Virus record (IMG/VR): IMGVR_UViG_3300029923_000008
Coordinates: 62,001 to 126,000 of that record
Reading direction: 5' to 3' (one strand)
Length of the DNA: 64,000 bases
From: a virus
The notes beneath the pieces are model-generated. The model made no database searches. It was not told the origin of the DNA and saw only the letters and a program-made list of their open reading frames with translations. Numbering within the stretch: the first letter of the stretch is position 1; each line of letters opens with the position of its first letter. The translations under genes were made by a program, and so were the position numbers. This document shows positions 1 to 64,000 of the stretch, piece by piece.

Positions 1-262
1 CTAATCCTGAATCATCAGTATTCCACAATTCAAATTGTATTTTTTTAATATTAATTATAATCTCTTTATCAATATCATAATCTTTATTTAGGATTATAAT
101 TAAATTATCATAAGCGTCAGATTGAGCTTTTTTGCAGATATAAACTGCATCACTTCTATCTAAAAATTTTCTATTATCAAAATCATTATTTAGTAAATTT
201 TTCCAAAATCTACCAGAACCAATTTGTCTAATAAAAATATCTTTCCATGTATCTTCTTTCAT
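1..262 (-). CDS. Hypothetical protein, C-terminus cut by window edge
   Basis: The first 87 codons of a minus-strand gene are visible. The start is the ATG at 260-262, four bases after the upstream stop. The protein begins MKEDTWKDIFIRQIGSGRFW and is rich in Asp, Asn, Lys and Ile. No stop is seen before the window edge. I recognise no family. It continues the operon of the next two genes, with no promoter in between. Confidence 0.7.
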   Translation of the reverse strand, partial: MKEDTWKDIFIRQIGSGRFWKNLLNNDFDNRKFLDRSDAVYICKKAQSDAYDNLIIILNKDYDIDKEIIINIKKIQFELWNTDDSGL

Positions 263-265
263 AAA

Positions 266-718
266 TTATCTACGATAGTTTCTGTTATTGTTGTATTGTT
301 TTATTTTTTGACTATACATTTTTGATTTGTTTTTGTTGCTTTCTAATTTTTCAACTCTTAACATTTCTCTTTCTTCAAATAGTATATCATTTCCAACATC
401 TGAGTTATACCAATAATTAGGATTAGGATAATGAAATTCTTTTTTATCATTAAGAGTCTTTGATTTTTCAATAAAACTTAATATTAAATCTTCTTTGCTA
501 TTATGTTTTATTTGATTTGCTACACTCATCAATTTCAATTTACGTATCAATTTAATATCAATACTATAATTTACAACACAGGTAAATGTGCTATTAAATT
601 TCAGACCAGGATATTCTATTTTTACAAACTTATAAATTTCTCCTTTATAATATTTAAGACGAGGACCATTAAATCCTGATGCATCGAAAGTTAAAAATAA
701 AACATTTTCATCAATCAT
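266..718 (-). CDS. Hypothetical protein, 150 aa
   Basis: The protein has no recognised family. It has a basic C-terminal third (many Lys, Asn and Arg) and a mid-protein segment IKLIRKLKLMSVANQIKHNS that resembles the basic tail found at the ends of many other small proteins here. Its start overlaps the stop of the upstream gene (ATGA overlap), so the two are probably translationally coupled. A cytoplasmic accessory role is the only reasonable guess. Confidence 0.75.
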   Translation of the reverse strand: MIDENVLFLTFDASGFNGPRLKYYKGEIYKFVKIEYPGLKFNSTFTCVVNYSIDIKLIRKLKLMSVANQIKHNSKEDLILSFIEKSKTLNDKKEFHYPNPNYWYNSDVGNDILFEEREMLRVEKLESNKNKSKMYSQKIKQYNNNRNYRR

Positions 719-1017
719 TTTTCTAAATCTTTTTTAGCGATATATTCAACAACTTCTTTTGATTTTTTAATCTCAGATATTACCAATAAATATAATGAAT
801 CTTTGATAACTATTTTTTCTCCGTCAGATGAACTTTCTAACATTGTTAATAAATTATATATAGGACTTAATTTATTTCGAACAGACGCAAGTTCTTCAAA
901 TTGAATTTTTTCAATCTCTTTTAATAAGTCTTGTTTATCATTCCAGCTTGATGATGGTTGTTGTTCAGAATCAAATTTCCAAAAACTATTTACTAAATTT
1001 AAAATATTTTTTTGCAT
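715..1017 (-). CDS. Hypothetical helical protein, 100 aa
   Basis: This small acidic protein is predicted mostly helical by its pattern of Leu, Ile, Glu and Lys. No family is recognised. It lies between two other small minus-strand genes with a 7-base gap upstream and a 4-base overlap downstream, so it belongs to the same transcript. Confidence 0.75.
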   Translation of the reverse strand: MQKNILNLVNSFWKFDSEQQPSSSWNDKQDLLKEIEKIQFEELASVRNKLSPIYNLLTMLESSSDGEKIVIKDSLYLLVISEIKKSKEVVEYIAKKDLEK

Positions 1018-1024
1018 ATGATTA

Positions 1025-1279
1025 TTATTTTGTGAGTTCTAATTCTTTTAATTTTTTATATCTCAATATCTTAATATTATAATCTTTCATTTTTTTAATA
1101 AATATTTCTTCATCAGTAAAGCTTCCTAGATAATTATCGTAACCTCCGTAATATAAATGAAATTCGTTATGTGTCTGAAATTCCACAAACTTTACTCTAA
1201 AACTATTATATCTATGATAAAAAATATTATCTTCAATATCGAAAAAGAAATTATTAAGACTTAGTGTAAATATTGTCAT
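1025..1279 (-). CDS. Small protein with basic C-terminal tail, 84 aa
   Basis: The C-terminus, KILRYKKLKELELTK, is one instance of the basic Lys/Leu tail shared by many small proteins of this genome. The N-terminal part is aromatic-rich and beta-like. It is probably the first gene of the operon running down to 1, because a promoter-like TATCTTTA lies just upstream. No family is recognised. Confidence 0.75.
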   Translation of the reverse strand: MTIFTLSLNNFFFDIEDNIFYHRYNSFRVKFVEFQTHNEFHLYYGGYDNYLGSFTDEEIFIKKMKDYNIKILRYKKLKELELTK

Positions 1280-1291
1280 TTATAATATTAT

Positions 1292-1299
1292 TAAAGATA
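1292..1299 (-). promoter_or_regulatory. Possible Bacteroidota-type promoter (TATCTTTA)
   Basis: On the minus strand the sequence reads TATCTTTA, one base off TAnnTTTG, about 15 bases before the ATG at 1279. It is weaker than the other promoters listed here. Confidence 0.35.
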
Positions 1300-1323
1300 C
1301 AAACTATTTTTGTAATTACCAAA

Positions 1324-1533
1324 TTATTTTTCAATTTTTTTTATTTCGTACCCTATTTTATTCAATTCACTTACTATATCTTCCACCATCTTCTCAGCTT
1401 CTTCTACTTGAAGTACTGCATATAATCCTTCTTTGTTTTCTGTCCATCTCATAATATAAATAGCATTATAAAGTGCAGAATCAATTAATTCCAATTCTTC
1501 TTTAAAAGATAAATCTTCTATTTTTATTTTCAT
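1324..1533 (-). CDS. Hypothetical protein, 69 aa
   Basis: This is a short, acidic and probably helical protein with no recognised family. The sequence YNAIYIMRWTENKEGLY suggests an amphipathic helix pair. It is divergent from the plus-strand membrane-protein gene at 1583, with 49 bases between the two starts that must hold both sets of signals. Confidence 0.7.
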   Translation of the reverse strand: MKIKIEDLSFKEELELIDSALYNAIYIMRWTENKEGLYAVLQVEEAEKMVEDIVSELNKIGYEIKKIEK

Positions 1534-1582
1534 TTTTTAAAAAATTAAATTTGATAATAAATATATACAATAAAAATAAACT

Positions 1583-2065
1583 ATGAATAATTTAATTTTA
1601 TATTTAATTATGAATACTTTTTTCATTTCATATGTATTATCAATGTTTTTAACATATGGAGTATTGTCATCAGTTTCATTGAGTTATTATAAACTTCCAA
1701 GAAATTTACAATTTCTTTTTACTATTGCGATGTGGGGATATGCAATTCCTGCTATTATGATTGGAGTTCCGTTATCTGGATTGATGTTTTTAGCTGGATC
1801 AGGTATATGCTTTGTTGGTGCTGCTCCTGCTTTTAAAGATTTAAAAATGGAAAATACAGTTCACTCAATTGGAGCTATAGTTGGTATATTTTTCTCCCAA
1901 ATATTTATTACATTCATTATGAATCAATGGTATTTAACTGCAGGCTTATTGTTATTGACTGCTATAACATATTTAATACCAAAAATGAAGCCAAATATAG
2001 TTTGGTGGATAGAAATATTTACATTTTTAACTGTTTCAATATCATATTTTTTATTAATATTCTAA
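1583..2065 (+). CDS. Polytopic membrane protein, 160 aa
   Basis: The sequence shows about five hydrophobic segments (approximate residues 4-25, 45-62, 66-82, 95-115 and 118-158) with few charges. It is an inner-membrane protein of unknown role, and no transporter signature is visible. It is one of very few plus-strand genes in the first 22 kb and ends in a palindromic terminator, so it is transcribed alone. Superinfection immunity or envelope modification are possible roles, but nothing in the sequence decides between them. Confidence 0.8.
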   Translation: MNNLILYLIMNTFFISYVLSMFLTYGVLSSVSLSYYKLPRNLQFLFTIAMWGYAIPAIMIGVPLSGLMFLAGSGICFVGAAPAFKDLKMENTVHSIGAIVGIFFSQIFITFIMNQWYLTAGLLLLTAITYLIPKMKPNIVWWIEIFTFLTVSISYFLLIF

Positions 2066-2086
2066 ATTTAGAATATTAATAAAAAA
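2053..2086. terminator. Bidirectional terminator between convergent genes
   Basis: A perfect 28-base palindrome at 2053-2080, centred on TCTAAATTTAGA, is followed by an A-run that gives a U-run on the minus strand. It contains the stop codon of the plus-strand membrane-protein gene and lies just after the end of the minus-strand radical SAM gene. Confidence 0.7.
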
Positions 2087-2095
2087 TTATATAAA

Positions 2096-3172
2096 TTAAA
2101 TTTCATAAATTGAACAACTTTTAGCACAGTTCCTACATTTTATGACACCATCACGGAATTTTTTTGTTTTTTCATTTTGCCAAATATCTTCAATGAAATC
2201 ATTACAATCAATTACAGATAATCCTTTTTCCCAACCTTCTGTATCAGGTGAAAATGAACATGGAAAGAAATTGCCATTGACATCAACATATAAGCTATAT
2301 AGTGTGCTTTCACAAGGTTCTGCACATTGAATCATTTTTTCTTCATTTACATGTCCTTTAATTGCTTTCATGAATTTTTGTGCTGAGCAAGAATCAAATC
2401 CCATAGGAACAGAATTAGTAAGAGCATAATTAGTAAGATTAGAAAATTGTTCTTGAGTCAATTGATGAAATTTGCCTTTGCTTCTACCTTTTGTTTTTAA
2501 ACTCAAAAATACTAATGCTCCTAATTTTTCAAGTCTTGGATCAGTTTTTATATCATCCATTATTTCAAATGCCTTTTCATATGTTTCTTGACTAATCATA
2601 TAGTGAATATTCACTTGTTTCATTCCACGATCAGTAAGTTTTTTAATAGCGTCATATGATAGATTTTTATCATAAATAGAAACTGCACATGCTCCGCACA
2701 TCTCAGAAATTTTATCAAATTCATCATCATCAACGTCACCATTTATTGTCAAATTTGGTGTGACACCATTATCTTTCGCATATTTGAAAATTTCCCACAT
2801 TTCAGGATGTCTTCTCAATGTACCACAACCAAATGCGATTTGTCCAATACTTGATGGTAATTTATCGAAAACTTTTTTGAATGTTTCTAATGACATATTA
2901 TGTCCATGATTACCATTACTCTTATAGCAGAATTTACATGGCCCTATTCCAGGAACACCTTCACAAATTTCAGCAATTTCGATATCTGCAATTTCAGGTA
3001 ATCCAAGATTTAAATCTCCATCATCTTCTTCTGTTTTACCCCATCTGGCAAAGAATCCTGTTTTTTTATTAAATAGAAAATTGTAGTTTTCTGATTTTAA
3101 AATTTTCACTTCATTGTTATCAACAATTAGTGCTTTTTCTCCGTTTGCCAGTTTTAAATTAGTTTTTTTCAT
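2096..3172 (-). CDS. Radical SAM protein with SPASM/twitch-like C-terminus, 358 aa
   Basis: The segment CEGVPGIGPCKFCYK (about residues 69-83) places three cysteines as C-x8-C-x2-C, consistent with a radical SAM 4Fe-4S site in a variant spacing. It is followed by a TIM-barrel-like region. The C-terminal fifth has more cysteines (CAEPCES, FFPCSF, CRNCAKSC) in the arrangement of an auxiliary-cluster SPASM or twitch domain, and VDVNGNFFPCSF is typical of that domain. Known SPASM enzymes modify peptides or proteins, or carry out difficult radical chemistry. The substrate here is unknown. It is the third gene of a three-gene operon after an 84-aa protein and an SH3-like protein, overlapping the latter by 14 bases. 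QueE is unlikely because that family is shorter and lacks the second Cys-rich domain. Confidence 0.88.
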   Translation of the reverse strand: MKKTNLKLANGEKALIVDNNEVKILKSENYNFLFNKKTGFFARWGKTEEDDGDLNLGLPEIADIEIAEICEGVPGIGPCKFCYKSNGNHGHNMSLETFKKVFDKLPSSIGQIAFGCGTLRRHPEMWEIFKYAKDNGVTPNLTINGDVDDDEFDKISEMCGACAVSIYDKNLSYDAIKKLTDRGMKQVNIHYMISQETYEKAFEIMDDIKTDPRLEKLGALVFLSLKTKGRSKGKFHQLTQEQFSNLTNYALTNSVPMGFDSCSAQKFMKAIKGHVNEEKMIQCAEPCESTLYSLYVDVNGNFFPCSFSPDTEGWEKGLSVIDCNDFIEDIWQNEKTKKFRDGVIKCRNCAKSCSIYEI

Positions 3173-3425
3173 ATTTTTTCAAGTTGTTTAATTTTTGTCT
3201 TCTTTCAAATTTCAATGATGTTTCAAATAATCCAATATAATATAATGAATATGGTTTTTCTTTTATTCCAACACGTATAATGACATTATCAATTAATCCT
3301 TTATGTATCTCAGATATAGTATAAGTTTCATCAACACTCAAATCTGATGGTATTCCAAATTCCTCAAATATATTTGAAGGTTTTTTTAGAATAATTTTAT
3401 CTCCAATATTCAAATTTGTTATCAT
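3159..3425 (-). CDS. SH3-like small beta-barrel protein with basic tail, 88 aa
   Basis: The N-terminal pattern NIGDKIILKK, then DETYTISEIH, fits the small beta-barrel paralogues of this genome (compare the genes at 17160, 19757 and 20077). It ends in the basic tail FERRQKLNNLKKYEKN. It overlaps the radical SAM gene downstream by 14 bases, so it is translated with it; a role as partner or adaptor is inference only. Confidence 0.78.
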   Translation of the reverse strand: MITNLNIGDKIILKKPSNIFEEFGIPSDLSVDETYTISEIHKGLIDNVIIRVGIKEKPYSLYYIGLFETSLKFERRQKLNNLKKYEKN

Positions 3426-3441
3426 TTTTTATACTAATTAT

Positions 3442-3696
3442 TTAGCATTCAAATTTTTCAATTTCATTTATTTCATTTATATCACAAAAATGAGTTTTCA
3501 AAACATCTAATGCTGAATTGAAATTGTTTTCAGTGGTATCTACGACATCTTTATATTCTGATGAGCTATCAGCAAATAAAATTGTCCAGCCATTTTCTCC
3601 TGCATCAATTGTTACTGTTAATTGACCAGCTCCAACTTTAAAACTTTTACTTTTTTTTACCTCACTTGAAGGCATCATACCAAAAAATCTATTCAT
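3442..3696 (-). CDS. Hypothetical 84-aa protein upstream of radical SAM gene
   Basis: The protein has a beta-like core (GAGQLTVTIDAGENGWTILF) and a C-terminus ending in EKFEC, so the last residue is a cysteine. It is the first gene of the operon with an SH3-like protein and the radical SAM/SPASM enzyme. Small proteins beside SPASM enzymes are sometimes their substrates. That is a hypothesis here, since no leader-core arrangement is obvious. Confidence 0.75.
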   Translation of the reverse strand: MNRFFGMMPSSEVKKSKSFKVGAGQLTVTIDAGENGWTILFADSSSEYKDVVDTTENNFNSALDVLKTHFCDINEINEIEKFEC

Positions 3697-3716
3697 ATTT
3701 TCAATTTTTAATTATT

Positions 3717-3857
3717 TTATTCTTCTATTCTTTTATCAACTTTTCTTTTTGATGCATTATAGAATCCTAATCTTTTAATTTTTATTGTTTTGTTTTTTAA
3801 CCAACTTTTAACACAATAAGAATTTTTCAATTTCCTTTTTTTGTTTTCTGATGACAT
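3717..3857 (-). CDS. Small basic protein, 46 aa
   Basis: A 46-codon reading frame starts at the ATG at 3855-3857 and fills the gap between two annotated small genes. It encodes a very basic peptide (MSSENKKRKLKNSYCVKSWL onward, ending KVDKRIEE). Supporting evidence is its in-line position, spacing of 11-20 bases on either side and composition like its neighbours. It could bind nucleic acid, but no family is known. Confidence 0.6.
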   Translation of the reverse strand: MSSENKKRKLKNSYCVKSWLKNKTIKIKRLGFYNASKRKVDKRIEE

Positions 3858-3868
3858 AATTTTATTTT

Positions 3869-4186
3869 TTAAAGTGAAAATACAAAATCCGCTGACATTT
3901 TATGCTCAACTTGTTCTCCAATACTATTTTGAAAAGTGAAATATAAACTATGAATATATTCAGTCTTCAAAAATTTATAAGTTTCATCACCTTCAAATAA
4001 ATCATCCAATAAACAAGCTTCTTCTATTATATAATCAATAACTTCTTTAGACTCTAATTTATCTTTTATTTCATTATAAGCATTAATATATGTATCTGTG
4101 TTTTCAACTTTAAAAACAAGCCCATTAGATACCCAGTAATCTTCTCTGTCTACATTTGAGAATAAAATTGCATTTTTAGTTTTCAT
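3869..4186 (-). CDS. Hypothetical acidic protein, 105 aa
   Basis: No family is recognised. The protein is acidic and likely alpha/beta, ending HKMSADFVFSL. It is tightly packed with the upstream gene (4-base gap), which marks one operon. Confidence 0.75.
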   Translation of the reverse strand: MKTKNAILFSNVDREDYWVSNGLVFKVENTDTYINAYNEIKDKLESKEVIDYIIEEACLLDDLFEGDETYKFLKTEYIHSLYFTFQNSIGEQVEHKMSADFVFSL

Positions 4187-4190
4187 ATTT

Positions 4191-4454
4191 TTATTTTTCG
4201 AATAAATTATCTGGAAATATAGTCTTATCTATTTTATTGAGTCTTTCAGTTAACTCTTTATCCTTTTTTATTTTATTTTTTAGCATAACTTTACAGACTT
4301 TATCAATTTCTTCAATTATATTATTGATAAATCCTAACTTGATAACTTTTATTTCATCTCCGTTATCAATGATTGCTACTATTGATTTTTTTTTATATTT
4401 GAGTTCAATTTCAACTTCATATTCATCAACTAATTTTAAAATTTTACTTTCCAT
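4191..4454 (-). CDS. Hypothetical coiled-coil-like protein, 87 aa
   Basis: Alternating Lys/Glu and Ile/Leu suggests a short beta-hairpin followed by a long charged helix. No family is recognised. The complementary strand carries an apparent Ser/Ile-rich reading frame, which I treat as a shadow of this gene. Confidence 0.75.
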   Translation of the reverse strand: MESKILKLVDEYEVEIELKYKKKSIVAIIDNGDEIKVIKLGFINNIIEEIDKVCKVMLKNKIKKDKELTERLNKIDKTIFPDNLFEK

Positions 4455-4479
4455 AATTTATAGTATTTAATTTTTATTG

Positions 4480-4848
4480 TCAAATCTCTTTCAAAACTCC
4501 ATATTTAATTAAATCTGTATAATCAAATGTGGTTACATTACTTTTAATTAAACATTCAGAAATTATAATATGTGAGCCATATTTTTTTTCATGATTAAAT
4601 ATGATTTGTTTATCTCCATATTGTTTCATAAATTTTTTATTGTCCGATATACAAGGATACCATTCTACATTTTTATCAAGATAACATTCCATATCTTTAG
4701 AATATTTTAATAATAAGCCATCCTTTGTTTTTTCGTGAATCATATTTAATAATTCATCTTCGTTTAGATTAGAACAAATAAATTCAGTCGATAATGTTTC
4801 TAATTTTGTTTCTAAATCTCTAAACTTTGTTATTTTATATATGTTCAT
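4480..4848 (-). CDS. Hypothetical protein, 122 aa
   Basis: The protein is acidic, with features such as ECYLDKNVEWYPCISDNKKF and a C-terminus DLIKYGVLKEI. No domain is recognised. It is probably the head of a short operon with the two genes to its left; no clear TAnnTTTG promoter is visible in the 62-base gap upstream. Confidence 0.75.
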   Translation of the reverse strand: MNIYKITKFRDLETKLETLSTEFICSNLNEDELLNMIHEKTKDGLLLKYSKDMECYLDKNVEWYPCISDNKKFMKQYGDKQIIFNHEKKYGSHIIISECLIKSNVTTFDYTDLIKYGVLKEI

Positions 4849-4910
4849 ATATTTTAATATTTTATTTCTATAATTATTGATTTAAAAATAATCATTAGTT
4901 TATTTTTTCT

Positions 4911-5135
4911 TTATTTCTCAATAACTTCAACTGTTTCATCTGAATGAATGAAAAGTTCATTATCATTATCAGGATCATCTGTTTTAAAAGTGATGTAATA
5001 ATCTTTAAATGCTCCATTACATTCAAATGGACCATCAACAATAAGAATAGTTTTTTTTGTTCTTTTCATTGTTCTTTCACTTATAAAAGGTCTTACTAAG
5101 TCTCCAGCCTTTAATTCATTTGCAGGTATTATCAT
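4911..5135 (-). CDS. SH3/KOW-like small protein, 74 aa
   Basis: The pattern NELKAGDLVRPF, then KKTILIVDGPFE, then FIHSDETVEVIEK is that of a five-strand small barrel, as in the VGD family found throughout this window, but without the basic tail. It sits five bases after the neighbouring gene in one operon. Function is unknown. Confidence 0.75.
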   Translation of the reverse strand: MIIPANELKAGDLVRPFISERTMKRTKKTILIVDGPFECNGAFKDYYITFKTDDPDNDNELFIHSDETVEVIEK

Positions 5136-5140
5136 ACTAT

Positions 5141-5455
5141 TTATTTTTTTACAGCTAAAATAGCATTACCACAAGAGTTATATACTTCAATACCAACATA
5201 AATTGAATCTTCATGTAACGTGAAATAATCACGACTACTACCTACTGTATAAACTCCGTTGATACCAGTTTTGTAATAATTAGTTTTGTCAATAATAGAA
5301 GTTTCTTTCCAACTATTATCATTACAACTTTCAACACAATCTGTCATTCCATCAAATGAACTAATATTTTTTACGAATAGATTTTCACTATTTCTTTTTG
5401 CAAATCCTTTTAATGTTGCAAGCGTAATTTTTTTTGTGTCTTTTAACTGTTTCAT
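5141..5455 (-). CDS. Hypothetical beta-rich protein, 104 aa
   Basis: The protein begins MKQLKDTKKITLATLKGFAK, then contains a beta-rich region with Gly and Tyr. No family is recognised. It is the first gene after the strong Bacteroidota-type promoter at 5479-5509, so it should be expressed early, by host polymerase. Confidence 0.75.
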   Translation of the reverse strand: MKQLKDTKKITLATLKGFAKRNSENLFVKNISSFDGMTDCVESCNDNSWKETSIIDKTNYYKTGINGVYTVGSSRDYFTLHEDSIYVGIEVYNSCGNAILAVKK

Positions 5456-5478
5456 ATTGTTTATGTTTTAATTGAATA

Positions 5479-5509
5479 CAAAGATACTAATAATAATTAT
5501 ATAAACAAA
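5479..5509 (-). promoter_or_regulatory. Bacteroidota-type promoter, TTTG-N19-TATCTTTG
   Basis: On the minus strand TATCTTTG (5479-5486) is preceded by TTTG (5506-5509) with a 19-base spacer. This exactly matches the Bacteroidota consensus. It lies 24 bases before the ATG of the 104-aa gene and is the best-formed promoter in the window. Confidence 0.8.
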
Positions 5510-5536
5510 AAATCATAAATAAATTTATGATTTTTT
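5507..5536 (-). terminator. Rho-independent terminator
   Basis: An inverted repeat with a stem of about 13 pairs (AAAAAATCATAAA against its complement) and a U-run lies 12 bases after the stop of the 193-aa gene. It overlaps the -33 box of the next promoter, so one operon ends where the next begins. Confidence 0.7.
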
Positions 5537-5547
5537 AATTATCAGAA

Positions 5548-6129
5548 TTAATCTTCGTGTAGACTCCACAACAGAAGTTTATCTCCAAAAGATATTGAAT
5601 CAATTTCTACAATATCAGAGTCTTTTAGATAATGATTTTCAATCTTCAAATTTGGTTCGTCTAAATATTTTTCAATATCATCACACATCCAGCCACCCCA
5701 AGATTCCAAATCAGACCTAAATTCATCAACACCCTGATAAATCAAATTAGCATATGCATCACTATCTTCTTTGTCTACTTTGGTGGTTATCCATTTACCT
5801 GATTGATATTCATCTAATAGATATTCAGAAAATTCTTTTTGACTTTTAATTTTATCAATTGTTTTAATTTTACCACTATTTCCACCTGTGAAATTTTTAA
5901 AATTTGTAATCATACTAAAATCTTTATCACTAACTTCAAAAATTTCAGAGTCACTAGATCTTACATATATTTCTCTATTTGAAACTTTGTTTTGAAATTT
6001 GCGTATGATATTATCATCTTTTCCTGATTTTGAAATTCTTTTCCAATCTTTTGAATTTGTGAAATTATTTTCTTTCTCAATTAGATATTTAACTATTGAG
6101 TTAATACAATCTTCTGTGGTTACTTTCAT
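5548..6129 (-). CDS. Hypothetical protein, 193 aa
   Basis: This acidic alpha/beta protein has no recognised family. Trp-rich segments (SWGGWMCDDIEKYLD; LLLWSLHED at the C-terminus) suggest a folded globular domain. It is two bases from the upstream 261-aa gene, so the two are coupled. An early accessory role is likely from context. Confidence 0.78.
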   Translation of the reverse strand: MKVTTEDCINSIVKYLIEKENNFTNSKDWKRISKSGKDDNIIRKFQNKVSNREIYVRSSDSEIFEVSDKDFSMITNFKNFTGGNSGKIKTIDKIKSQKEFSEYLLDEYQSGKWITTKVDKEDSDAYANLIYQGVDEFRSDLESWGGWMCDDIEKYLDEPNLKIENHYLKDSDIVEIDSISFGDKLLLWSLHED

Positions 6130-6131
6130 TT

Positions 6132-6917
6132 TTATAAATTATATTTTTTTGAGTCTTTTTTTAACTCTTTTTTTTCCAAATATTCAACATAAAATTCCAG
6201 AACATTAAAATCAACAGGAATTCCAACTTTTGAATTATTGTCATATCTAATGATTTTAACATTTTTACAATCATTTTTACTTAATGTTGTTGAACTAGAA
6301 TCCGAAATGTAATATGGCACACCATCTTCATTATCATTATCATTATCATTACTATTTTGAAACCCAAATGCATTTAGTAAAGCAAGCTTGATTCTTCCCA
6401 TGTTAGTATAATATTTTGATTTCAATGGTTCTCCGTTTAAGAATATCTTATACTTAGAAACAACTAAATTTTCATCTTTAGCTTCACCAACCAAGCAAGT
6501 TCTAAAATCAGATAACTTTGCTTCAAATTTTTCACCAGCATATGGACCATCTAAAATTTCAATTATCAAATTGTATTTTTCATCGACAACTTTAATTTTT
6601 GTGTCTTTTTTAATAGTAAATGCTGGTTTTGGGCTACCACCTTTTGATAATGCATACTCATACAACCAATCTTTTTTCTGTTTACTCATATAGTCCAATT
6701 TAGATGTGTCAGCTACCCAAGAATCAGCGCCATTTGGTAAATTACAGCCATTTTCATCATTTTTAATACGATGATCACACACCCATTTATAATAGTAGTG
6801 TAAATCAAAATCCTTTGCTGCTCTCCAATCAATGTCTAATTTCATTGTTTGCTTAGTAAAAGGTACTTTTGATTGAACTGTAGAATTATGTTCGTCAAAT
6901 GTTTTTATTTTTTTCAT
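6132..6917 (-). CDS. Hypothetical protein, 261 aa, with N-terminal leader-like and C-terminal KYNL
   Basis: The first residues MKKIKTFDEHNS resemble the leaders of putative head-packaged proteins at 27-33 kb, though the expected Glu of the cleavage site is absent. The C-terminus KKYNL resembles KFNL/KFNI in that same group. The middle has a Trp-rich region (DIDWRAAKDFDLHYYYKW) and a beta-rich stretch with an Asn/Asp run (NDNDNDNED). Function is not recognised. It sits in an early-looking operon, so leader status is uncertain. Confidence 0.78.
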   Translation of the reverse strand: MKKIKTFDEHNSTVQSKVPFTKQTMKLDIDWRAAKDFDLHYYYKWVCDHRIKNDENGCNLPNGADSWVADTSKLDYMSKQKKDWLYEYALSKGGSPKPAFTIKKDTKIKVVDEKYNLIIEILDGPYAGEKFEAKLSDFRTCLVGEAKDENLVVSKYKIFLNGEPLKSKYYTNMGRIKLALLNAFGFQNSNDNDNDNEDGVPYYISDSSSTTLSKNDCKNVKIIRYDNNSKVGIPVDFNVLEFYVEYLEKKELKKDSKKYNL

Positions 6918-6947
6918 ATAATAATTTTATTTCTATATATTTTAAAT

Positions 6948-7739
6948 TTATTTATTTTCAGGAAAAATATACTCCAAATAATATCTTGTCAATGAATAGA
7001 TATCAGACCATTCTGCCTTACTACCAGGAAAATTTGTATTAATGAATGATAAGCCAGTACTATAAAAATACTCTTCATCAATATCTTTTTTTACTTCTGT
7101 TATCTTATATGCATCACCTAACATATCACCAACATTAAATTCAGCTATTTTATTAGCCATTTCGTTTTCAGAAAATAATTCGCAATTCATACGAAAGACT
7201 TCATCACATGCAAAAAGTAATAAATCTAAGCTGTGAGTATTTTCTCCTATTTGAGCTATTTTAACTTCTGTATATTCAGGTCTAACCAATGAAAGAGGAT
7301 TCCAAATTGTATGTACGTTATCTTTTTTAATTATTTCTAATAGTGAAGGAAAAATTTCCTCCATTGTTAAATAATTATTATCACAATGCTCGTCACTTGT
7401 TTTGTCATCCATTTTTTTACGATCATCATTGATTGTAAAAACAGACATTCTACTATGATATGAAATCTCTTTATCTTTATTAATACAAATAAATGTGAAA
7501 TGACCACCATATTGTCTTACCAATAATTGAATATCATCTTTAACTAAGAAAAACCAATCATAATTTTTACCCTCCCTAATTTTTATATCATCAAAAGAGA
7601 ATTTATCATCAACAGTGTTGATAGGTAAATACTTTAGTAAATAATCAAAACTATATTTTAACTTCTTAATAAGTTTATTTTCATAAACTATGTCATTTTT
7701 AAAACTGTCTTCACTGAACTTAAAAATTTCTTTTAGCAT
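6948..7739 (-). CDS. Hypothetical protein, 263 aa (start corrected)
   Basis: The reading frame can be extended to a TTG at 7764-7766, but that codon lies inside the promoter element TATCTTTG at 7764-7771. I therefore start at the ATG at 7737-7739 (MLKEIFKFSEDS). The protein is acidic, globular and of unknown family, with DWFFLVKDDIQLLVRQYGGH in a beta-rich N-terminal half and a helical C-terminal half. It is the first gene of the operon running left to 5548. Confidence 0.78.
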   Translation of the reverse strand: MLKEIFKFSEDSFKNDIVYENKLIKKLKYSFDYLLKYLPINTVDDKFSFDDIKIREGKNYDWFFLVKDDIQLLVRQYGGHFTFICINKDKEISYHSRMSVFTINDDRKKMDDKTSDEHCDNNYLTMEEIFPSLLEIIKKDNVHTIWNPLSLVRPEYTEVKIAQIGENTHSLDLLLFACDEVFRMNCELFSENEMANKIAEFNVGDMLGDAYKITEVKKDIDEEYFYSTGLSFINTNFPGSKAEWSDIYSLTRYYLEYIFPENK

Positions 7740-7763
7740 TTTGTTTATGTTTTTAATTATGTA

Positions 7764-7771
7764 CAAAGATA
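7764..7771 (-). promoter_or_regulatory. Bacteroidota-type -7 element TATCTTTG
   Basis: TATCTTTG on the minus strand lies 24 bases before the chosen ATG of the 263-aa gene. A TTTG -33 box is not obvious. Its overlap with the possible TTG start decides that start. Confidence 0.65.
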
Positions 7772-7809
7772 CTAATTAAATTTGATATAAAAAAATAATA
7801 TATAACTTT

Positions 7810-8433
7810 ATGAAAATATTATTTGAAGAATTTATATTAGAGTCAAAAAATTATAATCTTTATAAGGGAGTTAATGAATTAAAAAATATTTTACTTGACG
7901 GCAAAATAAAATTACTAAAAAGCGAATGGGGTAACCAATGGAGTTCTGATATGAGAAGAAATTTAGGAATAAAAGATGGAATTGGAATATCAGTGACTAG
8001 AAATTTTTCAACTGCAGTAGGTTATGGTAATTGCGTTATTGAATTTGATACTCAGAAACTAAGTGATAAATATAAGATTATTCCTATTGTTGAAAATTTG
8101 GATTATTACCTAAAATTACCAAAAAATAAAACTAAAGGATTATCAATTGCACAAGAACTTAGATTAAAAGAATTTGGAAAAGAATATTGGGATATTAAAA
8201 CAAATAAAGATGCATATGATTTTAATATATCAGAAGAAATTATAGTATCAAATGAAGTTTCAATAAAATATATAAAAAAAGTATATATTATTTATAGTAA
8301 TAGAGATAGATCAAATGAAATTGAATTACTAAAAAAAAATAATATTCCTTATGAAATAATATCAAACGACGATAAATATTTATCCAAAGTCAAATATAGA
8401 AAAAATAAGATTAATACTTATTCACAGATGTGA
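7810..8433 (+). CDS. Probable ADP-ribosyltransferase-like protein with capsid-targeting-type leader, 207 aa
   Basis: The N-terminus MKILFEEFILE-S resembles T4 capsid-targeting peptides such as MKTYQEFIAE, which are cut after (L/I)-x-E by the prohead protease. After it come LYKGV (residues 17-21), the strand and STS-like stretch ISVTRNFSTAVGYG (60-73), a beta strand CVIEFD and SEEIIV (141-146). These correspond in order to the R, S-T-S and E-x-E motifs of mono-ADP-ribosyltransferases of the T4 Alt/Mod type. The first motif has Lys19 where Arg is usual, so activity is uncertain. It stands alone on the plus strand amid minus-strand genes and overlaps the convergent gene by 23 bases. A late-like motif (7795-7806) precedes it closely. 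Inference: packaged and injected with the DNA to modify host proteins. Confidence 0.62.
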   Translation: MKILFEEFILESKNYNLYKGVNELKNILLDGKIKLLKSEWGNQWSSDMRRNLGIKDGIGISVTRNFSTAVGYGNCVIEFDTQKLSDKYKIIPIVENLDYYLKLPKNKTKGLSIAQELRLKEFGKEYWDIKTNKDAYDFNISEEIIVSNEVSIKYIKKVYIIYSNRDRSNEIELLKKNNIPYEIISNDDKYLSKVKYRKNKINTYSQM

Positions 8434-8608
8434 TATTATTATCTTTAAATTCTATTTCTAAATTATTTGAGAATATTTCTACAACCTCATCATCTTTCAT
8501 ATAAACATAATCTTCACTTGAAGGTAGCCAGCCATTCAAAGATTCATTTAATCTACAAGATTTTTTAAGTCTTAATTGTAAAATTTCGTCTAATTCTTTA
8601 AATTTCAT
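8411..8608 (-). CDS. Hypothetical acidic protein, 65 aa
   Basis: This short protein (SLNGWLPSSEDYVYMKDDEVVE in the middle) has no recognised family. Its 3' end overlaps the convergent gene at 7810-8433 by 23 bases. It has its own TATCTTTG promoter upstream and is transcribed singly. Confidence 0.68.
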   Translation of the reverse strand: MKFKELDEILQLRLKKSCRLNESLNGWLPSSEDYVYMKDDEVVEIFSNNLEIEFKDNNITSVNKY

Positions 8609-8637
8609 TGTGTTTACATTTATAATGATTATGAATG

Positions 8638-8645
8638 CAAAGATA
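8638..8645 (-). promoter_or_regulatory. Bacteroidota-type -7 element TATCTTTG
   Basis: TATCTTTG on the minus strand lies 30 bases before the ATG at 8608. No clear -33 box is seen. Confidence 0.6.
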
Positions 8646-9008
8646 CTTCTTTATATTCATTATATTCATTATATAAATGACTATTGTGATTGTTTAATGA
8701 TTTTTAACTATGATATTAAAATTCTGATTATTAGTTAATTACAAATAAAGATAAACTATTTATTTATTTGTACCTATACAATAACATACTGAGTTAATTT
8801 ATGGTAACTATTTATTACTATATAATAACATATACAATAATTATAAATCAAATTAGAATCACCTAATTTTATAATTAATTGATGATTTTTAATCTGCTGA
8901 TTTCCTTACTGCGAATCATATCTTATAGGCAGATTTAACTATTTTATTACTTTGGATTTATACAACATCCTATTTTTTGAAATCATCAATCAAAAACAAA
9001 TTAAAGAC
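8646..9008. other. Longest non-coding gap in the window (about 360 bases) between divergent genes
   Basis: No credible reading frame is seen on either strand. It holds short AT-rich direct repeats (TATTCATTATATTCATTATA near 8653; near-copies of ACAATAACATA near 8778 and 8823) and a pair of inverted 7-mers (AATCTGC at 8890-8896, GCAGATT at 8929-8935) enclosing about 32 bases, which could form an RNA structure in the leader of the plus-strand gene. A degenerate promoter TTACTTTG lies at 8947-8954. Regulatory function is possible but unproven. Confidence 0.4.
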
Positions 9009-9473
9009 ATGAGAAAAATTTTAATAGGCATAATAATGCTATTGGCTTTTAGTATGTATACTAATTCACAAACAGTCCAAACAAAATTTATAGATAAATT
9101 CGATAAATTATCTATGTCACTAAGCAATGAGTTTAAAATTCCAGTTAGTGTAATTCTTTCAATTTCTCTATGGGAAAGTGGATCTGGAACAAGTAAATTA
9201 AGTAAAACTAAGCATAATTACTTTGGAGTAAAACAAGGAAATCATTATAAACGTTATGAAAATGATTCAACATCATTTAGACATTTTTGTGAATTTATTT
9301 CAAAAAGAAAGTATTATAATACTTTAATTACAAATAATGTTACTGATTATAATATATGGGTACATAATATTAAAAGAGGAGGATATTCAGAAACCAGAAC
9401 ATGGGACAAACATATAATTTATATGATCAAAATGTACAATTTGAATAAGTTTGATGAAAATACTGAAAAATAA
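9009..9473 (+). CDS. Exported N-acetylglucosaminidase-type lysin, 154 aa
   Basis: From the ATG at 9009 the protein starts MRKILIGIIMLLAFSMYTNS-Q, a typical signal peptide with basic start, hydrophobic core and cut near Ser/Gln. A longer frame from a TTG at 8952 would bury this signal and overlap the promoter, so I reject it. The rest is a glucosaminidase (FlgJ/LytG-like) domain: PVSVILSISLWESGSGTSKL carries the catalytic Glu, followed by HNYFGVKQGNHYK and SFRHFCEFISKR. It should hydrolyse peptidoglycan glycan strands after export to the periplasm. It may be the phage endolysin or an exported wall-remodelling enzyme. Confidence 0.85.
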   Translation: MRKILIGIIMLLAFSMYTNSQTVQTKFIDKFDKLSMSLSNEFKIPVSVILSISLWESGSGTSKLSKTKHNYFGVKQGNHYKRYENDSTSFRHFCEFISKRKYYNTLITNNVTDYNIWVHNIKRGGYSETRTWDKHIIYMIKMYNLNKFDENTEK

Positions 9474-9474
9474 T

Positions 9475-9630
9475 TTATAGATTATTTAATCTATTTATTT
9501 TTTCTATTCTATCATTTTTAAGTTTTTTTATTTCAGCTTCTCTATCATATATTATTTTAAATGTACAGTTATAAAATGCTGGATTTGCTACTATATCATA
9601 AGTGAAAAGTTTACGTAAGTTTACTTCCAA
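9475..9630 (-). CDS. Small protein with basic C-terminal tail, 51 aa, TTG start
   Basis: A frame beginning at a TTG at 9628-9630 overlaps the end of the upstream gene and encodes a short domain (KLFTYDIVANPAFYNC) followed by EAEIKKLKNDRIEKINRLNN, the shared basic tail. The tail strongly suggests a real product despite the poor start codon. Alternatively it could be a frameshifted extension of the upstream gene. It ends one base before the convergent lysin gene. Confidence 0.5.
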   Translation of the reverse strand: MEVNLRKLFTYDIVANPAFYNCTFKIIYDREAEIKKLKNDRIEKINRLNNL

Positions 9631-9922
9631 TTTGTTTCAATTTTTTTTTTCTTAGATGCTTAACATACTCATTTGGAAAGTTATCATAATCTAATACTGG
9701 TTTTTTAGTTGCTTCTTTTATGACATCTAATTGCCATTGTATTGATTCAATTGGATCTTCACATTCACCTTCATATGATAATATTGTTATTGGATTTTCT
9801 GTACAAGCTTCAGGTATATTAGTTTCATCATTATAATACACCTCATAAACACCAAAATGTACATCTGAGTATGAATCTGATGCTATTCTTCTTGCTAATA
9901 TTCTATAATTCCAATTTGACAT
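9611..9922 (-). CDS. Conserved phage/bacterial small protein, 103 aa
   Basis: The N-terminal MSNWNYRILARR and HFGVYEVYYNDE followed by an acidic segment and KKPVLDYDNFP belong to a widespread family of uncharacterised proteins in bacteria and phages. Here it carries an added basic tail HLRKKKLKQIGSKL not usual in that family, the same kind seen on unrelated neighbours. Function is unknown. Confidence 0.8.
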   Translation of the reverse strand: MSNWNYRILARRIASDSYSDVHFGVYEVYYNDETNIPEACTENPITILSYEGECEDPIESIQWQLDVIKEATKKPVLDYDNFPNEYVKHLRKKKLKQIGSKLT

Positions 9923-9956
9923 AATATTTGTATATATATAAGATGAAATAGTTTAA

Positions 9957-9990
9957 TAAAAAAGTCAGAATAAATATTCTGACTTTTTTA
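9957..9990 (-). terminator. Rho-independent terminator
   Basis: The inverted repeat AAAGTCAGAATA / TATTCTGACTTT with an adjacent U-run on the minus strand lies just after the stop of the 65-aa membrane-protein gene. It ends the long operon that starts near 14.4 kb. Confidence 0.75.
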
Positions 9991-10005
9991 ATGACTTTTT
10001 TATTT

Positions 10006-10203
10006 TTATCCAACATTCAACCATTGAGCGAGTGGCTGAACAATATACATAGAAAATAGAAAAATCATTAATATAATAATTGCTGTTGTTGGATATAATT
10101 TCCAATGAAATTTTATTTTAGTAATAAATGATGATAAATGACATATAATGCATATCATAAGTGATATAATTTCTAAAAAAAGTAGAACATTTAGTTTTTC
10201 CAT
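10006..10203 (-). CDS. Small two-helix membrane protein, 65 aa
   Basis: Two hydrophobic segments (about residues 5-27 and 36-58) are separated by a short basic loop. A holin, an inner-membrane antitoxin-like peptide or a host-envelope effector would all fit the topology. Nothing identifies which. It is the last gene before a terminator. Confidence 0.72.
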   Translation of the reverse strand: MEKLNVLLFLEIISLMICIICHLSSFITKIKFHWKLYPTTAIIILMIFLFSMYIVQPLAQWLNVG

Positions 10204-10205
10204 GA

Positions 10206-10499
10206 TTAATTTATTAAATTTAATTTATTTAATTTATTCTTTCTTGTTACATTTATTATTGCAATGTCAATGAGTTTATCAGTGTATTCATCTTTATAAT
10301 ATCTGAATTTATATGAATTCTTCATAATTTCCAATTGATGCACGTTAGCATTCATCAATTTATTAAGAATACCTTCCTCCAATTTTTTGTAGAAAAGCAT
10401 TTCTCCGACTACTTTAATATCCTTATATTTTAAAGTAAGTTCAGAAATTAATTCTAAGTCATCACAACTTTTTTTTAATTGTTCAATTAATTCCTTCAT
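10206..10499 (-). CDS. Small helical protein with basic tail, 97 aa
   Basis: A helical N-terminal region (MKELIEQLKKSCDDLELISE) is followed by the tail VTRKNKLNKLNLIN. No family is recognised. The tail is the motif shared by over 20 small proteins here. Confidence 0.75.
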   Translation of the reverse strand: MKELIEQLKKSCDDLELISELTLKYKDIKVVGEMLFYKKLEEGILNKLMNANVHQLEIMKNSYKFRYYKDEYTDKLIDIAIINVTRKNKLNKLNLIN

Positions 10500-10507
10500 T
10501 TAATTAT

Positions 10508-10840
10508 TTAGATTAAACTTATTTTATATCCTAATTTTTTTAAACCTTTATGAAAATTGTCAATATCTAAAACTCCACTATTTTTTAGTAAAATATTAAT
10601 ATTATCTATTTCCTTTTTTTCTTCAATTTCAAATTCTAATTGACCTTTCACAAATCTTATGACATCTGAATCATTAGGATATAAATTAACAATTTCTTTT
10701 AAATCATCAGTAGTTAAATCGTATTTATTCATCATATCGCCTACTTCTGATAAATAGTCAAACACTGAATATCCTTCATTATCATCACTATTCACAAAAT
10801 TTTTCATTTCATTGTAGAATTTTTCTAATTTTACTTTCAT
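10508..10840 (-). CDS. Hypothetical helical protein, 110 aa
   Basis: The protein is acidic and helical throughout (DDNEGYSVFDYLSEVGDMMN). No domain is recognised. It is one base from the upstream gene, so it is co-translated with it. Confidence 0.75.
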   Translation of the reverse strand: MKVKLEKFYNEMKNFVNSDDNEGYSVFDYLSEVGDMMNKYDLTTDDLKEIVNLYPNDSDVIRFVKGQLEFEIEEKKEIDNINILLKNSGVLDIDNFHKGLKKLGYKISLI

Positions 10841-10841
10841 G

Positions 10842-11354
10842 TTACATTATTTTTTTAGATGTTTTATTGAATATTGGTGCACAATTTTTTAATTTACACC
10901 ATTGAACAGAATTTAATGTTTTTGTGTCATACAAACTACCTGTTTTCTCTCCATTATATGAAATGTCATGATAGTAAACTTTACCCCAATGATACACAAG
11001 AATCATATTTCTTTTGTGATCAGGATTATACCTACTTGGAATTTCATGAAATGGTACTTCTTTGCCAAGATTATAATTATCTGATAAATTATAATCCTTA
11101 TATTCAAAGTTATCTAAACTTTGATATTCTGTACCATCAAACATCCAAGAATCTTTAATACTATTGAAATGAATATTCATTAATCTACAGAACTCTTGAG
11201 ATTTTATGATAGTAGTGTTAAGAAGACGAAATTCATTAATTGATATTCTTTTGTCTACTTTTTTTGTTTCATTTCTTATAGAAAAAGTATCAGTATTTTC
11301 ATTATACTGTATCAATTTTTTACAATCTGTTTTATAATATACTTTTTTGTTCAT
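10842..11354 (-). CDS. Hypothetical protein, 170 aa
   Basis: The protein is rich in Tyr, Asn and Lys with several WxxK-type beta segments (RNMILVYHWGKVYYHDISY). No family is recognised. It is densely packed in the operon, with a 1-base gap downstream and 3 bases upstream. Confidence 0.75.
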   Translation of the reverse strand: MNKKVYYKTDCKKLIQYNENTDTFSIRNETKKVDKRISINEFRLLNTTIIKSQEFCRLMNIHFNSIKDSWMFDGTEYQSLDNFEYKDYNLSDNYNLGKEVPFHEIPSRYNPDHKRNMILVYHWGKVYYHDISYNGEKTGSLYDTKTLNSVQWCKLKNCAPIFNKTSKKIM

Positions 11355-11357
11355 TAT

Positions 11358-11693
11358 TTATTTTTTAAGAGTAATTAGATAATACTCATCTTCAATTATC
11401 ATTGATTTGTATGATAAATCAGAAGTACATTGATAATTACCAGAAGGTAACATCATCAATATGTCTTGTTCTTCAATAGGTAAATCAAGTTGTTCATAAT
11501 CACCATCTAAGAAAACAGGAATATCAAATTCTGCTAATTCTTCAGCATCACCATGTATGTATGCACCTTTTCCTTTTGCTGAGTAATTACTTAGAACTCC
11601 TAAATTAATATCATCAGTAGATATTAATAATTCTCTGTCACTTGAAGAGAACATACCATGTGGATTTGTTGTCGTAAATCTTAATTGCTTCAT
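11358..11693 (-). CDS. Hypothetical beta-rich protein, 111 aa
   Basis: The composition differs from its neighbours: less Lys, more Gly, Asp and Leu, for example GDYEQLDLPIEEQDILMMLP. It is acidic and likely globular. No family is recognised. It is an operon member. Confidence 0.75.
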   Translation of the reverse strand: MKQLRFTTTNPHGMFSSSDRELLISTDDINLGVLSNYSAKGKGAYIHGDAEELAEFDIPVFLDGDYEQLDLPIEEQDILMMLPSGNYQCTSDLSYKSMIIEDEYYLITLKK

Positions 11694-11708
11694 AAATATA
11701 TTGTGTTA

Positions 11709-12224
11709 TTATTCTTCAATGAAATTGCATATTAAATTATCACTAAATAAACTATCTGACTTTATGAAAATCACATATCCATTTTCAATTTTATTTATAA
11801 AATCATTATAATTATTTTCAATTGTGCCTTTTATTTCTTTCAATTCAATACAATCAAAAAATTTAAAAGCATCATAATCATCATCTGATTTTTTTATTAA
11901 CCATTCAGTTCTTTCTTCTTTTGTTTTAAAAGATACGTGACCATATCTGTGTTCATATGCAATGAAGTCATTATCAACTAATTCTAAATAATTCTCATCA
12001 ATTAGATTGTATGATTTCTCCGTCAATTTAGATTTAATTATACTTCTATCATATTCAAATAACAATGAATCAACACTACCGTCTTTTTCAACAAATTTAG
12101 ATAAAAAATATTTTCTGAATTCTTCATCTTCACACGTTGTTTTTTTGTATTCTTCAATAAGTTCTTGCCTAATTTTCAAATATCTTGAAATTAAATCATT
12201 ATCTTTATTTACAATTGATTTCAT
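11709..12224 (-). CDS. Hypothetical acidic protein, 171 aa
   Basis: A charged helical N-terminal half is followed by a mixed C-terminal half ending NLICNFIEE. No domain is recognised. The opposite-strand reading frame here is low-complexity and is not credited. Confidence 0.75.
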   Translation of the reverse strand: MKSIVNKDNDLISRYLKIRQELIEEYKKTTCEDEEFRKYFLSKFVEKDGSVDSLLFEYDRSIIKSKLTEKSYNLIDENYLELVDNDFIAYEHRYGHVSFKTKEERTEWLIKKSDDDYDAFKFFDCIELKEIKGTIENNYNDFINKIENGYVIFIKSDSLFSDNLICNFIEE

Positions 12225-12227
12225 ATA

Positions 12228-12653
12228 TTAATTATCATATAATTGAGTTAATTTGCAAATTTCAAGTATTGTTATGTCTTTTGATACATCTTTACCTATG
12301 CTTCTATTATATGGTATCTCAACTGTGAAATAGTAATCTTTCCTAATATCCCACATTATTGATTTTCTATTACCCCAAAATATCACAACATATGAGCTAT
12401 CTGATTTAAGTTTAATTGTCATATCAGTATAATAACTATCTTTGAAATACATTTGAAATACTTTGTTTTTTAAGTTATTATATTCACCTGATTTTAAGTG
12501 TTCTCCATTTTCAATAATACAATCTTTATATTTAGAATTGATAAAATCTGATTTTTCTGATAATTTAACAGAATAAGAATATATTAATCCTGAAATTACA
12601 GTAAATAATAATGTGAACCAAATTATAAATAAAATGTTTTCAAATGTTTTCAT
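12228..12653 (-). CDS. Membrane-anchored paralogue of the next gene, 141 aa
   Basis: One N-terminal transmembrane segment (residues 5-27) is followed by a soluble domain with YYTDMTIKLKSD, VVIFWGNRKSIMWDIRKDYY and FTVEI. The same pattern occurs in the adjacent gene 12640-12954, so the two are tandem duplicates and only this one has gained or kept a membrane anchor. The start overlaps its partner's stop by 14 bases. Function is unknown. Confidence 0.78.
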   Translation of the reverse strand: MKTFENILFIIWFTLLFTVISGLIYSYSVKLSEKSDFINSKYKDCIIENGEHLKSGEYNNLKNKVFQMYFKDSYYTDMTIKLKSDSSYVVIFWGNRKSIMWDIRKDYYFTVEIPYNRSIGKDVSKDITILEICKLTQLYDN

Positions 12654-12954
12654 AATAATATTTTTTTGCTTTAAGAATATTTATTATCTGAGTGTCTATT
12701 TCTGTGTGCTTACTTTTTCTGATGATGTTTTCTGTGAATATAAAATCTTCTCTAAAAATCCATAACCATGAATCTCTATTACCCCAATAACAAACTGTGT
12801 AAAACCTATCATCATCACCACAAGTCGATAGATTAATAGTTATATCTGTATAATAACCATTTTTCTTATGAAGAAAAAAATGTTCATTCTTACTATCATA
12901 TTCAAACTTATCAAAGTTTCTCAGTATGAATTTTTTGCATCTTGATTTTATCAT
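12640..12954 (-). CDS. Soluble paralogue of the preceding membrane protein, 104 aa
   Basis: It shares YYTDITINL, YWGNRDSWLWIFREDF and FTENI with the 141-aa neighbour: the common pattern is Y-Y-T-D-x-T-I-x-L, then W-G-N-R-x-S. It lacks the transmembrane segment and begins with a basic stretch. It overlaps genes on both sides. No known family. Confidence 0.78.
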   Translation of the reverse strand: MIKSRCKKFILRNFDKFEYDSKNEHFFLHKKNGYYTDITINLSTCGDDDRFYTVCYWGNRDSWLWIFREDFIFTENIIRKSKHTEIDTQIINILKAKKYYYENI

Positions 12955-13325
12955 TGTTCTATTTTTAACTCACCAAAAATATCATTATCCATATCTACCA
13001 TTTCTTGTAGTTGTTTTTCTCTTGAGTCCATTTTAAATCCATTTAAATAAAGTTGAGCGACATCATTTAAATCCATTATAATCAAGTGTGTATATAACAA
13101 GTCAATTTTCATTTCTTCTATGTTCCACCCTTTATTATTTCTAATTCCATCTGATAATACATCAATAACACAAAACTCTCCACAAATTGACTTTATTAAT
13201 ATTGCAAGTGCAGAGTTATAAACTTTTTCTTTGTGACATCTTGTTATTATAGAGTCAGCTTTTTCTCTAAATTTCTCTAAAACTTCTTTGAAATTTCCAA
13301 GTGGTTTAATATCTTCTATTTTCAT
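12951..13325 (-). CDS. Hypothetical helical protein, 124 aa
   Basis: The protein is helical throughout, with cysteines in ITRCHKEKVY and CGEFCVID. No family is recognised. Its stop overlaps the next start (ATGA), which marks translational coupling. Confidence 0.75.
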   Translation of the reverse strand: MKIEDIKPLGNFKEVLEKFREKADSIITRCHKEKVYNSALAILIKSICGEFCVIDVLSDGIRNNKGWNIEEMKIDLLYTHLIIMDLNDVAQLYLNGFKMDSREKQLQEMVDMDNDIFGELKIEQ

Positions 13326-13341
13326 GATTATTTAATTTTTA

Positions 13342-13647
13342 TTATAAATTCCTGATGATATCTATCTTTCCATCTTTCATATACACCACAGTTTTATCAT
13401 ATGTCCATTTTTCTTTACCATTTGACATTTTAACAATATTTAAAGGTCTTTCATATGTTCTGTTCATGTATTGAATGGACATTCCTTTTGATAATGTATA
13501 TGTCTTGTTGGTTTCAAGCATCATGGCTGTATTAATAGTTGTATCTTTAATAGATATAAGTGTAACTCCTACCGATGTAGTCACTCTATTCTGAGATGAA
13601 ACATAACTACTCATAAATAAAAATAGAATAAATATGATATTTTTCAC
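13342..13647 (-). CDS. Exported small protein, 101 aa
   Basis: The N-terminus MKNIIFILFLFMSSYVSSQ is a clear signal peptide with predicted cleavage near SSQ-N. The mature part is beta-rich (VTTSVGVTLISIKDTTINTA) and likely periplasmic. It has no known family. A few proteins in this early region are exported (compare the lysin at 9009). Confidence 0.78.
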   Translation of the reverse strand: MKNIIFILFLFMSSYVSSQNRVTTSVGVTLISIKDTTINTAMMLETNKTYTLSKGMSIQYMNRTYERPLNIVKMSNGKEKWTYDKTVVYMKDGKIDIIRNL

Positions 13648-13658
13648 TTCTGAAGTAT

Positions 13659-14165
13659 TTAATGATTTAGTTTTGAATCATATTCCATACCAATTGATAT
13701 TAACCAATCATTAGCAGATTCAATAGTAGTAAAATGATCAGTTTCAAAAATATTCTCTTGAACACAATCCCAATATTCATTAAAATCTGGATGATTAACA
13801 CATTCAATATCATCGTATGATTCATCTTCTGCTTTATAATCAATAACACAACAAATGACATCATCTTCAACATAACATAAAAATATAGCTTCATCAGTAT
13901 TTATTTCACTTCTGTCCCTACCCTTATACTTTTCTTCAATCCTATTGTCTTTTATTGATAATACTTCATCATCATTCGCATCAGTGACTAAAGGACTCCA
14001 TATTTCAGTTCCATTAATTACTGTCACAAAGGCTTTATAACCATCTTTGTTTTTGAATCTATAGTGTGTAACGACATCATTGTCAGGCTGAACTACAACA
14101 AACTCCCAATCAATAATACCAAAACATTCTTCTATTTTTTTCTTGCAATTTTCTAATATATTCAT
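13659..14165 (-). CDS. Hypothetical acidic protein, 168 aa
   Basis: Strongly acidic, with mixed alpha/beta composition, beginning MNILENCKKKIEECFGIIDW. Many Asp/Glu residues and Trp near both ends. No domain is recognised; DNA mimicry cannot be excluded from its charge but is not supported by more. A second, low-complexity frame inside it is a shadow. Confidence 0.75.
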   Translation of the reverse strand: MNILENCKKKIEECFGIIDWEFVVVQPDNDVVTHYRFKNKDGYKAFVTVINGTEIWSPLVTDANDDEVLSIKDNRIEEKYKGRDRSEINTDEAIFLCYVEDDVICCVIDYKAEDESYDDIECVNHPDFNEYWDCVQENIFETDHFTTIESANDWLISIGMEYDSKLNH

Positions 14166-14168
14166 AAA

Positions 14169-14396
14169 TTATTTAAATTTATATTTTTTCTTAGTTTCTT
14201 CAATGTCTTTATTCATTTTTTCAATAATAGAACTGATTTTGTTCTCTCTTTGTTCAGAACAACTTACATCTTCACCTCCATACTCTCCTATATTATCACA
14301 TTCATAATAATCAAACTTATATTTTGGATTATAAATTTTAGCAATATTATTTAATGCTTCATTTTTAATTTGCTGTAAAATTTCATCTTTCGTCAT
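14169..14396 (-). CDS. Hypothetical helical protein, 75 aa
   Basis: This short, charged, helical protein has a Cys/Gly-containing loop (YECDNIGEYGGEDVSCSEQR) and a basic C-terminus TKKKYKFK. No family is recognised. It sits three bases from the next gene. Confidence 0.73.
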   Translation of the reverse strand: MTKDEILQQIKNEALNNIAKIYNPKYKFDYYECDNIGEYGGEDVSCSEQRENKISSIIEKMNKDIEETKKKYKFK

Positions 14397-14411
14397 ATAA
14401 ATATATTTAGA

Positions 14412-14591
14412 TTATTTATCAAATCCAGCGAGTTCAATAACGATATCTTCTTTTAATTTACCAGTGCAAATAGCAAGAACCTCACTAATTTCAAAAATAG
14501 AAATTCTATTTTCTACATCTTCTTGATTTTTGCTTGATCGAACAAATGCTCTTGCATTTTTAATCATCATTTGATAATAAGGATTTTCCAT
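14412..14591 (-). CDS. Hypothetical protein, 59 aa (start corrected)
   Basis: A longer frame from a TTG at 14625 would run through the promoter element TATCTTTG (14617-14624). The ATG at 14589-14591 gives MENPYYQMMIKNARAFVRSS and is preferred. The protein is helical with no known family. It is the first gene of the long operon that extends left to the terminator at 9957. Confidence 0.75.
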   Translation of the reverse strand: MENPYYQMMIKNARAFVRSSKNQEDVENRISIFEISEVLAICTGKLKEDIVIELAGFDK

Positions 14592-14616
14592 TTGATTTAG
14601 TTTTATAATTATGATA

Positions 14617-14624
14617 CAAAGATA
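14617..14624 (-). promoter_or_regulatory. Bacteroidota-type -7 element TATCTTTG
   Basis: TATCTTTG on the minus strand lies 26 bases before the ATG at 14591. It likely drives the long operon of about 14 small genes down to about 10.0 kb. Confidence 0.68.
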
Positions 14625-14634
14625 CAACTATTTT

Positions 14635-14934
14635 TTATGCTTCAAGTAAAATATTATTATTTTTTGTGATTTTTTGTGATTCTTCTATTTGTTTTAATTT
14701 TACTTTCCTTTCTTCTTTCTCAGAATAAAAAAATCTATTAAAATTAGGAAGTGAATCATAATCATCTTCTAATGAGAAACAATAATAATTATATTGATAA
14801 TTAACAATAATACGCATCTCAATCATATATGTGTATATCTCATTAATTTCATAATATTTATTTATTATAAAACCATATATTGATTCTTTGCAACGATATT
14901 TCCTTTCTTTATTTATTTTTTTATTATCTGACAT
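14635..14934 (-). CDS. Small protein with basic tail, 99 aa, paralogue of next gene
   Basis: The segment KYRCKESIYGFIINKYYEIN and the C-terminal FFYSEKEERKVKLKQIEESQ align with the neighbour at 14924-15166 (KHLCKKNSKYCIKGNIYDIH; YFYTEKEERKLKLENIKNVR). It is a tandem duplicate. It is probably a small beta-barrel like the VGD family, with the F-x-S/T-E-K-E-x-R-K tail. It overlaps its partner by 11 bases. Confidence 0.76.
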   Translation of the reverse strand: MSDNKKINKERKYRCKESIYGFIINKYYEINEIYTYMIEMRIIVNYQYNYYCFSLEDDYDSLPNFNRFFYSEKEERKVKLKQIEESQKITKNNNILLEA

Positions 14935-15166
14935 TTTTAATATTTTCTAATTTTAATTTCCTTTCTTCCTTCTCAGTATAAAAATAATCATAAAAATTTA
15001 AATATGTATAATAACCTTCCTCAAATATAAAATTTTCATAAATAGGATAATTATCCAAATATATTGAAATACAATTAAAAGATATCATATGAATATCATA
15101 AATATTACCTTTAATACAATACTTTGAGTTTTTCTTACAAAGATGTTTCCTATTTATATTGAACAT
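14924..15166 (-). CDS. Small protein with basic tail, 80 aa, paralogue of preceding gene
   Basis: It shares the Cys-Lys start and the tail YFYTEKEERKLKLENIKNVR with the gene at 14635. Function is unknown. It lies 29 bases after a TATCTTTG promoter. Confidence 0.76.
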   Translation of the reverse strand: MFNINRKHLCKKNSKYCIKGNIYDIHMISFNCISIYLDNYPIYENFIFEEGYYTYLNFYDYFYTEKEERKLKLENIKNVR

Positions 15167-15194
15167 GTTTTATAATTTTTTAATATTCGTGATA

Positions 15195-15202
15195 CAAAGA
15201 TA
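15195..15202 (-). promoter_or_regulatory. Bacteroidota-type -7 element TATCTTTG
   Basis: TATCTTTG on the minus strand lies between the dnaK terminator and the ATG at 15166. It should drive the two paralogous small genes. Confidence 0.65.
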
Positions 15203-15205
15203 TAT

Positions 15206-15238
15206 AAAAAAAGCCAGAACTAATCTGACTTTATTTTT
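15206..15238 (-). terminator. Rho-independent terminator of dnaK
   Basis: The stem AAGTCAGA/TTCTGGCTT (one mismatch) is followed by seven U on the minus strand, 23 bases after the dnaK stop. Confidence 0.65.
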
Positions 15239-15261
15239 TATTTTAAATTATTTTAAAAAAA

Positions 15262-17148
15262 TTATTTTACTTCCTCAAAATCTACGTCTGTCACATTTTC
15301 AGAATCATCTTTATTAGGTGATTGAGTTTCATTTGTTGGATTAGAATCATTTGTTGACTCATTTTGAGATTTTTCATAAAGCTTAGAACTAATATTTTGC
15401 CAAGAATCATTCAATTCTTTAATGCAGTTATCAATAGTATCAACATTTTGAGTTTTGTGAGCTTCTTTAAGATTACCAAGCTTAGAATTCAATTCAGTTT
15501 TGTTTTCTTCAGTTAACTTATCAGAAAAATCTTCAATTTGTTTTTCTGTTTGAAAAATCATAGAATCTGCTTGATTAAGTTTATCAACTTTCTCTTTTTC
15601 TTTTTTATCTGAATCAGCATTTTGTTCAGCTTCATTCTTCATTCTTTCAATCTCTTCTTTTGTTAACGATGATTTACCTTCAATTCTAATATCATTGGAT
15701 TTTCCAGTTGCTTTATCAACAGCTTTGACTGTTAGAATAGAATTGCTATCAATGCTGAATGTGATTTCTACTTGTGGTGTACCTCTACGAGCAGGTGGAA
15801 CATCAAGTGAAAATGTACCTAAGTGTTTGTTGTTTACATACATAGGTCTTTCTCCTGTACAAACATTAACCTGGACACTTGGTTGGTTATCCGAAGCCGT
15901 ACTGAATACCTGTGACTTACTTGTCGGTATTGTAGTATTTGCTTCTATCATTTTAGTTGATACACCACCCATGGTTTCAATACAGAAGCTCAACGCTGTA
16001 ACATCAAGTAATAATATGTCAGTTGTATCTCCAGCAAGAACGGATCCTTGTATAGCAGCCCCTGATGCTATGGCAGTATCAGCGTTAAGAGACTTGTTAG
16101 ATTTCTTACCAAAATATTTTTCAATGTTATCTACTAAATATGGTATTCTTGTGCTACCTCCTACAAGAACAATTTCATCAATATCACTTATATTCTTATT
16201 GCTTTTTTTAATTGATGATTTAATTAATTTCATTGTTTCGTCAACATAAAATTGAATTAATTGTTCAAATTTGGCACGAGTTATAGTTTTAACTAAATGT
16301 TTTGGCGTTCCGTCAACTGCAGTAATATAAGGTAAATTGATTTCTGTTTGTGTAACATTAGATAACTCAATTTTTGCTTTTTCTGCTGCTTCTGTGACAC
16401 GTTGAAGAGCCATAGGATCTTTTCTTATATCTACTCCTGATTCTTTTAAAAAATCATCAGAAATGTAATTAACAAGTGCATCATCAATTAAATTACCTCC
16501 AAGATCTAAACTACCATCTGTTGCTATTACTTCAAATAAGCCATCTTCAATTGAAATTGAACTAAAATCTGATGTACAACCACCACTATCTATTATAAAA
16601 TATAATTTATCAGTTTCATTTTTTATGTTTAATGAAGCAGCAGTTGGTTCTGATATAATTCTTTCTACTTTTAATCCAGCAATTTCTCCTGCTACTTTTG
16701 TGCTACTTCTTTCATCTGAATTAAAATACGCTGGTACTGTTATTACAGCACTTTCTACATTTGCTCCAAGATAATCCTCTGCTGTTTTTTTCATTTTTTG
16801 AAGAATGATTGCAGATATTTCTTCTGGTGAATATATTCTATCTCCAATTTTTACAGCAGCTTTACCATTATTATCTACAATGTCATAAGGACGTTTTAGA
16901 TGTTTAACTTCGTCATAAGTTCTACCAATAAGTCTTTTGATATTAAAAATTGTGTTTTTTGGATTTAATGCTGCTTGCCTTTTAGCTGCATCACCAACTT
17001 TAATTTCTCCTGTTTTCACATCAAATGCAACAACAGATGGTGTTGATACTGATCCTTCTGAATTAGGTATGACAATTGTTTGTCCACCTTCTACAATAGA
17101 TACTGCTGAGTTATATGAACCCAAGTCAATTCCAATAATTTTTCCCAT
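15262..17148 (-). CDS. dnaK: Hsp70 molecular chaperone DnaK, 628 aa
   Basis: The full-length DnaK architecture is present: the N-terminal ATPase phosphate loop GIDLGSYNSAVSIVEGG (residues 5-21), VPAYFNSDER, the adenosine motif VLVGGSTRIPYL, a linker DILLLDVTALSF, the substrate-binding beta domain and a helical lid. The C-terminus ends DVDFEEVK, close to the bacterial DnaK end. The usual linker and fold residues are kept, although LDVTALSFCIETMGGV differs from the canonical DVTPLSLGIET (Pro to Ala). No dnaJ or grpE is in the window, so it would use host co-chaperones. Folding of large virion proteins or replication is the expected role. Phage DnaK is uncommon and known mainly from very large phages. 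Confidence 0.96.
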   Translation of the reverse strand: MGKIIGIDLGSYNSAVSIVEGGQTIVIPNSEGSVSTPSVVAFDVKTGEIKVGDAAKRQAALNPKNTIFNIKRLIGRTYDEVKHLKRPYDIVDNNGKAAVKIGDRIYSPEEISAIILQKMKKTAEDYLGANVESAVITVPAYFNSDERSSTKVAGEIAGLKVERIISEPTAASLNIKNETDKLYFIIDSGGCTSDFSSISIEDGLFEVIATDGSLDLGGNLIDDALVNYISDDFLKESGVDIRKDPMALQRVTEAAEKAKIELSNVTQTEINLPYITAVDGTPKHLVKTITRAKFEQLIQFYVDETMKLIKSSIKKSNKNISDIDEIVLVGGSTRIPYLVDNIEKYFGKKSNKSLNADTAIASGAAIQGSVLAGDTTDILLLDVTALSFCIETMGGVSTKMIEANTTIPTSKSQVFSTASDNQPSVQVNVCTGERPMYVNNKHLGTFSLDVPPARRGTPQVEITFSIDSNSILTVKAVDKATGKSNDIRIEGKSSLTKEEIERMKNEAEQNADSDKKEKEKVDKLNQADSMIFQTEKQIEDFSDKLTEENKTELNSKLGNLKEAHKTQNVDTIDNCIKELNDSWQNISSKLYEKSQNESTNDSNPTNETQSPNKDDSENVTDVDFEEVK

Positions 17149-17159
17149 AATTTACTTTT

Positions 17160-17393
17160 TTATTTTTTATTTAATTTTTCTAATTTTAATTTTCTATATT
17201 CTTTAACAGACATGAATCTTGTTACTCTGAATCTTCCTTTTATATCAGTTAATGAAACACTAATAGTATTAAAATAATATCCGTCATTCTTTACCTCATA
17301 TGTTGAGTATTTTTTTAAATTTTTATATGGTTCATATGTAGTAGTATCATCACTATCATCAATACAAACTACAATTTCTCCTAATTTAAACAT
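17160..17393 (-). CDS. SH3-like small barrel protein (VGD family), 77 aa
   Basis: The N-terminal FKLGEIVVCIDDSDD, the central YSTYEVKNDGYYFNTISVS and the terminal FMSVKEYRKLKLEKLNKK define the family best: a small beta-barrel followed by the basic tail. Paralogues lie at 3159, 19516, 19757, 20077, 23790 and 42693. It is 11 bases upstream of dnaK, so possibly on the same transcript. Function is unknown. Confidence 0.8.
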   Translation of the reverse strand: MFKLGEIVVCIDDSDDTTTYEPYKNLKKYSTYEVKNDGYYFNTISVSLTDIKGRFRVTRFMSVKEYRKLKLEKLNKK

Positions 17394-17489
17394 TATTATT
17401 TAATTACTTCTTATTATTCAAATCTTATGCCAAAACAAATATAATGACAATGAGTCATAGTATATGACAAATTGACATTATATATTTTT

Positions 17490-17768
17490 TTAACTGTCAA
17501 AAACAATCATCATTTTATTTATCCAAGGATGTGCTTCAAAAAAAGCTAATACCCAATAATATGCTTCTGTGTCATAATCATCTCTATTTTCTTCAATTAA
17601 TTCAGATTTTATCCAATGAGATATACCTTCTACTGATGATATATTATGCTCTCTTATATAATCGCAACAGTCGTTCCATTCCATGTTAGAATTTATTGTT
17701 ATAAATTCTATAATCTCACATTCATCTACATAATGAATCTGTTTAGTTTCATCTAATACTTGTTTCAT
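17490..17768 (-). CDS. Hypothetical acidic protein, 92 aa
   Basis: The protein is acidic and Trp-rich (SNMEWNDCCDYIREHNISSV; YYWVLAFFEAHPWINKMM). It is probably a compact helical domain. No family is recognised. It is second in the operon starting at the promoter at 17976. Confidence 0.75.
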   Translation of the reverse strand: MKQVLDETKQIHYVDECEIIEFITINSNMEWNDCCDYIREHNISSVEGISHWIKSELIEENRDDYDTEAYYWVLAFFEAHPWINKMMIVFDS

Positions 17769-17778
17769 ATTTTTAAGA

Positions 17779-17961
17779 TTAATAATACCAACAATTTAAA
17801 CAAGCTTCAATATTATCATCAATTTCAACTAATGATTCTAAATCTTGACTTCCATGTGGAAAAATCTCATTACTTGAAATTTTTTCTCTTAAATCATCAA
17901 TATGCTTTAATAGATTTTCTCTAAGAGTTACTTCATATTTTTTTCTATCTTCTTCTGTCAT
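17779..17961 (-). CDS. Hypothetical helical protein, 60 aa
   Basis: This short charged helical protein ends in ACLNCWYY. No family is recognised. It is the first gene after the promoter at 17976-17983. Confidence 0.72.
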   Translation of the reverse strand: MTEEDRKKYEVTLRENLLKHIDDLREKISSNEIFPHGSQDLESLVEIDDNIEACLNCWYY

Positions 17962-17975
17962 TTTTATATTTTGTG

Positions 17976-17983
17976 CAAAGATA
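17976..17983 (-). promoter_or_regulatory. Bacteroidota-type promoter, TTTG-N20-TATCTTTG
   Basis: TATCTTTG on the minus strand is preceded by TTTG with a spacer of about 20 bases. It lies 15 bases before the ATG at 17961. Confidence 0.7.
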
Positions 17984-18020
17984 ATAAAATTATTTGTATC
18001 TTACAAATTTTCGCAAAAAA

Positions 18021-18052
18021 AAAGGATGAAAATAATTTTTTCATCCTTTTTT
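18021..18052 (-). terminator. Rho-independent terminator of rtcB
   Basis: The inverted repeat GGATGAAAA/TTTTCATCC carries flanking A- and T-runs, just after the rtcB stop. Confidence 0.8.
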
Positions 18053-18054
18053 AT

Positions 18055-19449
18055 TTAGAATTTTTTCATCTTTTGATAAGAAACTTCATTTCTTTCGTTG
18101 TTACGTTGCTTATCTTTCTTTTTTTGCTCTTTCTTATCTTTCCAAGATGTACCTTCAGATTTATCTTTTATGTTTAAGATTGGTTTTATTTTATCAAGAA
18201 TTAATGCAGTAGGCTCGATAGCTTTTTCAATCATATCAGAGTTTTTGTAAGCAAATGGTGATTCATCAATTGTACTTTTACATACAGATGTTGAATATAT
18301 ACCTTTCATTACTTTCTGAAAATCTTTTAAATCAATTGACTCTTTTGCTTTTGATCTTGACATCAAACGACCAGACCCATGTGGTGCTGAGTTGTTCCAA
18401 TCTTCATTTGATTTACCTTCGCATATAAGTATTCCATCTCTCATATTGAATGGTATAATCATTTTTTCACCAACATAAGATGAGATTGCACCTTTTCTTA
18501 TGATAAAATCTTTGAAATCAACATAGTTATGTATTGAATGAATTTCTTCATCAAACTTTTTGATATTCAATGCTTTTTTTATCAATGATAACATTGTTTT
18601 TCTACTCCATAGAGCATATTGTTGAGCAAAAATCATATCAAATAGATATCCAATAAGATACTCACCATCTAAATATTCTTTGTCAATATTAAGACTGTAT
18701 CTTGTCCTTAATTCTTTTATTTTTTTATCAATATCAGATTTAGGATAAGTATTCATTGTAATGTCATCCAATTCCATGTTATATTCTTTGGTTGCAACGA
18801 ATACTTTACCTCTTGCAACTTTAGTCCAGTATTCCGCAATTTTAAGTCCAAAGTTTCTTGACCCAGAGTGGACTGTTACCCAATAATCATTAGTCTTATC
18901 TGACTTACCAAGTTCAATAAAGTGGTTACCACCTCCTAATGTACCAATAGATTTGTAAAATTTACCTTCATCAATTCCAATATCTTTCAATTTAGATGTT
19001 AGCCATTTATCATTGTATGATGGAGAATCATAAGATGTCCCAAATTTTTCGTTAAATTTTACAATGAAGTTATCTGCAATTACTTGAACATCACCAAAAG
19101 GGATATTTTTAAATTTGATATCTTCGTGCATACCAAATCCCATAGGAACATTTTCACGTATCAGATTATCAATTTTTTCTAAATCTAATGTGGTTCTACC
19201 TGAAAATCTAGCACTTAGCATCCCGCAGCCGATATCCACACCTATAGTGCTTGGTTTGAGATACTTACCCAATTCCATGGAAAACCCAATACAAATATCT
19301 GAGCCAACATGCACGTCTGGCATTAGTCTGACTTTCAACCCATTAGATGTTTCTGAGTTAATGACATTGTATATTTGTGTATAGACTCCTTCTTCAACTT
19401 CATCTATAAATATTTTAGCGTCTGTATATTTACCTTTTAACTCAATCAT
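18055..19449 (-). CDS. rtcB: RNA-splicing ligase RtcB, 464 aa
   Basis: RtcB joins 2',3'-cyclic-phosphate (or 3'-phosphate) and 5'-OH RNA ends using GTP and divalent metal. The metal and catalytic motifs are present: GVDIGCGMLSARF, GTLGGGNHFIELG, VHSGSRNFG and APHGSGRLMSRSKA, where the His (about residue 355) is the one guanylylated in the family. DESPFAYKN near the C-terminus is also typical. The last 30 residues are an extra, highly basic tail (KDKKEQKKKDKQRNNERNE). A phage copy could repair tRNA or mRNA cut by host anticodon nucleases; that purpose is inference. It has its own promoter and terminator. Confidence 0.96.
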   Translation of the reverse strand: MIELKGKYTDAKIFIDEVEEGVYTQIYNVINSETSNGLKVRLMPDVHVGSDICIGFSMELGKYLKPSTIGVDIGCGMLSARFSGRTTLDLEKIDNLIRENVPMGFGMHEDIKFKNIPFGDVQVIADNFIVKFNEKFGTSYDSPSYNDKWLTSKLKDIGIDEGKFYKSIGTLGGGNHFIELGKSDKTNDYWVTVHSGSRNFGLKIAEYWTKVARGKVFVATKEYNMELDDITMNTYPKSDIDKKIKELRTRYSLNIDKEYLDGEYLIGYLFDMIFAQQYALWSRKTMLSLIKKALNIKKFDEEIHSIHNYVDFKDFIIRKGAISSYVGEKMIIPFNMRDGILICEGKSNEDWNNSAPHGSGRLMSRSKAKESIDLKDFQKVMKGIYSTSVCKSTIDESPFAYKNSDMIEKAIEPTALILDKIKPILNIKDKSEGTSWKDKKEQKKKDKQRNNERNEVSYQKMKKF

Positions 19450-19501
19450 AATTTTACCTACTTTTTTTAATTAATTTAATTCTATTTTTTAATATTTTTT
19501 G

Positions 19502-19509
19502 CAAATGTA
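19502..19509 (-). promoter_or_regulatory. Bacteroidota-type -7 element TACATTTG (rtcB)
   Basis: The minus strand reads TACATTTG, a match to TAnnTTTG, 53 bases before the rtcB ATG. It also lies just beyond the end of the upstream operon. Confidence 0.6.
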
Positions 19510-19515
19510 CAACAA

Positions 19516-19767
19516 TTAATCCAATTCACAAAATATTTTATTCAATTTATTCAATTTATTTTTTCTTAAAATTCTTTTACTAATGAAAAATGAATAAAAT
19601 ATTATATCGCATATGATACCAACATCTGTCATTATTGTTATTGTACTATAATTTCTACCTATTTCTAATACTTTATATTCTTTATTTACTGTTATGAGGT
19701 TATCATTTGTATAATCATTTTTAATGCAAATTAAAAAATCTCCAACTATAATTTTGTCATATTTCAT
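19516..19767 (-). CDS. SH3-like small barrel protein (VGD family), 83 aa
   Basis: The pattern IIVGDFLICIKND, then TVNKEYKVLEIGRNYSTITI and the tail KRILRKNKLNKLNKIFCELD matches the VGD family. It is last in a run of tail-bearing genes from 22.76 kb down to 19.5 kb. It overlaps its upstream neighbour by 11 bases. Confidence 0.79.
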   Translation of the reverse strand: MKYDKIIVGDFLICIKNDYTNDNLITVNKEYKVLEIGRNYSTITIMTDVGIICDIIFYSFFISKRILRKNKLNKLNKIFCELD

Positions 19768-20089
19768 TTAATTTTTTTAGTTTTGATGTTCTATATTCTT
19801 TTAACCCAATAAATCTATTTATATCAAAAACTGTATATCCATATATTTCCTCAACTTCTTCTAACATATATGAAGTATTTTGATATCTACTGCTAGTATC
19901 ATCAAGTAATTCATAGCAATTTCCATCATCATCCCAATATGATTGAATTTTTTTAATGGTATATGTTTTATTTATTTCTAAAGGATTTGATTTTTTGTAT
20001 TTTAAACAATATGAAATGAAATCATAAAAAATGTTATCAGATTTAGGCGTATTATCAATACAAACCATAATATCTCCTACTTTGTACAT
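19757..20089 (-). CDS. SH3-like small barrel protein (VGD family), 110 aa
   Basis: The pattern YKVGDIMVCIDNTPK, LEINKTYTIKKIQSYWDDDG and the tail FIGLKEYRTSKLKKLNEI are clear. An insertion of about 25 residues between the first two strands makes it longer than its paralogues. It overlaps the upstream gene by 13 bases. Confidence 0.8.
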   Translation of the reverse strand: MYKVGDIMVCIDNTPKSDNIFYDFISYCLKYKKSNPLEINKTYTIKKIQSYWDDDGNCYELLDDTSSRYQNTSYMLEEVEEIYGYTVFDINRFIGLKEYRTSKLKKLNEI

Positions 20090-20346
20090 ATTTTATTCAG
20101 TTTTTCTAATTTCATTTTTCTAATTATTTTTTTATCAGAAAAAAATCGTATTGGTACAAATTGACTCAATTTTTTGTTATCACTTCTTACCACAATTTTA
20201 TTTTCAAAATGCCAATCAATATCCTCAATTTTATATTTTTTCCCTACTGTCAAATGTTGATCCCAGTAATCATTATCATCAAATGTTACACAAGTGACAA
20301 TTTGTCCTACTTTAAAATCATCGTTAGTTAATTCTGTGTCTTTCAT
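20077..20346 (-). CDS. SH3-like small barrel protein (VGD family), 89 aa
   Basis: The pattern FKVGQIVTCVTFDDNDYWDQ, LTVGKKYKIEDIDWHF and the tail FFSDKKIIRKMKLEKLNKIC makes it a close paralogue of the genes on either side, forming a tandem array. Function is unknown. Confidence 0.8.
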   Translation of the reverse strand: MKDTELTNDDFKVGQIVTCVTFDDNDYWDQHLTVGKKYKIEDIDWHFENKIVVRSDNKKLSQFVPIRFFSDKKIIRKMKLEKLNKICTK

Positions 20347-20605
20347 TTATTTTATTTAGTTTAGATATTCTCAATATTGAAATCACTTGAAGTTCAGTTA
20401 AAATTTTAATTTCATAACTATCATGTTTACTATTATAATGAAATATAATAACTACAGTATAAAGTGATGAATTGAATTCTTTAACTATTTCACGAATACT
20501 AAAATCATATTTATTATTGAATTTTTTGTTATAATATTTTTTCAATTCTCTTAATAACAGTAGATATGATTTAGTATCTAAATTAGATACTATGTTGTCT
20601 GACAT
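20324..20605 (-). CDS. Small tail-bearing protein, 93 aa
   Basis: An N-terminal helical region (SYLLLLRELKKYYNKKFNNK) is followed by a beta-hairpin and the tail LRISKLNKINERHRIN. It is similar in layout to the next gene (YQKLLEELKLYYINILKESE; ISRINKLNKLCQ), so the two are paralogues. It overlaps neighbours at both ends. Confidence 0.78.
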   Translation of the reverse strand: MSDNIVSNLDTKSYLLLLRELKKYYNKKFNNKYDFSIREIVKEFNSSLYTVVIIFHYNSKHDSYEIKILTELQVISILRISKLNKINERHRIN

Positions 20606-20880
20606 AATTTATTCAGTTTATTTATTCTGCTTATATTATTTAATTGAAGTTCAGATAAATAATGATGTTCTATAACATAATGATATCCTGTTAATTTATA
20701 TTTTTTTTCTAATTTAACAGAAACAATATAATCATAATTGTTATTATCACTTTTCATAAATCTTAATACACTATATACATTATATCCGAACTCTGATTCT
20801 TTAAGTATATTTATATAATATAATTTTAATTCTTCAAGTAATTTTTGATATTCTGGTGAATTGCTGTTGTATTTATACAT
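20590..20880 (-). CDS. Small tail-bearing protein, 96 aa, paralogue of preceding gene
   Basis: It has the same helix, hairpin and tail layout as the 93-aa neighbour, with the shared end pattern E-L-Q-x-x-x-I-x-R-I-x-K-L-N-K. Tandem duplication is the simplest explanation. No known family. Confidence 0.78.
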   Translation of the reverse strand: MYKYNSNSPEYQKLLEELKLYYINILKESEFGYNVYSVLRFMKSDNNNYDYIVSVKLEKKYKLTGYHYVIEHHYLSELQLNNISRINKLNKLCQTT

Positions 20881-21208
20881 TAATTTCTATTAATTTCTGT
20901 TTTCTCATAAAAATATTATGTTCATTAACATTATCAAATTCATACAACTTATCATTAAATACTTCATAATCATTAAATGAAAGAATCACAGTTCCATGTT
21001 TTTCAAATTTAAAATAAATCTTTTTTTCACTCAAAAGAGACATTTCAAATCTCTCATTAAATTTAGTATTCAAACAATTTATTAATGCAGATAAAATAAA
21101 TTCATTTCTTTCTTCTAATTGAAAATAGTGTTCGATATAATAACAATTTTTAGGCATACCCCACAAACCATTATCTTGTTTTTTTGATTTTATAGGTATT
21201 ATTTTCAT
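20873..21208 (-). CDS. Small tail-bearing protein, 111 aa
   Basis: It shares parts of the layout of the two preceding genes (helix FILSALINCLNTKFNERF, hairpin KIYFKFEKHGTVILSF) and ends IFMRKQKLIEINV, a short form of the basic tail. It may be a divergent third member. It overlaps the previous gene by 8 bases. Confidence 0.76.
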   Translation of the reverse strand: MKIIPIKSKKQDNGLWGMPKNCYYIEHYFQLEERNEFILSALINCLNTKFNERFEMSLLSEKKIYFKFEKHGTVILSFNDYEVFNDKLYEFDNVNEHNIFMRKQKLIEINV

Positions 21209-21218
21209 AATATTTAGA

Positions 21219-21728
21219 TTAATGTATATTACCTAAATTGTTCAATTCATCGTTTAATTTTGTACCAAGTGCTTCTAAATTTTTCAATTGATTTTTAACT
21301 TGATCTATACTATTATTAAATTCTTCTTTGATGTCTTCATTGTAATCAGATAATTCATCATTATTCATCAATTCATCTAATTTTTTATATAATTCTTTGT
21401 TTTCTATGTTATTCGCAATATAATCAAATTCATCATTTTCATAATCTTGTCCATATTGGTATTCATTTTCAGATATTTTTTTATTTAAAGTTAGTATCTC
21501 ATTTTTTGTTTTATCAGAAAATTCTTTAAATTTAAAAGTATAATCATCATTTATAAGAGGACACCATTTTGGTTTATATTCATTTTCATTCAAATCAATA
21601 TAAGGATTATTTAATTTTAAATAATTTGACAATACACATACATCAGTGTCTGGTTTTCCTATTGTATCATAATCATACTCAGTATGACAAAAAGGACAAT
21701 TTAAACATCCATTTACTATTTTTTTCAT
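21219..21728 (-). CDS. Hypothetical protein with N-terminal Cys cluster, 169 aa
   Basis: Cysteines in CLNCPFCHTEYD and further in CVLSNYL and WCPLINDDY suggest a zinc-binding N-terminal domain. The rest is an acidic, long coiled-coil-like helix region. No family is recognised. Its ATG overlaps the stop of the micro-gene at 21725 (ATGA). Confidence 0.77.
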   Translation of the reverse strand: MKKIVNGCLNCPFCHTEYDYDTIGKPDTDVCVLSNYLKLNNPYIDLNENEYKPKWCPLINDDYTFKFKEFSDKTKNEILTLNKKISENEYQYGQDYENDEFDYIANNIENKELYKKLDELMNNDELSDYNEDIKEEFNNSIDQVKNQLKNLEALGTKLNDELNNLGNIH

Positions 21729-21895
21729 TTTAAGTTATTTATTTTTTCAAGCTTTTGCCGTCTTTTTTCATTTGTTTTTTTTCTATTTAGCTCAGCAATC
21801 AATCGTTCATCAATTTTAAATGAGGATGGATATAAGCTTGCAAAATCTAAGTTAACTACATTAAAAATATTTTCATTTTTTTTATTCTTTTTCAC
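21725..21895 (-). CDS. 56-aa micro-protein with polymerase-like DFASLYPS and basic tail
   Basis: A GTG at 21893-21895 opens a 56-codon frame that overlaps the upstream gene by 14 bases and ends in an ATGA overlap with the next gene, the packing of a real gene. The product contains NLDFASLYPSSFKIDER and ends RRQKLEKINNLK, the shared tail. DFASLYPS is the motif-A signature of B-family DNA polymerases, and the same eight-residue core begins identically (DFASLYP) in the polymerase gene at 43214. Whether it is a polymerase remnant, a mimic or coincidence cannot be told from one motif. Confidence 0.62.
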   Translation of the reverse strand: MKKNKKNENIFNVVNLDFASLYPSSFKIDERLIAELNRKKTNEKRRQKLEKINNLK

Positions 21896-22535
21896 TATAA
21901 TTTATCTTTTTCAATTTTAATTTTCTATTGAATTGTATCAATAGTTCAGTATTCTTATATCTTAATACTGACAATTCAAAGCCATTAGTATTATAATGAC
22001 TTTCTAATTTAGATATGAACATTTCAAAATCTTCAGATAGAATACCATTTTTTTCAAATAATTTTGGCTTTCTATTTTTATTTTCAAATATTCCTCTAAT
22101 TAGAATTTTACTTATTTCTGTTGAAAATTTTACATAATTATTATCATTGCAGATTTTCCAATTTTGATTTGATATTAATTCTTTGAATTTTTTGTTAGAA
22201 TTTCCAATAATTCCCCAATAGTGATATTTTTTTTCATCATCATCGTCATCGTTACAACTACTTATGAATATTACATATGGAGTATCTTCATGTAAAGTTT
22301 TAAATAATTCATATTTAGATTTACAATCTAAATCAAAAACAGGATAAATAACATCTTTAAATTTTGATTCTATTGATAATCCACATTTTTCATCAATATC
22401 AATCATTTTTCTGAAGTATTTCATAATACTATCAATTGATTCATATTTCATTTTTTCTGATGAATCATAATCACTATGATGTGTATATTGACGTAAATAT
22501 GTCAATTCATTTATTTTACTTTTAAAAAAAAACAT
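21882..22535 (-). CDS. Hypothetical protein with basic tail, 217 aa
   Basis: This is a mostly globular alpha/beta protein with YVIFISSCNDDDDDEKKYHY, a five-Asp run. It ends FNRKLKLKKINYSEKE, the basic tail. Function is unknown. It sits two bases after the gene at 22538. Confidence 0.77.
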   Translation of the reverse strand: MFFFKSKINELTYLRQYTHHSDYDSSEKMKYESIDSIMKYFRKMIDIDEKCGLSIESKFKDVIYPVFDLDCKSKYELFKTLHEDTPYVIFISSCNDDDDDEKKYHYWGIIGNSNKKFKELISNQNWKICNDNNYVKFSTEISKILIRGIFENKNRKPKLFEKNGILSEDFEMFISKLESHYNTNGFELSVLRYKNTELLIQFNRKLKLKKINYSEKE

Positions 22536-22537
22536 AA

Positions 22538-22762
22538 TTATTTTACTTTATATTGATTACTTCTATTGTGCTTCCAAGTTTTATACATTCTTATTTGATA
22601 CATTAGCAATTGTTTCTTTTTAAACTTTCTTGTTATTCTTGATTGTTCTGGATAAAAGTGTAATCCTTCGTCCCAATAAGGATCTGTATTATCATTATTT
22701 AGAATGTTGTAGGTTCTGTTGTCAGTTACTACATCTGATTTTTTACATTTGATTCTTTTCAT
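22538..22762 (-). CDS. Small basic protein, 74 aa
   Basis: The protein is basic, with TRKFKKKQLLMYQIRMYK in the C-terminal half, a variant of the shared basic motif. No family is recognised. It is the first gene of the operon, with a long leader (about 190 bases) containing a hairpin just before the ATG. Confidence 0.73.
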   Translation of the reverse strand: MKRIKCKKSDVVTDNRTYNILNNDNTDPYWDEGLHFYPEQSRITRKFKKKQLLMYQIRMYKTWKHNRSNQYKVK

Positions 22763-22767
22763 TTTTT

Positions 22768-22793
22768 ATTAGATTATTTTTTAATAATCTAAT
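22768..22793 (-). promoter_or_regulatory. Perfect hairpin in the leader, next to the start codon
   Basis: ATTAGATTATT and its complement are separated by four bases; the stem ends five bases before the ATG at 22762. It could mask the ribosome entry site or act as an attenuator. The lack of a U-run downstream argues against a simple terminator on the minus strand. Confidence 0.45.
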
Positions 22794-22949
22794 ATTTATC
22801 TAATTTTTTCTTCATTTTATGTATTATTTTATCTTTAATTTTTATATATACTTTTTTGAATTGAATGTTTTTAAAAAATATAAAACTTTTTTTATTTATG
22901 TGATATAAGTGATATAATTTTAAACCGAACTAGACTCAACTAGATTTTG

Positions 22950-22957
22950 CAAAGATA
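22950..22957 (-). promoter_or_regulatory. Bacteroidota-type -7 element TATCTTTG
   Basis: TATCTTTG on the minus strand lies 188 bases before the ATG at 22762 and 30 bases from the divergent plus-strand gene. It likely drives the tail-bearing operon. The leader between holds no gene. Confidence 0.58.
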
Positions 22958-22986
22958 ACAAAATTATTTAATAACACAAACTTTTT

Positions 22987-23274
22987 ATGACAAAATACAT
23001 TTTAAACGGACAAAAAGGTGATTTTGATTGGAATCACAATAAAGAATATAAAACATGTCCATATTGTGGTTCTTCTTGTGATCACGGAGGTAAAGGATTT
23101 AATGATTGGAATAGAGTATATAATTGTGGATCAATTATAACTGCAGAATGGAGTAATGATGGTTACACAGTAAATTATGATATAAAATGTGACACGCCAG
23201 AAGGAATTTATAGTAATATAGAAGTTAGTGGAAGAGTTTTTGCATCAGTTCATCATAATTATAATTATAAATAA
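22987..23274 (+). CDS. Small zinc-finger-like protein, 95 aa
   Basis: The motif CPYCGSSCDH (about residues 23-32) is a likely zinc-binding knuckle. The rest is beta-rich (YNCGSIITAEWSNDGYTVNY). It is the first gene of the plus-strand operon ending with the methyltransferase. No family is recognised. Confidence 0.77.
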   Translation: MTKYILNGQKGDFDWNHNKEYKTCPYCGSSCDHGGKGFNDWNRVYNCGSIITAEWSNDGYTVNYDIKCDTPEGIYSNIEVSGRVFASVHHNYNYK

Positions 23275-23282
23275 AAAATCAT

Positions 23283-23573
23283 ATGACAAATAATAAAGTT
23301 GAAAGACTTTTAGCTGGAGAAACAATTATTAGTAAAGAGCCAGGAAACTCAATGCTTCCATTAATAAAATCAAAACAACCTGTAACATTAGAACCAGCTA
23401 CTTGGGAATCAGTAAATGTAGGAGATATTGTTTATTGTAAATATCACGGAAAATTATATACTCACTTAGTAAAATCAAAAAACTTAGAACAAGGAGTTCT
23501 TATCGGTAACAATAAAGGACACATAAATGGCTGGACCAAAAATGTATATGGTAAAGTAATAAATATATTATAA
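23283..23573 (+). CDS. S24/S26 peptidase-fold protein, 96 aa
   Basis: The segment GNSMLPLIKSKQPVTLEPA matches the nucleophile region (S-M-x-P) of LexA/signal-peptidase-like folds, and VNVGDIVYCKYHGKLYTHLV and LIGNNKGHINGWTKNVYGKV match the following barrel strands. The catalytic Lys region is not clear, so it may be non-proteolytic. Small phage proteins of this type are common but uncharacterised. Confidence 0.72.
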   Translation: MTNNKVERLLAGETIISKEPGNSMLPLIKSKQPVTLEPATWESVNVGDIVYCKYHGKLYTHLVKSKNLEQGVLIGNNKGHINGWTKNVYGKVINIL

Positions 23574-23590
23574 AAAATAAATAAATAATA

Positions 23591-23779
23591 ATGAGAGCTA
23601 TATGTAAGCTAGATTACGGGCAGTTTGAAAATAACAAAACCTACAATTATTCACACACCAAAGACAATAAATATCATGTTGATGGACAATATGGAGACAC
23701 AGAATTTAACAAGAGACAATTCGATGCATTATTCACATCAGAAAAACCAAAAACACAAAACAAATCATTTAATTTTTAA
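23591..23779 (+). CDS. Hypothetical small protein, 62 aa
   Basis: Beta-like N-terminal part (MRAICKLDYGQFENNKTYNY) and a polar C-terminus. It resembles a shortened VGD-family barrel without the basic tail. It is in an operon with genes on either side. Confidence 0.72.
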   Translation: MRAICKLDYGQFENNKTYNYSHTKDNKYHVDGQYGDTEFNKRQFDALFTSEKPKTQNKSFNF

Positions 23780-23789
23780 TATCTAAAAT

Positions 23790-24044
23790 ATGAAGTTTCA
23801 TGTTGGTGATAACGTTATATTCATAAATAATTCTAAAAATATTTATGGATGGAATCTCAAGGAGTATAAAACATATAAAATATATGGATATTCATATCGA
23901 TATTCAGATAATTTATCTGATATTTTATATTCTGTAAAATTTGGAACCACTATTCAAAGTTGGTATCTTGAATGTGATTTTATGTCAATAAAAGAATATA
24001 GAAAATTAAAAATAAAAATGTTGAATAGTTATGGGATGTGGTAG
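23790..24044 (+). CDS. SH3-like small barrel protein (VGD family), 84 aa
   Basis: The pattern FHVGDNVIFINNSKN, NLKEYKTYKIYGYSYRYSD and the tail FMSIKEYRKLKIKMLN place it in the family of the minus-strand genes at 17160 and 19757, even though it lies on the opposite strand. It overlaps the next gene by 14 bases. Confidence 0.8.
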   Translation: MKFHVGDNVIFINNSKNIYGWNLKEYKTYKIYGYSYRYSDNLSDILYSVKFGTTIQSWYLECDFMSIKEYRKLKIKMLNSYGMW

Positions 24045-24294
24045 AGAAACACAAAATTTATTTCATTATATTAAATATAAGAATTGGAATAAAACTTGGA
24101 AATTAATTAAAAATTTTGATAGAATTACTTTTGATGATACATTTATGCCATTGATTTGTAAAATAAATGGTCACAAACCATATCAACCAGATAAACAATA
24201 TGAGCCAGATAGTTGGGCTTGTAATAGATGTCACAGATATATAAATTACAATTCAAGAAAAGAAAAATTAAAAAAATTAAAAAAATTAAAATGA
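24031..24294 (+). CDS. Zinc-ribbon-like small protein with basic tail, 87 aa
   Basis: CKINGHK and, 20 residues on, WACNRCHRYI form a probable zinc ribbon of the type seen in small phage proteins (DUF1660-like). The C-terminus SRKEKLKKLKKLK is the basic tail. Its stop forms an ATGA overlap with the next gene. Confidence 0.77.
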   Translation: MGCGRETQNLFHYIKYKNWNKTWKLIKNFDRITFDDTFMPLICKINGHKPYQPDKQYEPDSWACNRCHRYINYNSRKEKLKKLKKLK

Positions 24295-24608
24295 AACTTT
24301 TTAAAGATATAATAAAAACTATAATCAATTCAATTAATCCATTTTATGAAAGTAATAAACAGTTCGAACAAATCAATAAATTATTTAAAGAATTAAAAAA
24401 AAATCAATTAGATGTTTATAGATGTGAAATTGATAGACTTCTGAATATGACTGAAGATGAAAAAAAAAATGAGCATGAAAAATTGTTGATATTAGAAGCA
24501 AATCAAATCATAAATAAATTAGAATCTGATACAGAATTATACAAAGTATTTAATAATATATTAAGAAGAAATAAACTTGGAAAAATAGTAGATAATAAAA
24601 ATGAGTAA
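24291..24608 (+). CDS. Hypothetical helical protein, 105 aa (start corrected)
   Basis: The frame is open from an ATG at 24228, but that start overlaps most of the C-terminus of the previous gene. The ATG at 24291 gives MKLFKDIIKTIINSINPFYE and the ATGA coupling usual here. The protein is helical and charged, with a basic patch FNNILRRNKLGKIVDNKN at the end. Confidence 0.75.
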   Translation: MKLFKDIIKTIINSINPFYESNKQFEQINKLFKELKKNQLDVYRCEIDRLLNMTEDEKKNEHEKLLILEANQIINKLESDTELYKVFNNILRRNKLGKIVDNKNE

Positions 24609-25185
24609 TTTAATAGAACACGCTAAAAGAGAATTTCTAAAAATAGGTTATAAACCTGTTGAAGAATGTGAAAATGATCCAGATAAATGGGTACAAGAAA
24701 ATGTGTTAGAGTTACTAGAAGTTTTTTCTAAACAAGGACATTCTGGGTTTTCAGCGTCATATGCTATTAGTTATTTTACAAAATTAGCTAATTTTAAGCC
24801 AATTGCACCTATCATGTGTACTGATGATGAATGGATTGATGTGACTATGGATGATAGTGAAATGTTATTTCAGAATAATCGTTGTAGTGCTGTTTTTAAA
24901 GTATCAACTGATGGTAGTCCATATTATTTGGATGCAATTGTTTTTGTTGATGAAAATAATTCATCATATACTGGCGGAGCACTTAATAATAAGAATGAAA
25001 GTATTACAAGCAAACAAACAATAAAAATTCCTTTCACACCAAAAACATTTTATGTTAATGTTATAGAGATTGATGATGAAAGTCGTATTAAAGATGAATC
25101 TCAATTGAAAGAAATTTGGAGTTATTATGAACATCAAGAAACAAAATCATATATTAGATATAAAAAATTAAAAAAATTAAAATGA
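24601..25185 (+). CDS. Conserved phage protein, QGHSGFSA type, 194 aa
   Basis: The sequence DKWVQENVLELLEVFSKQGH, HSGFSASYAISYFTKLANFK and DDEWIDV followed by FQNNRCSAVFK and IPFTPKTFYVNV is that of a widespread phage family of unknown function. The C-terminus RYKKLKKLK is the local basic tail, added after the conserved domain. It overlaps genes on both sides. Confidence 0.83.
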   Translation: MSNLIEHAKREFLKIGYKPVEECENDPDKWVQENVLELLEVFSKQGHSGFSASYAISYFTKLANFKPIAPIMCTDDEWIDVTMDDSEMLFQNNRCSAVFKVSTDGSPYYLDAIVFVDENNSSYTGGALNNKNESITSKQTIKIPFTPKTFYVNVIEIDDESRIKDESQLKEIWSYYEHQETKSYIRYKKLKKLK

Positions 25186-25400
25186 AAATAACAATAGACG
25201 AAACAAAATTTGATGTTAAATTCAGTCGAGATGAATTACCTGATCAAATAAAGACAAATTCAGTTACTAGCATGTTAAAGGAGTGGACTATATTAAGTCA
25301 ACAATATAAGATTGAACAAATAAGAAAAGAAAAAATAAAAATAAGACTTGATAAATTAAATGAAATAATTTCTAAATCAAATGACAATACAAAATTATAA
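25182..25400 (+). CDS. Small basic helical protein, 72 aa
   Basis: A beta-hairpin N-terminus (MKITIDETKFDVKFSRDELP) is followed by a long charged helix with RKEKIKIRLDKLNEIISK, similar to the tail motif. It overlaps the next gene by 20 bases. Confidence 0.73.
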   Translation: MKITIDETKFDVKFSRDELPDQIKTNSVTSMLKEWTILSQQYKIEQIRKEKIKIRLDKLNEIISKSNDNTKL

Positions 25401-25698
25401 GAAGAAATATTTAATATACAAAGATGATTTTGGTAAAAATATATATGCTGGTGATACTGTAGAATTATTTTGTCCAATGGAAATTTCAACTAAATGGGAA
25501 TCATTAGTTTATTGGAGTATGCTACATGGAGCTTGGGTAGATTCTCATCCTTCTCATAAGATAATGTTTGGAGAAAATTCCCAAAGAACATTATCTTCAA
25601 TGATTAATCAACAGGAATGGAATATTTGTGATTTTGATAGTGATATTCCAACAAAATATAAAGGATATTGCAAAAAAATTAAATCTTTTTACCAATAA
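25381..25698 (+). CDS. Hypothetical protein, 105 aa
   Basis: The protein has a beta-rich N-terminus with GDTVELFCPMEISTKWESLV, then a Trp-rich middle and a basic C-terminus KGYCKKIKSFYQ. No family is recognised. It is the last small gene before the methyltransferase. Confidence 0.75.
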   Translation: MTIQNYKKKYLIYKDDFGKNIYAGDTVELFCPMEISTKWESLVYWSMLHGAWVDSHPSHKIMFGENSQRTLSSMINQQEWNICDFDSDIPTKYKGYCKKIKSFYQ

Positions 25699-25747
25699 TA
25701 ACATATAAAATAATATAAAATAAAATAATATAAAATAACAAAATAAT
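25699..25747 (+). repeat. Short AT tandem repeat before the methyltransferase gene
   Basis: Near-copies of TAATATAAAA(TAA) recur three times immediately before the ATG. This could be slipped-strand sequence, a promoter or simply leader. The spacing suggests the methyltransferase may be regulated apart from the genes upstream. Confidence 0.4.
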
Positions 25748-26500
25748 ATGTATGATTTAAAAAATGGTGATTGCTTAGAGATGATGATAGATATTCCAGA
25801 TAAATCTGTTGATTTGATTTTGTGCGATTTGCCTTTTGGAGTTACCCAAAATAAAAAAGATTTGAAAATACCATTTGAACCTTTATGGGAGCAGTATAAG
25901 AGAATAATAAAGTCTAATGGTGCAATTGTATTGTTTGCTCAAGGATTGTTCTATGTGGACTTGGTTAATAGCAATAGAAAGATGTTTAGATATGATATTA
26001 TTTGGGACAAAGAATTGACAACAGGATTTTTAAATTCTAAACGTATGCCACTTAGATCACATGAGCAGATTGCAGTATTTTATAAGAAATTACCTAAGTA
26101 TTTTCCTCAAATGATAGACACTGGAGTTCCTTTACATTCTAAAGGTAAAACATATATGAATAAAATTCCTAAGAATCAAAATTATGGTAAATTTAAAAGT
26201 ACTGATGATTCAAGAGCAGGAACAACTTTAAAATACCCTAAATCAATTTGGAAATTTCCTAAACCTCATCCAAGTATAGTAAAGCATCCAACAGAAAAAT
26301 CCATAGATTTACTGAGTGAGTTAATAAAGACATACACTGAAAAAGGTGATACTGTATTAGATAATTGCATGGGTAGTGGAACAACTGGAATTGCATGTTT
26401 AAGATATGATAGAAATTTCATAGGAATTGAATTAGATATAAAATATTTTAATGTTTCAAAGAATAGAATTAAAGATGAAGAATTAAAAATGTCAAAATAA
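25748..26500 (+). CDS. DNA adenine/cytosine-N4 methyltransferase (beta class), 250 aa
   Basis: An N-terminal LILCDLPFGV (about residues 23-32) is motif IV, with DLPF in place of the usual DPPY. Motif I is near the C-terminus (VLDNCMGSGTTGIACL, about residues 203-218) and HPTEKSIDLLSELI is the motif X region. The order IV before I marks the beta-type N6-adenine or N4-cytosine enzymes. No restriction partner is adjacent, so it is an orphan enzyme. Protection of phage DNA from host restriction is the likely role. It is last in the plus-strand operon and is followed by a terminator. Confidence 0.93.
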   Translation: MYDLKNGDCLEMMIDIPDKSVDLILCDLPFGVTQNKKDLKIPFEPLWEQYKRIIKSNGAIVLFAQGLFYVDLVNSNRKMFRYDIIWDKELTTGFLNSKRMPLRSHEQIAVFYKKLPKYFPQMIDTGVPLHSKGKTYMNKIPKNQNYGKFKSTDDSRAGTTLKYPKSIWKFPKPHPSIVKHPTEKSIDLLSELIKTYTEKGDTVLDNCMGSGTTGIACLRYDRNFIGIELDIKYFNVSKNRIKDEELKMSK

Positions 26501-26533
26501 AAAAAAGCTTCATAAAAAATGAAGCTTTTTTTT
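26501..26533. terminator. Bidirectional terminator
   Basis: A 13-base inverted repeat around AAGCTTCAT has A- and T-runs on both sides. It lies between the plus-strand methyltransferase gene and the end of the minus-strand gene at 26550. Confidence 0.85.
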
Positions 26534-26549
26534 GTTTTAATTTTGTGAA

Positions 26550-26900
26550 TTATTTTTCAGTAGAGTCAGTTTTAACTGTATTGATTGCTGTTGTATTATC
26601 ATTAGAATCAGTTTTAGTAGTATCAACAGTATTTATAACCTTTTTTTCTTGCTGTATATAATGAACAATATATCCAGCTACTGCAAATTCTACACCAGCC
26701 CAGATTGCGAAATCTCCCGCTGATAATGTGCTTATTGATTGAAGTAAAAAATAAATCATACCCCATTGTCCAATTATAAATGCAATAGATGATTCTACTC
26801 TCTTTTTAGAAAAATAAGAATCTTTATTCGAATACATTTTTATTATTTCAGTAATAAATTTTTTAATATTTGTCCATCCAAAAAAATAAGTTTTTTTCAT
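26550..26900 (-). CDS. Two-helix membrane protein, possible holin, 116 aa
   Basis: Two hydrophobic segments (about residues 38-58 and 62-81) are flanked by a basic N-terminal part and an Asp/Thr-rich C-terminal tail (TVDTTKTDSNDNTTAINTV). The topology is that of small class II holins. It sits at the end of the late-looking minus-strand block. A holin role is inferred from topology and position alone. Confidence 0.72.
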   Translation of the reverse strand: MKKTYFFGWTNIKKFITEIIKMYSNKDSYFSKKRVESSIAFIIGQWGMIYFLLQSISTLSAGDFAIWAGVEFAVAGYIVHYIQQEKKVINTVDTTKTDSNDNTTAINTVKTDSTEK

Positions 26901-26904
26901 AATT

Positions 26905-27432
26905 TTATTTGTTCATTCTTTTTAGCATAACCTTTTGTAAACTTTCAGGTAATTTCTTTTGAGCTGCTGACAATTCTTTTTTTCCATCTTTGTCATCTTC
27001 ATCTTCATCTTCTTTTTTAGATTTGCTCATTGGTTTTTTCTTATCGTCTTTATCTTTCTTATCGTCATCTTTAAGTTTTTTTACGACTTTACCTTTCTTT
27101 TCATATTTATCATCATCTTCGTCATCATCTGCTTTGATGTTTTTGAATTCTTTAAGAATGTCTTTTGCTACATCAGTACGTTTAGTTGGACCATAACTTT
27201 TGAAAAAATCTTTTTCAGTAAAATTTTCAAGATCACAAAGGTTGTTTAATTTACCATATGAATGTTCTTCTTTGGTTTTTGATTTTTCTGATACGTTTTC
27301 ACCAGATTCTTCTTTTCTTTCTAAAATGTCTTTTGCTACTTCAGTTCTTTTAGTTGCTTTTGCGTTTTTGAAAACTTCTTTTTCAGAGAAATTATCAATG
27401 CTAAGTAGATTATTTAATTTGCTATCTTTCAT
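26905..27432 (-). CDS. Protein with internal 35-residue duplication and Lys/Asp-rich tail, 175 aa
   Basis: Residues about 4-38 (KLNNLLSIDNFSEKEVFKNA then TKRTEVAKDILE) and about 61-95 (KLNNLCDLENFTEKDFFKSY then TKRTDVAKDILK) are direct repeats. They are followed by about 70 residues of alternating Lys and Asp/Glu, then a short amphipathic end (LPESLQKVMLKRMNK). It is likely disordered and strongly charged. A late-type promoter precedes it, so a head-internal or scaffold-like role is plausible. The unit resembles the start of the 170-aa gene at 36093 (LSLNDFKGKK). Confidence 0.78.
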   Translation of the reverse strand: MKDSKLNNLLSIDNFSEKEVFKNAKATKRTEVAKDILERKEESGENVSEKSKTKEEHSYGKLNNLCDLENFTEKDFFKSYGPTKRTDVAKDILKEFKNIKADDDEDDDKYEKKGKVVKKLKDDDKKDKDDKKKPMSKSKKEDEDEDDKDGKKELSAAQKKLPESLQKVMLKRMNK

Positions 27433-27457
27433 GTGTTTATTATTTTATTTTTATATT

Positions 27458-27477
27458 GTATATATATTATTTTTTAA
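27458..27477 (-). promoter_or_regulatory. Putative phage late promoter
   Basis: The minus strand reads AATAATATATATAC about 26 bases before the ATG at 27432. It belongs to the recurring TTTWATATATAM motif, and overlaps the stop of the upstream gene. Confidence 0.45.
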
Positions 27478-27733
27478 TTACTTTTTCTTCACCGCAGATA
27501 TCTATTTTTATTTTATCTAAATCTTTAGTTGCACCTTTTCCTTTAGTCCAATACTTGTTTACGTTATCAAAGAATTCACTTTTCTTTTCATCTGATAATT
27601 TGGCTGGTGATTTTACATCATAACAATCAAGTATAAATTTGAAATATTCTCTGTATTCTATTTGTAAATCTGACAATTTTTCAGTTAAAGATAAACTTTC
27701 ATTATATTGTTTAAAATCTTTGATCTTATTCAT
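27467..27733 (-). CDS. Probable minor virion protein with capsid-targeting-type leader, 88 aa
   Basis: The N-terminus MNKIKDFKQYNE-SLS resembles the capsid-targeting leaders of T4-like head proteins. The body (YREYFKFILDCYDVKSPAKL then SDEKKSEFFDNVNKYWTKGK) is similar to a small protein I know to be common in large T4-like phages. A late-type promoter lies 20 bases upstream. Role in the head is inferred. Confidence 0.76.
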   Translation of the reverse strand: MNKIKDFKQYNESLSLTEKLSDLQIEYREYFKFILDCYDVKSPAKLSDEKKSEFFDNVNKYWTKGKGATKDLDKIKIDICGEEKVIKK

Positions 27734-27753
27734 GTGTATGTTTCTGTTTTTTT

Positions 27754-27765
27754 GTATATATTAAA
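27754..27765 (-). promoter_or_regulatory. Putative phage late promoter, TTTAATATATAC
   Basis: Clear copy of the motif 20 bases before the ATG at 27733. Confidence 0.55.
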
Positions 27766-27780
27766 TAATAAAAATCATTT

Positions 27781-28002
27781 TTAAAATTTTAGTTTAATTT
27801 GTCTTTTTATTAAATTGCCTTTCAATTTAACTATTTTTTTAGAACCATCATCAAAAAAAATAGAAATCTCAAAATTGTCAAAAATAAAACCAAAATCTTG
27901 ATACTCGATTTCATCGTATCTGTTAGATATAATTATTACATTTTTATTATGATAAAAACCTTTTCTTCCTATGTAATATTCTTTAAACATTTCCAATTTC
28001 AT
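27781..28002 (-). CDS. Hypothetical small beta-rich protein, 73 aa
   Basis: It starts MKLEMFKEYYIGRKGFYHNK and ends LIKRQIKLKF. The beginning vaguely resembles the leader peptides of the cluster and the end a short basic tail. It is 12 bases after the gene at 28015, so co-transcribed. No family is recognised. Confidence 0.73.
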   Translation of the reverse strand: MKLEMFKEYYIGRKGFYHNKNVIIISNRYDEIEYQDFGFIFDNFEISIFFDDGSKKIVKLKGNLIKRQIKLKF

Positions 28003-28014
28003 TTTTATTATATT

Positions 28015-28503
28015 TCATCTTGGATTAATTCTATTAGCGACTTGCATCATTGAATTGTATCTTGCTTTTTCAAACATTTCTACTGATATGTAATCAGAAT
28101 TTGAAAAATCAATATTTTCATTTAAACTTTGAAGTTCTTGTGATTGTTTAATTTCATTTAGTCTTTCGTCACGAAGTTTTTGCATAACTTCATTTAACTT
28201 ATTTCCTTTTTCCTCTTGTTTAACTTCATTTATAATCTGACCATTTACTCTTGTTTCAATATTAAATTCATTAATATTGAAATCTTGTGAGTATTCTTGT
28301 CTTCTTACTTCATTTAAATTTTGATTATTAAAATTACTATAATTTTTGTTATAATTAGTATAATCAGGAGTTTCTTTTAACATTTGAGAATTAAATGAGT
28401 TATCATTTCCTCTTAATTGTTCATATGATTGATTTGATGTTTCAATTTTTTGGGTATTAACTTTTTTGAATAAGTCTAAATACGATTGATCGTAATATTC
28501 CAT
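28015..28503 (-). CDS. Repetitive charged protein with periodic (L/I)NE motifs, 162 aa
   Basis: The tripeptide LNE or INE occurs at about residues 63, 77, 91, 103, 115 and 127, a spacing of 12-14. The surrounding sequence is Gln, Asn, Glu and Lys rich and likely helical or disordered. (L/I)-x-E is the recognition pattern of the T4 prohead protease gp21, so this may be a scaffold or internal head protein cut into pieces during maturation. No homology to a known scaffold is recognised. A late-type motif lies 21 bases upstream. Confidence 0.75.
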   Translation of the reverse strand: MEYYDQSYLDLFKKVNTQKIETSNQSYEQLRGNDNSFNSQMLKETPDYTNYNKNYSNFNNQNLNEVRRQEYSQDFNINEFNIETRVNGQIINEVKQEEKGNKLNEVMQKLRDERLNEIKQSQELQSLNENIDFSNSDYISVEMFEKARYNSMMQVANRINPR

Positions 28504-28523
28504 AATTTTTATGTTATTTTTGT

Positions 28524-28536
28524 GTTATATGTTAAA
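28524..28536 (-). promoter_or_regulatory. Putative phage late promoter, TTTAACATATAAC
   Basis: A variant of the late motif lies 21 bases before the ATG at 28503. It overlaps the KFNI codons and stop of the upstream gene. Confidence 0.5.
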
Positions 28537-28887
28537 TTTTGATGATGCTTGTTTAGTATGTAGAACGTTAATATCTTCTTCTGTTAATTTTCTTATTTGT
28601 TCTAATATACTATTATTAATATCAACTCCTTCATTTCTAGGTATGCCTATCATAATTTCTATTGGCTCATCACCTGGATATTTATATTTCAATAAAGTAT
28701 TGTCATAATTTCCAATTTTTCCTAATGTTATATAATATTCACCATCATATATTTTAATATTGTCAATATATTTCAACTTATTTGTTTTAATAAACTCAAT
28801 TATTTTATTTACTATTTCAAATTCTATAATATATGGCTCAGTGCTACTATAGTTATAATTAGTCTCAAATTTTTTTAAATGTTTCAT
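28525..28887 (-). CDS. Small protein with KFNI C-terminus, 120 aa (start corrected)
   Basis: The frame is open to 28935, but that would overlap the upstream gene and run through a late-type motif. The ATG at 28885-28887 gives MKHLKKFETNYNYSS, like other leaders of this cluster. The body is alpha/beta (YDGEYYITLGKIGNYDNTLL). It ends SSKFNI, one of five proteins with this kind of end. No family is recognised. Confidence 0.76.
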   Translation of the reverse strand: MKHLKKFETNYNYSSTEPYIIEFEIVNKIIEFIKTNKLKYIDNIKIYDGEYYITLGKIGNYDNTLLKYKYPGDEPIEIMIGIPRNEGVDINNSILEQIRKLTEEDINVLHTKQASSKFNI

Positions 28888-28893
28888 ATTTGT

Positions 28894-28904
28894 GTATATA
28901 TTAA
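28894..28904 (-). promoter_or_regulatory. Putative phage late promoter, TTAATATATAC
   Basis: A good match to the late motif, but only 7 bases before the ATG at 28887, closer than elsewhere, so the transcript would have almost no leader or a different start. Confidence 0.4.
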
Positions 28905-28906
28905 TA

Positions 28907-29851
28907 TTACAAGTTAAATTTTTCGGCATCTTCATAAAATGGATTCTCCTTTATATAATCAGCGAATTCGATATAGAATTGTTCTCTAAAACTATTTTTT
29001 AACTTATTGTAGAATTTAGGATATGAGCCTAATCTCAATAATTTATTAGCCATCTTTATTCTATCCATTCCAGATTCATGACATAATTTATCATAAATTA
29101 ATATTATCATATTATCAGTTATATATTTATTTAGTGGAACAATGAAATCATATATAATATCTATATTATTTGAATCTAATCTTAATATATTTATAAAATT
29201 TGTCTCGTTTTGAATTATCATTCCATTTTTAAATAGGATTTTAAATATGTCTAATATTATATTTTGTTTTTTAGGATAATAATTTAGTTCATAAGATAAC
29301 CTATATAAAAAATTTGATTGATCCAATCCATTCAAATTCACATTGTTATTTAATAATAATTCCAATATTTTTTTATTTAATATAGATCCAGTAAGAACAG
29401 ATTCATTATTCATATCAATTTTATTTATATCAACATCATCTGTAATTATTTTTTGATATAACTCAACATTAAATAATTTCTTTCTTGATAGTGAATTTAA
29501 TACTGTACGATCAATTTTAGTAATTTGATTCGCATTGGCTCCTAATTCATATAATTTTTTAAATACATTAATGTTTTTACAAAAAAATAATACGTTTTCT
29601 CCAGTACTTGTTACTACTTGGTTTAAATTTACATCAAATTTCAAAATATAATCTATTAAATCAATATTATTAGATGATACTACGCTCATTAGTACATTCT
29701 TACCACTTTTATCAGTATAATTAACTAATCTTTTAATTAAAATAGAGTTTTTATTGTCTTCTGTCTCTAATGATTTTAGTATTTCAATTATATCTTCATT
29801 TGACATAGATATATTTTCATTTAATAGAAACATGTTATATTTTTTTATCAT
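28907..29851 (-). CDS. Ankyrin-repeat protein with capsid-targeting-type leader, 314 aa
   Basis: The leader MIKKYNMFLLNE-N fits a capsid-targeting peptide with (L/I)-x-E cleavage. About four to five ankyrin-like repeats follow from about residue 45 to 190, for example DKSGKNVLMSVVSSNNIDLI and GENVLFFCKNINVFKKLYEL with GANANQ and NNVNLNGLDQSN turns. The last 110 residues are helical, and the protein ends EKFNL. Ankyrin repeats bind other proteins, so this is a candidate injected effector or head protein. The late motif at 29878 supports late expression. Confidence 0.8.
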   Translation of the reverse strand: MIKKYNMFLLNENISMSNEDIIEILKSLETEDNKNSILIKRLVNYTDKSGKNVLMSVVSSNNIDLIDYILKFDVNLNQVVTSTGENVLFFCKNINVFKKLYELGANANQITKIDRTVLNSLSRKKLFNVELYQKIITDDVDINKIDMNNESVLTGSILNKKILELLLNNNVNLNGLDQSNFLYRLSYELNYYPKKQNIILDIFKILFKNGMIIQNETNFINILRLDSNNIDIIYDFIVPLNKYITDNMIILIYDKLCHESGMDRIKMANKLLRLGSYPKFYNKLKNSFREQFYIEFADYIKENPFYEDAEKFNL

Positions 29852-29877
29852 ATTATATATTCTAACTTATATTTATT

Positions 29878-29890
29878 TATATATATTAAA
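29878..29890 (-). promoter_or_regulatory. Putative phage late promoter, TTTAATATATATAA
   Basis: A copy of the late motif lies 27 bases before the minus-strand ATG at 29851. It sits between divergent genes; because it is nearly palindromic it might serve both. Confidence 0.5.
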
Positions 29891-29907
29891 AAATTAAAGT
29901 TATTTTT

Positions 29908-30534
29908 ATGGCTAAAAGTGAAACACCAACCGCACAAGACTACAGAGAATCATTTCAATCAAATATAGAACAGTTAAAAACTGAAATAGAAGATGCTCAA
30001 GAAGAATTGGATTTTGATCCATCTGAGTTTTTTCCAGTTAATAATAACATAGACTTGAATTTTAAAATTGAAATGCATGATTATGAAAAAGATTTGGAAG
30101 TAATCAGAGAGGAATCAAAAGAAACATTAGAATGTATAGCAAATTTATATTTATCAGAAGATATTATGTTAAATAAAAATATAAATAACATAATTAAAAA
30201 TGATGCTCTTGCAATTTCTGATTTAAAATTCTCTATATCCTGTTCTAAAAGAGGATTAATTAATCTAATGAAACAAATAGATAATGGTAGTTCTGATGCA
30301 GATTTATTTCAAGCAGTATCAATGTTTCAAAGAGAAATGAAAGATTGTATTGAGACTCTATATAAATTACAAAAAAGTATGAAAGAGTTTTTCAAAGATC
30401 TTAAAGAAGAATTGAAGGAAATTAATATAGGAGATACTGAAGTAGAAATACATGATAAGTATAAAGATATGAGAATTTCTGATAGAGACATCAACAAATC
30501 AATTGATATTATATTAGCATCTAAAAGAAAATAA
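29908..30534 (+). CDS. Hypothetical acidic coiled-coil protein, 208 aa
   Basis: The protein is helical throughout with heptad-like Leu/Ile spacing (ESFQSNIEQLKTEIEDAQEE; ETLYKLQKSMKEFFKDLKEE). It has no membrane segments and no recognised family. It is the only plus-strand gene of the 26.5-35.3 kb block, divergent from the ankyrin gene and ending convergent with a glycosyltransferase-like gene. A structural or scaffold role is possible. Confidence 0.8.
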   Translation: MAKSETPTAQDYRESFQSNIEQLKTEIEDAQEELDFDPSEFFPVNNNIDLNFKIEMHDYEKDLEVIREESKETLECIANLYLSEDIMLNKNINNIIKNDALAISDLKFSISCSKRGLINLMKQIDNGSSDADLFQAVSMFQREMKDCIETLYKLQKSMKEFFKDLKEELKEINIGDTEVEIHDKYKDMRISDRDINKSIDIILASKRK

Positions 30535-30537
30535 TTA

Positions 30538-31299
30538 TTAATTATTTTTAAAATTTTTAACTGGATGATAAATTACATCAGGAATATTTCCTACTTCAGT
30601 GAAAATCTGTCTATAAATGTGAGTTTTACTATCATTTATATTATAATTTTTATTTTTAAATTCATCTGGAGTGTATTTTCCGTTACCTCCAAAATCTGCA
30701 ATATGAAATCCTCCATAATTTAATAAAGTTGAAATTGATACTTCATGATGTCCAGACCAACCATCTAAAAACATATCACTAAGATAATCAATTGAATTAT
30801 TTGATATTCTGTATATTGGGTTGAATGATGCTATTTTATTTTCATCTTTTATTTTTATAATAGGGTGAGACAATGAATTAAAATAACACCATGATGAATC
30901 ATCTATATAATTTCTCATATTAGATGATAAAAAATCACAATTAAAATTTTCAAATTCACCAAAAAATGTATTCCAATTACCATTGAATCTAACATCATCT
31001 TCAATTATCCAATAATATTTGTATTCAGAATGAATTTTTTTAAATTTAAAAAGGGGAAAGTGATTACTACCTGGTAATAAAAATTTACCAATCGGTTTAA
31101 AATTTAATTCTTGTAGAATGTTGTTATTAAAAGAAAAATAATTTTCATTTTTTATTATATTAGGAATATTATTAATTTTATCATGATATAAAATAAAAAT
31201 GTCATATTTTTCGGGATTTAATTCTGTTTTTAATTTGTTGTATTGATTAATAATAACCTGTGATGATGATTTAGTTAATAATAATATTACATTTTTCAT
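30538..31299 (-). CDS. Glycosyltransferase-like protein (DUF3405-like), 253 aa
   Basis: An N-terminal Rossmann-like start (MKNVILLLTKSSSQVIINQY) is followed by YKYYWIIEDDVRFNGNWNTF (about residues 93-112), which carries an acidic EDD metal/nucleotide site in the context W-x-x-E-D-D-V-R-F-x-G-N-W seen in DUF3405-like glycosyltransferases. SGHHEVSISTLLNYGG would be the acceptor-side region. Sugar donor and acceptor are unknown. It lies apart from the main glycosyltransferase cluster, among small head-type genes. Confidence 0.7.
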   Translation of the reverse strand: MKNVILLLTKSSSQVIINQYNKLKTELNPEKYDIFILYHDKINNIPNIIKNENYFSFNNNILQELNFKPIGKFLLPGSNHFPLFKFKKIHSEYKYYWIIEDDVRFNGNWNTFFGEFENFNCDFLSSNMRNYIDDSSWCYFNSLSHPIIKIKDENKIASFNPIYRISNNSIDYLSDMFLDGWSGHHEVSISTLLNYGGFHIADFGGNGKYTPDEFKNKNYNINDSKTHIYRQIFTEVGNIPDVIYHPVKNFKNN

Positions 31300-31305
31300 A
31301 TGTAA

Positions 31306-31590
31306 TTAAATATTAAATTTATTTGTTGTCTTCATAAATTCAGAATCATCTTTAACTTTATGTATTGCTGCTCTTAGCATTGAAATTTTAGTTTCTTTCA
31401 TATCATTATAATTTTCACAAGATGCTTTAATACTATCTGCTAATCCTTTTATTCTTTTATATTCTTCATCAGTTAAAAAAATATTAGAATTGTGAGTATA
31501 TCCTGTTCTTAATTCACCATTTTCAGAATTAATATAATATCCTCTTACTCTTGAACTTTCGTTTATTTCTTCAAATTTATTTACTTTCAT
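31306..31590 (-). CDS. Probable packaged small protein, leader plus KFNI end, 94 aa
   Basis: It has both hallmarks of the cluster: leader MKVNKFEEINE-SSR with an I-N-E cleavage pattern, and C-terminus TNKFNI. The body contains GYYINSENGELRTGYTHNSN and a charged helix. Nothing reveals a biochemical function. Confidence 0.77.
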   Translation of the reverse strand: MKVNKFEEINESSRVRGYYINSENGELRTGYTHNSNIFLTDEEYKRIKGLADSIKASCENYNDMKETKISMLRAAIHKVKDDSEFMKTTNKFNI

Positions 31591-31591
31591 A

Positions 31592-31930
31592 TCACAAGTT
31601 AAATTTTTTTGCTTTTTTATATACTTCAGGATTGTCTATAAATTTCATAATATCATCAAATTCACTTTGACTTATTTTATCAAAATTTTTATCTGCATAC
31701 GGATAGTGGTATTCAACCCAATACCAATATTCTCCAGTTTCATAATCTTTTTCATCAGATTTATTTAAATTAGTAATTGACATATAGCTATGCTTTGTAT
31801 CTCCAAGATGTTCTATTCTGAAATTATCATTAAAAATATAATATTCTTCTATTAGATTCATAATTTCTTGTCTAATAATTTCATACTTATCTTTAAATTT
31901 TAAATATTCTTTATATTTATTTACTTTCAT
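31592..31930 (-). CDS. Small protein with leader-like start and KFNL end, 112 aa
   Basis: It begins MKVNKYKEYLKFKDKY, close to the leader of the next gene (MKVNKFEEINE) but without a clear cleavage Glu, and ends KAKKFNL. The centre is YWYWVEYHYPYADKNF, aromatic-rich. It is one base from the gene downstream. No family is recognised. Confidence 0.76.
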   Translation of the reverse strand: MKVNKYKEYLKFKDKYEIIRQEIMNLIEEYYIFNDNFRIEHLGDTKHSYMSITNLNKSDEKDYETGEYWYWVEYHYPYADKNFDKISQSEFDDIMKFIDNPEVYKKAKKFNL

Positions 31931-31934
31931 ATTA

Positions 31935-32243
31935 TCAATTTACATTTTTAAAATATCTATCATAAATAAACTCTGCTGTATACTCTATTCTTTTATCTTT
32001 AAGATTATTAATTTCTTCTAATATTTCTGAATTATTATCAAAAATACTTTTTATATAAGAATCTGCTTCATCTAATTGATTAAATGATTTTTCACTTATA
32101 TGTTTATCATTACAATATATGTATGATATATGATCAAATACATCATCAATATAATTTCTTACTGGAATTTTCCATCCAAATGAGTTTGTTTCATACTCTG
32201 GATTTTTATTATACATCTCTGTAATTAATTTTACGTGATTCAT
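31935..32243 (-). CDS. Hypothetical protein, 102 aa
   Basis: The protein is acidic and helical, beginning MNHVKLITEMYNKNPEY; LITE could be a short leader with an I-x-E site, but this is weak. No family is recognised. It is an operon member. Confidence 0.74.
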   Translation of the reverse strand: MNHVKLITEMYNKNPEYETNSFGWKIPVRNYIDDVFDHISYIYCNDKHISEKSFNQLDEADSYIKSIFDNNSEILEEINNLKDKRIEYTAEFIYDRYFKNVN

Positions 32244-32257
32244 TAAAACAATTTTTT

Positions 32258-32839
32258 TTATATAATTCCTTTTTCTGTCAAATATAGAATATAACTTTCA
32301 CTAATATTATCAGACGAATTATTATTTATGACAGGATTGTTTGAATTATTAGTAGTCTTAAATATTTTGGTTATATTAATGACAAAATCTTTAGCTGCTT
32401 TTGTCAAGGATATAAAATTATTATAATTCCTAAATATATTAACTATTAATTTTAATATGTATAAAAACAATGCAATTTTAATTGCCCCTATTCCACCTAA
32501 ACTAAAACTAGTGAGTGATATTGTAGTATTAAATATTAATTGGTAAACTGATGTTACAATAGCAATCCATTTACTACCAGTCAACATATTTTCTATTATT
32601 TTTAGATTTCTATTATTTTTCATTGTATTAGAAATTTTTGTAGTTGTCTCTTCTACATTATCTAAAAAATCATTTAATTTACGAATATTTTCGGGATCAT
32701 TTATTTTATCTTTTGCGATTTGAAGATTTTCATATACTTTATCTTTTATTAAATCTCCTGTTTCTTTATAATTTCTAATAAATTGAGGTATTTTAAATTC
32801 TTCGTTAATTTTTTCCTCATAATTTTTAATATATCTCAT
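32258..32839 (-). CDS. Membrane-active protein with capsid-targeting-type leader, 193 aa
   Basis: The leader MRYIKNYEEKINE-EF carries an I-N-E pattern. A charged helical region follows (to about residue 85), then two hydrophobic stretches (about residues 90-140, including AIVTSVYQLIFNTTISLTSF and GGIGAIKIALFLYILKLIVN), then a polar C-terminus. If packaged, it could act at the host membrane during DNA entry. That is inference. A late motif lies 21 bases upstream. Confidence 0.76.
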   Translation of the reverse strand: MRYIKNYEEKINEEFKIPQFIRNYKETGDLIKDKVYENLQIAKDKINDPENIRKLNDFLDNVEETTTKISNTMKNNRNLKIIENMLTGSKWIAIVTSVYQLIFNTTISLTSFSLGGIGAIKIALFLYILKLIVNIFRNYNNFISLTKAAKDFVINITKIFKTTNNSNNPVINNNSSDNISESYILYLTEKGII

Positions 32840-32858
32840 TATATTATTTTTATTTTTT

Positions 32859-32871
32859 ATTATATATAAAA
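32859..32871 (-). promoter_or_regulatory. Putative phage late promoter, TTTTATATATAAT
   Basis: A copy of the late motif lies 20 bases before the ATG at 32839, just after the terminator of the DHH gene. Confidence 0.5.
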
Positions 32872-32880
32872 AAAATAATA

Positions 32881-32910
32881 AAAAAAGACACTTAAATAAG
32901 TGTCTTTTTT
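32881..32910 (-). terminator. Rho-independent terminator
   Basis: The inverted repeat AAAAAAGACACTTA with its complement and a U-run includes the last codons and stop of the DHH-protein gene. It separates the early-type DHH transcript from the late-type operon downstream. Confidence 0.8.
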
Positions 32911-34751
32911 GTTTTTATAATATTATCATATTTTTTCTTTATGTCATTCTTAATATAAAAACTATTCATTATATTGAATATGTATTTGAATACCCTTTTA
33001 AGCTCTTTCCTTTGTGTCTTTCTTGCATCTATTAGAGTATCACTATAAATATCATTTAATTCAAATCTGGTGTAAATTTCTTTAAATAATATACTATTTT
33101 CTATTTCTTTATTTTTTTTGAAGTATATTTTTTCTAAATCATCTGGCTTTACTTTTTTAGATTTAACTTCATAGAAATCTGTACTCAACCAAATATCGTA
33201 AATTTTTCTAATTGTTTCATTTTTAAAAAATAATATTTTATCTTTAATATTGTTAATAACAATATAATTTAATATTTCAAGTTCATCATTCTCAGTTTTA
33301 ATATCATTTTCACTACTGATATTTTCAATGTCAATTAGTTTCTTATTAACTTCATCAGGAGCAAATACTTTTCCTTTTTCGTCTGATTCATTCCAAGCCA
33401 TTGTAATACCCCATTTAACTCCTGAAATATCATTAATAATTTTATTTCTTAATAAATCTAAAAATTTTATATTTTTATAATTATCTTTTTTGCAGCTTTT
33501 GAATATATTAGATATTGATCCGATACCAGGATGTCCTCCTGCAACAGTTCTTTCATCATTATAATCCATATATTGATTGAAATTTTTTAACAAACCATTC
33601 ATATATGATCCTAAATTGTCAATTGATAATCCATTTTTGTCTTTTGGTAAATCTTCTTCTGACATATCTGACATTTTAGTAGTCAAATTTGCAATTTGAA
33701 GAGTGTTTCCATATTGTAGTAAAACGAAGTTTAGTTTAGGATTATTTTTTATTATTCCTGATTCAACATCTTGTGAAAAAATAGATTTCGCTCTTAATGC
33801 ATTAGCCCAAGTTCCTGATGGTACATACATTAAATTTCCAATTATTTGATACACCACAGGTTTAACTTGCCATTTTAATTCATCTGAGTTTATAGCATTA
33901 CCATCATCATCATAATTTATATATGGAATGTTTTGCGCAAATTTTTTCCAAAATTCATCTTGTGATGAAAATATTATTTTTTTACCATCTTCTGTGAAGC
34001 CTTGTGATTTATCTCCAATTCCCCTAGTTTTTGTTTTCATTTGAGATAATCTAGAATATGCATCAGATACAAATTCAGGCTCATCACCATTTTTGAAATT
34101 AGGATTATTTTTAGGATAGAATATTTTGAATAGTCTGAATATATTATATATTGATGGCTCATTAGAAGCATTTATAACTTCAATAAATGTTTTGTGATCA
34201 GAACGTTTAAGCATTTGATTGAAAGATGCTGCAAAATTTAATTTTGCATTAGGACTATTGATAATATTATTTAAGTCAAAATCTAATATTCCTTTTATAT
34301 CAACATCATATTCATCATACTTTGCTGAATCTATCATATCTATCCAATCTTTTGTATCATTTGAAAAAGGTATGCCTAATTGAATAGCTAACCCTTCAGC
34401 AGCAGAGCCAGTATTAGTTTTTATACTACCTTTCTTTTGAGCTTTTATTTTTTCCTCCTCTGAAAAAATTCCATGATGATCAACATAGTAATCAAATGTC
34501 TCATCATCATTAGCAAAGTCTAATGTGATATTAATTAAACTATTATCAAGTTTAAATGCATCAACTCCTTCTTGATAATTTATAATACCATACTTTTTAA
34601 TAGTAAAACCTTGATGAATTAAATAATTTTTCATTATAATTGCTGATACTATTCCATCTAAGTCATCGTGTGTAATTAAGCATACATCTTTTCCAGATTT
34701 GCCTTTTTTTAACCAATAATTTATATCTTTTGGAAGTTTTGGTGCGGCCAT
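32892..34751 (-). CDS. DHH/DHHA1-family phosphoesterase, 619 aa
   Basis: The N-terminal domain has ITHDDLDGIVSA (residues 26-37), ITLDFAND (75-82) and YVDHHG (89-94), the metal-binding motifs of DHH phosphoesterases (RecJ, NrnA, GdpP). VAGGHPGIGSISNIF around residue 405 corresponds to the GGH motif of the DHHA1 substrate-binding domain. A long insertion lies between the domains, and the last 150 residues are an additional helical region. Known members degrade single-stranded DNA, short oligonucleotides or cyclic dinucleotides; the sequence does not say which. An early-type TATCTTTG promoter precedes it although it lies among late genes. Confidence 0.85.
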   Translation of the reverse strand: MAAPKLPKDINYWLKKGKSGKDVCLITHDDLDGIVSAIIMKNYLIHQGFTIKKYGIINYQEGVDAFKLDNSLINITLDFANDDETFDYYVDHHGIFSEEEKIKAQKKGSIKTNTGSAAEGLAIQLGIPFSNDTKDWIDMIDSAKYDEYDVDIKGILDFDLNNIINSPNAKLNFAASFNQMLKRSDHKTFIEVINASNEPSIYNIFRLFKIFYPKNNPNFKNGDEPEFVSDAYSRLSQMKTKTRGIGDKSQGFTEDGKKIIFSSQDEFWKKFAQNIPYINYDDDGNAINSDELKWQVKPVVYQIIGNLMYVPSGTWANALRAKSIFSQDVESGIIKNNPKLNFVLLQYGNTLQIANLTTKMSDMSEEDLPKDKNGLSIDNLGSYMNGLLKNFNQYMDYNDERTVAGGHPGIGSISNIFKSCKKDNYKNIKFLDLLRNKIINDISGVKWGITMAWNESDEKGKVFAPDEVNKKLIDIENISSENDIKTENDELEILNYIVINNIKDKILFFKNETIRKIYDIWLSTDFYEVKSKKVKPDDLEKIYFKKNKEIENSILFKEIYTRFELNDIYSDTLIDARKTQRKELKRVFKYIFNIMNSFYIKNDIKKKYDNIIKTKKTLI

Positions 34752-34777
34752 AAATTTATATCTTTATAATTAGATTA

Positions 34778-34785
34778 CAAAGATA
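34778..34785 (-). promoter_or_regulatory. Bacteroidota-type -7 element TATCTTTG
   Basis: TATCTTTG on the minus strand lies 27 bases before the ATG of the DHH-family gene. Confidence 0.68.
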
Positions 34786-34819
34786 CAAAAATATTTCTAA
34801 TATACAACTATTTAACTGT

Positions 34820-35305
34820 TTAATTTTTCTTTGAGAGTAAAGATGTTATATCATTGATAAACTTTTCAGAATATTTTGGATGCATATTTTCAACAATTGA
34901 AAATTTATCATTTCCTTTTACTTTTATTCCTTCTGTTATTTTTTTCAATTCAGGTTTTGTGGAGTAGAATTTCAATAAGCTATTAACAAATTCATTAATA
35001 TTCATTTTTAATGTTTCATTATACTTAACAATATGCAATTGATTATCTTTTTTTCTAATGAAGTAATCAGTATCAGAATACTTATTTTTTATTGTTTCAA
35101 GAATATCAGTTATATGCCCGCTATTAAATTTAATTATTTTTTCTTCTAATATTTCAATTGTCAAATCAGAGCTATCTTTAGGCGTTAATAACACTTCTTC
35201 TTTAATAGTTTCATCTTTAGAATAATTATCTATTGATATTTTAGATTCAGTAGGAATATTTTGTACATTTGATGTATCAAAATCACTATAGCGTTTTATT
35301 GACAT
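34820..35305 (-). CDS. GNDKFSI-family phage protein, 161 aa
   Basis: The C-terminal half (QLHIVKYNETLKMNINEFVN then IKVKGNDKFSIVENM) aligns with the 133-aa gene at 44919 (LQCIKYNNKMGVNLTVLIEG; LKIEGNDKFSIIKSI). The N-terminal half is polar and variable. I regard the two as distant paralogues. Role unknown; both have late-type motifs 20-24 bases upstream, so virion or assembly functions are likely. Confidence 0.79.
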   Translation of the reverse strand: MSIKRYSDFDTSNVQNIPTESKISIDNYSKDETIKEEVLLTPKDSSDLTIEILEEKIIKFNSGHITDILETIKNKYSDTDYFIRKKDNQLHIVKYNETLKMNINEFVNSLLKFYSTKPELKKITEGIKVKGNDKFSIVENMHPKYSEKFINDITSLLSKKN

Positions 35306-35322
35306 ATTTTTTATTAATTTTT

Positions 35323-35334
35323 ATTATATATTAA
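35323..35334 (-). promoter_or_regulatory. Putative phage late promoter, TTTAATATATAA
   Basis: A perfect copy of the motif, about 20 bases before the ATG at 35305. Confidence 0.55.
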
Positions 35335-35406
35335 ATTTTAAATATCATTTAATTTTTAACTAATATTGTTAATTATAATTAAATGAATATTATTTGTCTA
35401 TATTGT

Positions 35407-35437
35407 ATTGTATATTACTAATAATGTTGTATCTTTG
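35407..35437 (+). promoter_or_regulatory. Bacteroidota-type promoter, ATTG-N19-TATCTTTG
   Basis: On the plus strand TATCTTTG at 35430-35437 is preceded by ATTG at 35407-35410 (spacer 19) and lies 20 bases before the ATG at 35457. It is the clearest plus-strand promoter. Confidence 0.75.
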
Positions 35438-35456
35438 TACTATAAATAATTGAAAT

Positions 35457-35696
35457 ATGAAAAAATTGTATACATTATCAGAATTAAAACTCCTTAAAGT
35501 AGGAGATGAAGTTTATGTTGAATATAAGCACTATGAAGATGGTAGTATTAAAGAAAACACCAAAGTTCATACTATTGATGATAATTATGTTTATTTTGAT
35601 GATGGATTTGATTTTCCATTTAATGATTGGTCTGTTGAAACTGAGTTTGCAGTACAAGATGATGGAGATTATACATTTAAAATATTTAAAATTTAA
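35457..35696 (+). CDS. SH3-like small barrel protein, 79 aa
   Basis: The pattern LLKVGDEVYVEYKHYEDGSI followed by VHTIDDNYVYFDDGFDF fits the VGD small-barrel type, without the basic tail. Acidic overall. First gene of a two-gene operon with an early-type promoter and a terminator. Confidence 0.77.
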   Translation: MKKLYTLSELKLLKVGDEVYVEYKHYEDGSIKENTKVHTIDDNYVYFDDGFDFPFNDWSVETEFAVQDDGDYTFKIFKI

Positions 35697-35713
35697 AAAT
35701 ATATAAAAAAATT

Positions 35714-36022
35714 ATGGAAGAAATTAAATTTAAACAAATTGAGGAATTTGATGTAATCAAAAATTCAAAATTTTATGATTCAATCAAAAATTTTGACATT
35801 ATGAAAATGACATCTGAACAGAAAGATGAAGTTAAGATTTTTATTCTTAGTTTAACAGATGAGGAACAAGAATCTATCATAATTTATATTCTTGATAATG
35901 GATATAAATATATGAGTCATAATGATGACAAAAATGAATTAGCTGAATCTTTTTTATCAGATGAAAGACTTTTAAATATATTTGATAGACTTATTTTGAA
36001 AACTCCAGATTATTTAGATTAA
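35714..36022 (+). CDS. Hypothetical acidic helical protein, 102 aa
   Basis: The protein is helical and acidic (KMTSEQKDEVKIFILSLTDE). No family is recognised. It is second in the operon, 17 bases after the previous stop. Confidence 0.76.
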   Translation: MEEIKFKQIEEFDVIKNSKFYDSIKNFDIMKMTSEQKDEVKIFILSLTDEEQESIIIYILDNGYKYMSHNDDKNELAESFLSDERLLNIFDRLILKTPDYLD

Positions 36023-36040
36023 ATAAAAAAAATTACATAA

Positions 36041-36080
36041 AAAAAAAGATTATTACTTAATTGTAATAATCTTTTTTTTT
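36041..36080. terminator. Bidirectional terminator
   Basis: The stem AAAAAGATTATTAC/GTAATAATCTTTTT has A- and T-runs on both sides, between the convergent genes ending at 36022 and 36093. Confidence 0.85.
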
Positions 36081-36092
36081 GTTAAATTCTAA

Positions 36093-36605
36093 TTAAATTT
36101 CTTGTGCTGGAACTTGTGCAGCAGCAGATTGAGCACTTGGTTGAATAGTTGCTTGAACTTGAGCTTGAGTACTACCTGCAGGTTGAGCTTGTGCTGTTCC
36201 GGGCTGAACTTGAGCTTGTGCTTGTGCTCCTTGTGCTGGTTGAACTTGTGATTCATCTCCAAATTCATCTTGAGCACCTTGTGCTTGTGGCTGTGCTTGA
36301 ACTGGTCCTTTATCAGATCCTGTTACTATTTCAACTGGAAGATTTTCAATATTCAAATAGTTTTCATTAGCCCATTGTACTAATCTTTCAGCTAATCTTT
36401 TTTCACCCATTTCAGCTCTTAAATCTTTTCCTGAACTTTCTTTAACTTTCTTAATAAATGAACCAACTAATGATTTTGGTAGATCTACATCGACACTAAC
36501 ACGATAGAAATCGTCAATTGCGTCTACCATTTCATTTACTGAAGATTCTTGTGTAGTAGATTTCTTACCTTTGAAATCATTTAAACTTAAAATATTTTTT
36601 GTCAT
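36093..36605 (-). CDS. Probable virion protein with Ala/Gln-rich disordered tail, 170 aa
   Basis: Residues 1-95 form a likely folded or helical domain (MTKNILSLNDFKGKKSTT; VDAIDDFYRVSVDVDLPKSL; RLAERLVQWANENYLNIENL). The rest is low-complexity Ala, Gln, Pro (QAQGAQDEF, AQAQAQVQPGTAQAQPAG), encoded by more GC-rich codons than its surroundings. The N-terminal SSVNE-M could be a prohead-protease site. Two late-type motifs lie upstream. A head or scaffold role is inferred. Apparent frames on other strands through the repeat are shadows. Confidence 0.78.
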   Translation of the reverse strand: MTKNILSLNDFKGKKSTTQESSVNEMVDAIDDFYRVSVDVDLPKSLVGSFIKKVKESSGKDLRAEMGEKRLAERLVQWANENYLNIENLPVEIVTGSDKGPVQAQPQAQGAQDEFGDESQVQPAQGAQAQAQVQPGTAQAQPAGSTQAQVQATIQPSAQSAAAQVPAQEI

Positions 36606-36626
36606 TTTTTCAATATTATTTTTTTT

Positions 36627-36656
36627 GTATATTAATTTTGTATATTATATATTAAA
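36627..36656 (-). promoter_or_regulatory. Two tandem putative late promoters
   Basis: AATTAATATACA and TTTTAATATATAAT on the minus strand start about 22 and 40 bases before the ATG at 36605. Confidence 0.45.
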
Positions 36657-36786
36657 ATTCATATGTCTATTTTTATTCAATTATATATATTAAATAAAAA
36701 AAATGAATTTTTGTTTTTTTGATAATAGTTATTTATTAAACTTTACATGAAAAATAATATAAATAATTTAAATTAATCAATAAAGA

Positions 36787-37275
36787 ATGAAAGTAAATAT
36801 AATTGTAGCAGTATCAGAAAATTTGGTGATAGGAAAAGATAATAAATTATTGTGGAGATTAAGCAGTGATCTTAAAAAATTCAAAGAATTGACTCTTAAT
36901 AAACCTATTATCATGGGTGATAAAACATTTTATTCTTTACCAAAAGGAGCATTACCAAATAGAACAAATATAGTATTGACATTAGACAAGAGTTTTAATG
37001 AACCTGATACTATTCCAGTATATTCAATAGAAGATGCATTAGAAACAGCTAACATGTATGGAGATGAAGTTTTTATAACAGGAGGTGGTAGTATATACAA
37101 ACAATTTTTAGATATTTCAGATACTGTATATTTGACTGTAGTTCATACTATTATAGATGGAGATACAACTTTTCCAGAACTTGACGATAAATGGTATTGT
37201 GTATCAGAAGAATTTAAATCAAAAGACGAAAAGAATGATTATGACCATACATATAAAATATATAATAAAAATTAA
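36787..37275 (+). CDS. folA: Dihydrofolate reductase, 162 aa
   Basis: The full-length DHFR sequence starts MKVNIIVAVSENLVIGKDNK, then LLWRLSSDLKKFKELT (the substrate-binding Asp/Glu region has Asp in SSDLKKF), PIIMGDKTFYSLP, TNIVLTLD and FITGGGSIYKQFL with the NADPH-binding GG. It reduces dihydrofolate for thymidylate synthesis. No thymidylate synthase is in the window. Upstream, TATAAATA at 36758-36765 matches a T4 late promoter but may be chance in AT-rich DNA. It is co-oriented with phoH, 30 bases apart. Confidence 0.95.
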   Translation: MKVNIIVAVSENLVIGKDNKLLWRLSSDLKKFKELTLNKPIIMGDKTFYSLPKGALPNRTNIVLTLDKSFNEPDTIPVYSIEDALETANMYGDEVFITGGGSIYKQFLDISDTVYLTVVHTIIDGDTTFPELDDKWYCVSEEFKSKDEKNDYDHTYKIYNKN

Positions 37276-37305
37276 TAATAACAAACAAAAAAATAATTAA
37301 AATAA

Positions 37306-38646
37306 ATGGCTAAAAAAGAAAAAAGTGATAAAATATTTGTACTTGACACAAGTGTAATACTTTACGATCACAATGCAATTTACAATTTTGAAGAAAATGA
37401 TGTTGCAATTCCTATTACAGTATTCGAAGAATTAGATGATTTCAAAAAAGGTAATGATACAATTAATTATGAAGCAAGAGAATTTATTAGAAAAACAGAC
37501 AAATTAGCATCAAAATGTAATTTAAGTGAGTGGATTCCTATTGGCAAAGGAAAAGGTAGAGTAAAAGTAGTGATGAATGAAACAACTGGAACAACTGATG
37601 CTTGTTTAGTTTTCAAATCAACAAAACCAGATCATTTAATTTTAAATACCGCATTGTCATTGGTAGAGGAATATCCTGATAAAAAGATTATACTTGTATC
37701 AAAAGATATAAATTTAAGATTAAAAGCAAAATCTTTAAATGTTAACTCAGAAGATTATTTAACAGGTAAAATTAAAGATACTGATAAATTATTCACAGGT
37801 AGATCAACAATAGAATTAGATAATGATGACATTATTACTAAATTATATCAAGATAATGTTTGTACTCCTCAAGAACTTGGAATTACAAATTTACTAAACA
37901 ATAAATATCTTATTATTAAATCAACTATTTCGGCAGCATCTGCATTAGCATATTACAATGCATCAAAAAAAATGGTTGAAAGAATTGATAAAGAAACTTG
38001 TTATAAAATAACACCAAGAAATTCTGAGCAAGTATTCGCATTACATGCATTACTAAACCCTGATGTCAAACTAGTATCGTTACAAGGAGTTGCTGGAACA
38101 GGAAAAACTTTATTGGCATTAGCTGCAGCACTTAGTCAGAAGAGAAATTTTAAACAAATATTTTTAGCTAGACCAATTATACCATTGAGTGGTAAGGATT
38201 TAGGCTATCTTCCTGGCTCAGTTGATGAGAAAATAAGTCCATATATGCTTCCACTTTGGGATAATCTAAAATTTATACAAAGTCAATTCAAAGATAGTGA
38301 TAAAGAATATAAATTTATTCAAGATTGCGTTAAAGATGAAAAATTAGTTATTACTCCATTAGCTTATATTCGTGGTCGTAGTATATCTAATGTATTTTTC
38401 ATTGTTGATGAAGCTCAAAATTTAACTCCACATGAAATTAAAACAATTATAACAAGAGCAGGAGAAGGAACTAAAATTATTTTTACTGGTGATATAAATC
38501 AAATTGATACTCCATATTTGGATGCACAAAGTAATGGATTATCACATTTAATAGCAAAGATAAAAAATCAGGCAATTTATGCTCATGTAACATTAGAGAA
38601 AGGTGAAAGATCTGAATTAGCAAATATAGCTAATGAATTATTATAA
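37306..38646 (+). CDS. phoH: PhoH-family ATPase with N-terminal PIN domain, 446 aa
   Basis: Residues 1-150 are a PIN ribonuclease domain (KIFVLDTSVILYDHNAIY; VFEELDDFKKG; TTDACLVFKST). Residues about 225-446 are the PhoH P-loop domain: VSLQGVAGTGKTLLALAAAL (Walker A, about 256-275), FFIVDEAQNLTPHE (Walker B) and KIIFTGDINQID. The PIN-PhoH order is that of YlaK/PhoH2-type proteins, which act as RNA helicase-nucleases. PhoH is common in large phages, with unsettled purpose. A strong terminator follows. Confidence 0.95.
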   Translation: MAKKEKSDKIFVLDTSVILYDHNAIYNFEENDVAIPITVFEELDDFKKGNDTINYEAREFIRKTDKLASKCNLSEWIPIGKGKGRVKVVMNETTGTTDACLVFKSTKPDHLILNTALSLVEEYPDKKIILVSKDINLRLKAKSLNVNSEDYLTGKIKDTDKLFTGRSTIELDNDDIITKLYQDNVCTPQELGITNLLNNKYLIIKSTISAASALAYYNASKKMVERIDKETCYKITPRNSEQVFALHALLNPDVKLVSLQGVAGTGKTLLALAAALSQKRNFKQIFLARPIIPLSGKDLGYLPGSVDEKISPYMLPLWDNLKFIQSQFKDSDKEYKFIQDCVKDEKLVITPLAYIRGRSISNVFFIVDEAQNLTPHEIKTIITRAGEGTKIIFTGDINQIDTPYLDAQSNGLSHLIAKIKNQAIYAHVTLEKGERSELANIANELL

Positions 38647-38648
38647 AC

Positions 38649-38678
38649 AAAAAGCTACTCAAATGAGTAGCTTTTTTT
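38649..38678. terminator. Bidirectional terminator
   Basis: The stem AAAGCTACTC/GAGTAGCTTT with a U-run lies between the convergent phoH gene and the gene at 38677. Confidence 0.88.
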
Positions 38679-39417
38679 ATTCTTTTTTATCTTTTTTTAT
38701 TTTAACAGCATCTTTAATATTAAACTTTTTTATTACCATTGGTTCATCAACAGATTCAACATAAACATCTCTACCTTCTATTCTATTAACATATCCTTTA
38801 ACTATATCATTATCAATAAATACTCCAGCATTTAATATTGGTCTTTCTTTTGGTGTTTGTGGATCAATAACATTAAAATCAGTTATTTTCTTTATTTCTT
38901 GTGCTTTAACTGCTCCAATACCAAAAAGAGGATTTGATTTGTTATCTTTTTCTTGACCTAACATTGTATATTTTGGCATTTCATTAGCTTCCTTTATTGT
39001 ATCAATATTAGACTTTGATTTTTTAGTATCTGGTTCAGCATTTGGTGTTTCTGAGTTTACAATTTTATTATTACCTTTTTCTGGTCCTTCTGTTACATGA
39101 TGGGCTGTTTTTTCAACGTTTTCATCAAAATCTTTAAATTTTAATACATTTTTTATATCTTTCATATTACTATATTTATTTTCTTTCACTGATTTATTTA
39201 CTAATTTAGATTTGAATGCTATTGTTTGTAGTTTACTATCCTTTGCAGCAAATTCTTCCCAGCTACTTATATGGTTATCAACAGGATTTCCTATATATTG
39301 TAAATTTGGAATACCTTTATTCAATCTATCATTAGTTGTTAAATCTCCAATGTCTTTTCCTTTTGTTTCCTTTCTTAACTTTTTTAATTGTCTAATAGTA
39401 GTATCTCTTGGTAACAT
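38677..39417 (-). CDS. Probable virion or assembly protein, 246 aa
   Basis: The protein is polar and probably extended in its middle (Lys, Asn, Pro-rich). It contains IKNVLKFKDFDENVEKTAHH around residue 90, which resembles the head-leader sequences of this genome but is internal. The C-terminal 60 residues form a small beta domain (NAGVFIDNDIVKGYVNRIEG). A clear late-type motif lies 20 bases upstream. No family is recognised. Confidence 0.77.
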   Translation of the reverse strand: MLPRDTTIRQLKKLRKETKGKDIGDLTTNDRLNKGIPNLQYIGNPVDNHISSWEEFAAKDSKLQTIAFKSKLVNKSVKENKYSNMKDIKNVLKFKDFDENVEKTAHHVTEGPEKGNNKIVNSETPNAEPDTKKSKSNIDTIKEANEMPKYTMLGQEKDNKSNPLFGIGAVKAQEIKKITDFNVIDPQTPKERPILNAGVFIDNDIVKGYVNRIEGRDVYVESVDEPMVIKKFNIKDAVKIKKDKKE

Positions 39418-39436
39418 ATTAATTTGTTATTTTTAT

Positions 39437-39448
39437 GTATATATTAAA
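39437..39448 (-). promoter_or_regulatory. Putative phage late promoter, TTTAATATATAC
   Basis: A perfect copy of the motif, 20 bases before the ATG at 39417. Confidence 0.55.
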
Positions 39449-39470
39449 AAACATTTTCCGTTTTTCATAT

Positions 39471-39503
39471 AAAAAAATGTTGTGAAAATTAATTCACAAC
39501 ATT
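39471..39503 (-). terminator. Rho-independent terminator
   Basis: The stem AATGTTGTGAA and its complement with seven U on the minus strand includes the last codons and stop of the gene at 39489. Confidence 0.8.
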
Positions 39504-40016
39504 ATCATTTTTTGTCACCATCGTTTTTAATAAATCAAGCATTTTTGTTCTATTATCAAATTCTTTAATTTCTTCATCAGTAATTTCTAATGGCTTAAAA
39601 TGTAAAATTATTTCACCACCTGCTAATTTGTGTAATTTACCTTCAACTGTATGCCAATCTAAAATTCTATGAATTCCTTCTATAGGTGAAATTACATTTT
39701 CATTTTTTGATATTTTAATAGCATGTTTTTTTAGTCTTTTATAAATCTCAATACTAGGTGTTCCTTGATTACTAATGACTCCAATCTCTTTACCATTCTC
39801 ATCAAATAGTTTAGAATAAATAGTAAAATCAAGATTACAACGTGTTACTGTATATCCGAGTTCTATACAGATATCTTCCATAAATCCAACATTAAAAATA
39901 TCATTTATCACATAGTAAGCCATATCGCCATATTTTTCAATTATTGAATTTTTTATGCTATTATTTAGTTCAATGAATTCTTCCTTTGTCATTTTTTTAT
40001 TTTTACCAACAGTCAT
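39489..40016 (-). CDS. Hypothetical protein, 175 aa
   Basis: An alpha/beta protein with YTVTRCNLDFTIYSKLFDEN and EGIHRILDWHTVEGKLHKLA. No family is recognised. The frame starts at MTVGKNKKMTKEEF, overlapping the previous gene by 14 bases; the second ATG (MTKEEF, at 39990-39992) is also possible. It ends inside the terminator hairpin. Confidence 0.77.
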   Translation of the reverse strand: MTVGKNKKMTKEEFIELNNSIKNSIIEKYGDMAYYVINDIFNVGFMEDICIELGYTVTRCNLDFTIYSKLFDENGKEIGVISNQGTPSIEIYKRLKKHAIKISKNENVISPIEGIHRILDWHTVEGKLHKLAGGEIILHFKPLEITDEEIKEFDNRTKMLDLLKTMVTKNDNVVN

Positions 40017-40209
40017 AATCAGTTATATTTTCTTCTTTTTTCAAATAATTATCAATTATAGTCACTGCTGTTGCTATTCCTGTTGGAGTAAATTTGTAAC
40101 TAAATCTACCACCTATTGCTGTTTTAGGAGATTTTTTCTTTTTTTCTTGTTTTTCAATCCACTTATTTGCAGATTGTTCTTCTTTTTCAGTTAAATCAAA
40201 TTTTATCAT
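40003..40209 (-). CDS. Conserved small phage protein (IGGRFSYKFTPTGIA type), 68 aa
   Basis: The sequence FDLTEKEEQSANKWIEKQ, then TAIGGRFSYKFTPTGIATAV and ITDYDCW is that of a small family seen in many tailed phages, with no known function. Full length here. It lies four bases from the CDF transporter gene. Confidence 0.82.
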   Translation of the reverse strand: MIKFDLTEKEEQSANKWIEKQEKKKKSPKTAIGGRFSYKFTPTGIATAVTIIDNYLKKEENITDYDCW

Positions 40210-40213
40210 TTAT

Positions 40214-41083
40214 TTATTCGTTTGGTTCTATGTGAATATAAATTTCACTTCTTTTTATTTTTTCTTTAATCTCAATTTCAATTTTGTCACAAACAGAATG
40301 AGCTTCTAATAAACTTAGTTCTGGATTCAAATGCAAGTCAAATTTAATGAAAGTATCTGCTCCTGAACTTCTGGTTTTTAAATCATGGTATATTTTAACT
40401 TCTTCATGATTATTTAATATTTCTATTATAATATCTCTTACACCTTCTGGCGCTTTATCTAACAGAACATCAATTGCGTTTTTAGCTAATCTATAAGAAA
40501 CTAAAATTATGATAAAGGCAACACCTAATGCTGCAATTGAATCTGCCCAATGTATATTAAAATTAACAAGAATCAACCCTACTAAAACAACACATGAACT
40601 CCATATATCGGTTTTAAAATGAATAGAATCAGCTTCTAATGCTTGACTATTATATTTTAATGCAACTTTTTTAAGCATTCTTGATCTATTTATGTCAATT
40701 ACAATAGATGATATAATAACCACATAACTCCATATAGTCACTTCAACATTAAAATCATTTAAAATTAACTTTGTTATTGATTCATAAATTATCCAAATAC
40801 TTGTAATTGCTAATAATATGGCCTCTGCAAATGCTGACAAATTTTCTACTTTACCATGTCCATAATTATGTTCATTATCTGCAGGCTTATCTGAAATTCT
40901 AACAGAAAAATATGTTATAATAGCAGCTATCATATCCAAAGTTGAGTGTAATGCTTCCGACAATATTCCTAAACTACCTGTTAATAAACCAACAATTAGC
41001 TTAAATATAGTCAATGCTCCTGATGCAATAACAGACAAAAAAGCAGCACTCTTTTTCTCAGTAATATCTAAAGTTTTTTCCAT
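40214..41083 (-). CDS. Cation diffusion facilitator (zinc-type efflux transporter), 289 aa
   Basis: Six transmembrane helices are visible. The first metal-binding half-site is ALHSTLD (His46, Asp50), the second SIHFKTD (His155, Asp159). The HD-HD set is the zinc-selective pattern of the CDF family, while FieF has Asp at the first position. HNYGHGKVENLSAFA (72-86) follows helix 2 as in FieF. The cytoplasmic C-terminal domain keeps the dimer zinc ligands (HDLKTRSSGADTF, LHLNPELSLLEAH, IHIEP). It exports Zn/Cd against protons in known members. Complete and apparently intact. A metal exporter in a phage is unusual. Confidence 0.93.
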   Translation of the reverse strand: MEKTLDITEKKSAAFLSVIASGALTIFKLIVGLLTGSLGILSEALHSTLDMIAAIITYFSVRISDKPADNEHNYGHGKVENLSAFAEAILLAITSIWIIYESITKLILNDFNVEVTIWSYVVIISSIVIDINRSRMLKKVALKYNSQALEADSIHFKTDIWSSCVVLVGLILVNFNIHWADSIAALGVAFIIILVSYRLAKNAIDVLLDKAPEGVRDIIIEILNNHEEVKIYHDLKTRSSGADTFIKFDLHLNPELSLLEAHSVCDKIEIEIKEKIKRSEIYIHIEPNE

Positions 41084-41103
41084 TTTTTATTTATTAAATA
41101 TTA

Positions 41104-41343
41104 TTAATATTCAGATAGTTTTTGAAGTTTTTGTTTACGAATCAATTTATTTATAAATAAATGATATTCAGATAATTTAATAGTGATTAATTTTTTTCTA
41201 TTTTTTGCTAATTCAACATCAAAATAAGTTACATTATAACATGCTACATCATCTGTATATGCAGAAATTTTTATTTTTTTTATAATATTTTCTCCTAATG
41301 CCTCAATAGATAATAAATAACTCTCTACTGTTGTATTTTTCAT
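41104..41343 (-). CDS. Small beta-rich protein with basic tail, 79 aa
   Basis: The beta-rich body (VESYLLSIEALGENIIKKIK; VACYNVTYFDVELAKNRKKL) is followed by the tail KLIRKQKLQKLSEY. Its ATG overlaps the previous stop (ATGA). Function unknown; lies beside the CDF gene in the same operon. Confidence 0.77.
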   Translation of the reverse strand: MKNTTVESYLLSIEALGENIIKKIKISAYTDDVACYNVTYFDVELAKNRKKLITIKLSEYHLFINKLIRKQKLQKLSEY

Positions 41344-41777
41344 GGCTTTATTTTCTCAATTGTTTTTATTTTTATATTAATTAATGAAACCAATCTATTT
41401 GCTTCTAAATTATGTATTCCACCAATTGACATTTTCCATAATTTTTGTATTTCGTTATCAAATATATCGTGTAAAGAATCAACTGTATCAGAATCATTTA
41501 TCAAAGTTTCAACTTCATTATGATATTTCCAAAAAACATCACTTTTTCTTGAACTACTAACTGTTAATGTTGATAAGCAAGAAAATATAAAAGATAAAAA
41601 GAATGAAAGTTTTATAAAAACATTAAGAATAATAACATCGTTATTACCAATAAAAAGACGAAACATCAATAGAAAAATAACTAATGCTGATATGTATGTC
41701 ACACCAAAAATAACCCATAATGAACAGGTTTCAAAATATTTACTCACTGATTTAAAAAAAACTCTTACTGGTTTCAT
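41340..41777 (-). CDS. Two-helix membrane protein, 145 aa
   Basis: Two transmembrane segments (about residues 20-40 and 52-72) are followed by a cytoplasmic helical domain of about 70 residues. No family is recognised. It is in an operon with another small membrane protein and the CDF transporter. Confidence 0.77.
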   Translation of the reverse strand: MKPVRVFFKSVSKYFETCSLWVIFGVTYISALVIFLLMFRLFIGNNDVIILNVFIKLSFFLSFIFSCLSTLTVSSSRKSDVFWKYHNEVETLINDSDTVDSLHDIFDNEIQKLWKMSIGGIHNLEANRLVSLINIKIKTIEKIKP

Positions 41778-41789
41778 AATTTTTATTTT

Positions 41790-41993
41790 TTATAAGCTTA
41801 AATAATAGAGAATTGTCCACAAAAAAATTGATACTGTCATAATTATATTATAACTCAATATTTGAGAATTTGTCATTTTATTTTCAAATGAACTTGGATT
41901 TATTTTAGATGTCATCCAAACCATTAATTTACCAAAAAAGAATACTGTTCCGCAAAAAGCGATAAAGAAAATTATAGCCATTAATATTTTCAT
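41790..41993 (-). CDS. Small two-helix membrane protein, 67 aa (start corrected)
   Basis: A longer frame begins at a TTG at 42021, inside the previous gene. The ATG at 41991-41993 forms an ATGA overlap with that gene's stop and gives MKILMAIIFFIAFCGTVFFF, a natural membrane-helix start. A second helix follows near the C-terminus (YNIIMTVSIFLWTILYYL). Confidence 0.76.
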   Translation of the reverse strand: MKILMAIIFFIAFCGTVFFFGKLMVWMTSKINPSSFENKMTNSQILSYNIIMTVSIFLWTILYYLSL

Positions 41994-42316
41994 AATCCTA
42001 TACTTATAAATAACATTGTACAATTGCTTTTAAAAATACTTGAGAAAATACAATAAACATTCAATAAATCTACGAATTCATTTGTAACTTCTTTATATTT
42101 GACGTCTGCTTCTATTTTAGAAATTTTATTATCTATCAAATAATTTTTAATTTCAGTCATTCTAAAAGCTAGATTAAATACTTTTATTATCAATTTATCT
42201 GAAAAAACACCTACAAATTCAAATGTTTCCATTAATTTGTTAAATGCTTTATAATTTTCAATGTTATTCTCGTTTATCCAAGAATTTTCTAAGCTATATC
42301 CATATTCTGATTTCAT
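41990..42316 (-). CDS. Hypothetical helical protein, 108 aa
   Basis: Helical protein with moderately hydrophobic stretches (FEFVGVFSDKLIIKVFNLAF; IFSSIFKSNCTMLFISIGL). The end could associate with a membrane. It is the first gene of the operon down to the CDF transporter, behind a TATCTTTG promoter. Confidence 0.74.
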   Translation of the reverse strand: MKSEYGYSLENSWINENNIENYKAFNKLMETFEFVGVFSDKLIIKVFNLAFRMTEIKNYLIDNKISKIEADVKYKEVTNEFVDLLNVYCIFSSIFKSNCTMLFISIGL

Positions 42317-42345
42317 GCCCTATTTGTTTTTTTATAATTAATGTA

Positions 42346-42353
42346 CAAAGATA
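42346..42353 (-). promoter_or_regulatory. Bacteroidota-type -7 element TATCTTTG
   Basis: TATCTTTG on the minus strand lies 29 bases before the ATG at 42316; it likely drives the membrane-protein and CDF operon. Confidence 0.66.
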
Positions 42354-42402
42354 ATAAAAAAATGAACTACAATAATATGTAGTTCATTATATTTTTATTA
42401 AT

Positions 42403-42696
42403 TTAATGTTTTTTATGTTTAAATTCTATTTTTTGCCTATATTTTTCTGATTCATTCTTTCTAAAATATAGGATATTATTAATTTCATCATCTGTATTAG
42501 TTGATAATTTTTCTATCTGTTTCAATTTTTTCTTTCTATCTTCCTTTTTCTTTCGTTGTTCTTCGTATTTTTCTAATATTTCTGAACATTTCGAATTCAA
42601 TATGATATAATTTCCGCTTCCTTTCAATGATTTATTGTGAATCATATTTGAAGCATCTAAGATTTTTTGATATAATTCAAGATTTTTTGGCATCAA
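42403..42696 (-). CDS. Small helical protein with internal basic motif, 97 aa
   Basis: The central RKKKEDRKKKLKQIEKLS is the shared basic motif, here followed by a further 30 residues instead of the C-terminus. The N-terminal half is helical. It overlaps the upstream gene by 4 bases. Confidence 0.75.
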   Translation of the reverse strand: MMPKNLELYQKILDASNMIHNKSLKGSGNYIILNSKCSEILEKYEEQRKKKEDRKKKLKQIEKLSTNTDDEINNILYFRKNESEKYRQKIEFKHKKH

Positions 42697-43199
42697 ATAT
42701 TTTTAATTTTTTTTAATTTTTTATCCCTAATATATTTAATTACATCTGAATTTTTATTAACAGCATCAGAACTAATATGACAAATACAATCTTCTGATAT
42801 ATTACAAGAATTACAATATCCTTTTTTTATTTTACAAGTTTCATATCTTTCATATTCATCATAACCATAACTTAGATTTGGACAATTCGTTCTAATAAAT
42901 TCGATAAAATTTTTCTTTCTATTTAAATAATTTGATCTTTTTCTAGCAGTATTTAAATCTGTTTTTATCGTAAAGTTTTTTAATAAATCATGAATTGGAT
43001 TTTTTTTATAATGTGAATCTACTACTAATTCTATTCCTAATTCGTTATCTTTAATTGTATAACCATCTTCATCATTATGACTAATTATTGTAAATTCATG
43101 ATAAGGAGTGAAACGATAATATTCTAAATTAATATCAAATAATGATATAATTATATCTCCTACTTTAAATTTTGGCTTTAAATATATTGGAATTACCAT
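42693..43199 (-). CDS. SH3-like protein with Cys-rich insert and basic tail, 168 aa
   Basis: The N-terminal third matches the VGD barrel (FKVGDIIISLFD; YHEFTIISHNDEDGYTIKDN). A following basic helix leads to a Cys-rich, probably zinc-binding region (CKIKKGYCNSCNISEDCICH). It ends YIRDKKLKKIKNI, the basic tail. It lies 14 bases downstream of the polymerase fragment. Confidence 0.77.
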   Translation of the reverse strand: MVIPIYLKPKFKVGDIIISLFDINLEYYRFTPYHEFTIISHNDEDGYTIKDNELGIELVVDSHYKKNPIHDLLKNFTIKTDLNTARKRSNYLNRKKNFIEFIRTNCPNLSYGYDEYERYETCKIKKGYCNSCNISEDCICHISSDAVNKNSDVIKYIRDKKLKKIKNI

Positions 43200-43213
43200 A
43201 TTTTTATTATTAC

Positions 43214-44695
43214 TTATAATGCAGTTTCTTCTAATTTTTTTAATTCATCTTTTAATTTTTCAAGTTCTTCGTGCTTTTGATTCATTACTTTCTTCCATTT
43301 TTTTCTATCTGAATATACTTCAGCCATTACTTGAGTAACAACTCCGTCTTCATTCTTAAATACTGAACCATTTAGAGTAACAATATCATCAGAATCAATT
43401 TCTAATTGATGTCCATTAAAAATTGAGTAGTCTTTTCCTTTTACTTTTTGTCCTTTATATGAATCTGCTGATATATTAAATTCCCTCATTGTTGTAGGAT
43501 ATAGAGATGCAAAGTCAAAACAACATGTCCATGTTGCCATACCTCTTACTGGATCTTTAACCCATCCTCCTTTTATAGCTTCAGATTCTGTGTCTCCATA
43601 TTCACTATCTTCATTTCTTACAAGTACAATATTTTTTTGATCTCTTAATTTCTCTCTTAAAATTCCTTCTGTTAGAGCAAGAGTAGAAATAGCATCTTTA
43701 ATCTTAATTTTACCTAATACAGCCATACCATAAAGAATGTCTACATATTTCATTTTTTCATGAATCCTTTGTACAAGACAACTATCTACTGCATTATAAA
43801 ACACGAATTTTTTAAAATCTTCTCTGTGTAATCTTTTTAAATCACCATCATAGTTAATTTTCTTAATCTCTTTACCAAGTATTTTTTCAGATGCAAAATC
43901 AAGTGATAAACTTTCTTTAACTTTAACAGATTGATCCCATTTCTTAAATAATTCCATATAATCAACAATAACTCTATGAGCAGGTAATTCAGAATAATCT
44001 GGATGTATTGCATTTGGTGGGTTGAATGGTTTATTAAGTTTTCTTGTGAATGATGCAACCTCAGGTTCAAGTCCTAATTTTCTAGCTCTTGCAACTAAGA
44101 ATGTCCAGTCATAACCAATGAAATTCCAACCAGTTATTACAGCCATCTTTGGAACTAATTTATTAAAAAATGCATGAAGCATATCAAATTCAGTTTTATA
44201 ATGAATATACTTAAATTTATAATCAATATCAAATTTTTTGAAGTATGTAACCAAATCGGATTCTATACTTAAAATTTGTTTGGAATCTAATGGTTCTGTA
44301 CCAATTACTAACACTTTATTCTTATTTACAATTGAAATTGTTTGAATTGCACTTTCAGCTAAATGAGGCTCAGGTTTTTTGTCTAATATCTCATTTTCTA
44401 TATCTACAAAGAATATATCAGGTTCATTATATGAATAAATTTCATCCCTTTCTTTTTTATCAAAACTATCAATAAAATCATAAACTGAATAACGATTTGG
44501 ATATTTTGAATAAATTTCCTTTACTGAGGAGCCATCCCAGGTTACATATCTACCACTTTTTTCTGAATCATCATCAGTAGTTTTTATGAATTTTGTTGGT
44601 CTAGCCCAAGGATAATATTTAAGTTCAATATTACCTTTGGAGTTTATAAAACTTAATATTAAATTGTTATTTTTATATTCGTAATCTACAAGCAT
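43214..44695 (-). CDS. DNA polymerase B, N-terminal part only (exonuclease to motif A), 493 aa
   Basis: This is the N-terminal portion of a T4 gp43-like polymerase. The proofreading exonuclease motifs are present: FFVDIENEI (Exo I, about residues 99-107), TGWNFIGYDWTFLVARARKL (Exo II) and YNAVDSC (Exo III). It continues into palm motif A (CCFDFASLYPTTMREFNIS) and then stops, after VYSDRKKWKKVMNQKHEELE and a charged helix, before motifs B (K-x3-NSxYG) and C (DTD). The stop is clean, with the next gene 14 bases on. No C-terminal half or intein sequence is in the window, so it must be encoded elsewhere, as in the split gp43A/gp43B of some Aeromonas phages. Alone it could only degrade DNA. Confidence 0.9.
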   Translation of the reverse strand: MLVDYEYKNNNLILSFINSKGNIELKYYPWARPTKFIKTTDDDSEKSGRYVTWDGSSVKEIYSKYPNRYSVYDFIDSFDKKERDEIYSYNEPDIFFVDIENEILDKKPEPHLAESAIQTISIVNKNKVLVIGTEPLDSKQILSIESDLVTYFKKFDIDYKFKYIHYKTEFDMLHAFFNKLVPKMAVITGWNFIGYDWTFLVARARKLGLEPEVASFTRKLNKPFNPPNAIHPDYSELPAHRVIVDYMELFKKWDQSVKVKESLSLDFASEKILGKEIKKINYDGDLKRLHREDFKKFVFYNAVDSCLVQRIHEKMKYVDILYGMAVLGKIKIKDAISTLALTEGILREKLRDQKNIVLVRNEDSEYGDTESEAIKGGWVKDPVRGMATWTCCFDFASLYPTTMREFNISADSYKGQKVKGKDYSIFNGHQLEIDSDDIVTLNGSVFKNEDGVVTQVMAEVYSDRKKWKKVMNQKHEELEKLKDELKKLEETAL

Positions 44696-44883
44696 ATATT
44701 ATTTATTTTAATTTATTTTCAATTAAAGTTTCAACGAACTTTTATTTATTTAGTATAATTTCGTCCAAATGTTTATTTAAAAACTGATTCATTTTAGTAT
44801 TTATAGTTAAATTAAATAATCTTTATATTTTATATAAAAATGTTTTTATATAACAAAAATTGAAACAAATTGAACCTTTTAAT

Positions 44884-44895
44884 GTTAATATATAG
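44884..44895 (+). promoter_or_regulatory. Putative phage late promoter, GTTAATATATAG
   Basis: A near-copy of the late motif lies 24 bases before the plus-strand ATG at 44919. The rest of the 220-base gap before it shows no gene. Confidence 0.45.
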
Positions 44896-44918
44896 ATGTA
44901 TAAAAATAAATATATTTA

Positions 44919-45320
44919 ATGGAGAATAATCAAGAGAATGATAAAGATAAAATAGTACAATTTACTGGTAAAGTTGCTAAAATGCCTAGAAATACTAAAG
45001 CTAAGAGTGCTTATACATTTTTAGAAAATATAAAGGTTAGTAAAAGTAAATTGTGGTACATTCTTATTGAAAAAGATGAGAATGAATTACAGTGCATTAA
45101 ATATAACAATAAGATGGGTGTAAATTTGACAGTATTAATAGAAGGAATGAAATCATATTACGAAAAGGATGAACATATTCAGAAATATATTGATGAGCTT
45201 AAAATTGAAGGAAATGATAAATTTAGTATAATAAAATCAATTCCTGATGTAGAAGTACAACCAGGTAAAAAAATGATTACTTTTCTAACTGAAAATTTAA
45301 TTCAGTTATTATATAAATAA
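44919..45320 (+). CDS. GNDKFSI-family phage protein, 133 aa
   Basis: It is a paralogue of the gene at 34820, sharing the C-terminal region with KYN and IEGNDKFSIIKSI. The N-terminus (VQFTGKVAKMPRNTKAKSAY) is basic. It lies alone on the plus strand between the polymerase and glycosyltransferase genes, convergent with the latter. Confidence 0.79.
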   Translation: MENNQENDKDKIVQFTGKVAKMPRNTKAKSAYTFLENIKVSKSKLWYILIEKDENELQCIKYNNKMGVNLTVLIEGMKSYYEKDEHIQKYIDELKIEGNDKFSIIKSIPDVEVQPGKKMITFLTENLIQLLYK

Positions 45321-45340
45321 TTTTCATTCTATTTATAATA

Positions 45341-45376
45341 AAAATGAAAAATGAAATTAATTCATTTTTCATTTTT
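45341..45376. terminator. Bidirectional terminator between convergent genes
   Basis: The stem AAAATGAAAAATGAA and its complement is centred on ATTAAT. It overlaps the last codons of the minus-strand glycosyltransferase-like gene. Confidence 0.7.
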
Positions 45377-46219
45377 CATTTTTTCGATATATCTGTAATT
45401 ATTATAATTGTGATCAACTCCGTTAAGTCCTTTGTCACTATGAGCAGTATCATATAATACAACATCATCTAAATTTAATTTGTAAATATTATAATTATTT
45501 ATAAAATTTAACAAAAATAAATTTTTTTTATTGTGATAATTCTCATCAGATTCTGACCAATTTGAACCTCTATAATAGTGTATGAATTCATTACTTATAA
45601 ATTGACATCTATATTCTTGTTTATATGGATATTCCAATTTATTATTAGTAAATATATAATCGGATTCAATATCTATTGCTGCTGTGTGTATAACTAACTC
45701 TGTGCTATATTTTTTCATTAATATATTTGTTCCAGATCCAGTATCCGCAATTCCATTAAAAGTGAAATTAGATAAATCTATATCATTATGAAATATTGTA
45801 AATATTGCAGATAAATATTCATATGATGTATTATTAATATTTCTTTGTTGATATAATCCACAAATTTTTTTACCATTTAATATATCAATAAAACTAAATT
45901 TTTTAAAAGGAAAAACATCGCAATCTAAAATAACACTTATATTATTAGTATCATCTATTTTTATGTAATTTTGTAAAATATATTCTAATGCAAAAAAATG
46001 AGATTGTGATGTAAATTTTTCACTATTATTATCAGTTATTTTAATGCTATTTATATTAAATTTTTTACAAATATCAATAATACTATTTTTTGTGTTATCA
46101 TCAAATGCATTATTTACAATTATTAGTTCATATTCATCATTACAATTTTTTTTGAATTGATGATATTGTAACTCAACAAATTCTGGCTTAATATAATGAA
46201 TTGAATATATTTTTATCAT
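45362..46219 (-). CDS. GT-A-fold glycosyltransferase-like protein, 285 aa
   Basis: The start MIKIYSIHYIKPEFVELQYH, the strand YELIIVNNAFDD (30-41) and SVILDCDVFPFKKFSF (about 94-109), with D-x-D-type metal site (DCD), are typical of GT-A glycosyltransferases. GSGTNILMKKY and the C-terminal region are less conserved. I cannot assign a CAZy family. It is last in an operon of three glycosyltransferases, overlapping its neighbour by 4 bases. Confidence 0.73.
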   Translation of the reverse strand: MIKIYSIHYIKPEFVELQYHQFKKNCNDEYELIIVNNAFDDNTKNSIIDICKKFNINSIKITDNNSEKFTSQSHFFALEYILQNYIKIDDTNNISVILDCDVFPFKKFSFIDILNGKKICGLYQQRNINNTSYEYLSAIFTIFHNDIDLSNFTFNGIADTGSGTNILMKKYSTELVIHTAAIDIESDYIFTNNKLEYPYKQEYRCQFISNEFIHYYRGSNWSESDENYHNKKNLFLLNFINNYNIYKLNLDDVVLYDTAHSDKGLNGVDHNYNNYRYIEKMKNEK

Positions 46220-46971
46220 AAAATTAATTTATTACTCTGTATATCAATAGAGTTATTTTTATTTATTAATAATTCTTTTTTGAGTTCTTCGATATTCAAA
46301 TTTATATCTCTAGTTTCACCAATACCACCTTTATCACTAATTACAAATGAAAAATCTGGACATAATACTACTTTTGTAGGTGGATTAAAATGAAAATATC
46401 TATTGATATAACTTTCATCATTCACACCAGGCTCATAAGGTATTTTTTTATCTTCTAATTGATAATATCTCATAGTTTCACAAAAATTTATCATATTGTT
46501 AGAATTACCTCCAAAAAATGCACCATAAAAATACATTTGTGATAATTTAGTATCAAATGGTACATATGCTTTTGATGATGGATTTCTATCAAATGATTTT
46601 TCATTTTTCATCCAATCTTGATCTCCATAATGCTGACCACCAACTAAATCTCCAATAAACCAATCTTCAATAAAATCTTTATTTACATTAGTATCAGCAT
46701 CAAAATAAAATAGATAATCACTTTTTAATTTATCTTTAATTGATAATATAGATGTAAATTTTAAGTTTGTTCCATCTACCCAATTATTATTAGTCACATG
46801 AAAATATTCAACATCAATATTATCAGGTATATAATTTTTTGGATTATTATCCGAGAAAAAATAGAAGGTGATGTTTTTATCACCTTTGTAAAAATTCATA
46901 AATCTTTTAATAAATCTTATTCCTAACACAAAATAAGCATTTGTAGCTAATACAACTATTCCTATATTCAT
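46216..46971 (-). CDS. GT6-family (ABO/alpha-1,3-GalT type) glycosyltransferase, 251 aa
   Basis: The match to GT6 is good: YLFYFDADTNV with the D-x-D at 91-93, GQHYGD near 112-117, PSSKAYVPFDTKLSQ, FYGAFFGGN (148-156), and NDESYINRYFHF with PPTKVVLCPDFSF (184-210), corresponding to the HDESHLNRYF and PTKVLSPEY region of the vertebrate enzymes. Members add Gal or GalNAc in alpha-1,3 linkage to a galactose-terminated acceptor. Bacterial and cyanophage members of GT6 are known. Here it is flanked by other glycosyltransferases and upstream adhesin genes. The acceptor is unknown: a virion protein glycan or host surface glycan. Confidence 0.86.
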   Translation of the reverse strand: MNIGIVVLATNAYFVLGIRFIKRFMNFYKGDKNITFYFFSDNNPKNYIPDNIDVEYFHVTNNNWVDGTNLKFTSILSIKDKLKSDYLFYFDADTNVNKDFIEDWFIGDLVGGQHYGDQDWMKNEKSFDRNPSSKAYVPFDTKLSQMYFYGAFFGGNSNNMINFCETMRYYQLEDKKIPYEPGVNDESYINRYFHFNPPTKVVLCPDFSFVISDKGGIGETRDINLNIEELKKELLINKNNSIDIQSNKLIL

Positions 46972-46986
46972 TTAATTTTTTATTTT

Positions 46987-47898
46987 TTACCAGATTATAT
47001 CTTTAAAATTTTCTTCTGTTTCTTTTATTTCTTTCACATAATTATATGTACAATTATCATTATCAACTTTTATTTCTTTATTGAATGGAGAAACTTGATA
47101 TTCAATTTTGCTAAAATGTGTATCACTTTTGCCTACTATTCCAGCATTGTGAAAAATATAAGTTTCGTCCCATCTTTTTATATTATCAGTAGCCCAACTA
47201 AATTCTAAATCTTTATTAATCTCGACTTCATGATTATAATAAACGGCATTCCATAAAACTGCCCACATATCAGATGTCCATGATTGAATAGGATGTTCAG
47301 GATTATATATACTTTCTGTGTTTTTCATATGAGAATATAAATTTTCACTATCATCATACACCTTTTTCCAATAATCAGAATTTATTCCTTTCATTAAATA
47401 TTGTGCTCCTCCTGCATTATTATCAATTGCTACAATATCTTCTGGTTTTACTTTAGATATTTCACACATTTCATTAAACAATTGTTCACTCTTACTTTTT
47501 ATATACATGGTATCAATATAAGACCTAGTATCACTCAAATGCCATTTATTATCATTCACCATATCCGTGAAATCTAATTTTTTTGTGAAAATCATATCTG
47601 GATCACAATAAAAAAATGTTTCATTATTATATTCAGGATGTTCAATGAATAATTTTTCTAATATGTGAGGTCTTAATGATGATGGATATTTTGGATTTAC
47701 TCTTTCATCGTTATAAATGAAGAATTTAGATTTTATTTTTTCATTATTCATTAATGATTTTAAAATTGGACTAGGATTTGAAGTTGATACTACATAAATT
47801 GTATCATTATCATATCCATATTTCATAAAATTATTTATCTGTACAAGTACTTGCCACAAATAATAATTATGATCAAAAGTTGCTACTAATATTTTCAT
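46987..47898 (-). CDS. Glycosyltransferase-like protein (hydroxyproline/serine O-glycosyltransferase-like), 303 aa
   Basis: The sequence has TFFYCDPDMIFTKKLDF (about residues 93-109) with a D-P-D metal site, NNAGGAQYLMKG (160-171), and SWTSDMWAVLW (about 206-216) followed by IFHNAGI (about 250-256). This series is reminiscent of plant and algal peptidyl hydroxyproline-arabinosyl and serine-galactosyl transferases and phage relatives. The assignment is tentative. It heads the three-gene glycosyltransferase operon. Context suggests a protein acceptor, for example the neighbouring adhesins. Confidence 0.7.
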   Translation of the reverse strand: MKILVATFDHNYYLWQVLVQINNFMKYGYDNDTIYVVSTSNPSPILKSLMNNEKIKSKFFIYNDERVNPKYPSSLRPHILEKLFIEHPEYNNETFFYCDPDMIFTKKLDFTDMVNDNKWHLSDTRSYIDTMYIKSKSEQLFNEMCEISKVKPEDIVAIDNNAGGAQYLMKGINSDYWKKVYDDSENLYSHMKNTESIYNPEHPIQSWTSDMWAVLWNAVYYNHEVEINKDLEFSWATDNIKRWDETYIFHNAGIVGKSDTHFSKIEYQVSPFNKEIKVDNDNCTYNYVKEIKETEENFKDIIW

Positions 47899-47950
47899 TA
47901 TTATTTCTATTTATTTATTTATTGTATGTAAAAAATATTAATATGTTTAA

Positions 47951-47990
47951 AAAAAATAACTTGTAATAAATATTACAAGTTATTTTTTTT
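47951..47990 (-). terminator. Rho-independent terminator
   Basis: The stem AAAATAACTTGTAAT with its complement and a U-run lies after the stop of the IPT/TIG adhesin gene, separating it from the glycosyltransferase operon. Confidence 0.82.
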
Positions 47991-48008
47991 AATTATTTTA
48001 TATTTTTA

Positions 48009-50048
48009 TTATAGTTTTGATATATATAAATTCGCTTCTTGATCAACACCTGCAGATGTTACAACTTTAATAATTGATGAGCCAATATATCCTAACGTTT
48101 TAGGAATAATACCTCTTATTTCTGTGTCAGATATATATTCTTGTGAATCTAAATATATATATTTAAGATTACCAGATGGCGCTATACTAATGTAAGCGTC
48201 AGTATAATATTTAGAAAAATTTTGTCCTGATATGGTAATTAATGTTCCTTTTGATGAAGTAGATCCTGTGACATCCATTGGAGTAAAACTTAAAATAGAT
48301 GGAGCTGATGTCGCTTGTATATAAGATTCAAACGGTGAATATGTTATAGAACCATTAGATGTTGTTGCATAAACATTCATTATTTCATTCATACCTGAAG
48401 TTGTTAGTCCAGATGGTACAATTACTTTTAAATGACTATTATCTATTGTAGATGTTACACCATAAGTACCTGGATAAGATGTTCCAAAACTAATAAGTCC
48501 TCCTGATAATAGACTACCATATATATCAATAGAATCACCATATTTTCCAAATATAGGACTTATTTTTGATATTATAGGTTGATTTGTTGTATCAACAGTG
48601 AAACCATTTAATGTATAATTACCGTTTATACTTTCTACTCTAATATCAACATTACCAGTTGGTATTGTGTCATTAGTTGATGTAGAATTTAATATCTGGA
48701 CTGTTAATGCTGTTGGACTATTATATGAAAACCTTGATAATACATTTCCTACATAAACACTCATTGATGGACTGTTTATAAATCCAGTGCCATATACACC
48801 TATTGAATGCTGTCCTCTTTTCATATGTGTAGAACTAAAACTACTTAATGATAAATTTCCAATTGTTAGTAAATTATATGAATATGGTAATGATGATCCG
48901 TATTTGTTAATTACTATAACGCTATTTATACCTGGCGTAACATCAGTTCCTATATAAATCGAACAAGAATTGAAATTTATAGGTGTTGATTTACATATAA
49001 CTCCACTAAATGTAATAGTCAAAGGAACATTTAAATTAGTTCCTGTTAGAATTACTGTATTACCTGGATAAACTGATGGATTTATATTTGTTATAGTTGG
49101 AATTAGAGTACTAGTAGATCCATAAACTGTAAATCCAGATTTTGATATTTCATCAACTCTAATTATTGTATCTCCAATAGGAGTATCATTTGAAATATCT
49201 GCTCTTATATGTCCAGAATCTATAAAAGTTATTTTTGATGATTGAGTAGGACCAATATGAACTAATGTAGTTGAGACATCAAAATTTGCTCCAAATATAT
49301 CTACATATCCACCTTGACTTGCAGATGATGGATAAAAACTTTCAAATAAAGGAATTGTTCCATTGTTAATTATTATGTTTGCAAATAAACTTTGTCCAGG
49401 ATTTATCAATCCAAGATCTGTTTGAAGATATAATTGAGTAAGACCAAGTGTTAATAATGGTACTATAGCAGTTAATTTTGTTGAACTAATAACAGTAGTA
49501 ATTGCATGAGTTACTGGTACAAAAAATAACTCTGTTTTTCCAGGTATGAAATATAATCCTTCTATTGTTATAGTAGAATTTATATCTGCGCTAGTAGGAC
49601 TTATTGTTATTATAGGTTTATTATTTTGTTTAAATACTTTATATTTTGCTGATGGACCTGTCGCTAATGGAGATTTTAATACCACTTCAACTTCATTGTC
49701 ATAATTAGTAAGATCAGGTATTACAACATTTAATTGATTAGGAGAAACTAATGTTGTTACTCCTGTTATTCCGCTAAAAGATGCAACTGTATTTTTAACA
49801 AAATTTATTCCATATATTGTTATCAAATCACCATTATATGCACTTGTAGGATCAAAATCTGAAATAATTGGGGCATTTGAATATCCTTCCAATATATATG
49901 ATGCTTCACTACCATCATCATCTTTTATCCAAAATCCTTTAGTACTTCCACTACTTACTGTTGTATCTTCATATCCAAAATAAATATAACCTTTCTCTGG
50001 AGTTTCAACATCATCTTTAAGTATTTTTTTAATTTTAATATAACTCAT
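48009..50048 (-). CDS. IPT/TIG-domain repeat adhesin, 679 aa
   Basis: After a short N-terminal region (MSYIKIKKILKDDVETPEKG; GFWIKDDDGSEASYI) come about seven Ig-like IPT/TIG domains of 75-90 residues. Each starts with a pattern such as ISDFDPTSAYNGDLITIYGI, ITNINPSVYPGNTVILTGTN or ISKISPIFGKYGDSIDIYGS. No signal peptide, so it is a virion component rather than an exported one. It is very rich in Ser and Thr. Likely a tail-fibre or head-decoration protein that contacts the host. It has a late-type motif and its own terminator. It lies beside the large glycosyltransferase, of which it is a candidate substrate. Confidence 0.86.
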   Translation of the reverse strand: MSYIKIKKILKDDVETPEKGYIYFGYEDTTVSSGSTKGFWIKDDDGSEASYILEGYSNAPIISDFDPTSAYNGDLITIYGINFVKNTVASFSGITGVTTLVSPNQLNVVIPDLTNYDNEVEVVLKSPLATGPSAKYKVFKQNNKPIITISPTSADINSTITIEGLYFIPGKTELFFVPVTHAITTVISSTKLTAIVPLLTLGLTQLYLQTDLGLINPGQSLFANIIINNGTIPLFESFYPSSASQGGYVDIFGANFDVSTTLVHIGPTQSSKITFIDSGHIRADISNDTPIGDTIIRVDEISKSGFTVYGSTSTLIPTITNINPSVYPGNTVILTGTNLNVPLTITFSGVICKSTPINFNSCSIYIGTDVTPGINSVIVINKYGSSLPYSYNLLTIGNLSLSSFSSTHMKRGQHSIGVYGTGFINSPSMSVYVGNVLSRFSYNSPTALTVQILNSTSTNDTIPTGNVDIRVESINGNYTLNGFTVDTTNQPIISKISPIFGKYGDSIDIYGSLLSGGLISFGTSYPGTYGVTSTIDNSHLKVIVPSGLTTSGMNEIMNVYATTSNGSITYSPFESYIQATSAPSILSFTPMDVTGSTSSKGTLITISGQNFSKYYTDAYISIAPSGNLKYIYLDSQEYISDTEIRGIIPKTLGYIGSSIIKVVTSAGVDQEANLYISKL

Positions 50049-50069
50049 ATATAACGATTTTTCTTTTCG

Positions 50070-50083
50070 TTATATATAAATTT
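50070..50083 (-). promoter_or_regulatory. Putative phage late promoter, AAATTTATATATAA
   Basis: The late-type motif lies 22 bases before the ATG at 50048, abutting the stop of the upstream glycosyltransferase gene. Confidence 0.5.
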
Positions 50084-52549
50084 TTAAATTCCATATTGTA
50101 TTTCTAATATTTTATTTTTTTCATAAAATACTATATTCAACTTATTTGTATCTTCAGCTAAATTTATTTTTGGTATGCACCAAATCACACTATTTTTATT
50201 TAATGATGTTTCAGATAAAGTATAATATATTTTGTTTGATTTTAAATCTTTAATATCAATATTTAATGCTTGCATATCTTCTCCATTATAATATAACATC
50301 AATTTATTTTCATTTTTATCATACGTTATATTTATATTGTTTTTATCTAAGTTATATTTAACATCATATTTTTTAAAATCAAATTTCTTTGGATTTTCAA
50401 TTAATTTTGACTCTATTATTCTATCAGTTATCATTTCTGGTGTTATGCTAGTAGAGCATTCAAATTGCTTATCAGTATTTTTATTTATCGGACACCAATT
50501 CCAATCTCCTGGATCAAATTTGTGTGTATTAAAACATCCATTACACACTTTAAAATTATGTATGTTTATGTTATTAGTTTTAAATTCGCAAAAAGGTTTA
50601 GAAAACCCTGACATCATTACTACTTGCTTACCAACAGCCCATGCCAACCAACTTAATCCTGATCCAATACCAATATAAAATTCAGACCATTTTAATTCAT
50701 TGATTCTGTGTTCAATAGGAAAATTTCCAGTTCTATCTATTATATTTTTAAGATTGGTTGGTTGTTTACTTATTACCATAACTTTATATCCTTGTGTATT
50801 AAACCAATCAACTAAAATTTGCCAGCCTTTATTGCTATCTTTGCAAGGATAATGCCAGTGCTTAGAGTTAGCTGTTGAGAATTGACCAATGCAAACATAT
50901 TTCTCTTTGATTGGTCTAATTCCTTCAGGAATTTCAATTTTTGGTATAATTTCTTCGTATTCTAATCCAAGTATATCACTTGCTGTTTTTTGCAAAGGAA
51001 TAGTTTTATAATCAATAGGATTTCTATTGTTGTCATATGGAGAATACCAACCTATTTTATATTTTGCATACAAATTTTCAGTGTTTTCTTGTCCTGGTTC
51101 AACAAAAGTTATTTCTGAATATTGATTTATGAACCAACTATTCCAAAATGTTGAGCACTGAACTTTACAATTATGCTTTTTTCTAAATTCTTCAATATAT
51201 GGAAACCATGCCAATGTATCTCCTATTGATTTGCTTTCTAATGTTATCAATACATTTTTATTAGTTAAATCAAAATCATGAGTAATTACTAATTTATTAT
51301 TTTTAAATATGTTAATTTTGTATTCTTTATAACATTCATAATTAGTACGACACCAATTATTGTTGTTTAACATTTTTTTGTATATAATTTCATTTGTATT
51401 TTTATCTAATATTTCAACATAAAATTCAGATGGAGAATCACCAACAATTTCTACCTTTGCTCCTTTAATGAAATCAATATTATAATCATATTGTGGTTCT
51501 ACTATTCTTTGAGTTGTTTTATTTATATAAAGAGTATTATTATACTCTTTTAATAATATATCTTGAAATGTTATATTATCATCTAATCTTTTTATATTGA
51601 AATTATCTAATATTCTTTTAGAATCTTTATCAACATTCATTGTCAAATATTTAATGTTTTTATATAAATCATATGTATCTAAATATGTATTAAGATTGTT
51701 TAAATAAACAGGCAAATCATACGATGTTGCTTCTTTGATAGCTAATGGATTAAGTTCTAGTAAAGATGAATGAATTAGTAAATCAGATGCTTGATAAAAT
51801 AAATCAACATCACTTCTTTCTCCATGAATTATACAATTGGCTGGTTTTTTATTTAATAATGGACTCCAATAATCAGAAAAATTCTCTGCTTGATTGCCTA
51901 CAAAATGAAATTGTATTTTATAATCTATCAATTTTTCTGCTATATCAAAAACATATCCTTGATTTTTTCCTGATGTAAATAATCCAACATTCAAAACATG
52001 AAAATACTCAGGATCAAATTTCAATACATCAATTGCTAATCCGTTATTACATGCTAATTTTTCTACTGGATATTCAACAACAGAAGATGGTATGTCAAAT
52101 TTACTATATTGTAGTTGTGAATATTTAGATACAAATAAAAACTTATCTGGAAAGTATATTTTTTTATTAATATCAAAAGTTGAAGTGTGAGTTGTTTCTA
52201 TTATTTTATATGGTCTATCATCTCTATATAACCAACTCACATGATCATTTCTCATTCCAAAAATAAATAATTCTGGTATTTCTTCCATATGAACAATATC
52301 AGGATTAATAGTATTAATTATTTCTTGAAAAAAATCACGTTTTGTTTCATCTTCCATTCCTCCAAGTGAAATGAATTTATCTCCTAATAATTCAATCAGT
52401 CTATTCCTTTGTACTACAAAACTCCAAGAGATTTGTCTATATTCAATTACATAGACATCATTTGTATTTATTAAAGATTCTACTCTTTTTAATGACACAG
52501 AAGGAAGTCCGCCAGTACTGGCATGTGGCAAAATTATCAATATTTTCAT
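50084..52549 (-). CDS. Two-module glycosyltransferase: GT4-like + BAHT (TibC/Aah-type) heptosyltransferase, 821 aa
   Basis: Residues 1-340 are a GT-B module of GT4 type (VLNVGLFTSGKNQGYVFDIA; FHFVGNQAENF; SSLLELNPLAIKEATSYDLP). A beta region follows. From about 430 on it matches bacterial autotransporter heptosyltransferases: SIGDTLAWFPYIEEFRKKHN, KYVCIGQFSTANSKHWHYPC, then FYIGIGSGLSWLAWAVGKQV (about 625-645) and CNGC-x12-WNWCP-x12-FEC, four Cys near residues 666, 669, 684 and 697. In TibC four such cysteines hold iron. TibC and Aah attach heptose to many Ser residues of beta-helical adhesins. The usual partner autotransporter is absent; an IPT/TIG adhesin lies immediately downstream. The fusion to a GT4 module suggests a two-sugar reaction. 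Confidence 0.86.
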   Translation of the reverse strand: MKILIILPHASTGGLPSVSLKRVESLINTNDVYVIEYRQISWSFVVQRNRLIELLGDKFISLGGMEDETKRDFFQEIINTINPDIVHMEEIPELFIFGMRNDHVSWLYRDDRPYKIIETTHTSTFDINKKIYFPDKFLFVSKYSQLQYSKFDIPSSVVEYPVEKLACNNGLAIDVLKFDPEYFHVLNVGLFTSGKNQGYVFDIAEKLIDYKIQFHFVGNQAENFSDYWSPLLNKKPANCIIHGERSDVDLFYQASDLLIHSSLLELNPLAIKEATSYDLPVYLNNLNTYLDTYDLYKNIKYLTMNVDKDSKRILDNFNIKRLDDNITFQDILLKEYNNTLYINKTTQRIVEPQYDYNIDFIKGAKVEIVGDSPSEFYVEILDKNTNEIIYKKMLNNNNWCRTNYECYKEYKINIFKNNKLVITHDFDLTNKNVLITLESKSIGDTLAWFPYIEEFRKKHNCKVQCSTFWNSWFINQYSEITFVEPGQENTENLYAKYKIGWYSPYDNNRNPIDYKTIPLQKTASDILGLEYEEIIPKIEIPEGIRPIKEKYVCIGQFSTANSKHWHYPCKDSNKGWQILVDWFNTQGYKVMVISKQPTNLKNIIDRTGNFPIEHRINELKWSEFYIGIGSGLSWLAWAVGKQVVMMSGFSKPFCEFKTNNINIHNFKVCNGCFNTHKFDPGDWNWCPINKNTDKQFECSTSITPEMITDRIIESKLIENPKKFDFKKYDVKYNLDKNNINITYDKNENKLMLYYNGEDMQALNIDIKDLKSNKIYYTLSETSLNKNSVIWCIPKINLAEDTNKLNIVFYEKNKILEIQYGI

Positions 52550-52610
52550 TATAAATTATTTATTTTTATTTTTTATTCTAACTTTTATGATAAGTTTATA
52601 ATTTTAACAA

Positions 52611-52644
52611 AAAAAAGCATCATTGAAAATCAATGATGCTTTTT
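52611..52644 (-). terminator. Rho-independent terminator
   Basis: The stem AAAAGCATCATTG and its complement with a U-run lies 16 bases after the NAD synthetase stop. Confidence 0.87.
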
Positions 52645-52659
52645 ATTAAAAATAATAAA

Positions 52660-54432
52660 TTAATCTAAAGATACTGTATTAATTGGTGTATATTTATTAA
52701 TTAATGTTTCACGATTACTAAATCCTCTGCTCCTTGGACTCATGATAACAATTGGAGAACTTTGAGCAGCTTTATATACTGATATTTTCATTTTACTAAC
52801 TGCAAAATTAACTTGCTCATCCCATTGTTTAATATCATATTTATAAACTTCCTCCATTTTAGGAAAATAGTCAATATTCAATGAATGATTTTTATAATTC
52901 AAAATTAAATCATCTCTTGTCATTCTATCACGAATTAAAGATGCACATATTCCACTTTGTACCCAATAATCAATTGGATCTTCATTTGCATCAGGTAATT
53001 CTGCGGCAGGTTTAAATTTTCCATTATATAAATCAAAAGGCACAATTTCATCTTTATATAATTCAGTGTTAATATAATCTGATAATTCATACAATTCAAC
53101 TTTTGTTAAATCTCCAATTATAGCATGAACACCAATTGAACCAATATCATGGAAGGATGCCCAACCCAAAACGATCTCAGTATGATTACCTGTTGAAACA
53201 ATGCCACTTTTAAATCTGTGAGTATCTTCTAATCCTAGTACAGTTCTTAACACTGCATGTATTGATGCTTTACCTGTATCACTTAATTCAGGAGCATCAC
53301 TCATATGAATTTTATCAACTTCTAATATTTCATTGACAGTAGATTGAATTGGTTGCCAATAGGTAGTAGTTCCTAATTTTTCATCTAATTGAGTCACATA
53401 ATCTCTTGATTTAGTATTCAATGATGATGGATTTGAAATAAATATGGTATGTTCTTTACCCATAGCTTTATAAACTAATGCTGCTACAATAGATGAATCA
53501 AGTCCTCCTGATACATGAACTTGAGCATTTTTAATTCCTGACAATTTGAAGAATTCTTTTTGCTCAAATAGAATAGCATCAGTTATTTCTTTATATTTAC
53601 TATCATCACTTCCTATAATTGGATCACAATCTGATATTTTGAAATTTGAATTTGCATCTTCAAATTTAGGTAGTTCTTTAATTAATCTTCCATAACTATT
53701 ATAAACAAGAGATCCACCATCATAAATTATAATATTTTTAACGATGTCACCACAACCAACTGAATTTACAGAAACAACAGGAACCATATTATTTTTAGCT
53801 ATTTTAGAAAAAAGATTTTTTCTAATTTTTTGCTTTCCATAATAAAAATATGATTGATTTGGAATAATCAAAATTTCTGCTCCCATGTTAACCATTTCTT
53901 GAGGAATATCTCTGTGATGATTCATAAACCATGCATCTTCACATATTGGAGTTCCAATTATAGTTTTACCTACATTTGGTAAATAAACTTCAAAAACTTT
54001 AGTTTCAGTTCCTTCTGTGAAATATTTTCTATCTTCGTGATGATCTGTATCAGCTAATAATTGTTTATCATATGTACGAATACCATTATTATCAATAACA
54101 GCTACTGAATTTTTTAATACTGGAAATCCATTTCTGTTATTACCGTGAGATGAAACAAATCCTATCACGATAATTCCTGACATATTCAATTCTTTTCTAT
54201 ATCTTTCTATATCTTTCAATTTTGTTATTTGATCACGAATGAAATCTTCTCGATCCCAAAGAGAACCACAACAATATCCACTAATTGAAGTTTCTGGAAA
54301 CACTGATATGTCTACATAAGAGTCATAGCTATGATCTAATTTTAAACATTGTAGTATTTTTCTAGTATTACCAATTAAATCTCCTGTTACAGTATTGATT
54401 TGATGTACTGAAATATTTGCATTTTCAATCAT
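52660..54432 (-). CDS. nadE: Glutamine-dependent NAD+ synthetase, 590 aa
   Basis: Residues 1-280 are a nitrilase-type glutaminase (FPETSISGYCCG with Glu near 46; a Lys in the middle; GTPICEDAWFM with the nucleophile Cys near 162). Residues 290-590 are the NadE ATP-pyrophosphatase domain with VHVSGGLDSSIVAALV (P-loop SGGLDSS, about 307-322), STGNHTEIVLGWASFHDIGS and PAAELPDANEDP. It amidates nicotinic-acid adenine dinucleotide to NAD+ using glutamine and ATP. It is complete, with its own early-type promoter and terminator. In phage, it may keep NAD+ up during infection or against NAD-depleting defence; that is inference. Confidence 0.95.
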   Translation of the reverse strand: MIENANISVHQINTVTGDLIGNTRKILQCLKLDHSYDSYVDISVFPETSISGYCCGSLWDREDFIRDQITKLKDIERYRKELNMSGIIVIGFVSSHGNNRNGFPVLKNSVAVIDNNGIRTYDKQLLADTDHHEDRKYFTEGTETKVFEVYLPNVGKTIIGTPICEDAWFMNHHRDIPQEMVNMGAEILIIPNQSYFYYGKQKIRKNLFSKIAKNNMVPVVSVNSVGCGDIVKNIIIYDGGSLVYNSYGRLIKELPKFEDANSNFKISDCDPIIGSDDSKYKEITDAILFEQKEFFKLSGIKNAQVHVSGGLDSSIVAALVYKAMGKEHTIFISNPSSLNTKSRDYVTQLDEKLGTTTYWQPIQSTVNEILEVDKIHMSDAPELSDTGKASIHAVLRTVLGLEDTHRFKSGIVSTGNHTEIVLGWASFHDIGSIGVHAIIGDLTKVELYELSDYINTELYKDEIVPFDLYNGKFKPAAELPDANEDPIDYWVQSGICASLIRDRMTRDDLILNYKNHSLNIDYFPKMEEVYKYDIKQWDEQVNFAVSKMKISVYKAAQSSPIVIMSPRSRGFSNRETLINKYTPINTVSLD

Positions 54433-54459
54433 AATTTGTAAATGTTTTTAATTTGACTA

Positions 54460-54467
54460 CAAAAATA
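54460..54467 (-). promoter_or_regulatory. Bacteroidota-type -7 element TATTTTTG (nadE)
   Basis: The minus strand reads TATTTTTG, matching TAnnTTTG, 28 bases before the nadE ATG. Confidence 0.6.
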
Positions 54468-54515
54468 CATATAATAATTGACATATACAAAATAAATTTA
54501 TAATATTTATAAGTA

Positions 54516-56639
54516 TTAGGATACGGTCCAACCTTTATTTGTTGCAATAGTTTTATCACAAGTAGAAAATCCTAAACAACCTGTAATTTTTATTGCTTTA
54601 CCAGATAATGTTGGTAAGTCTCCAAATAATGTATTTAAGGCTATCGCATCTAAATTACAATAAGAAACATCAACTTGAGGAGAAGAACCAGTGAATGTAC
54701 TACCAGTATTAGTTAGCCTTATGCTTGTAACTTGATTTGGAATTCCTGAAGTCCCAGCAATCGTAATCGAAGAAATTTTAGAATCTAAAATCATTTCACC
54801 ATTAACATATTCAGTAGAAAGAAATGCCCCATTGAAATTACATTGAGAAGTTAAGCTACCTATATATTCAAAGCCAGGGTTATTCGGTAAATTAGGACAG
54901 CCAGAAAACATATTACTAGCGTCAATTATATTTCCGAATGCTAATGGCAAAACAATTGATTGTAATCTTAGCATGTTAGACGCAAAACCCCCAATATTAC
55001 TCACGACACCCCATGAAGACGGTAGTACTAATGAAGAAATAGAAGAATGTGAAAACATAACTGAAATACTAGTAACTAGATCCCAAGATGTTGGTAATTC
55101 TATTTTTGTTAAAGAACTACAATACCAAAACATAGTACTAAGATTTGTAACTTTTCCCCAAGACGATGGCAATATTATTGATGATAAACTATTACACACG
55201 TAAAACATTTGACTCGCATCCGTAACGTTACCCCATGTTGGTGGAAATGTTACAGAAACTAAAGAAGAACACCCATAAGTGATACCATTTGCGTTTGTAA
55301 CATTTCCCCAATCTGGGAAAGCAATTGAAGATAAAGATGTACAACTTTGAAACATATTTTGAACTGTTGTTAGGCTTCCAAAAGATGGTGGAAAAATTAT
55401 TGACACTAAAGAGGTACATCCATAAAACATTAAAGTAGCGATAGTTACGTTTGTAAATGATGTTGGAAATTTTATTGACACTAAAGATGTACATCCATAA
55501 AACATATATGCTATAGTATTAAGGTTTCCCCAAGATGTTGGAAAGCTTACATTCTGTAAAGAAGCACAGTTATAAAATAAATAACTAGCATTTGTCACAC
55601 TTCCCCATTCAGGTAGGTATACTGACACTAAAGAATTACACGCAAAGAACATATAAGTAATAGTATTTACACTTCCCCAAGATGACGGAAATCTTATGCT
55701 TTTTAATTTTGGGCATAAGGCAAACATATTACTAGTTGTTATTACTTTACCCCAAGATAATGGTAATATAATTGAAGATATATAAGGGCAAACGTAAAAC
55801 ATATAACTTGTATTCGTAACATTACCCCAATAAGAAAAATTTACGTCAATTAAAATATCACAGCGTGAAAACATATATGTGCAGGTTGTAACTAAATTAA
55901 AACTAGATGGTAATGTAATTGATTGTAATTTTGCGCAATTTTGAAACATATAACTGGTGTTTTTATTTGCACCCCATGATACTGGCATAACTATTGATTT
56001 CAACTTAGTACAATTATTAAACATGTAACTTGAATCTGTAATTAAATTAAAATCTAATGGTAATACTATTGATATCACTCCACTATTATTAAGCATAGAA
56101 CTTGAATTTATTGATAGACCTGTAGAATTTAACGGAAAGATTACACTTTCCAAAAAAGGAAGAGAGAATAAAGAATAGTTACTATAAAACATACTATTAT
56201 AAGTTGTTAAATAAATAGCATTCATAATATTCGCATATAAAATTTTTTGTATTTGAGTAGATTTAGTAAGTGTATGAGCTTTTATGGCAAACGTACTAAG
56301 ATTCCCAATTACACTACGAATACTAATCACAAATGTTGTATACCCGAGAGAACAAGGTTGCCCAGTACCAATTACATACTTATGCTGATAATTTGTTCCG
56401 CTAATATTATTAGTTGTTACGATTCCATCACCCCAATCAATAGTATATACTGACCCAGTTGATGTTATAACGTTAAAACAATATGCGATACAATCATCAG
56501 CTACAAGCAATTTAATCTCATTTATACTAGTATCTGAAATATCTATCCAATCTGGTTGTGGGGTCCATGGTATTATCGGTGTTATTACTGGTGATGATGA
56601 TATTGATGTTTGACTTGGTAATCTTATTATTCCTGACAT
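54516..56639 (-). CDS. BspA-type leucine-rich-repeat adhesin, 707 aa
   Basis: An N-terminal region of about 130 residues contains a PKD-like strand (VYTIDWGDGIVTTNNISG). It is followed by about 18 repeats of about 23 residues of the form YMFYGCTSLVSIKFPTSF, with SWGxVTxxSYMF connectors, the BspA/DUF285 leucine-rich repeat. The C-terminus has LDLSxCNL-like repeats (VDVSYCNLDAIALNTLFG). Cys in each repeat is notable for a phage fibre. There is no signal peptide. The codons are visibly richer in G and C than in surrounding genes. It is one base from the upstream fibre gene, so in the same operon. A receptor-binding role is likely. Confidence 0.86.
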   Translation of the reverse strand: MSGIIRLPSQTSISSSPVITPIIPWTPQPDWIDISDTSINEIKLLVADDCIAYCFNVITSTGSVYTIDWGDGIVTTNNISGTNYQHKYVIGTGQPCSLGYTTFVISIRSVIGNLSTFAIKAHTLTKSTQIQKILYANIMNAIYLTTYNSMFYSNYSLFSLPFLESVIFPLNSTGLSINSSSMLNNSGVISIVLPLDFNLITDSSYMFNNCTKLKSIVMPVSWGANKNTSYMFQNCAKLQSITLPSSFNLVTTCTYMFSRCDILIDVNFSYWGNVTNTSYMFYVCPYISSIILPLSWGKVITTSNMFALCPKLKSIRFPSSWGSVNTITYMFFACNSLVSVYLPEWGSVTNASYLFYNCASLQNVSFPTSWGNLNTIAYMFYGCTSLVSIKFPTSFTNVTIATLMFYGCTSLVSIIFPPSFGSLTTVQNMFQSCTSLSSIAFPDWGNVTNANGITYGCSSLVSVTFPPTWGNVTDASQMFYVCNSLSSIILPSSWGKVTNLSTMFWYCSSLTKIELPTSWDLVTSISVMFSHSSISSLVLPSSWGVVSNIGGFASNMLRLQSIVLPLAFGNIIDASNMFSGCPNLPNNPGFEYIGSLTSQCNFNGAFLSTEYVNGEMILDSKISSITIAGTSGIPNQVTSIRLTNTGSTFTGSSPQVDVSYCNLDAIALNTLFGDLPTLSGKAIKITGCLGFSTCDKTIATNKGWTVS

Positions 56640-56640
56640 A

Positions 56641-58647
56641 TTATATTCCTCCTATTATTTTGTATGTTAATGTTAAATCAGTTTTTGGTACAGAAGTTGA
56701 TTCTATTATAAAACTTCCTGATGCTGTTGTTATAGATGGTTGTATTCCAGAACTTGAAACATCAGATGAGTTCAAATTTGAAAATACTGCATCTATCCAT
56801 GATGTTATTGATACATTTGTATCTGATATTGTATAATAATAAAAACCGTTCGCATTTACAGAACTAGACCAATTTAAAATTAATATAGATATTGTATTTA
56901 TTATTGTTGCATTTATATAATAATTACTATCTACCGTACCGTTAGCTTTTAAGAATTGAGATGATGTTCCTCCTGATTTAATAAATAAACTGGCTGAAAT
57001 ATTATTATTACCTAAATCAACATTTGAAGTTGAACCAGTATAAGGAATATAATTAATAATATTTTGTGTTATTCCTGTAATTAAGTTATTCAATTGTGTA
57101 TCTCCACTTATTCTGTCAATAGTCTCATCGCTTATTAAGTTTGTTAATGATGTTTCACCAGAAATTCTATTAAATGTTTCTCCTGTAATTAAATTGTTTA
57201 AATATGTATATCCGCTTATTCTATTGAATGTTTCATCACTTATTAAATTATTTAATGATGTATATCCGCTTATTCTATTAGATGTTTCATCACTTATTAT
57301 GCTTGTTAATGAAGTATCACCAGACAGTCTATTGAATGTTTCATCACTTATTAAATTAGTTAATATAGTATCTCCGCTTATTCTACTAATAGTCTCATCA
57401 CTAATTAAATTTATAGTCTGTGTTGAAACAGGTAAATCTATTGGATTTATAGATTCAAATCTTGTTTTGCCAGAGTTCCAAATAGCCAAATAATTATCTG
57501 TTGGAATTTCTTCTCTTGTAGATAGAGGTTGTTCATATCCAATATCTCCTACTCTAGCTATACCATGATTATCAAAAACTAATCTACCATTACTCAATCC
57601 ATCATATTTTACAGATTCAAATCCAGTATATTCACCTTCTGATAATCCTGTTGTTGCTCCACTTCTTAATATTATATAATCTTTCGTTGTAAATATTTGT
57701 TCAGAATGAGTTTCATAAGTTGTTCCTGACTGTATAATATTTCCATCAATATGAAATGATCCTCCGTTATCAGTATATACAAAAGGATTTAATCCATTAG
57801 GTTGATATAATTGATAATGATTATGATTAGTATTAGAATATGATGTTGAATCAATAGAACCATCTGCTTTTAAAAATTGATTTGATGTACCTCCTGTTAC
57901 TGATACAATAGCAGAAATTATGCTTCCTTTTGATATTATATTTTCAGTTGAATTAATTCCTCCATTTACTTCTAATGTTAATCCATTATATGTTAATCCA
58001 CTATCAGCATATGCGCCGTTTGTAGTACCATCAGATTTTAATATTCTATTATTTGAGTAATTAGTTACTGTATCAAAGCCTGTGCCTGATGTACCATCTG
58101 TGCCTGATGTTCCTGAACTACCAGAACTACCTGATGAGCCAGAGCTTCCTGATGTACCTGATGTACCATCTGTGCCTGATGTTCCTGAGCTACCTGATGA
58201 ACCTGAGCTACCTGATGTTCCATCTGTACCTGACGATCCTGAGCTACCTGATGAACCTGATGTTCCATCTGTACCTGACGATCCTGAGCTACCTGATGAA
58301 CCAGAGCTTCCTGATGTTCCTGAGCTTCCTGATGTTCCATCTGTACCTGAAGTTCCTGATGAGCCAGAGCTTCCTGATGAACCTGATGTTCCTGATGAGC
58401 CAGAGCTTCCTGATGTTCCTGAGCTACCTGATGAACCTGATGTTCCTGAGCTACCTGATGTTCCTGATGTTCCAGAACTACCTGATGTTCCTGATGTTCC
58501 ATCTGTTCCTGAGATACCTGTTGTACCATCTGTTCCTGATGTAGATGTTCTTCCAGATTCAACAATTGAATCAACTGTATATTTTAAGTCATTTAGTTTT
58601 TTTCTTATGTTTCCACCATTTTCATATTCCAATATCCATTCACTCAT
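56641..58647 (-). CDS. Tail-fibre-type protein with Gly-Ser/Thr triplet repeats, 668 aa
   Basis: Residues 1-35 (MSEWILEYENGGNIRKKLND) are an attachment-type start. Residues about 36-195 are triplets G-(S/T)-(S/D), as in GSSGTSGTDGTSG, a proline-free collagen-like stalk. Then YSNNRILKSDGTTNGAYADS and ILRSGATTGLSEGEYTGF, typical of phage fibres. Next are six 18-residue repeats such as SDETFNRISGYTSLNNLI (about residues 412-525), then a beta C-terminal domain. A trimeric fibre is likely, with the triplets forming an extended stalk. The triplet region is dense in Ser/Thr and a candidate target for the glycosyltransferases. No signal peptide. It carries a late-type motif upstream. Confidence 0.86.
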   Translation of the reverse strand: MSEWILEYENGGNIRKKLNDLKYTVDSIVESGRTSTSGTDGTTGISGTDGTSGTSGSSGTSGTSGSSGTSGSSGSSGTSGSSGSSGTSGSSGSSGSSGTSGTDGTSGSSGTSGSSGSSGSSGSSGTDGTSGSSGSSGSSGTDGTSGSSGSSGSSGTSGTDGTSGTSGSSGSSGSSGSSGTSGTDGTSGTGFDTVTNYSNNRILKSDGTTNGAYADSGLTYNGLTLEVNGGINSTENIISKGSIISAIVSVTGGTSNQFLKADGSIDSTSYSNTNHNHYQLYQPNGLNPFVYTDNGGSFHIDGNIIQSGTTYETHSEQIFTTKDYIILRSGATTGLSEGEYTGFESVKYDGLSNGRLVFDNHGIARVGDIGYEQPLSTREEIPTDNYLAIWNSGKTRFESINPIDLPVSTQTINLISDETISRISGDTILTNLISDETFNRLSGDTSLTSIISDETSNRISGYTSLNNLISDETFNRISGYTYLNNLITGETFNRISGETSLTNLISDETIDRISGDTQLNNLITGITQNIINYIPYTGSTSNVDLGNNNISASLFIKSGGTSSQFLKANGTVDSNYYINATIINTISILILNWSSSVNANGFYYYTISDTNVSITSWIDAVFSNLNSSDVSSSGIQPSITTASGSFIIESTSVPKTDLTLTYKIIGGI
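57080..57405 (-). repeat. Six tandem 54-base repeats in the fibre gene
   Basis: Each unit encodes SDETxxRxSGxTxLxxLI. Copies differ at synonymous and a few coding positions; the first and fifth start TGET or SDET. Such arrays can expand or contract by recombination. Confidence 0.8.
58080..58550 (-). repeat. Tandem short DNA repeats encoding Gly-Ser/Thr triplets
   Basis: About 470 bases are made of 9-base and 27-base near-repeats (for example CCTGATGTT and CCTGAGCTACCTGATGAA on the plus strand). This keeps all three frames on the opposite strand open, which explains the false reading frames of up to 190 codons there. Confidence 0.85.
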
Positions 58648-58671
58648 ATTATAATTTATTTATTTATTTAT

Positions 58672-58682
58672 GTATATATTTA
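58672..58682 (-). promoter_or_regulatory. Putative phage late promoter, TAAATATATAC
   Basis: The late-type motif lies 25 bases before the fibre-gene ATG at 58647. Confidence 0.5.
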
Positions 58683-58691
58683 AATTAATCT

Positions 58692-59945
58692 TTATACTTT
58701 AGATATAATAGGATTATCTATCCATATAGAAGAATCTATCCAAACTTTACCATCTTGCCAATATCCTTGAGAAAAAATACTAATATTATATGTTACCTTT
58801 AAAATAAAATAATAAATTCCTTCATTTCCTATATTGTTTGTTATTGATATTTTTATGCAATAATATCCAGGATTTTGAATATTAGGATATATTATATTTT
58901 CATAATCTGAAAATTTTTCTCCTACAATTAAAACATTTGAATAATATTTATTGATATTAGGATCAGTAGCATCATCTATGTAAAGTATAAGATTATTAAT
59001 AATATCAATTGTATGAATAATATTTTTATCAAATTGATTAAGAGTAAGAGTAAATCCACTCTCAATATAAATTTCACCAGTTATTCCAGATGCATTTGAA
59101 AAATCACTTGTGTTACCTGTTATTTCTGTTGTTAAAACATTAGGTATAAATACAATTTCAGGAACACTATCATTAACAATAATATTATAAATATAACTTG
59201 ATGTAGTATTGCCGACATAATCTGAAACTGAAATATAAATATTATAAATTCCATATTCAATTATTTCAGGTAATATAATATTTTTATCAATTACATATAA
59301 ATAGAAAATAATATTATCTAATGATATATTCAAATTAAAGCAATCTATTATTCTATCAATAAATAAATATTTTAAACTATCTGATGTCCATCCAGTTATT
59401 CCGTCATGAGATAAATGCAACCTTGCATCGTGAGGTACTATTGTTCCTCCGCCAGTCCAAGTTGTTCCGCTAATAGGATATTTATAATAAATAATTGGTC
59501 CTTCTGATTCTTTAATATTTGTTGTTGTAGTTGTCGATATTATTCTAAATGTTGTAGTTGTTGTTGTATTTATTTTCAAATCAATTATATTCATAATAAG
59601 ATAATCTGCTATATCATCATCTTCATCATTATCATCATATGAAAATTTAATACAATAATTACCTGTTTTAGTTATATTTTCATATATTTGATTAGTATCA
59701 ACAATTAAGGTATTTAATTGAAATCTATTTATATTTTCATTTTCATTTTCATCATCTGATATATAATTTATAACATTACTAATAATATCTACCCTATTGA
59801 TTATATTTCTATCAAAATCACCAATATTTAGAGTAAATCCGCTATAAATATTAATACCTGAACTTATACCTGAACTTACTTTATAATAGTCAGTAGTAGT
59901 GTCAGTTACGCTATATAATATATGTGGGTTATATATAATATTCAT
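58692..59945 (-). CDS. Duplicated beta-domain virion protein, 417 aa
   Basis: Two halves share a pattern: GINIYSGFTLNIGDFDRNII with DIISNVINYISD and LIVDTNQIYENITKTGNYCI (about residues 26-105), and GEIYIESGFTLTLNQFDKNI with DIINNLILYIDD and GYYCIKIS (about residues 285-380). Between them is a Thr-rich linker (TTTTTFRIISTTTTT) and an Ig/cadherin-like stretch (GIYNIYISVSDYVGNTTSSY). No signal peptide. It is part of the fibre region, 18 bases after the gene at 59964. A fibre or baseplate decoration role is likely. Confidence 0.8.
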   Translation of the reverse strand: MNIIYNPHILYSVTDTTTDYYKVSSGISSGINIYSGFTLNIGDFDRNIINRVDIISNVINYISDDENENENINRFQLNTLIVDTNQIYENITKTGNYCIKFSYDDNDEDDDIADYLIMNIIDLKINTTTTTTFRIISTTTTTNIKESEGPIIYYKYPISGTTWTGGGTIVPHDARLHLSHDGITGWTSDSLKYLFIDRIIDCFNLNISLDNIIFYLYVIDKNIILPEIIEYGIYNIYISVSDYVGNTTSSYIYNIIVNDSVPEIVFIPNVLTTEITGNTSDFSNASGITGEIYIESGFTLTLNQFDKNIIHTIDIINNLILYIDDATDPNINKYYSNVLIVGEKFSDYENIIYPNIQNPGYYCIKISITNNIGNEGIYYFILKVTYNISIFSQGYWQDGKVWIDSSIWIDNPIISKV

Positions 59946-59963
59946 TAATTTAATATTTTAATT

Positions 59964-60833
59964 TTAACAATTAGTGATAATTCCATTATCATATGCTACA
60001 TCACTAGTTAAATATCTACAAACATCTGATGTATATGAAGAATATGAAAATATTATTCTATTATATGATTGTTGACTATCAAAATTTGTTAAAAATTTAA
60101 TAGTATAATAAGTTGATGTAGTACCTAAATATATATAATTTAGTGTTGTATCTAAACTCAATGATGTAATAGTATTATATGGAATATAATATTTAAATAT
60201 TGTATAACCTGTTCCTGATGGTTTATATTCACTAATAATAAATTCTGTTGATCCTGTTGTAATTCCGCTAATAGATTCACAATTTACTTGATTGGTAATA
60301 ATGTCATTAAAATATAAATTTGATATTGTTATAGCACTACTTGGAGGAATAGCAGGAGGATAATCAATATTTGCTTGCATAACATCTAATGCCACATCGT
60401 AATCAGAAGGATTATTCAAATAAATTTTTCCTATTTTATTTGTAAGAGAGCCATTTAAAAGTAGTAATCTACCTATTGGAAATGTTGTACCTGAATCAGA
60501 ATCATAATAATAATTTATATTATATGTACTTTCATCAAAGTAATAGTAAGGATCATAAGAACTCTCATTAGTACTACTATAATTTCCATTATAAATAACT
60601 TTTATTAATAAAAAAGTAGATTCTCCTGATGTTCCATAATCTAGTAAAAAATTTTCAGTGTAAGCAGGTAGTATTAATCTTGCATTGTAGCATGATTCAT
60701 ATGATATTTCAATATCACTAAGACTTAATAATGTTGAAGTTTGAGGCCCATCAGATGTTCTAAAATCTCTATCCCAATTTTTTATTTCTCTTTTTATTTT
60801 ACTACTAAGTGAATTACTAGTTATTTTAGCCAC
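59964..60833 (-). CDS. Virion-type protein, 289 aa, paralogue of the upstream gene (GTG start)
   Basis: The frame is open to an ATG at 60878 inside the upstream gene. The GTG at 60831-60833 gives MAKITSNSLSSKIKREIKNW, which aligns with the paralogue's MAIITPNSLINTTERTIKNW, so I choose it. Shared features are LSLSDIEISYES, FLLIKVIY, YNINYYYDSDS, GRLLLLNGS and NNPSDYDVALDVMQA. The C-terminal half is a beta domain. Probably a fibre or baseplate component, from context only. Confidence 0.82.
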   Translation of the reverse strand: MAKITSNSLSSKIKREIKNWDRDFRTSDGPQTSTLLSLSDIEISYESCYNARLILPAYTENFLLDYGTSGESTFLLIKVIYNGNYSSTNESSYDPYYYFDESTYNINYYYDSDSGTTFPIGRLLLLNGSLTNKIGKIYLNNPSDYDVALDVMQANIDYPPAIPPSSAITISNLYFNDIITNQVNCESISGITTGSTEFIISEYKPSGTGYTIFKYYIPYNTITSLSLDTTLNYIYLGTTSTYYTIKFLTNFDSQQSYNRIIFSYSSYTSDVCRYLTSDVAYDNGIITNC

Positions 60834-60843
60834 TATATTTATA

Positions 60844-61617
60844 TTAAATTTTATCCCAGTTTCCAACACTGGCATCAATTAATCTTAAAACCTCATATTG
60901 ATGAATATATTCATATGATGTTGAATAATCTATTGTTTGAATGCTTTCAGGAATGATAGTTATAACTCCTTCTGATATGTTTTTAATTGTTAATACATTA
61001 CCAGAACCTGTTGATATTGGTAAATATAAAGAATATGTTGAGGAATTATCTGTTGTACCAGAACATCTGATATATTCATCTGTTGTTGTACCAGTGTATG
61101 TGCTTGATATGTTTTTTACTCCATAATGTATTTGGTAATCAGATGGTACATCTGTTTCATCATCAAATTCTGAATCGACCGTAGCATGTAATATATCTAA
61201 AACAACATCATAATCAAGTGGATTAGTCACATAAATTTGTGGAATTCTTTCTTCAGAAGATCCTGTCATTATCAATAATCTATTCAATGGTCTTAAAATT
61301 GGGTCATTTTCGAAGTAATAATTTATATTATATTTTATTTGCTCATATATATAATATGGATCTTTTAAACTATCATAAGTTACTTTTATCATTAAAAATG
61401 TAACCGCTTTACCAACAAATCCATAAAGTAATTTATTGGATTCTCCTGCTTTCAAAACTATTCTTGATCTGTATTGTGATTCATATGGAATAGCTAAATC
61501 CTCTAAACTTAATTTATTAATTATATTTGGACCTTCAACCGCAATAAATGAGCAATTCCAATTTTTTATTGTTCTCTCTGTTGTATTAATAAGAGAATTA
61601 GGTGTTATTATAGCCAT
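60844..61617 (-). CDS. Virion-type protein, 257 aa, paralogue of the downstream gene
   Basis: The sequence carries MAIITPNSLINTTERTIKNW, LSLEDLAIPYESQYRSRIVL, TFLMIKVTY, YNINYYFENDP, NRLLIMTGS and NPLDYDVVLDILHA, the shared core with the next gene. The last 100 residues differ. First gene of the fibre operon, with a late-type motif about 15-29 bases upstream. Family unknown. Confidence 0.82.
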   Translation of the reverse strand: MAIITPNSLINTTERTIKNWNCSFIAVEGPNIINKLSLEDLAIPYESQYRSRIVLKAGESNKLLYGFVGKAVTFLMIKVTYDSLKDPYYIYEQIKYNINYYFENDPILRPLNRLLIMTGSSEERIPQIYVTNPLDYDVVLDILHATVDSEFDDETDVPSDYQIHYGVKNISSTYTGTTTDEYIRCSGTTDNSSTYSLYLPISTGSGNVLTIKNISEGVITIIPESIQTIDYSTSYEYIHQYEVLRLIDASVGNWDKI

Positions 61618-61631
61618 ACTAATGTTTTCTC

Positions 61632-61646
61632 TTATATATAAAATTT
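61632..61646 (-). promoter_or_regulatory. Putative phage late promoter, AAATTTTATATATAA
   Basis: The late-type motif precedes the minus-strand ATG at 61617 by 15 bases. It stands back to back with the plus-strand motif at 61659. Confidence 0.5.
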
Positions 61647-61658
61647 AGCATCCAAAAA

Positions 61659-61677
61659 TTTATATATAATATAAATA
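61659..61677 (+). promoter_or_regulatory. Putative phage late promoter, TTTATATATAA and TATAAATA
   Basis: TTTATATATAA lies at 61659-61669 and TATAAATA, the T4 late -10 consensus, at 61670-61677, 15 bases before the ATG at 61692. Confidence 0.5.
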
Positions 61678-61691
61678 TAAAATAATTAAAC

Positions 61692-64000
61692 ATGAGATAT
61701 ATTTATACGCCTAAATTTGATGGTACATTTACAATGAGTTGGATAGGTGCTCCAATGTATACAGATGAAATCTCAACTCAACTTCGTGATATTAAAACAT
61801 TTTCAATTGTACCATTAAAAAGTATATCATCAATTACAAATTTCACAGATGTAATAAAAGGTGAAACAGATGAACATTATTTTAAAAAATATTTTTCTTA
61901 TAGTAATTTAAGAAGTGGAGTAAGTTATAGTGAAGTGAGCTATAGTGAATCTATGCCTATTACAGGAATTACTCAAGTGTATTGTGCATTGAATGACTTA
62001 TATTTAAATCTATCATATTATAGAATTGATGAAAATATTGATACAATACCTACATTAGCAATAAACACAATTGTAATTGAAGGAACTTATAATATTGAGG
62101 AAACTGATACCATTGTCGATATACCAGATGATGATTTTATAATATTTAGTCCTAAAAATATTTATAAAGTTTTCAAATTAACAGGATATGAAGTTTATGG
62201 TGTAAATACAAATAATTTACAAATTAAATATAGATTTACTCAAGATAATGGTAGAACATATACTCCATGGGAACCTTTAACAACTGAAAATATATCAACA
62301 GTAAAAATAAATCCTATCAGATTTGCTCAAGTTGAATATTCTGTTTCTAAAAAAACAAATGGAATTACATCTAAAATATACGATATAATATTATTAGGAG
62401 ATTTTCAAAATATTAATAAAAATTATCTTAAACTTAATAGATATGGAGTTAGAGAGGATTGCTCTTTGACATATCCATCCCTAAATACTGGTACAACCAT
62501 TGATTATGTTGATAATCCAAATGCTATATGTTTATGTGGAACAACAATTTATCAAACTGGAGGAGCAATTGATTATAATAGAGATTGGATAACAAAGGGA
62601 TTGAGTTGTTATTTATCAGGAAATGTAGTAACAAAGTTAAGCTCACAAGTTAATGATCCTGGATTCAATTCAACCCAAACAGCAGCATCAGATGGTATTT
62701 TTAATCCATATGCTGGATCTATTAAAATTGGTAATTGGTATGCATATTTAGCAAACACTGTAGGTAAAATATTCGGATGGACAGTTGATTATCATTTAAC
62801 AGATCCAGACGGAAAAGGAATTGATAGTATTCTTCATGAATATCAATTATATAATATAGTAGATACACAAAAAATTAAAATAATAGTACCTGAAAATACA
62901 TTTCCTGATAATCAAGTTCAAGTGAATGAATATATGCTAGATATGATGGACACCTTTCAAGTTATAATACTAAAAGATGAATTTCATAATGCGTTTGGAA
63001 TTGAAAAAAGACCGTCACAAAAAGATATAATATTTTTTTGCCAGGCAAATCGTATGTACAGAGTAAAAAGTGCTCAAGTAAAAAGAGATGTGATGTATAT
63101 GGGTATTTATTATAATGTTGTACTTGAAAAATATGAAAAACTTGCAAATGAAAAAAATCTTTCTACTAAATCAACAAATTTGATAGATATATTAACAAAT
63201 AATAATACTATTGATTCATTATTTGGAGTTGAGATAAGAGAGCAAGAAGATAAAATAGTAAGTAAACAATTAAAACCAATTACACATGAAGTTTATAGAT
63301 TAAATGTAAATCCTAAATTAAATATAATTAAAAAGGATATTTATAATTCTTTAAAGGATATAAAAATAGCTGATAGTTATTATAATTTATCTTCTTTACC
63401 ATCTGGAATTACAGCCGTGTCATATACTTACAAAGATTCAAATTTGAAAGTTAGTGATAATAGATCATTTAATGTTTGGTTCAATTTTAATAATATTTAC
63501 GATACAAATAAAGCAATTGATGAAAGTACATTTAGGTCATATAATATCAATAGTACTAGTAATTTCGAATTTTTAAATAATTATGATTCAATTAATAACA
63601 AAGGATATAAATTATCATATAAAAATAGTAAAATTTCATTAACTATAAATAATATTGATTATAGTTTAACTGCAACAGGATTAACAACAAATATGTGGTA
63701 CGGTTTAACTGTAAATTTAGATAATAGACAAAGAGAAGTGAGTTTAGATTTATTTAAAAGAAGATACAATTATAAAATAACAATGTTTACACATGATTAT
63801 AAGAGTGTTATATTAGATAATACTAACACATCTGGTATTACATATTATAACTCAAATGGATATAGACCAGTTAAAAATACTGAAATAGCTACCAGATTAC
63901 CTGATACTAGTTTATATAAACTTGCATCAATAAAATATGTTGATGGATATAATAATTCTGTTGTTCCATTAAACACATTTAATATAGATCAAACTATAAC
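61692..64000 (+). CDS. Large virion-type protein, N-terminal 769 residues (runs off window)
   Basis: The frame is open from the ATG at 61692 to the end of the window with no stop. It begins MRYIYTPKFDGTFTMSWIGA. It is beta-rich and contains segments such as LQIKYRFTQDNGRTYTPWEP. Toward the end is a concanavalin/LamG-like stretch (FNVWFNFNNIYDTNKAID; MWYGLTVNLDNRQREVSLDL). No known phage protein is recognised with confidence; a baseplate or tail protein with a carbohydrate-binding-type domain is the best guess. It is a new transcript divergent from the fibre operon. Confidence 0.85.
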   Translation, partial: MRYIYTPKFDGTFTMSWIGAPMYTDEISTQLRDIKTFSIVPLKSISSITNFTDVIKGETDEHYFKKYFSYSNLRSGVSYSEVSYSESMPITGITQVYCALNDLYLNLSYYRIDENIDTIPTLAINTIVIEGTYNIEETDTIVDIPDDDFIIFSPKNIYKVFKLTGYEVYGVNTNNLQIKYRFTQDNGRTYTPWEPLTTENISTVKINPIRFAQVEYSVSKKTNGITSKIYDIILLGDFQNINKNYLKLNRYGVREDCSLTYPSLNTGTTIDYVDNPNAICLCGTTIYQTGGAIDYNRDWITKGLSCYLSGNVVTKLSSQVNDPGFNSTQTAASDGIFNPYAGSIKIGNWYAYLANTVGKIFGWTVDYHLTDPDGKGIDSILHEYQLYNIVDTQKIKIIVPENTFPDNQVQVNEYMLDMMDTFQVIILKDEFHNAFGIEKRPSQKDIIFFCQANRMYRVKSAQVKRDVMYMGIYYNVVLEKYEKLANEKNLSTKSTNLIDILTNNNTIDSLFGVEIREQEDKIVSKQLKPITHEVYRLNVNPKLNIIKKDIYNSLKDIKIADSYYNLSSLPSGITAVSYTYKDSNLKVSDNRSFNVWFNFNNIYDTNKAIDESTFRSYNINSTSNFEFLNNYDSINNKGYKLSYKNSKISLTINNIDYSLTATGLTTNMWYGLTVNLDNRQREVSLDLFKRRYNYKITMFTHDYKSVILDNTNTSGITYYNSNGYRPVKNTEIATRLPDTSLYKLASIKYVDGYNNSVVPLNTFNIDQTI

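Follow-up and report, generated by a model that had tools for sequence, protein, structure and literature searches.

Background

Why would a phage encode a protein O-heptosyltransferase, and which protein would such an enzyme modify? The question is raised by a 64,000-nucleotide stretch of viral DNA (hereafter the window), which comprises bases 62001-126000 of the 143-kb IMG/VR record IMGVR_UViG_3300029923_000008. An earlier note, made from the sequence alone, regarded one gene of the window as an enzyme of the TibC/Aah (BAHT) type fused to a second glycosyltransferase module, and it suggested that the phage glycosylates its own fibres. We analyzed the family assignment of this enzyme, its conserved residues, its gene neighbours in phages and bacteria, and the genes that could supply its donor sugar.

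The explanation that we prefer, and that we regard as rather probable when taken as a whole, is that the enzyme heptosylates serines in the repeats of a tail fibre and that its GT4 half extends the glycan. Within this explanation we infer the sugar, the acceptor, the order in which the two halves act and the benefit to the phage.

Sequences and searches

Bacterial and archaeal homologues were collected by a scan of one genome per species, which yielded 339 encoding stretches; the best 80 of the 339 were used. Several contigs binned into bacterial metagenome-assembled genomes (MAGs) were excluded from the bacterial counts because they look like phage (L049, L059 and L065) or probably are phage (L048, L052 and L054). 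In these contigs the enzyme gene is flanked by genes for sheath-like or other virion proteins. The final counts of repeat proteins were made with a filter of five triplets; a filter of eight triplets undercounts them.

The literature was searched with limited coverage, most subscription papers lying outside it. As far as this coverage reaches, the pairing of the enzyme with (Gly-Thr/Ser-Ser)n proteins that we describe below is new. We also found there no work joining a heptosyltransferase with collagen-like repeats, none naming the cultured Microcystis phage Mel-JY01, and none on such an enzyme in a phage, which agrees with the view of the earlier note that it is undescribed.

Domain architecture of the enzyme

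The open reading frame of 821 codons is intact (Table 1), and a second, separate IMG/VR record (L010) encodes an identical protein. The dN/dS ratio of the gene is about 0.14-0.21 in comparisons with relatives at 84, 78, 67 and 66% identity. Thus the gene is under purifying selection.

Residues 355-711 match the TIGR04414 profile (hepto_Aah_TibC) with 307 bits (cut-off 200; E 1.5e-91), and seven further phage homologues also exceed this cut-off. TibC (4rap/4rb4) is the best match in a sequence search of the PDB (residues 356-708, E 6e-57). The AlphaFold2 model of the enzyme has a mean pLDDT of 70.6; the values are mostly about 75-94 in the TibC-like half and weak at residues 666-684, where the iron finger lies. 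The best Foldseek match of the model is TibC 4rap (E 2.7e-30, 389 aligned columns, TM-score over TibC 0.82). The profile and structure searches, which were open to an unrelated family, both returned the TibC family. The SGLSWLAWA motif and the four cysteines that had suggested this relationship are real; the motif lies at about residues 630-638. The generic heptosyltransferase profile PF01075 (Glyco_transf_9) has no match in the phage record, whereas TIGR04414 does, so the generic profile overlooks the enzyme gene. PHROGs contains no family matching the enzyme.

The supposed fusion to a GT4 module also held. Pfam Glycos_transf_1 matches residues 176-291 with 34.1 bits (cut-off 26.4), and the E-x7-E signature of the module, E265 and E273, is unchanged in all eight relatives compared. 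The boundaries needed correction: the heptosyltransferase half had been placed at residues 430-820, and it actually spans residues 355-711, followed by a separate beta-rich domain at residues 720-821. The barrel region matches Pfam TibC_1st weakly and under the cut-off (E 0.018). Judged by sequence and structural model, the enzyme is a GT4 glycosyltransferase fused to a putative protein O-heptosyltransferase of the TibC/Aah type.

Table 1 Features of the enzyme and of its neighbourhood (coordinates in the window)
Feature	Coordinates	Strand	Remarks
Fused glycosyltransferase, 821 aa: GT4 + TibC-like protein O-heptosyltransferase (predicted) + C-terminal beta domain	50084..52549	-	
N-terminal GT4 module, residues 1-340	51530..52549	-	Glycos_transf_1 and E-x7-E
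TibC-type N-terminal beta-barrel, residues ~355-425	51275..51487	-	Model beta-rich; Foldseek alignment covers the full TibC chain
GT-B heptosyltransferase catalytic region, residues 430-711	50417..51262	-	TibC alignment
Iron-finger cysteines C669, C672, C686, C698	50456..50545	-	Align with TibC C339, C342, C358, C370
Beta-rich C-terminal domain, residues 720-821	50087..50392	-	Restricted to window-type phages
Terminator-like hairpin, 15 pairs	52612..52644	-	Between NAD synthetase and enzyme genes
IPT/TIG repeat protein, 679 aa, 6 TIG domains; alternative acceptor	48009..50048	-	35 bases downstream of enzyme
phrog_4417 protein	46987..47898	-	Conserved third gene of the unit
Family 6 glycosyltransferase; may extend the glycan	46216..46971	-	Beside enzyme unit
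Possible further glycosyltransferase	45362..46219	-	Weak DUF6492 match only
Collagen-like tail-fibre-type protein, 668 aa; proposed acceptor	56641..58647	-	Pfam Collagen; PHROG tail fibre
51 Gly-X-Y triplets (24 GSS, 17 GTS); proposed glycosylation region	58078..58536	-	

The two halves are not always found in one protein. Relatives of the GT4 module are encoded by separate genes adjoining the TibC-like gene in L030/L032, and a gene of the GT4 subfamily lies upstream of the TibC-like gene in L022, L028, L041, L048 and L049. Other relatives have the TibC-like domain joined to a module of the GT4, GT2-like, methyltransferase or another type. Because they are fused in some phages and adjacent genes in others, the GT4 and TibC-like halves probably act in sequence.

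Catalytic residues and the missing thumb

In TibC, D110 is the catalytic residue, T226, K230, R286 and W305 serve donor binding, and P300 determines stereoselectivity; cysteines 339, 342, 358 and 370 form the iron finger, and F265 and V266 belong to a beta-hairpin thumb that is required both for the dodecamer and for activity (PMC4358343). The window enzyme has D444, T559, K563, R615 and W634 at the positions of D110, T226, K230, R286 and W305, and G629 at that of P300. The Asp, Thr, Lys and Trp and all four cysteines are kept in every aligned phage homologue. Several of them have Thr or Leu in place of R286, so the donor may vary within the phage enzymes.

The thumb is absent. F265 and V266 have no counterpart in the window enzyme, whose corresponding region has 28 residues versus 36-37 in TibC and all classical homologues. 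Among the aligned phage homologues, only L038 has residues at the two thumb positions. The need of TibC for its thumb (PMC4358343) counts against a heptosylated fibre, as do the loss of R286 in several phage enzymes and the weakness of the model at the iron finger.

A sister branch of the TibC superfamily

A tree of 77 sequences separates the classical enzymes from a second group with an SH-aLRT support of 100. The classical group consists of TibC and 28 sampled relatives with thumb regions of 36-37 residues. The second group holds every phage sequence of the tree and the remaining bacterial ones; its thumb regions usually have 27-33 residues, and those of L048, L049, L059 and L038 are longer and differ in composition. 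By its sequence, then, the window enzyme is assigned to a well-separated sister branch that is present in many large phages and in some bacteria.

The window enzyme is therefore no BAHT in the narrow sense, although it probably works in the same manner. It shares with TibC/Aah the TIGR04414 match, the GT-B fold, the N-terminal barrel, the catalytic Asp, the donor Thr, Lys, Arg and Trp and the Cys4 iron finger. It differs in its deleted thumb, in its fusion to a GT4 module and a C-terminal domain, in its place in a separate branch and in having no autotransporter repeats as partner. Bacterial members of the sister branch (e.g., L055, L058, L062 and L066 from Gammaproteobacteria, L053, and L060 and L067 from Methylococcales) resemble it in the short thumb, the iron finger, most catalytic residues (R286 in some members only) and the link to (Gly-Thr/Ser-Ser)n proteins. 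Unlike it, they are mostly stand-alone proteins of 370-430 aa, and their partners are secreted proteins or lipoproteins rather than virion fibres.

Partners of the enzyme in bacteria

Five of seven genomes that encode classical enzymes contain the autotransporter target repeat TIGR04415. It was absent from all 18 bacterial genomes of the sister branch and from all seven phage records searched, which bears out the earlier observation that the phage enzyme has no autotransporter partner. Instead, by a strict count, 14 of 19 independent bacterial genomes of the sister branch carry a (Gly-Thr/Ser-Ser)n gene at most about 1.3 kb from the enzyme gene; the count includes four genomes added in a second round (L129, L138, L140 and L152). 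No such neighbour was found within this distance at about 66 classical loci, seven of them from the same order. Fisher's exact test gives p = 3e-12 for this contrast, a value that ignores relatedness and serves as a guide only.

Stronger evidence comes from a pattern search of 14 whole genomes, which were picked solely for having the enzyme. Of the 135 matches to the pattern (Gly-Ser/Thr-Ser/Thr)5, 121 are located within 2.1 kb of the enzyme gene, and in nine of the 14 genomes all matches are. The neighbouring repeat proteins start with signal peptides or lipoboxes. L050 and L051 fall below the strict filter, yet they have secreted neighbours rich in GTA, GTN and GTS. L061, L063 and L136 have no neighbour passing the filter, so the pairing is not universal. 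Gly-Thr/Ser-Ser repeats are probably the natural acceptors of the sister branch.

A conserved gene of about 276-281 codons, whose product starts with ...LIQAxxRLLRPLVRFLLSRGFTY..., accompanies the pair of enzyme and repeat protein in the gammaproteobacterial L055, L058, L062 and L066.

The bacterial pairing also bears on the suggestion that the phage enzyme alters the host surface during infection, i.e., LPS or another glycan, for example as a receptor change that excludes other phages. We consider this suggestion very unlikely. Surface-modifying glycosyltransferases are known in phages, and the catalytic fold is near that of LPS heptosyltransferases (there are matches to WaaC); however, the barrel, the iron finger and the TIGR04414 match, far above the LPS heptosyltransferase models, are all kept. 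Additionally, the bacterial branch is paired with exported repeat proteins, and the phage gene sits among fibre genes.

Repeats in phage fibres

In the window, such repeats occur in the collagen-like fibre protein, 6.6 kb upstream of the catalytic region of the enzyme and on the same strand. The Y position of the triplets is Ser in 82% of cases, which resembles the NS*G context of one glycosylation site of TibA (PMC4358343). Among 16 enzyme-bearing phage records, 13 contain (Gly-Thr/Ser-Ser)n repeats. In G016 and G018 a distance of about 10.6 kb separates the enzyme from the repeat, which is upstream. L034 and L036 have a collagen-like fibre gene as the next gene to the enzyme, and L042 has one just upstream. 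In Mel-JY01 the repeats fall within the same 23-kb stretch as the enzyme. An extreme case is G022, a 241-kb enzyme-bearing phage record, where a single frame (L165 7-9636) encodes an unbroken run of 1070 Gly-X-Y triplets with much Ser and Thr.

Large phages commonly have fibres of the (Gly-Thr/Ser-Ser)n type. Therefore co-occurrence in phages is weak evidence when taken alone, and the bacterial linkage weighs more. Such a repeat is missing from one window-type record, the 94-kb fragment G017, which speaks against the fibre as acceptor. Since the linked partners in the sister branch are (Gly-Thr/Ser-Ser)n proteins and not autotransporters, we regard the repeat shaft of the collagen-like fibre as the likeliest acceptor.

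The IPT/TIG gene as a second candidate

The gene directly after the enzyme gene is indeed an IPT/TIG gene, as the earlier note stated, on the same strand and separated by the short gap given in Table 1. The hairpin upstream of the enzyme gene, of which L009 has a near-identical copy in the same place, indicates that a transcription unit probably begins with the enzyme gene, and the enzyme and TIG genes are then probably on one transcript. Window-type phages keep the order enzyme-TIG-phrog_4417 even where enzyme identity has fallen to 66%, whereas the genes upstream vary. Thus the window-type enzyme has the TIG gene, not the repeat fibre, as its constant neighbour, and the co-directional, conserved position of this gene makes its product a serious second candidate and a possible acceptor. 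On this reading the acceptor would be the TIG protein, a virion adhesin serving as the dedicated partner of the enzyme, as TibA is for TibC. This we judge unlikely: in the other phage groups and bacterial loci examined the enzyme gene is not followed by a TIG gene, whereas (Gly-Thr/Ser-Ser)n proteins accompany it there. In the window-type phages the TIG gene diverges faster than the enzyme gene. The idea of a phage glycosylating its own fibres survives in an altered form, with the collagen-like fibre as the likeliest acceptor and the TIG protein as only a possible one.

Several other genes of this region deserve a description. A glutamine-dependent NAD synthetase with amidase and NAD synthase domains (52660-54432) is encoded among the fibre genes; the gene is kept in relatives, in one of them on the opposite strand, and it may supply NAD against NAD-depleting defences. 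A BspA-type protein with six copies of a leucine-rich repeat (54516-56639) is encoded beside the collagen-like fibre, where relatives have other genes.

The DNA polymerase of the window (43214-44695) shares 58% identity with its counterpart in the 735-kb phage LR756501 and 42-43% with the polymerases of 636- and 642-kb phages. The 143-kb record probably represents only part of a much larger genome; the relative G015 has 330 kb.

Many small proteins share an N-terminal MKYLKxFE-like tag and a C-terminal KFNL/KFNI tag and are otherwise dissimilar. Tagged ORFs were found in L174, L175 and L176 (G015, G016 and G018), in L047 10033-19382 and in the window (6132-6917, 31306-31590 and 31592-31930). 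Both tags are present in 56 ORFs, the N-terminal one only in 10, the C-terminal one only in 24, and neither in 290; L175 and L176 may be near-copies. The shared tags look like a targeting or processing signal.

The donor sugar

Neither gmhA nor hldE has a match in the window's own 143-kb record, which looks like a fragment; this counts against heptose on the fibre. The larger relatives G015, G016 and G018 have gmhA-like genes just under the cut-off (207 and 202 bits; cut-off 209). The hldE domain II is above its cut-off in G019, and G026 has the hldE kinase and adenylyltransferase in tandem. The 735-kb phage LR756501 has an hldE-kinase-like gene, and LR756504 has a gmhA-like one. Sequences similar to gmhA occur in just 13 of 50,697 phage records, and LR756504 is both one of these 13 and one of the only four records that have the TibC-like enzyme. 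The hldE domain II is also present in about two dozen cyanophage records, where no TibC-like enzyme was detected, so the co-occurrence of hldE is supporting evidence only. ADP-heptose genes in related phages support heptose as the sugar.

The repeats of a virion protein could also receive a sugar other than heptose from another nucleotide sugar, which we find somewhat doubtful. The Gly at the position of P300, the loss of R286 (an adenine contact) in several relatives and the lack of an ADP-heptose gene in the window's own record would fit such a donor. The window enzyme itself, however, retains the equivalents of R286, W305, T226 and K230, and its nearest larger relatives have ADP-heptose genes, rare as gmhA is among phages.

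Proposed mechanism

In the explanation that we prefer, the fibre would be modified in the cytoplasm of the infected cell, ahead of virion assembly. The first step would fall to the TibC-like half, since Ser-heptosyltransferases of this type are known; it would transfer a heptose, most likely D-glycero-D-manno-heptose, from ADP-heptose onto Ser of the Gly-Thr/Ser-Ser triplets. The fused GT4 half would act second and put on the next sugar, and the neighbouring glycosyltransferases may lengthen the glycan. The shaft of the fibre would thereby become mucin-like, with heavy glycosylation.

Relation to known systems

A close counterpart in a cultured phage is WWT39291.1 of Mel-JY01, annotated as an FkbM methyltransferase. 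Like the window enzyme it combines GT4 with a TIGR04414 domain (317 bits) in one protein, and (Gly-Thr/Ser-Ser)n coding sequence flanks its gene; it differs in its length of 1226 aa and in its N-terminal architecture.

Dense O-glycans on Gly-X-Y repeats are found in BclA, a glycosylated collagen-like protein of the Bacillus spore surface. The proposed phage fibre would be alike in its O-glycans on Gly-X-Y repeats, whereas the enzymes, the sugars and the location (spore, not phage) differ.

Mycobacteriophages glycosylate their capsids and tail tubes, with glycans at the C-termini of the subunits (Freeman et al. 2023, cited in PMC12619734). According to this account, phage-encoded glycosyltransferases act on virion proteins there, as is proposed here; the portion of PMC12619734 that deals with the system mentions no TibC-like enzyme or repeat acceptor.

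Conclusions

We put at about an even chance a broader view, in which the second, short-thumb branch of the TibC superfamily is an O-glycosylation system of its own, consisting of the enzyme and an exported or virion repeat protein. Huge phages would have adopted this system, fused further glycosyltransferases and methyltransferases to the enzyme and gained ADP-heptose genes, for the sake of mucin-like fibres.

If so, the name "autotransporter heptosyltransferase" of TIGR04414 spans enzymes that do not act on autotransporters, and in the bacterial pair of enzyme and repeat protein one would have a compact O-glycosylation system that is new, accepts a simple repetitive substrate and is of use in glycoengineering. 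Since Mel-JY01 is cultured, a direct test is possible. The large phages examined often have (Gly-Thr/Ser-Ser)n repeats in their fibres, with a hitherto unexplained richness in serine. If the repeats scaffold dense O-glycans, many large phages would have sugar-coated fibres, with effects on adsorption, on resistance to proteases and on how hosts and immune systems recognize the phage.
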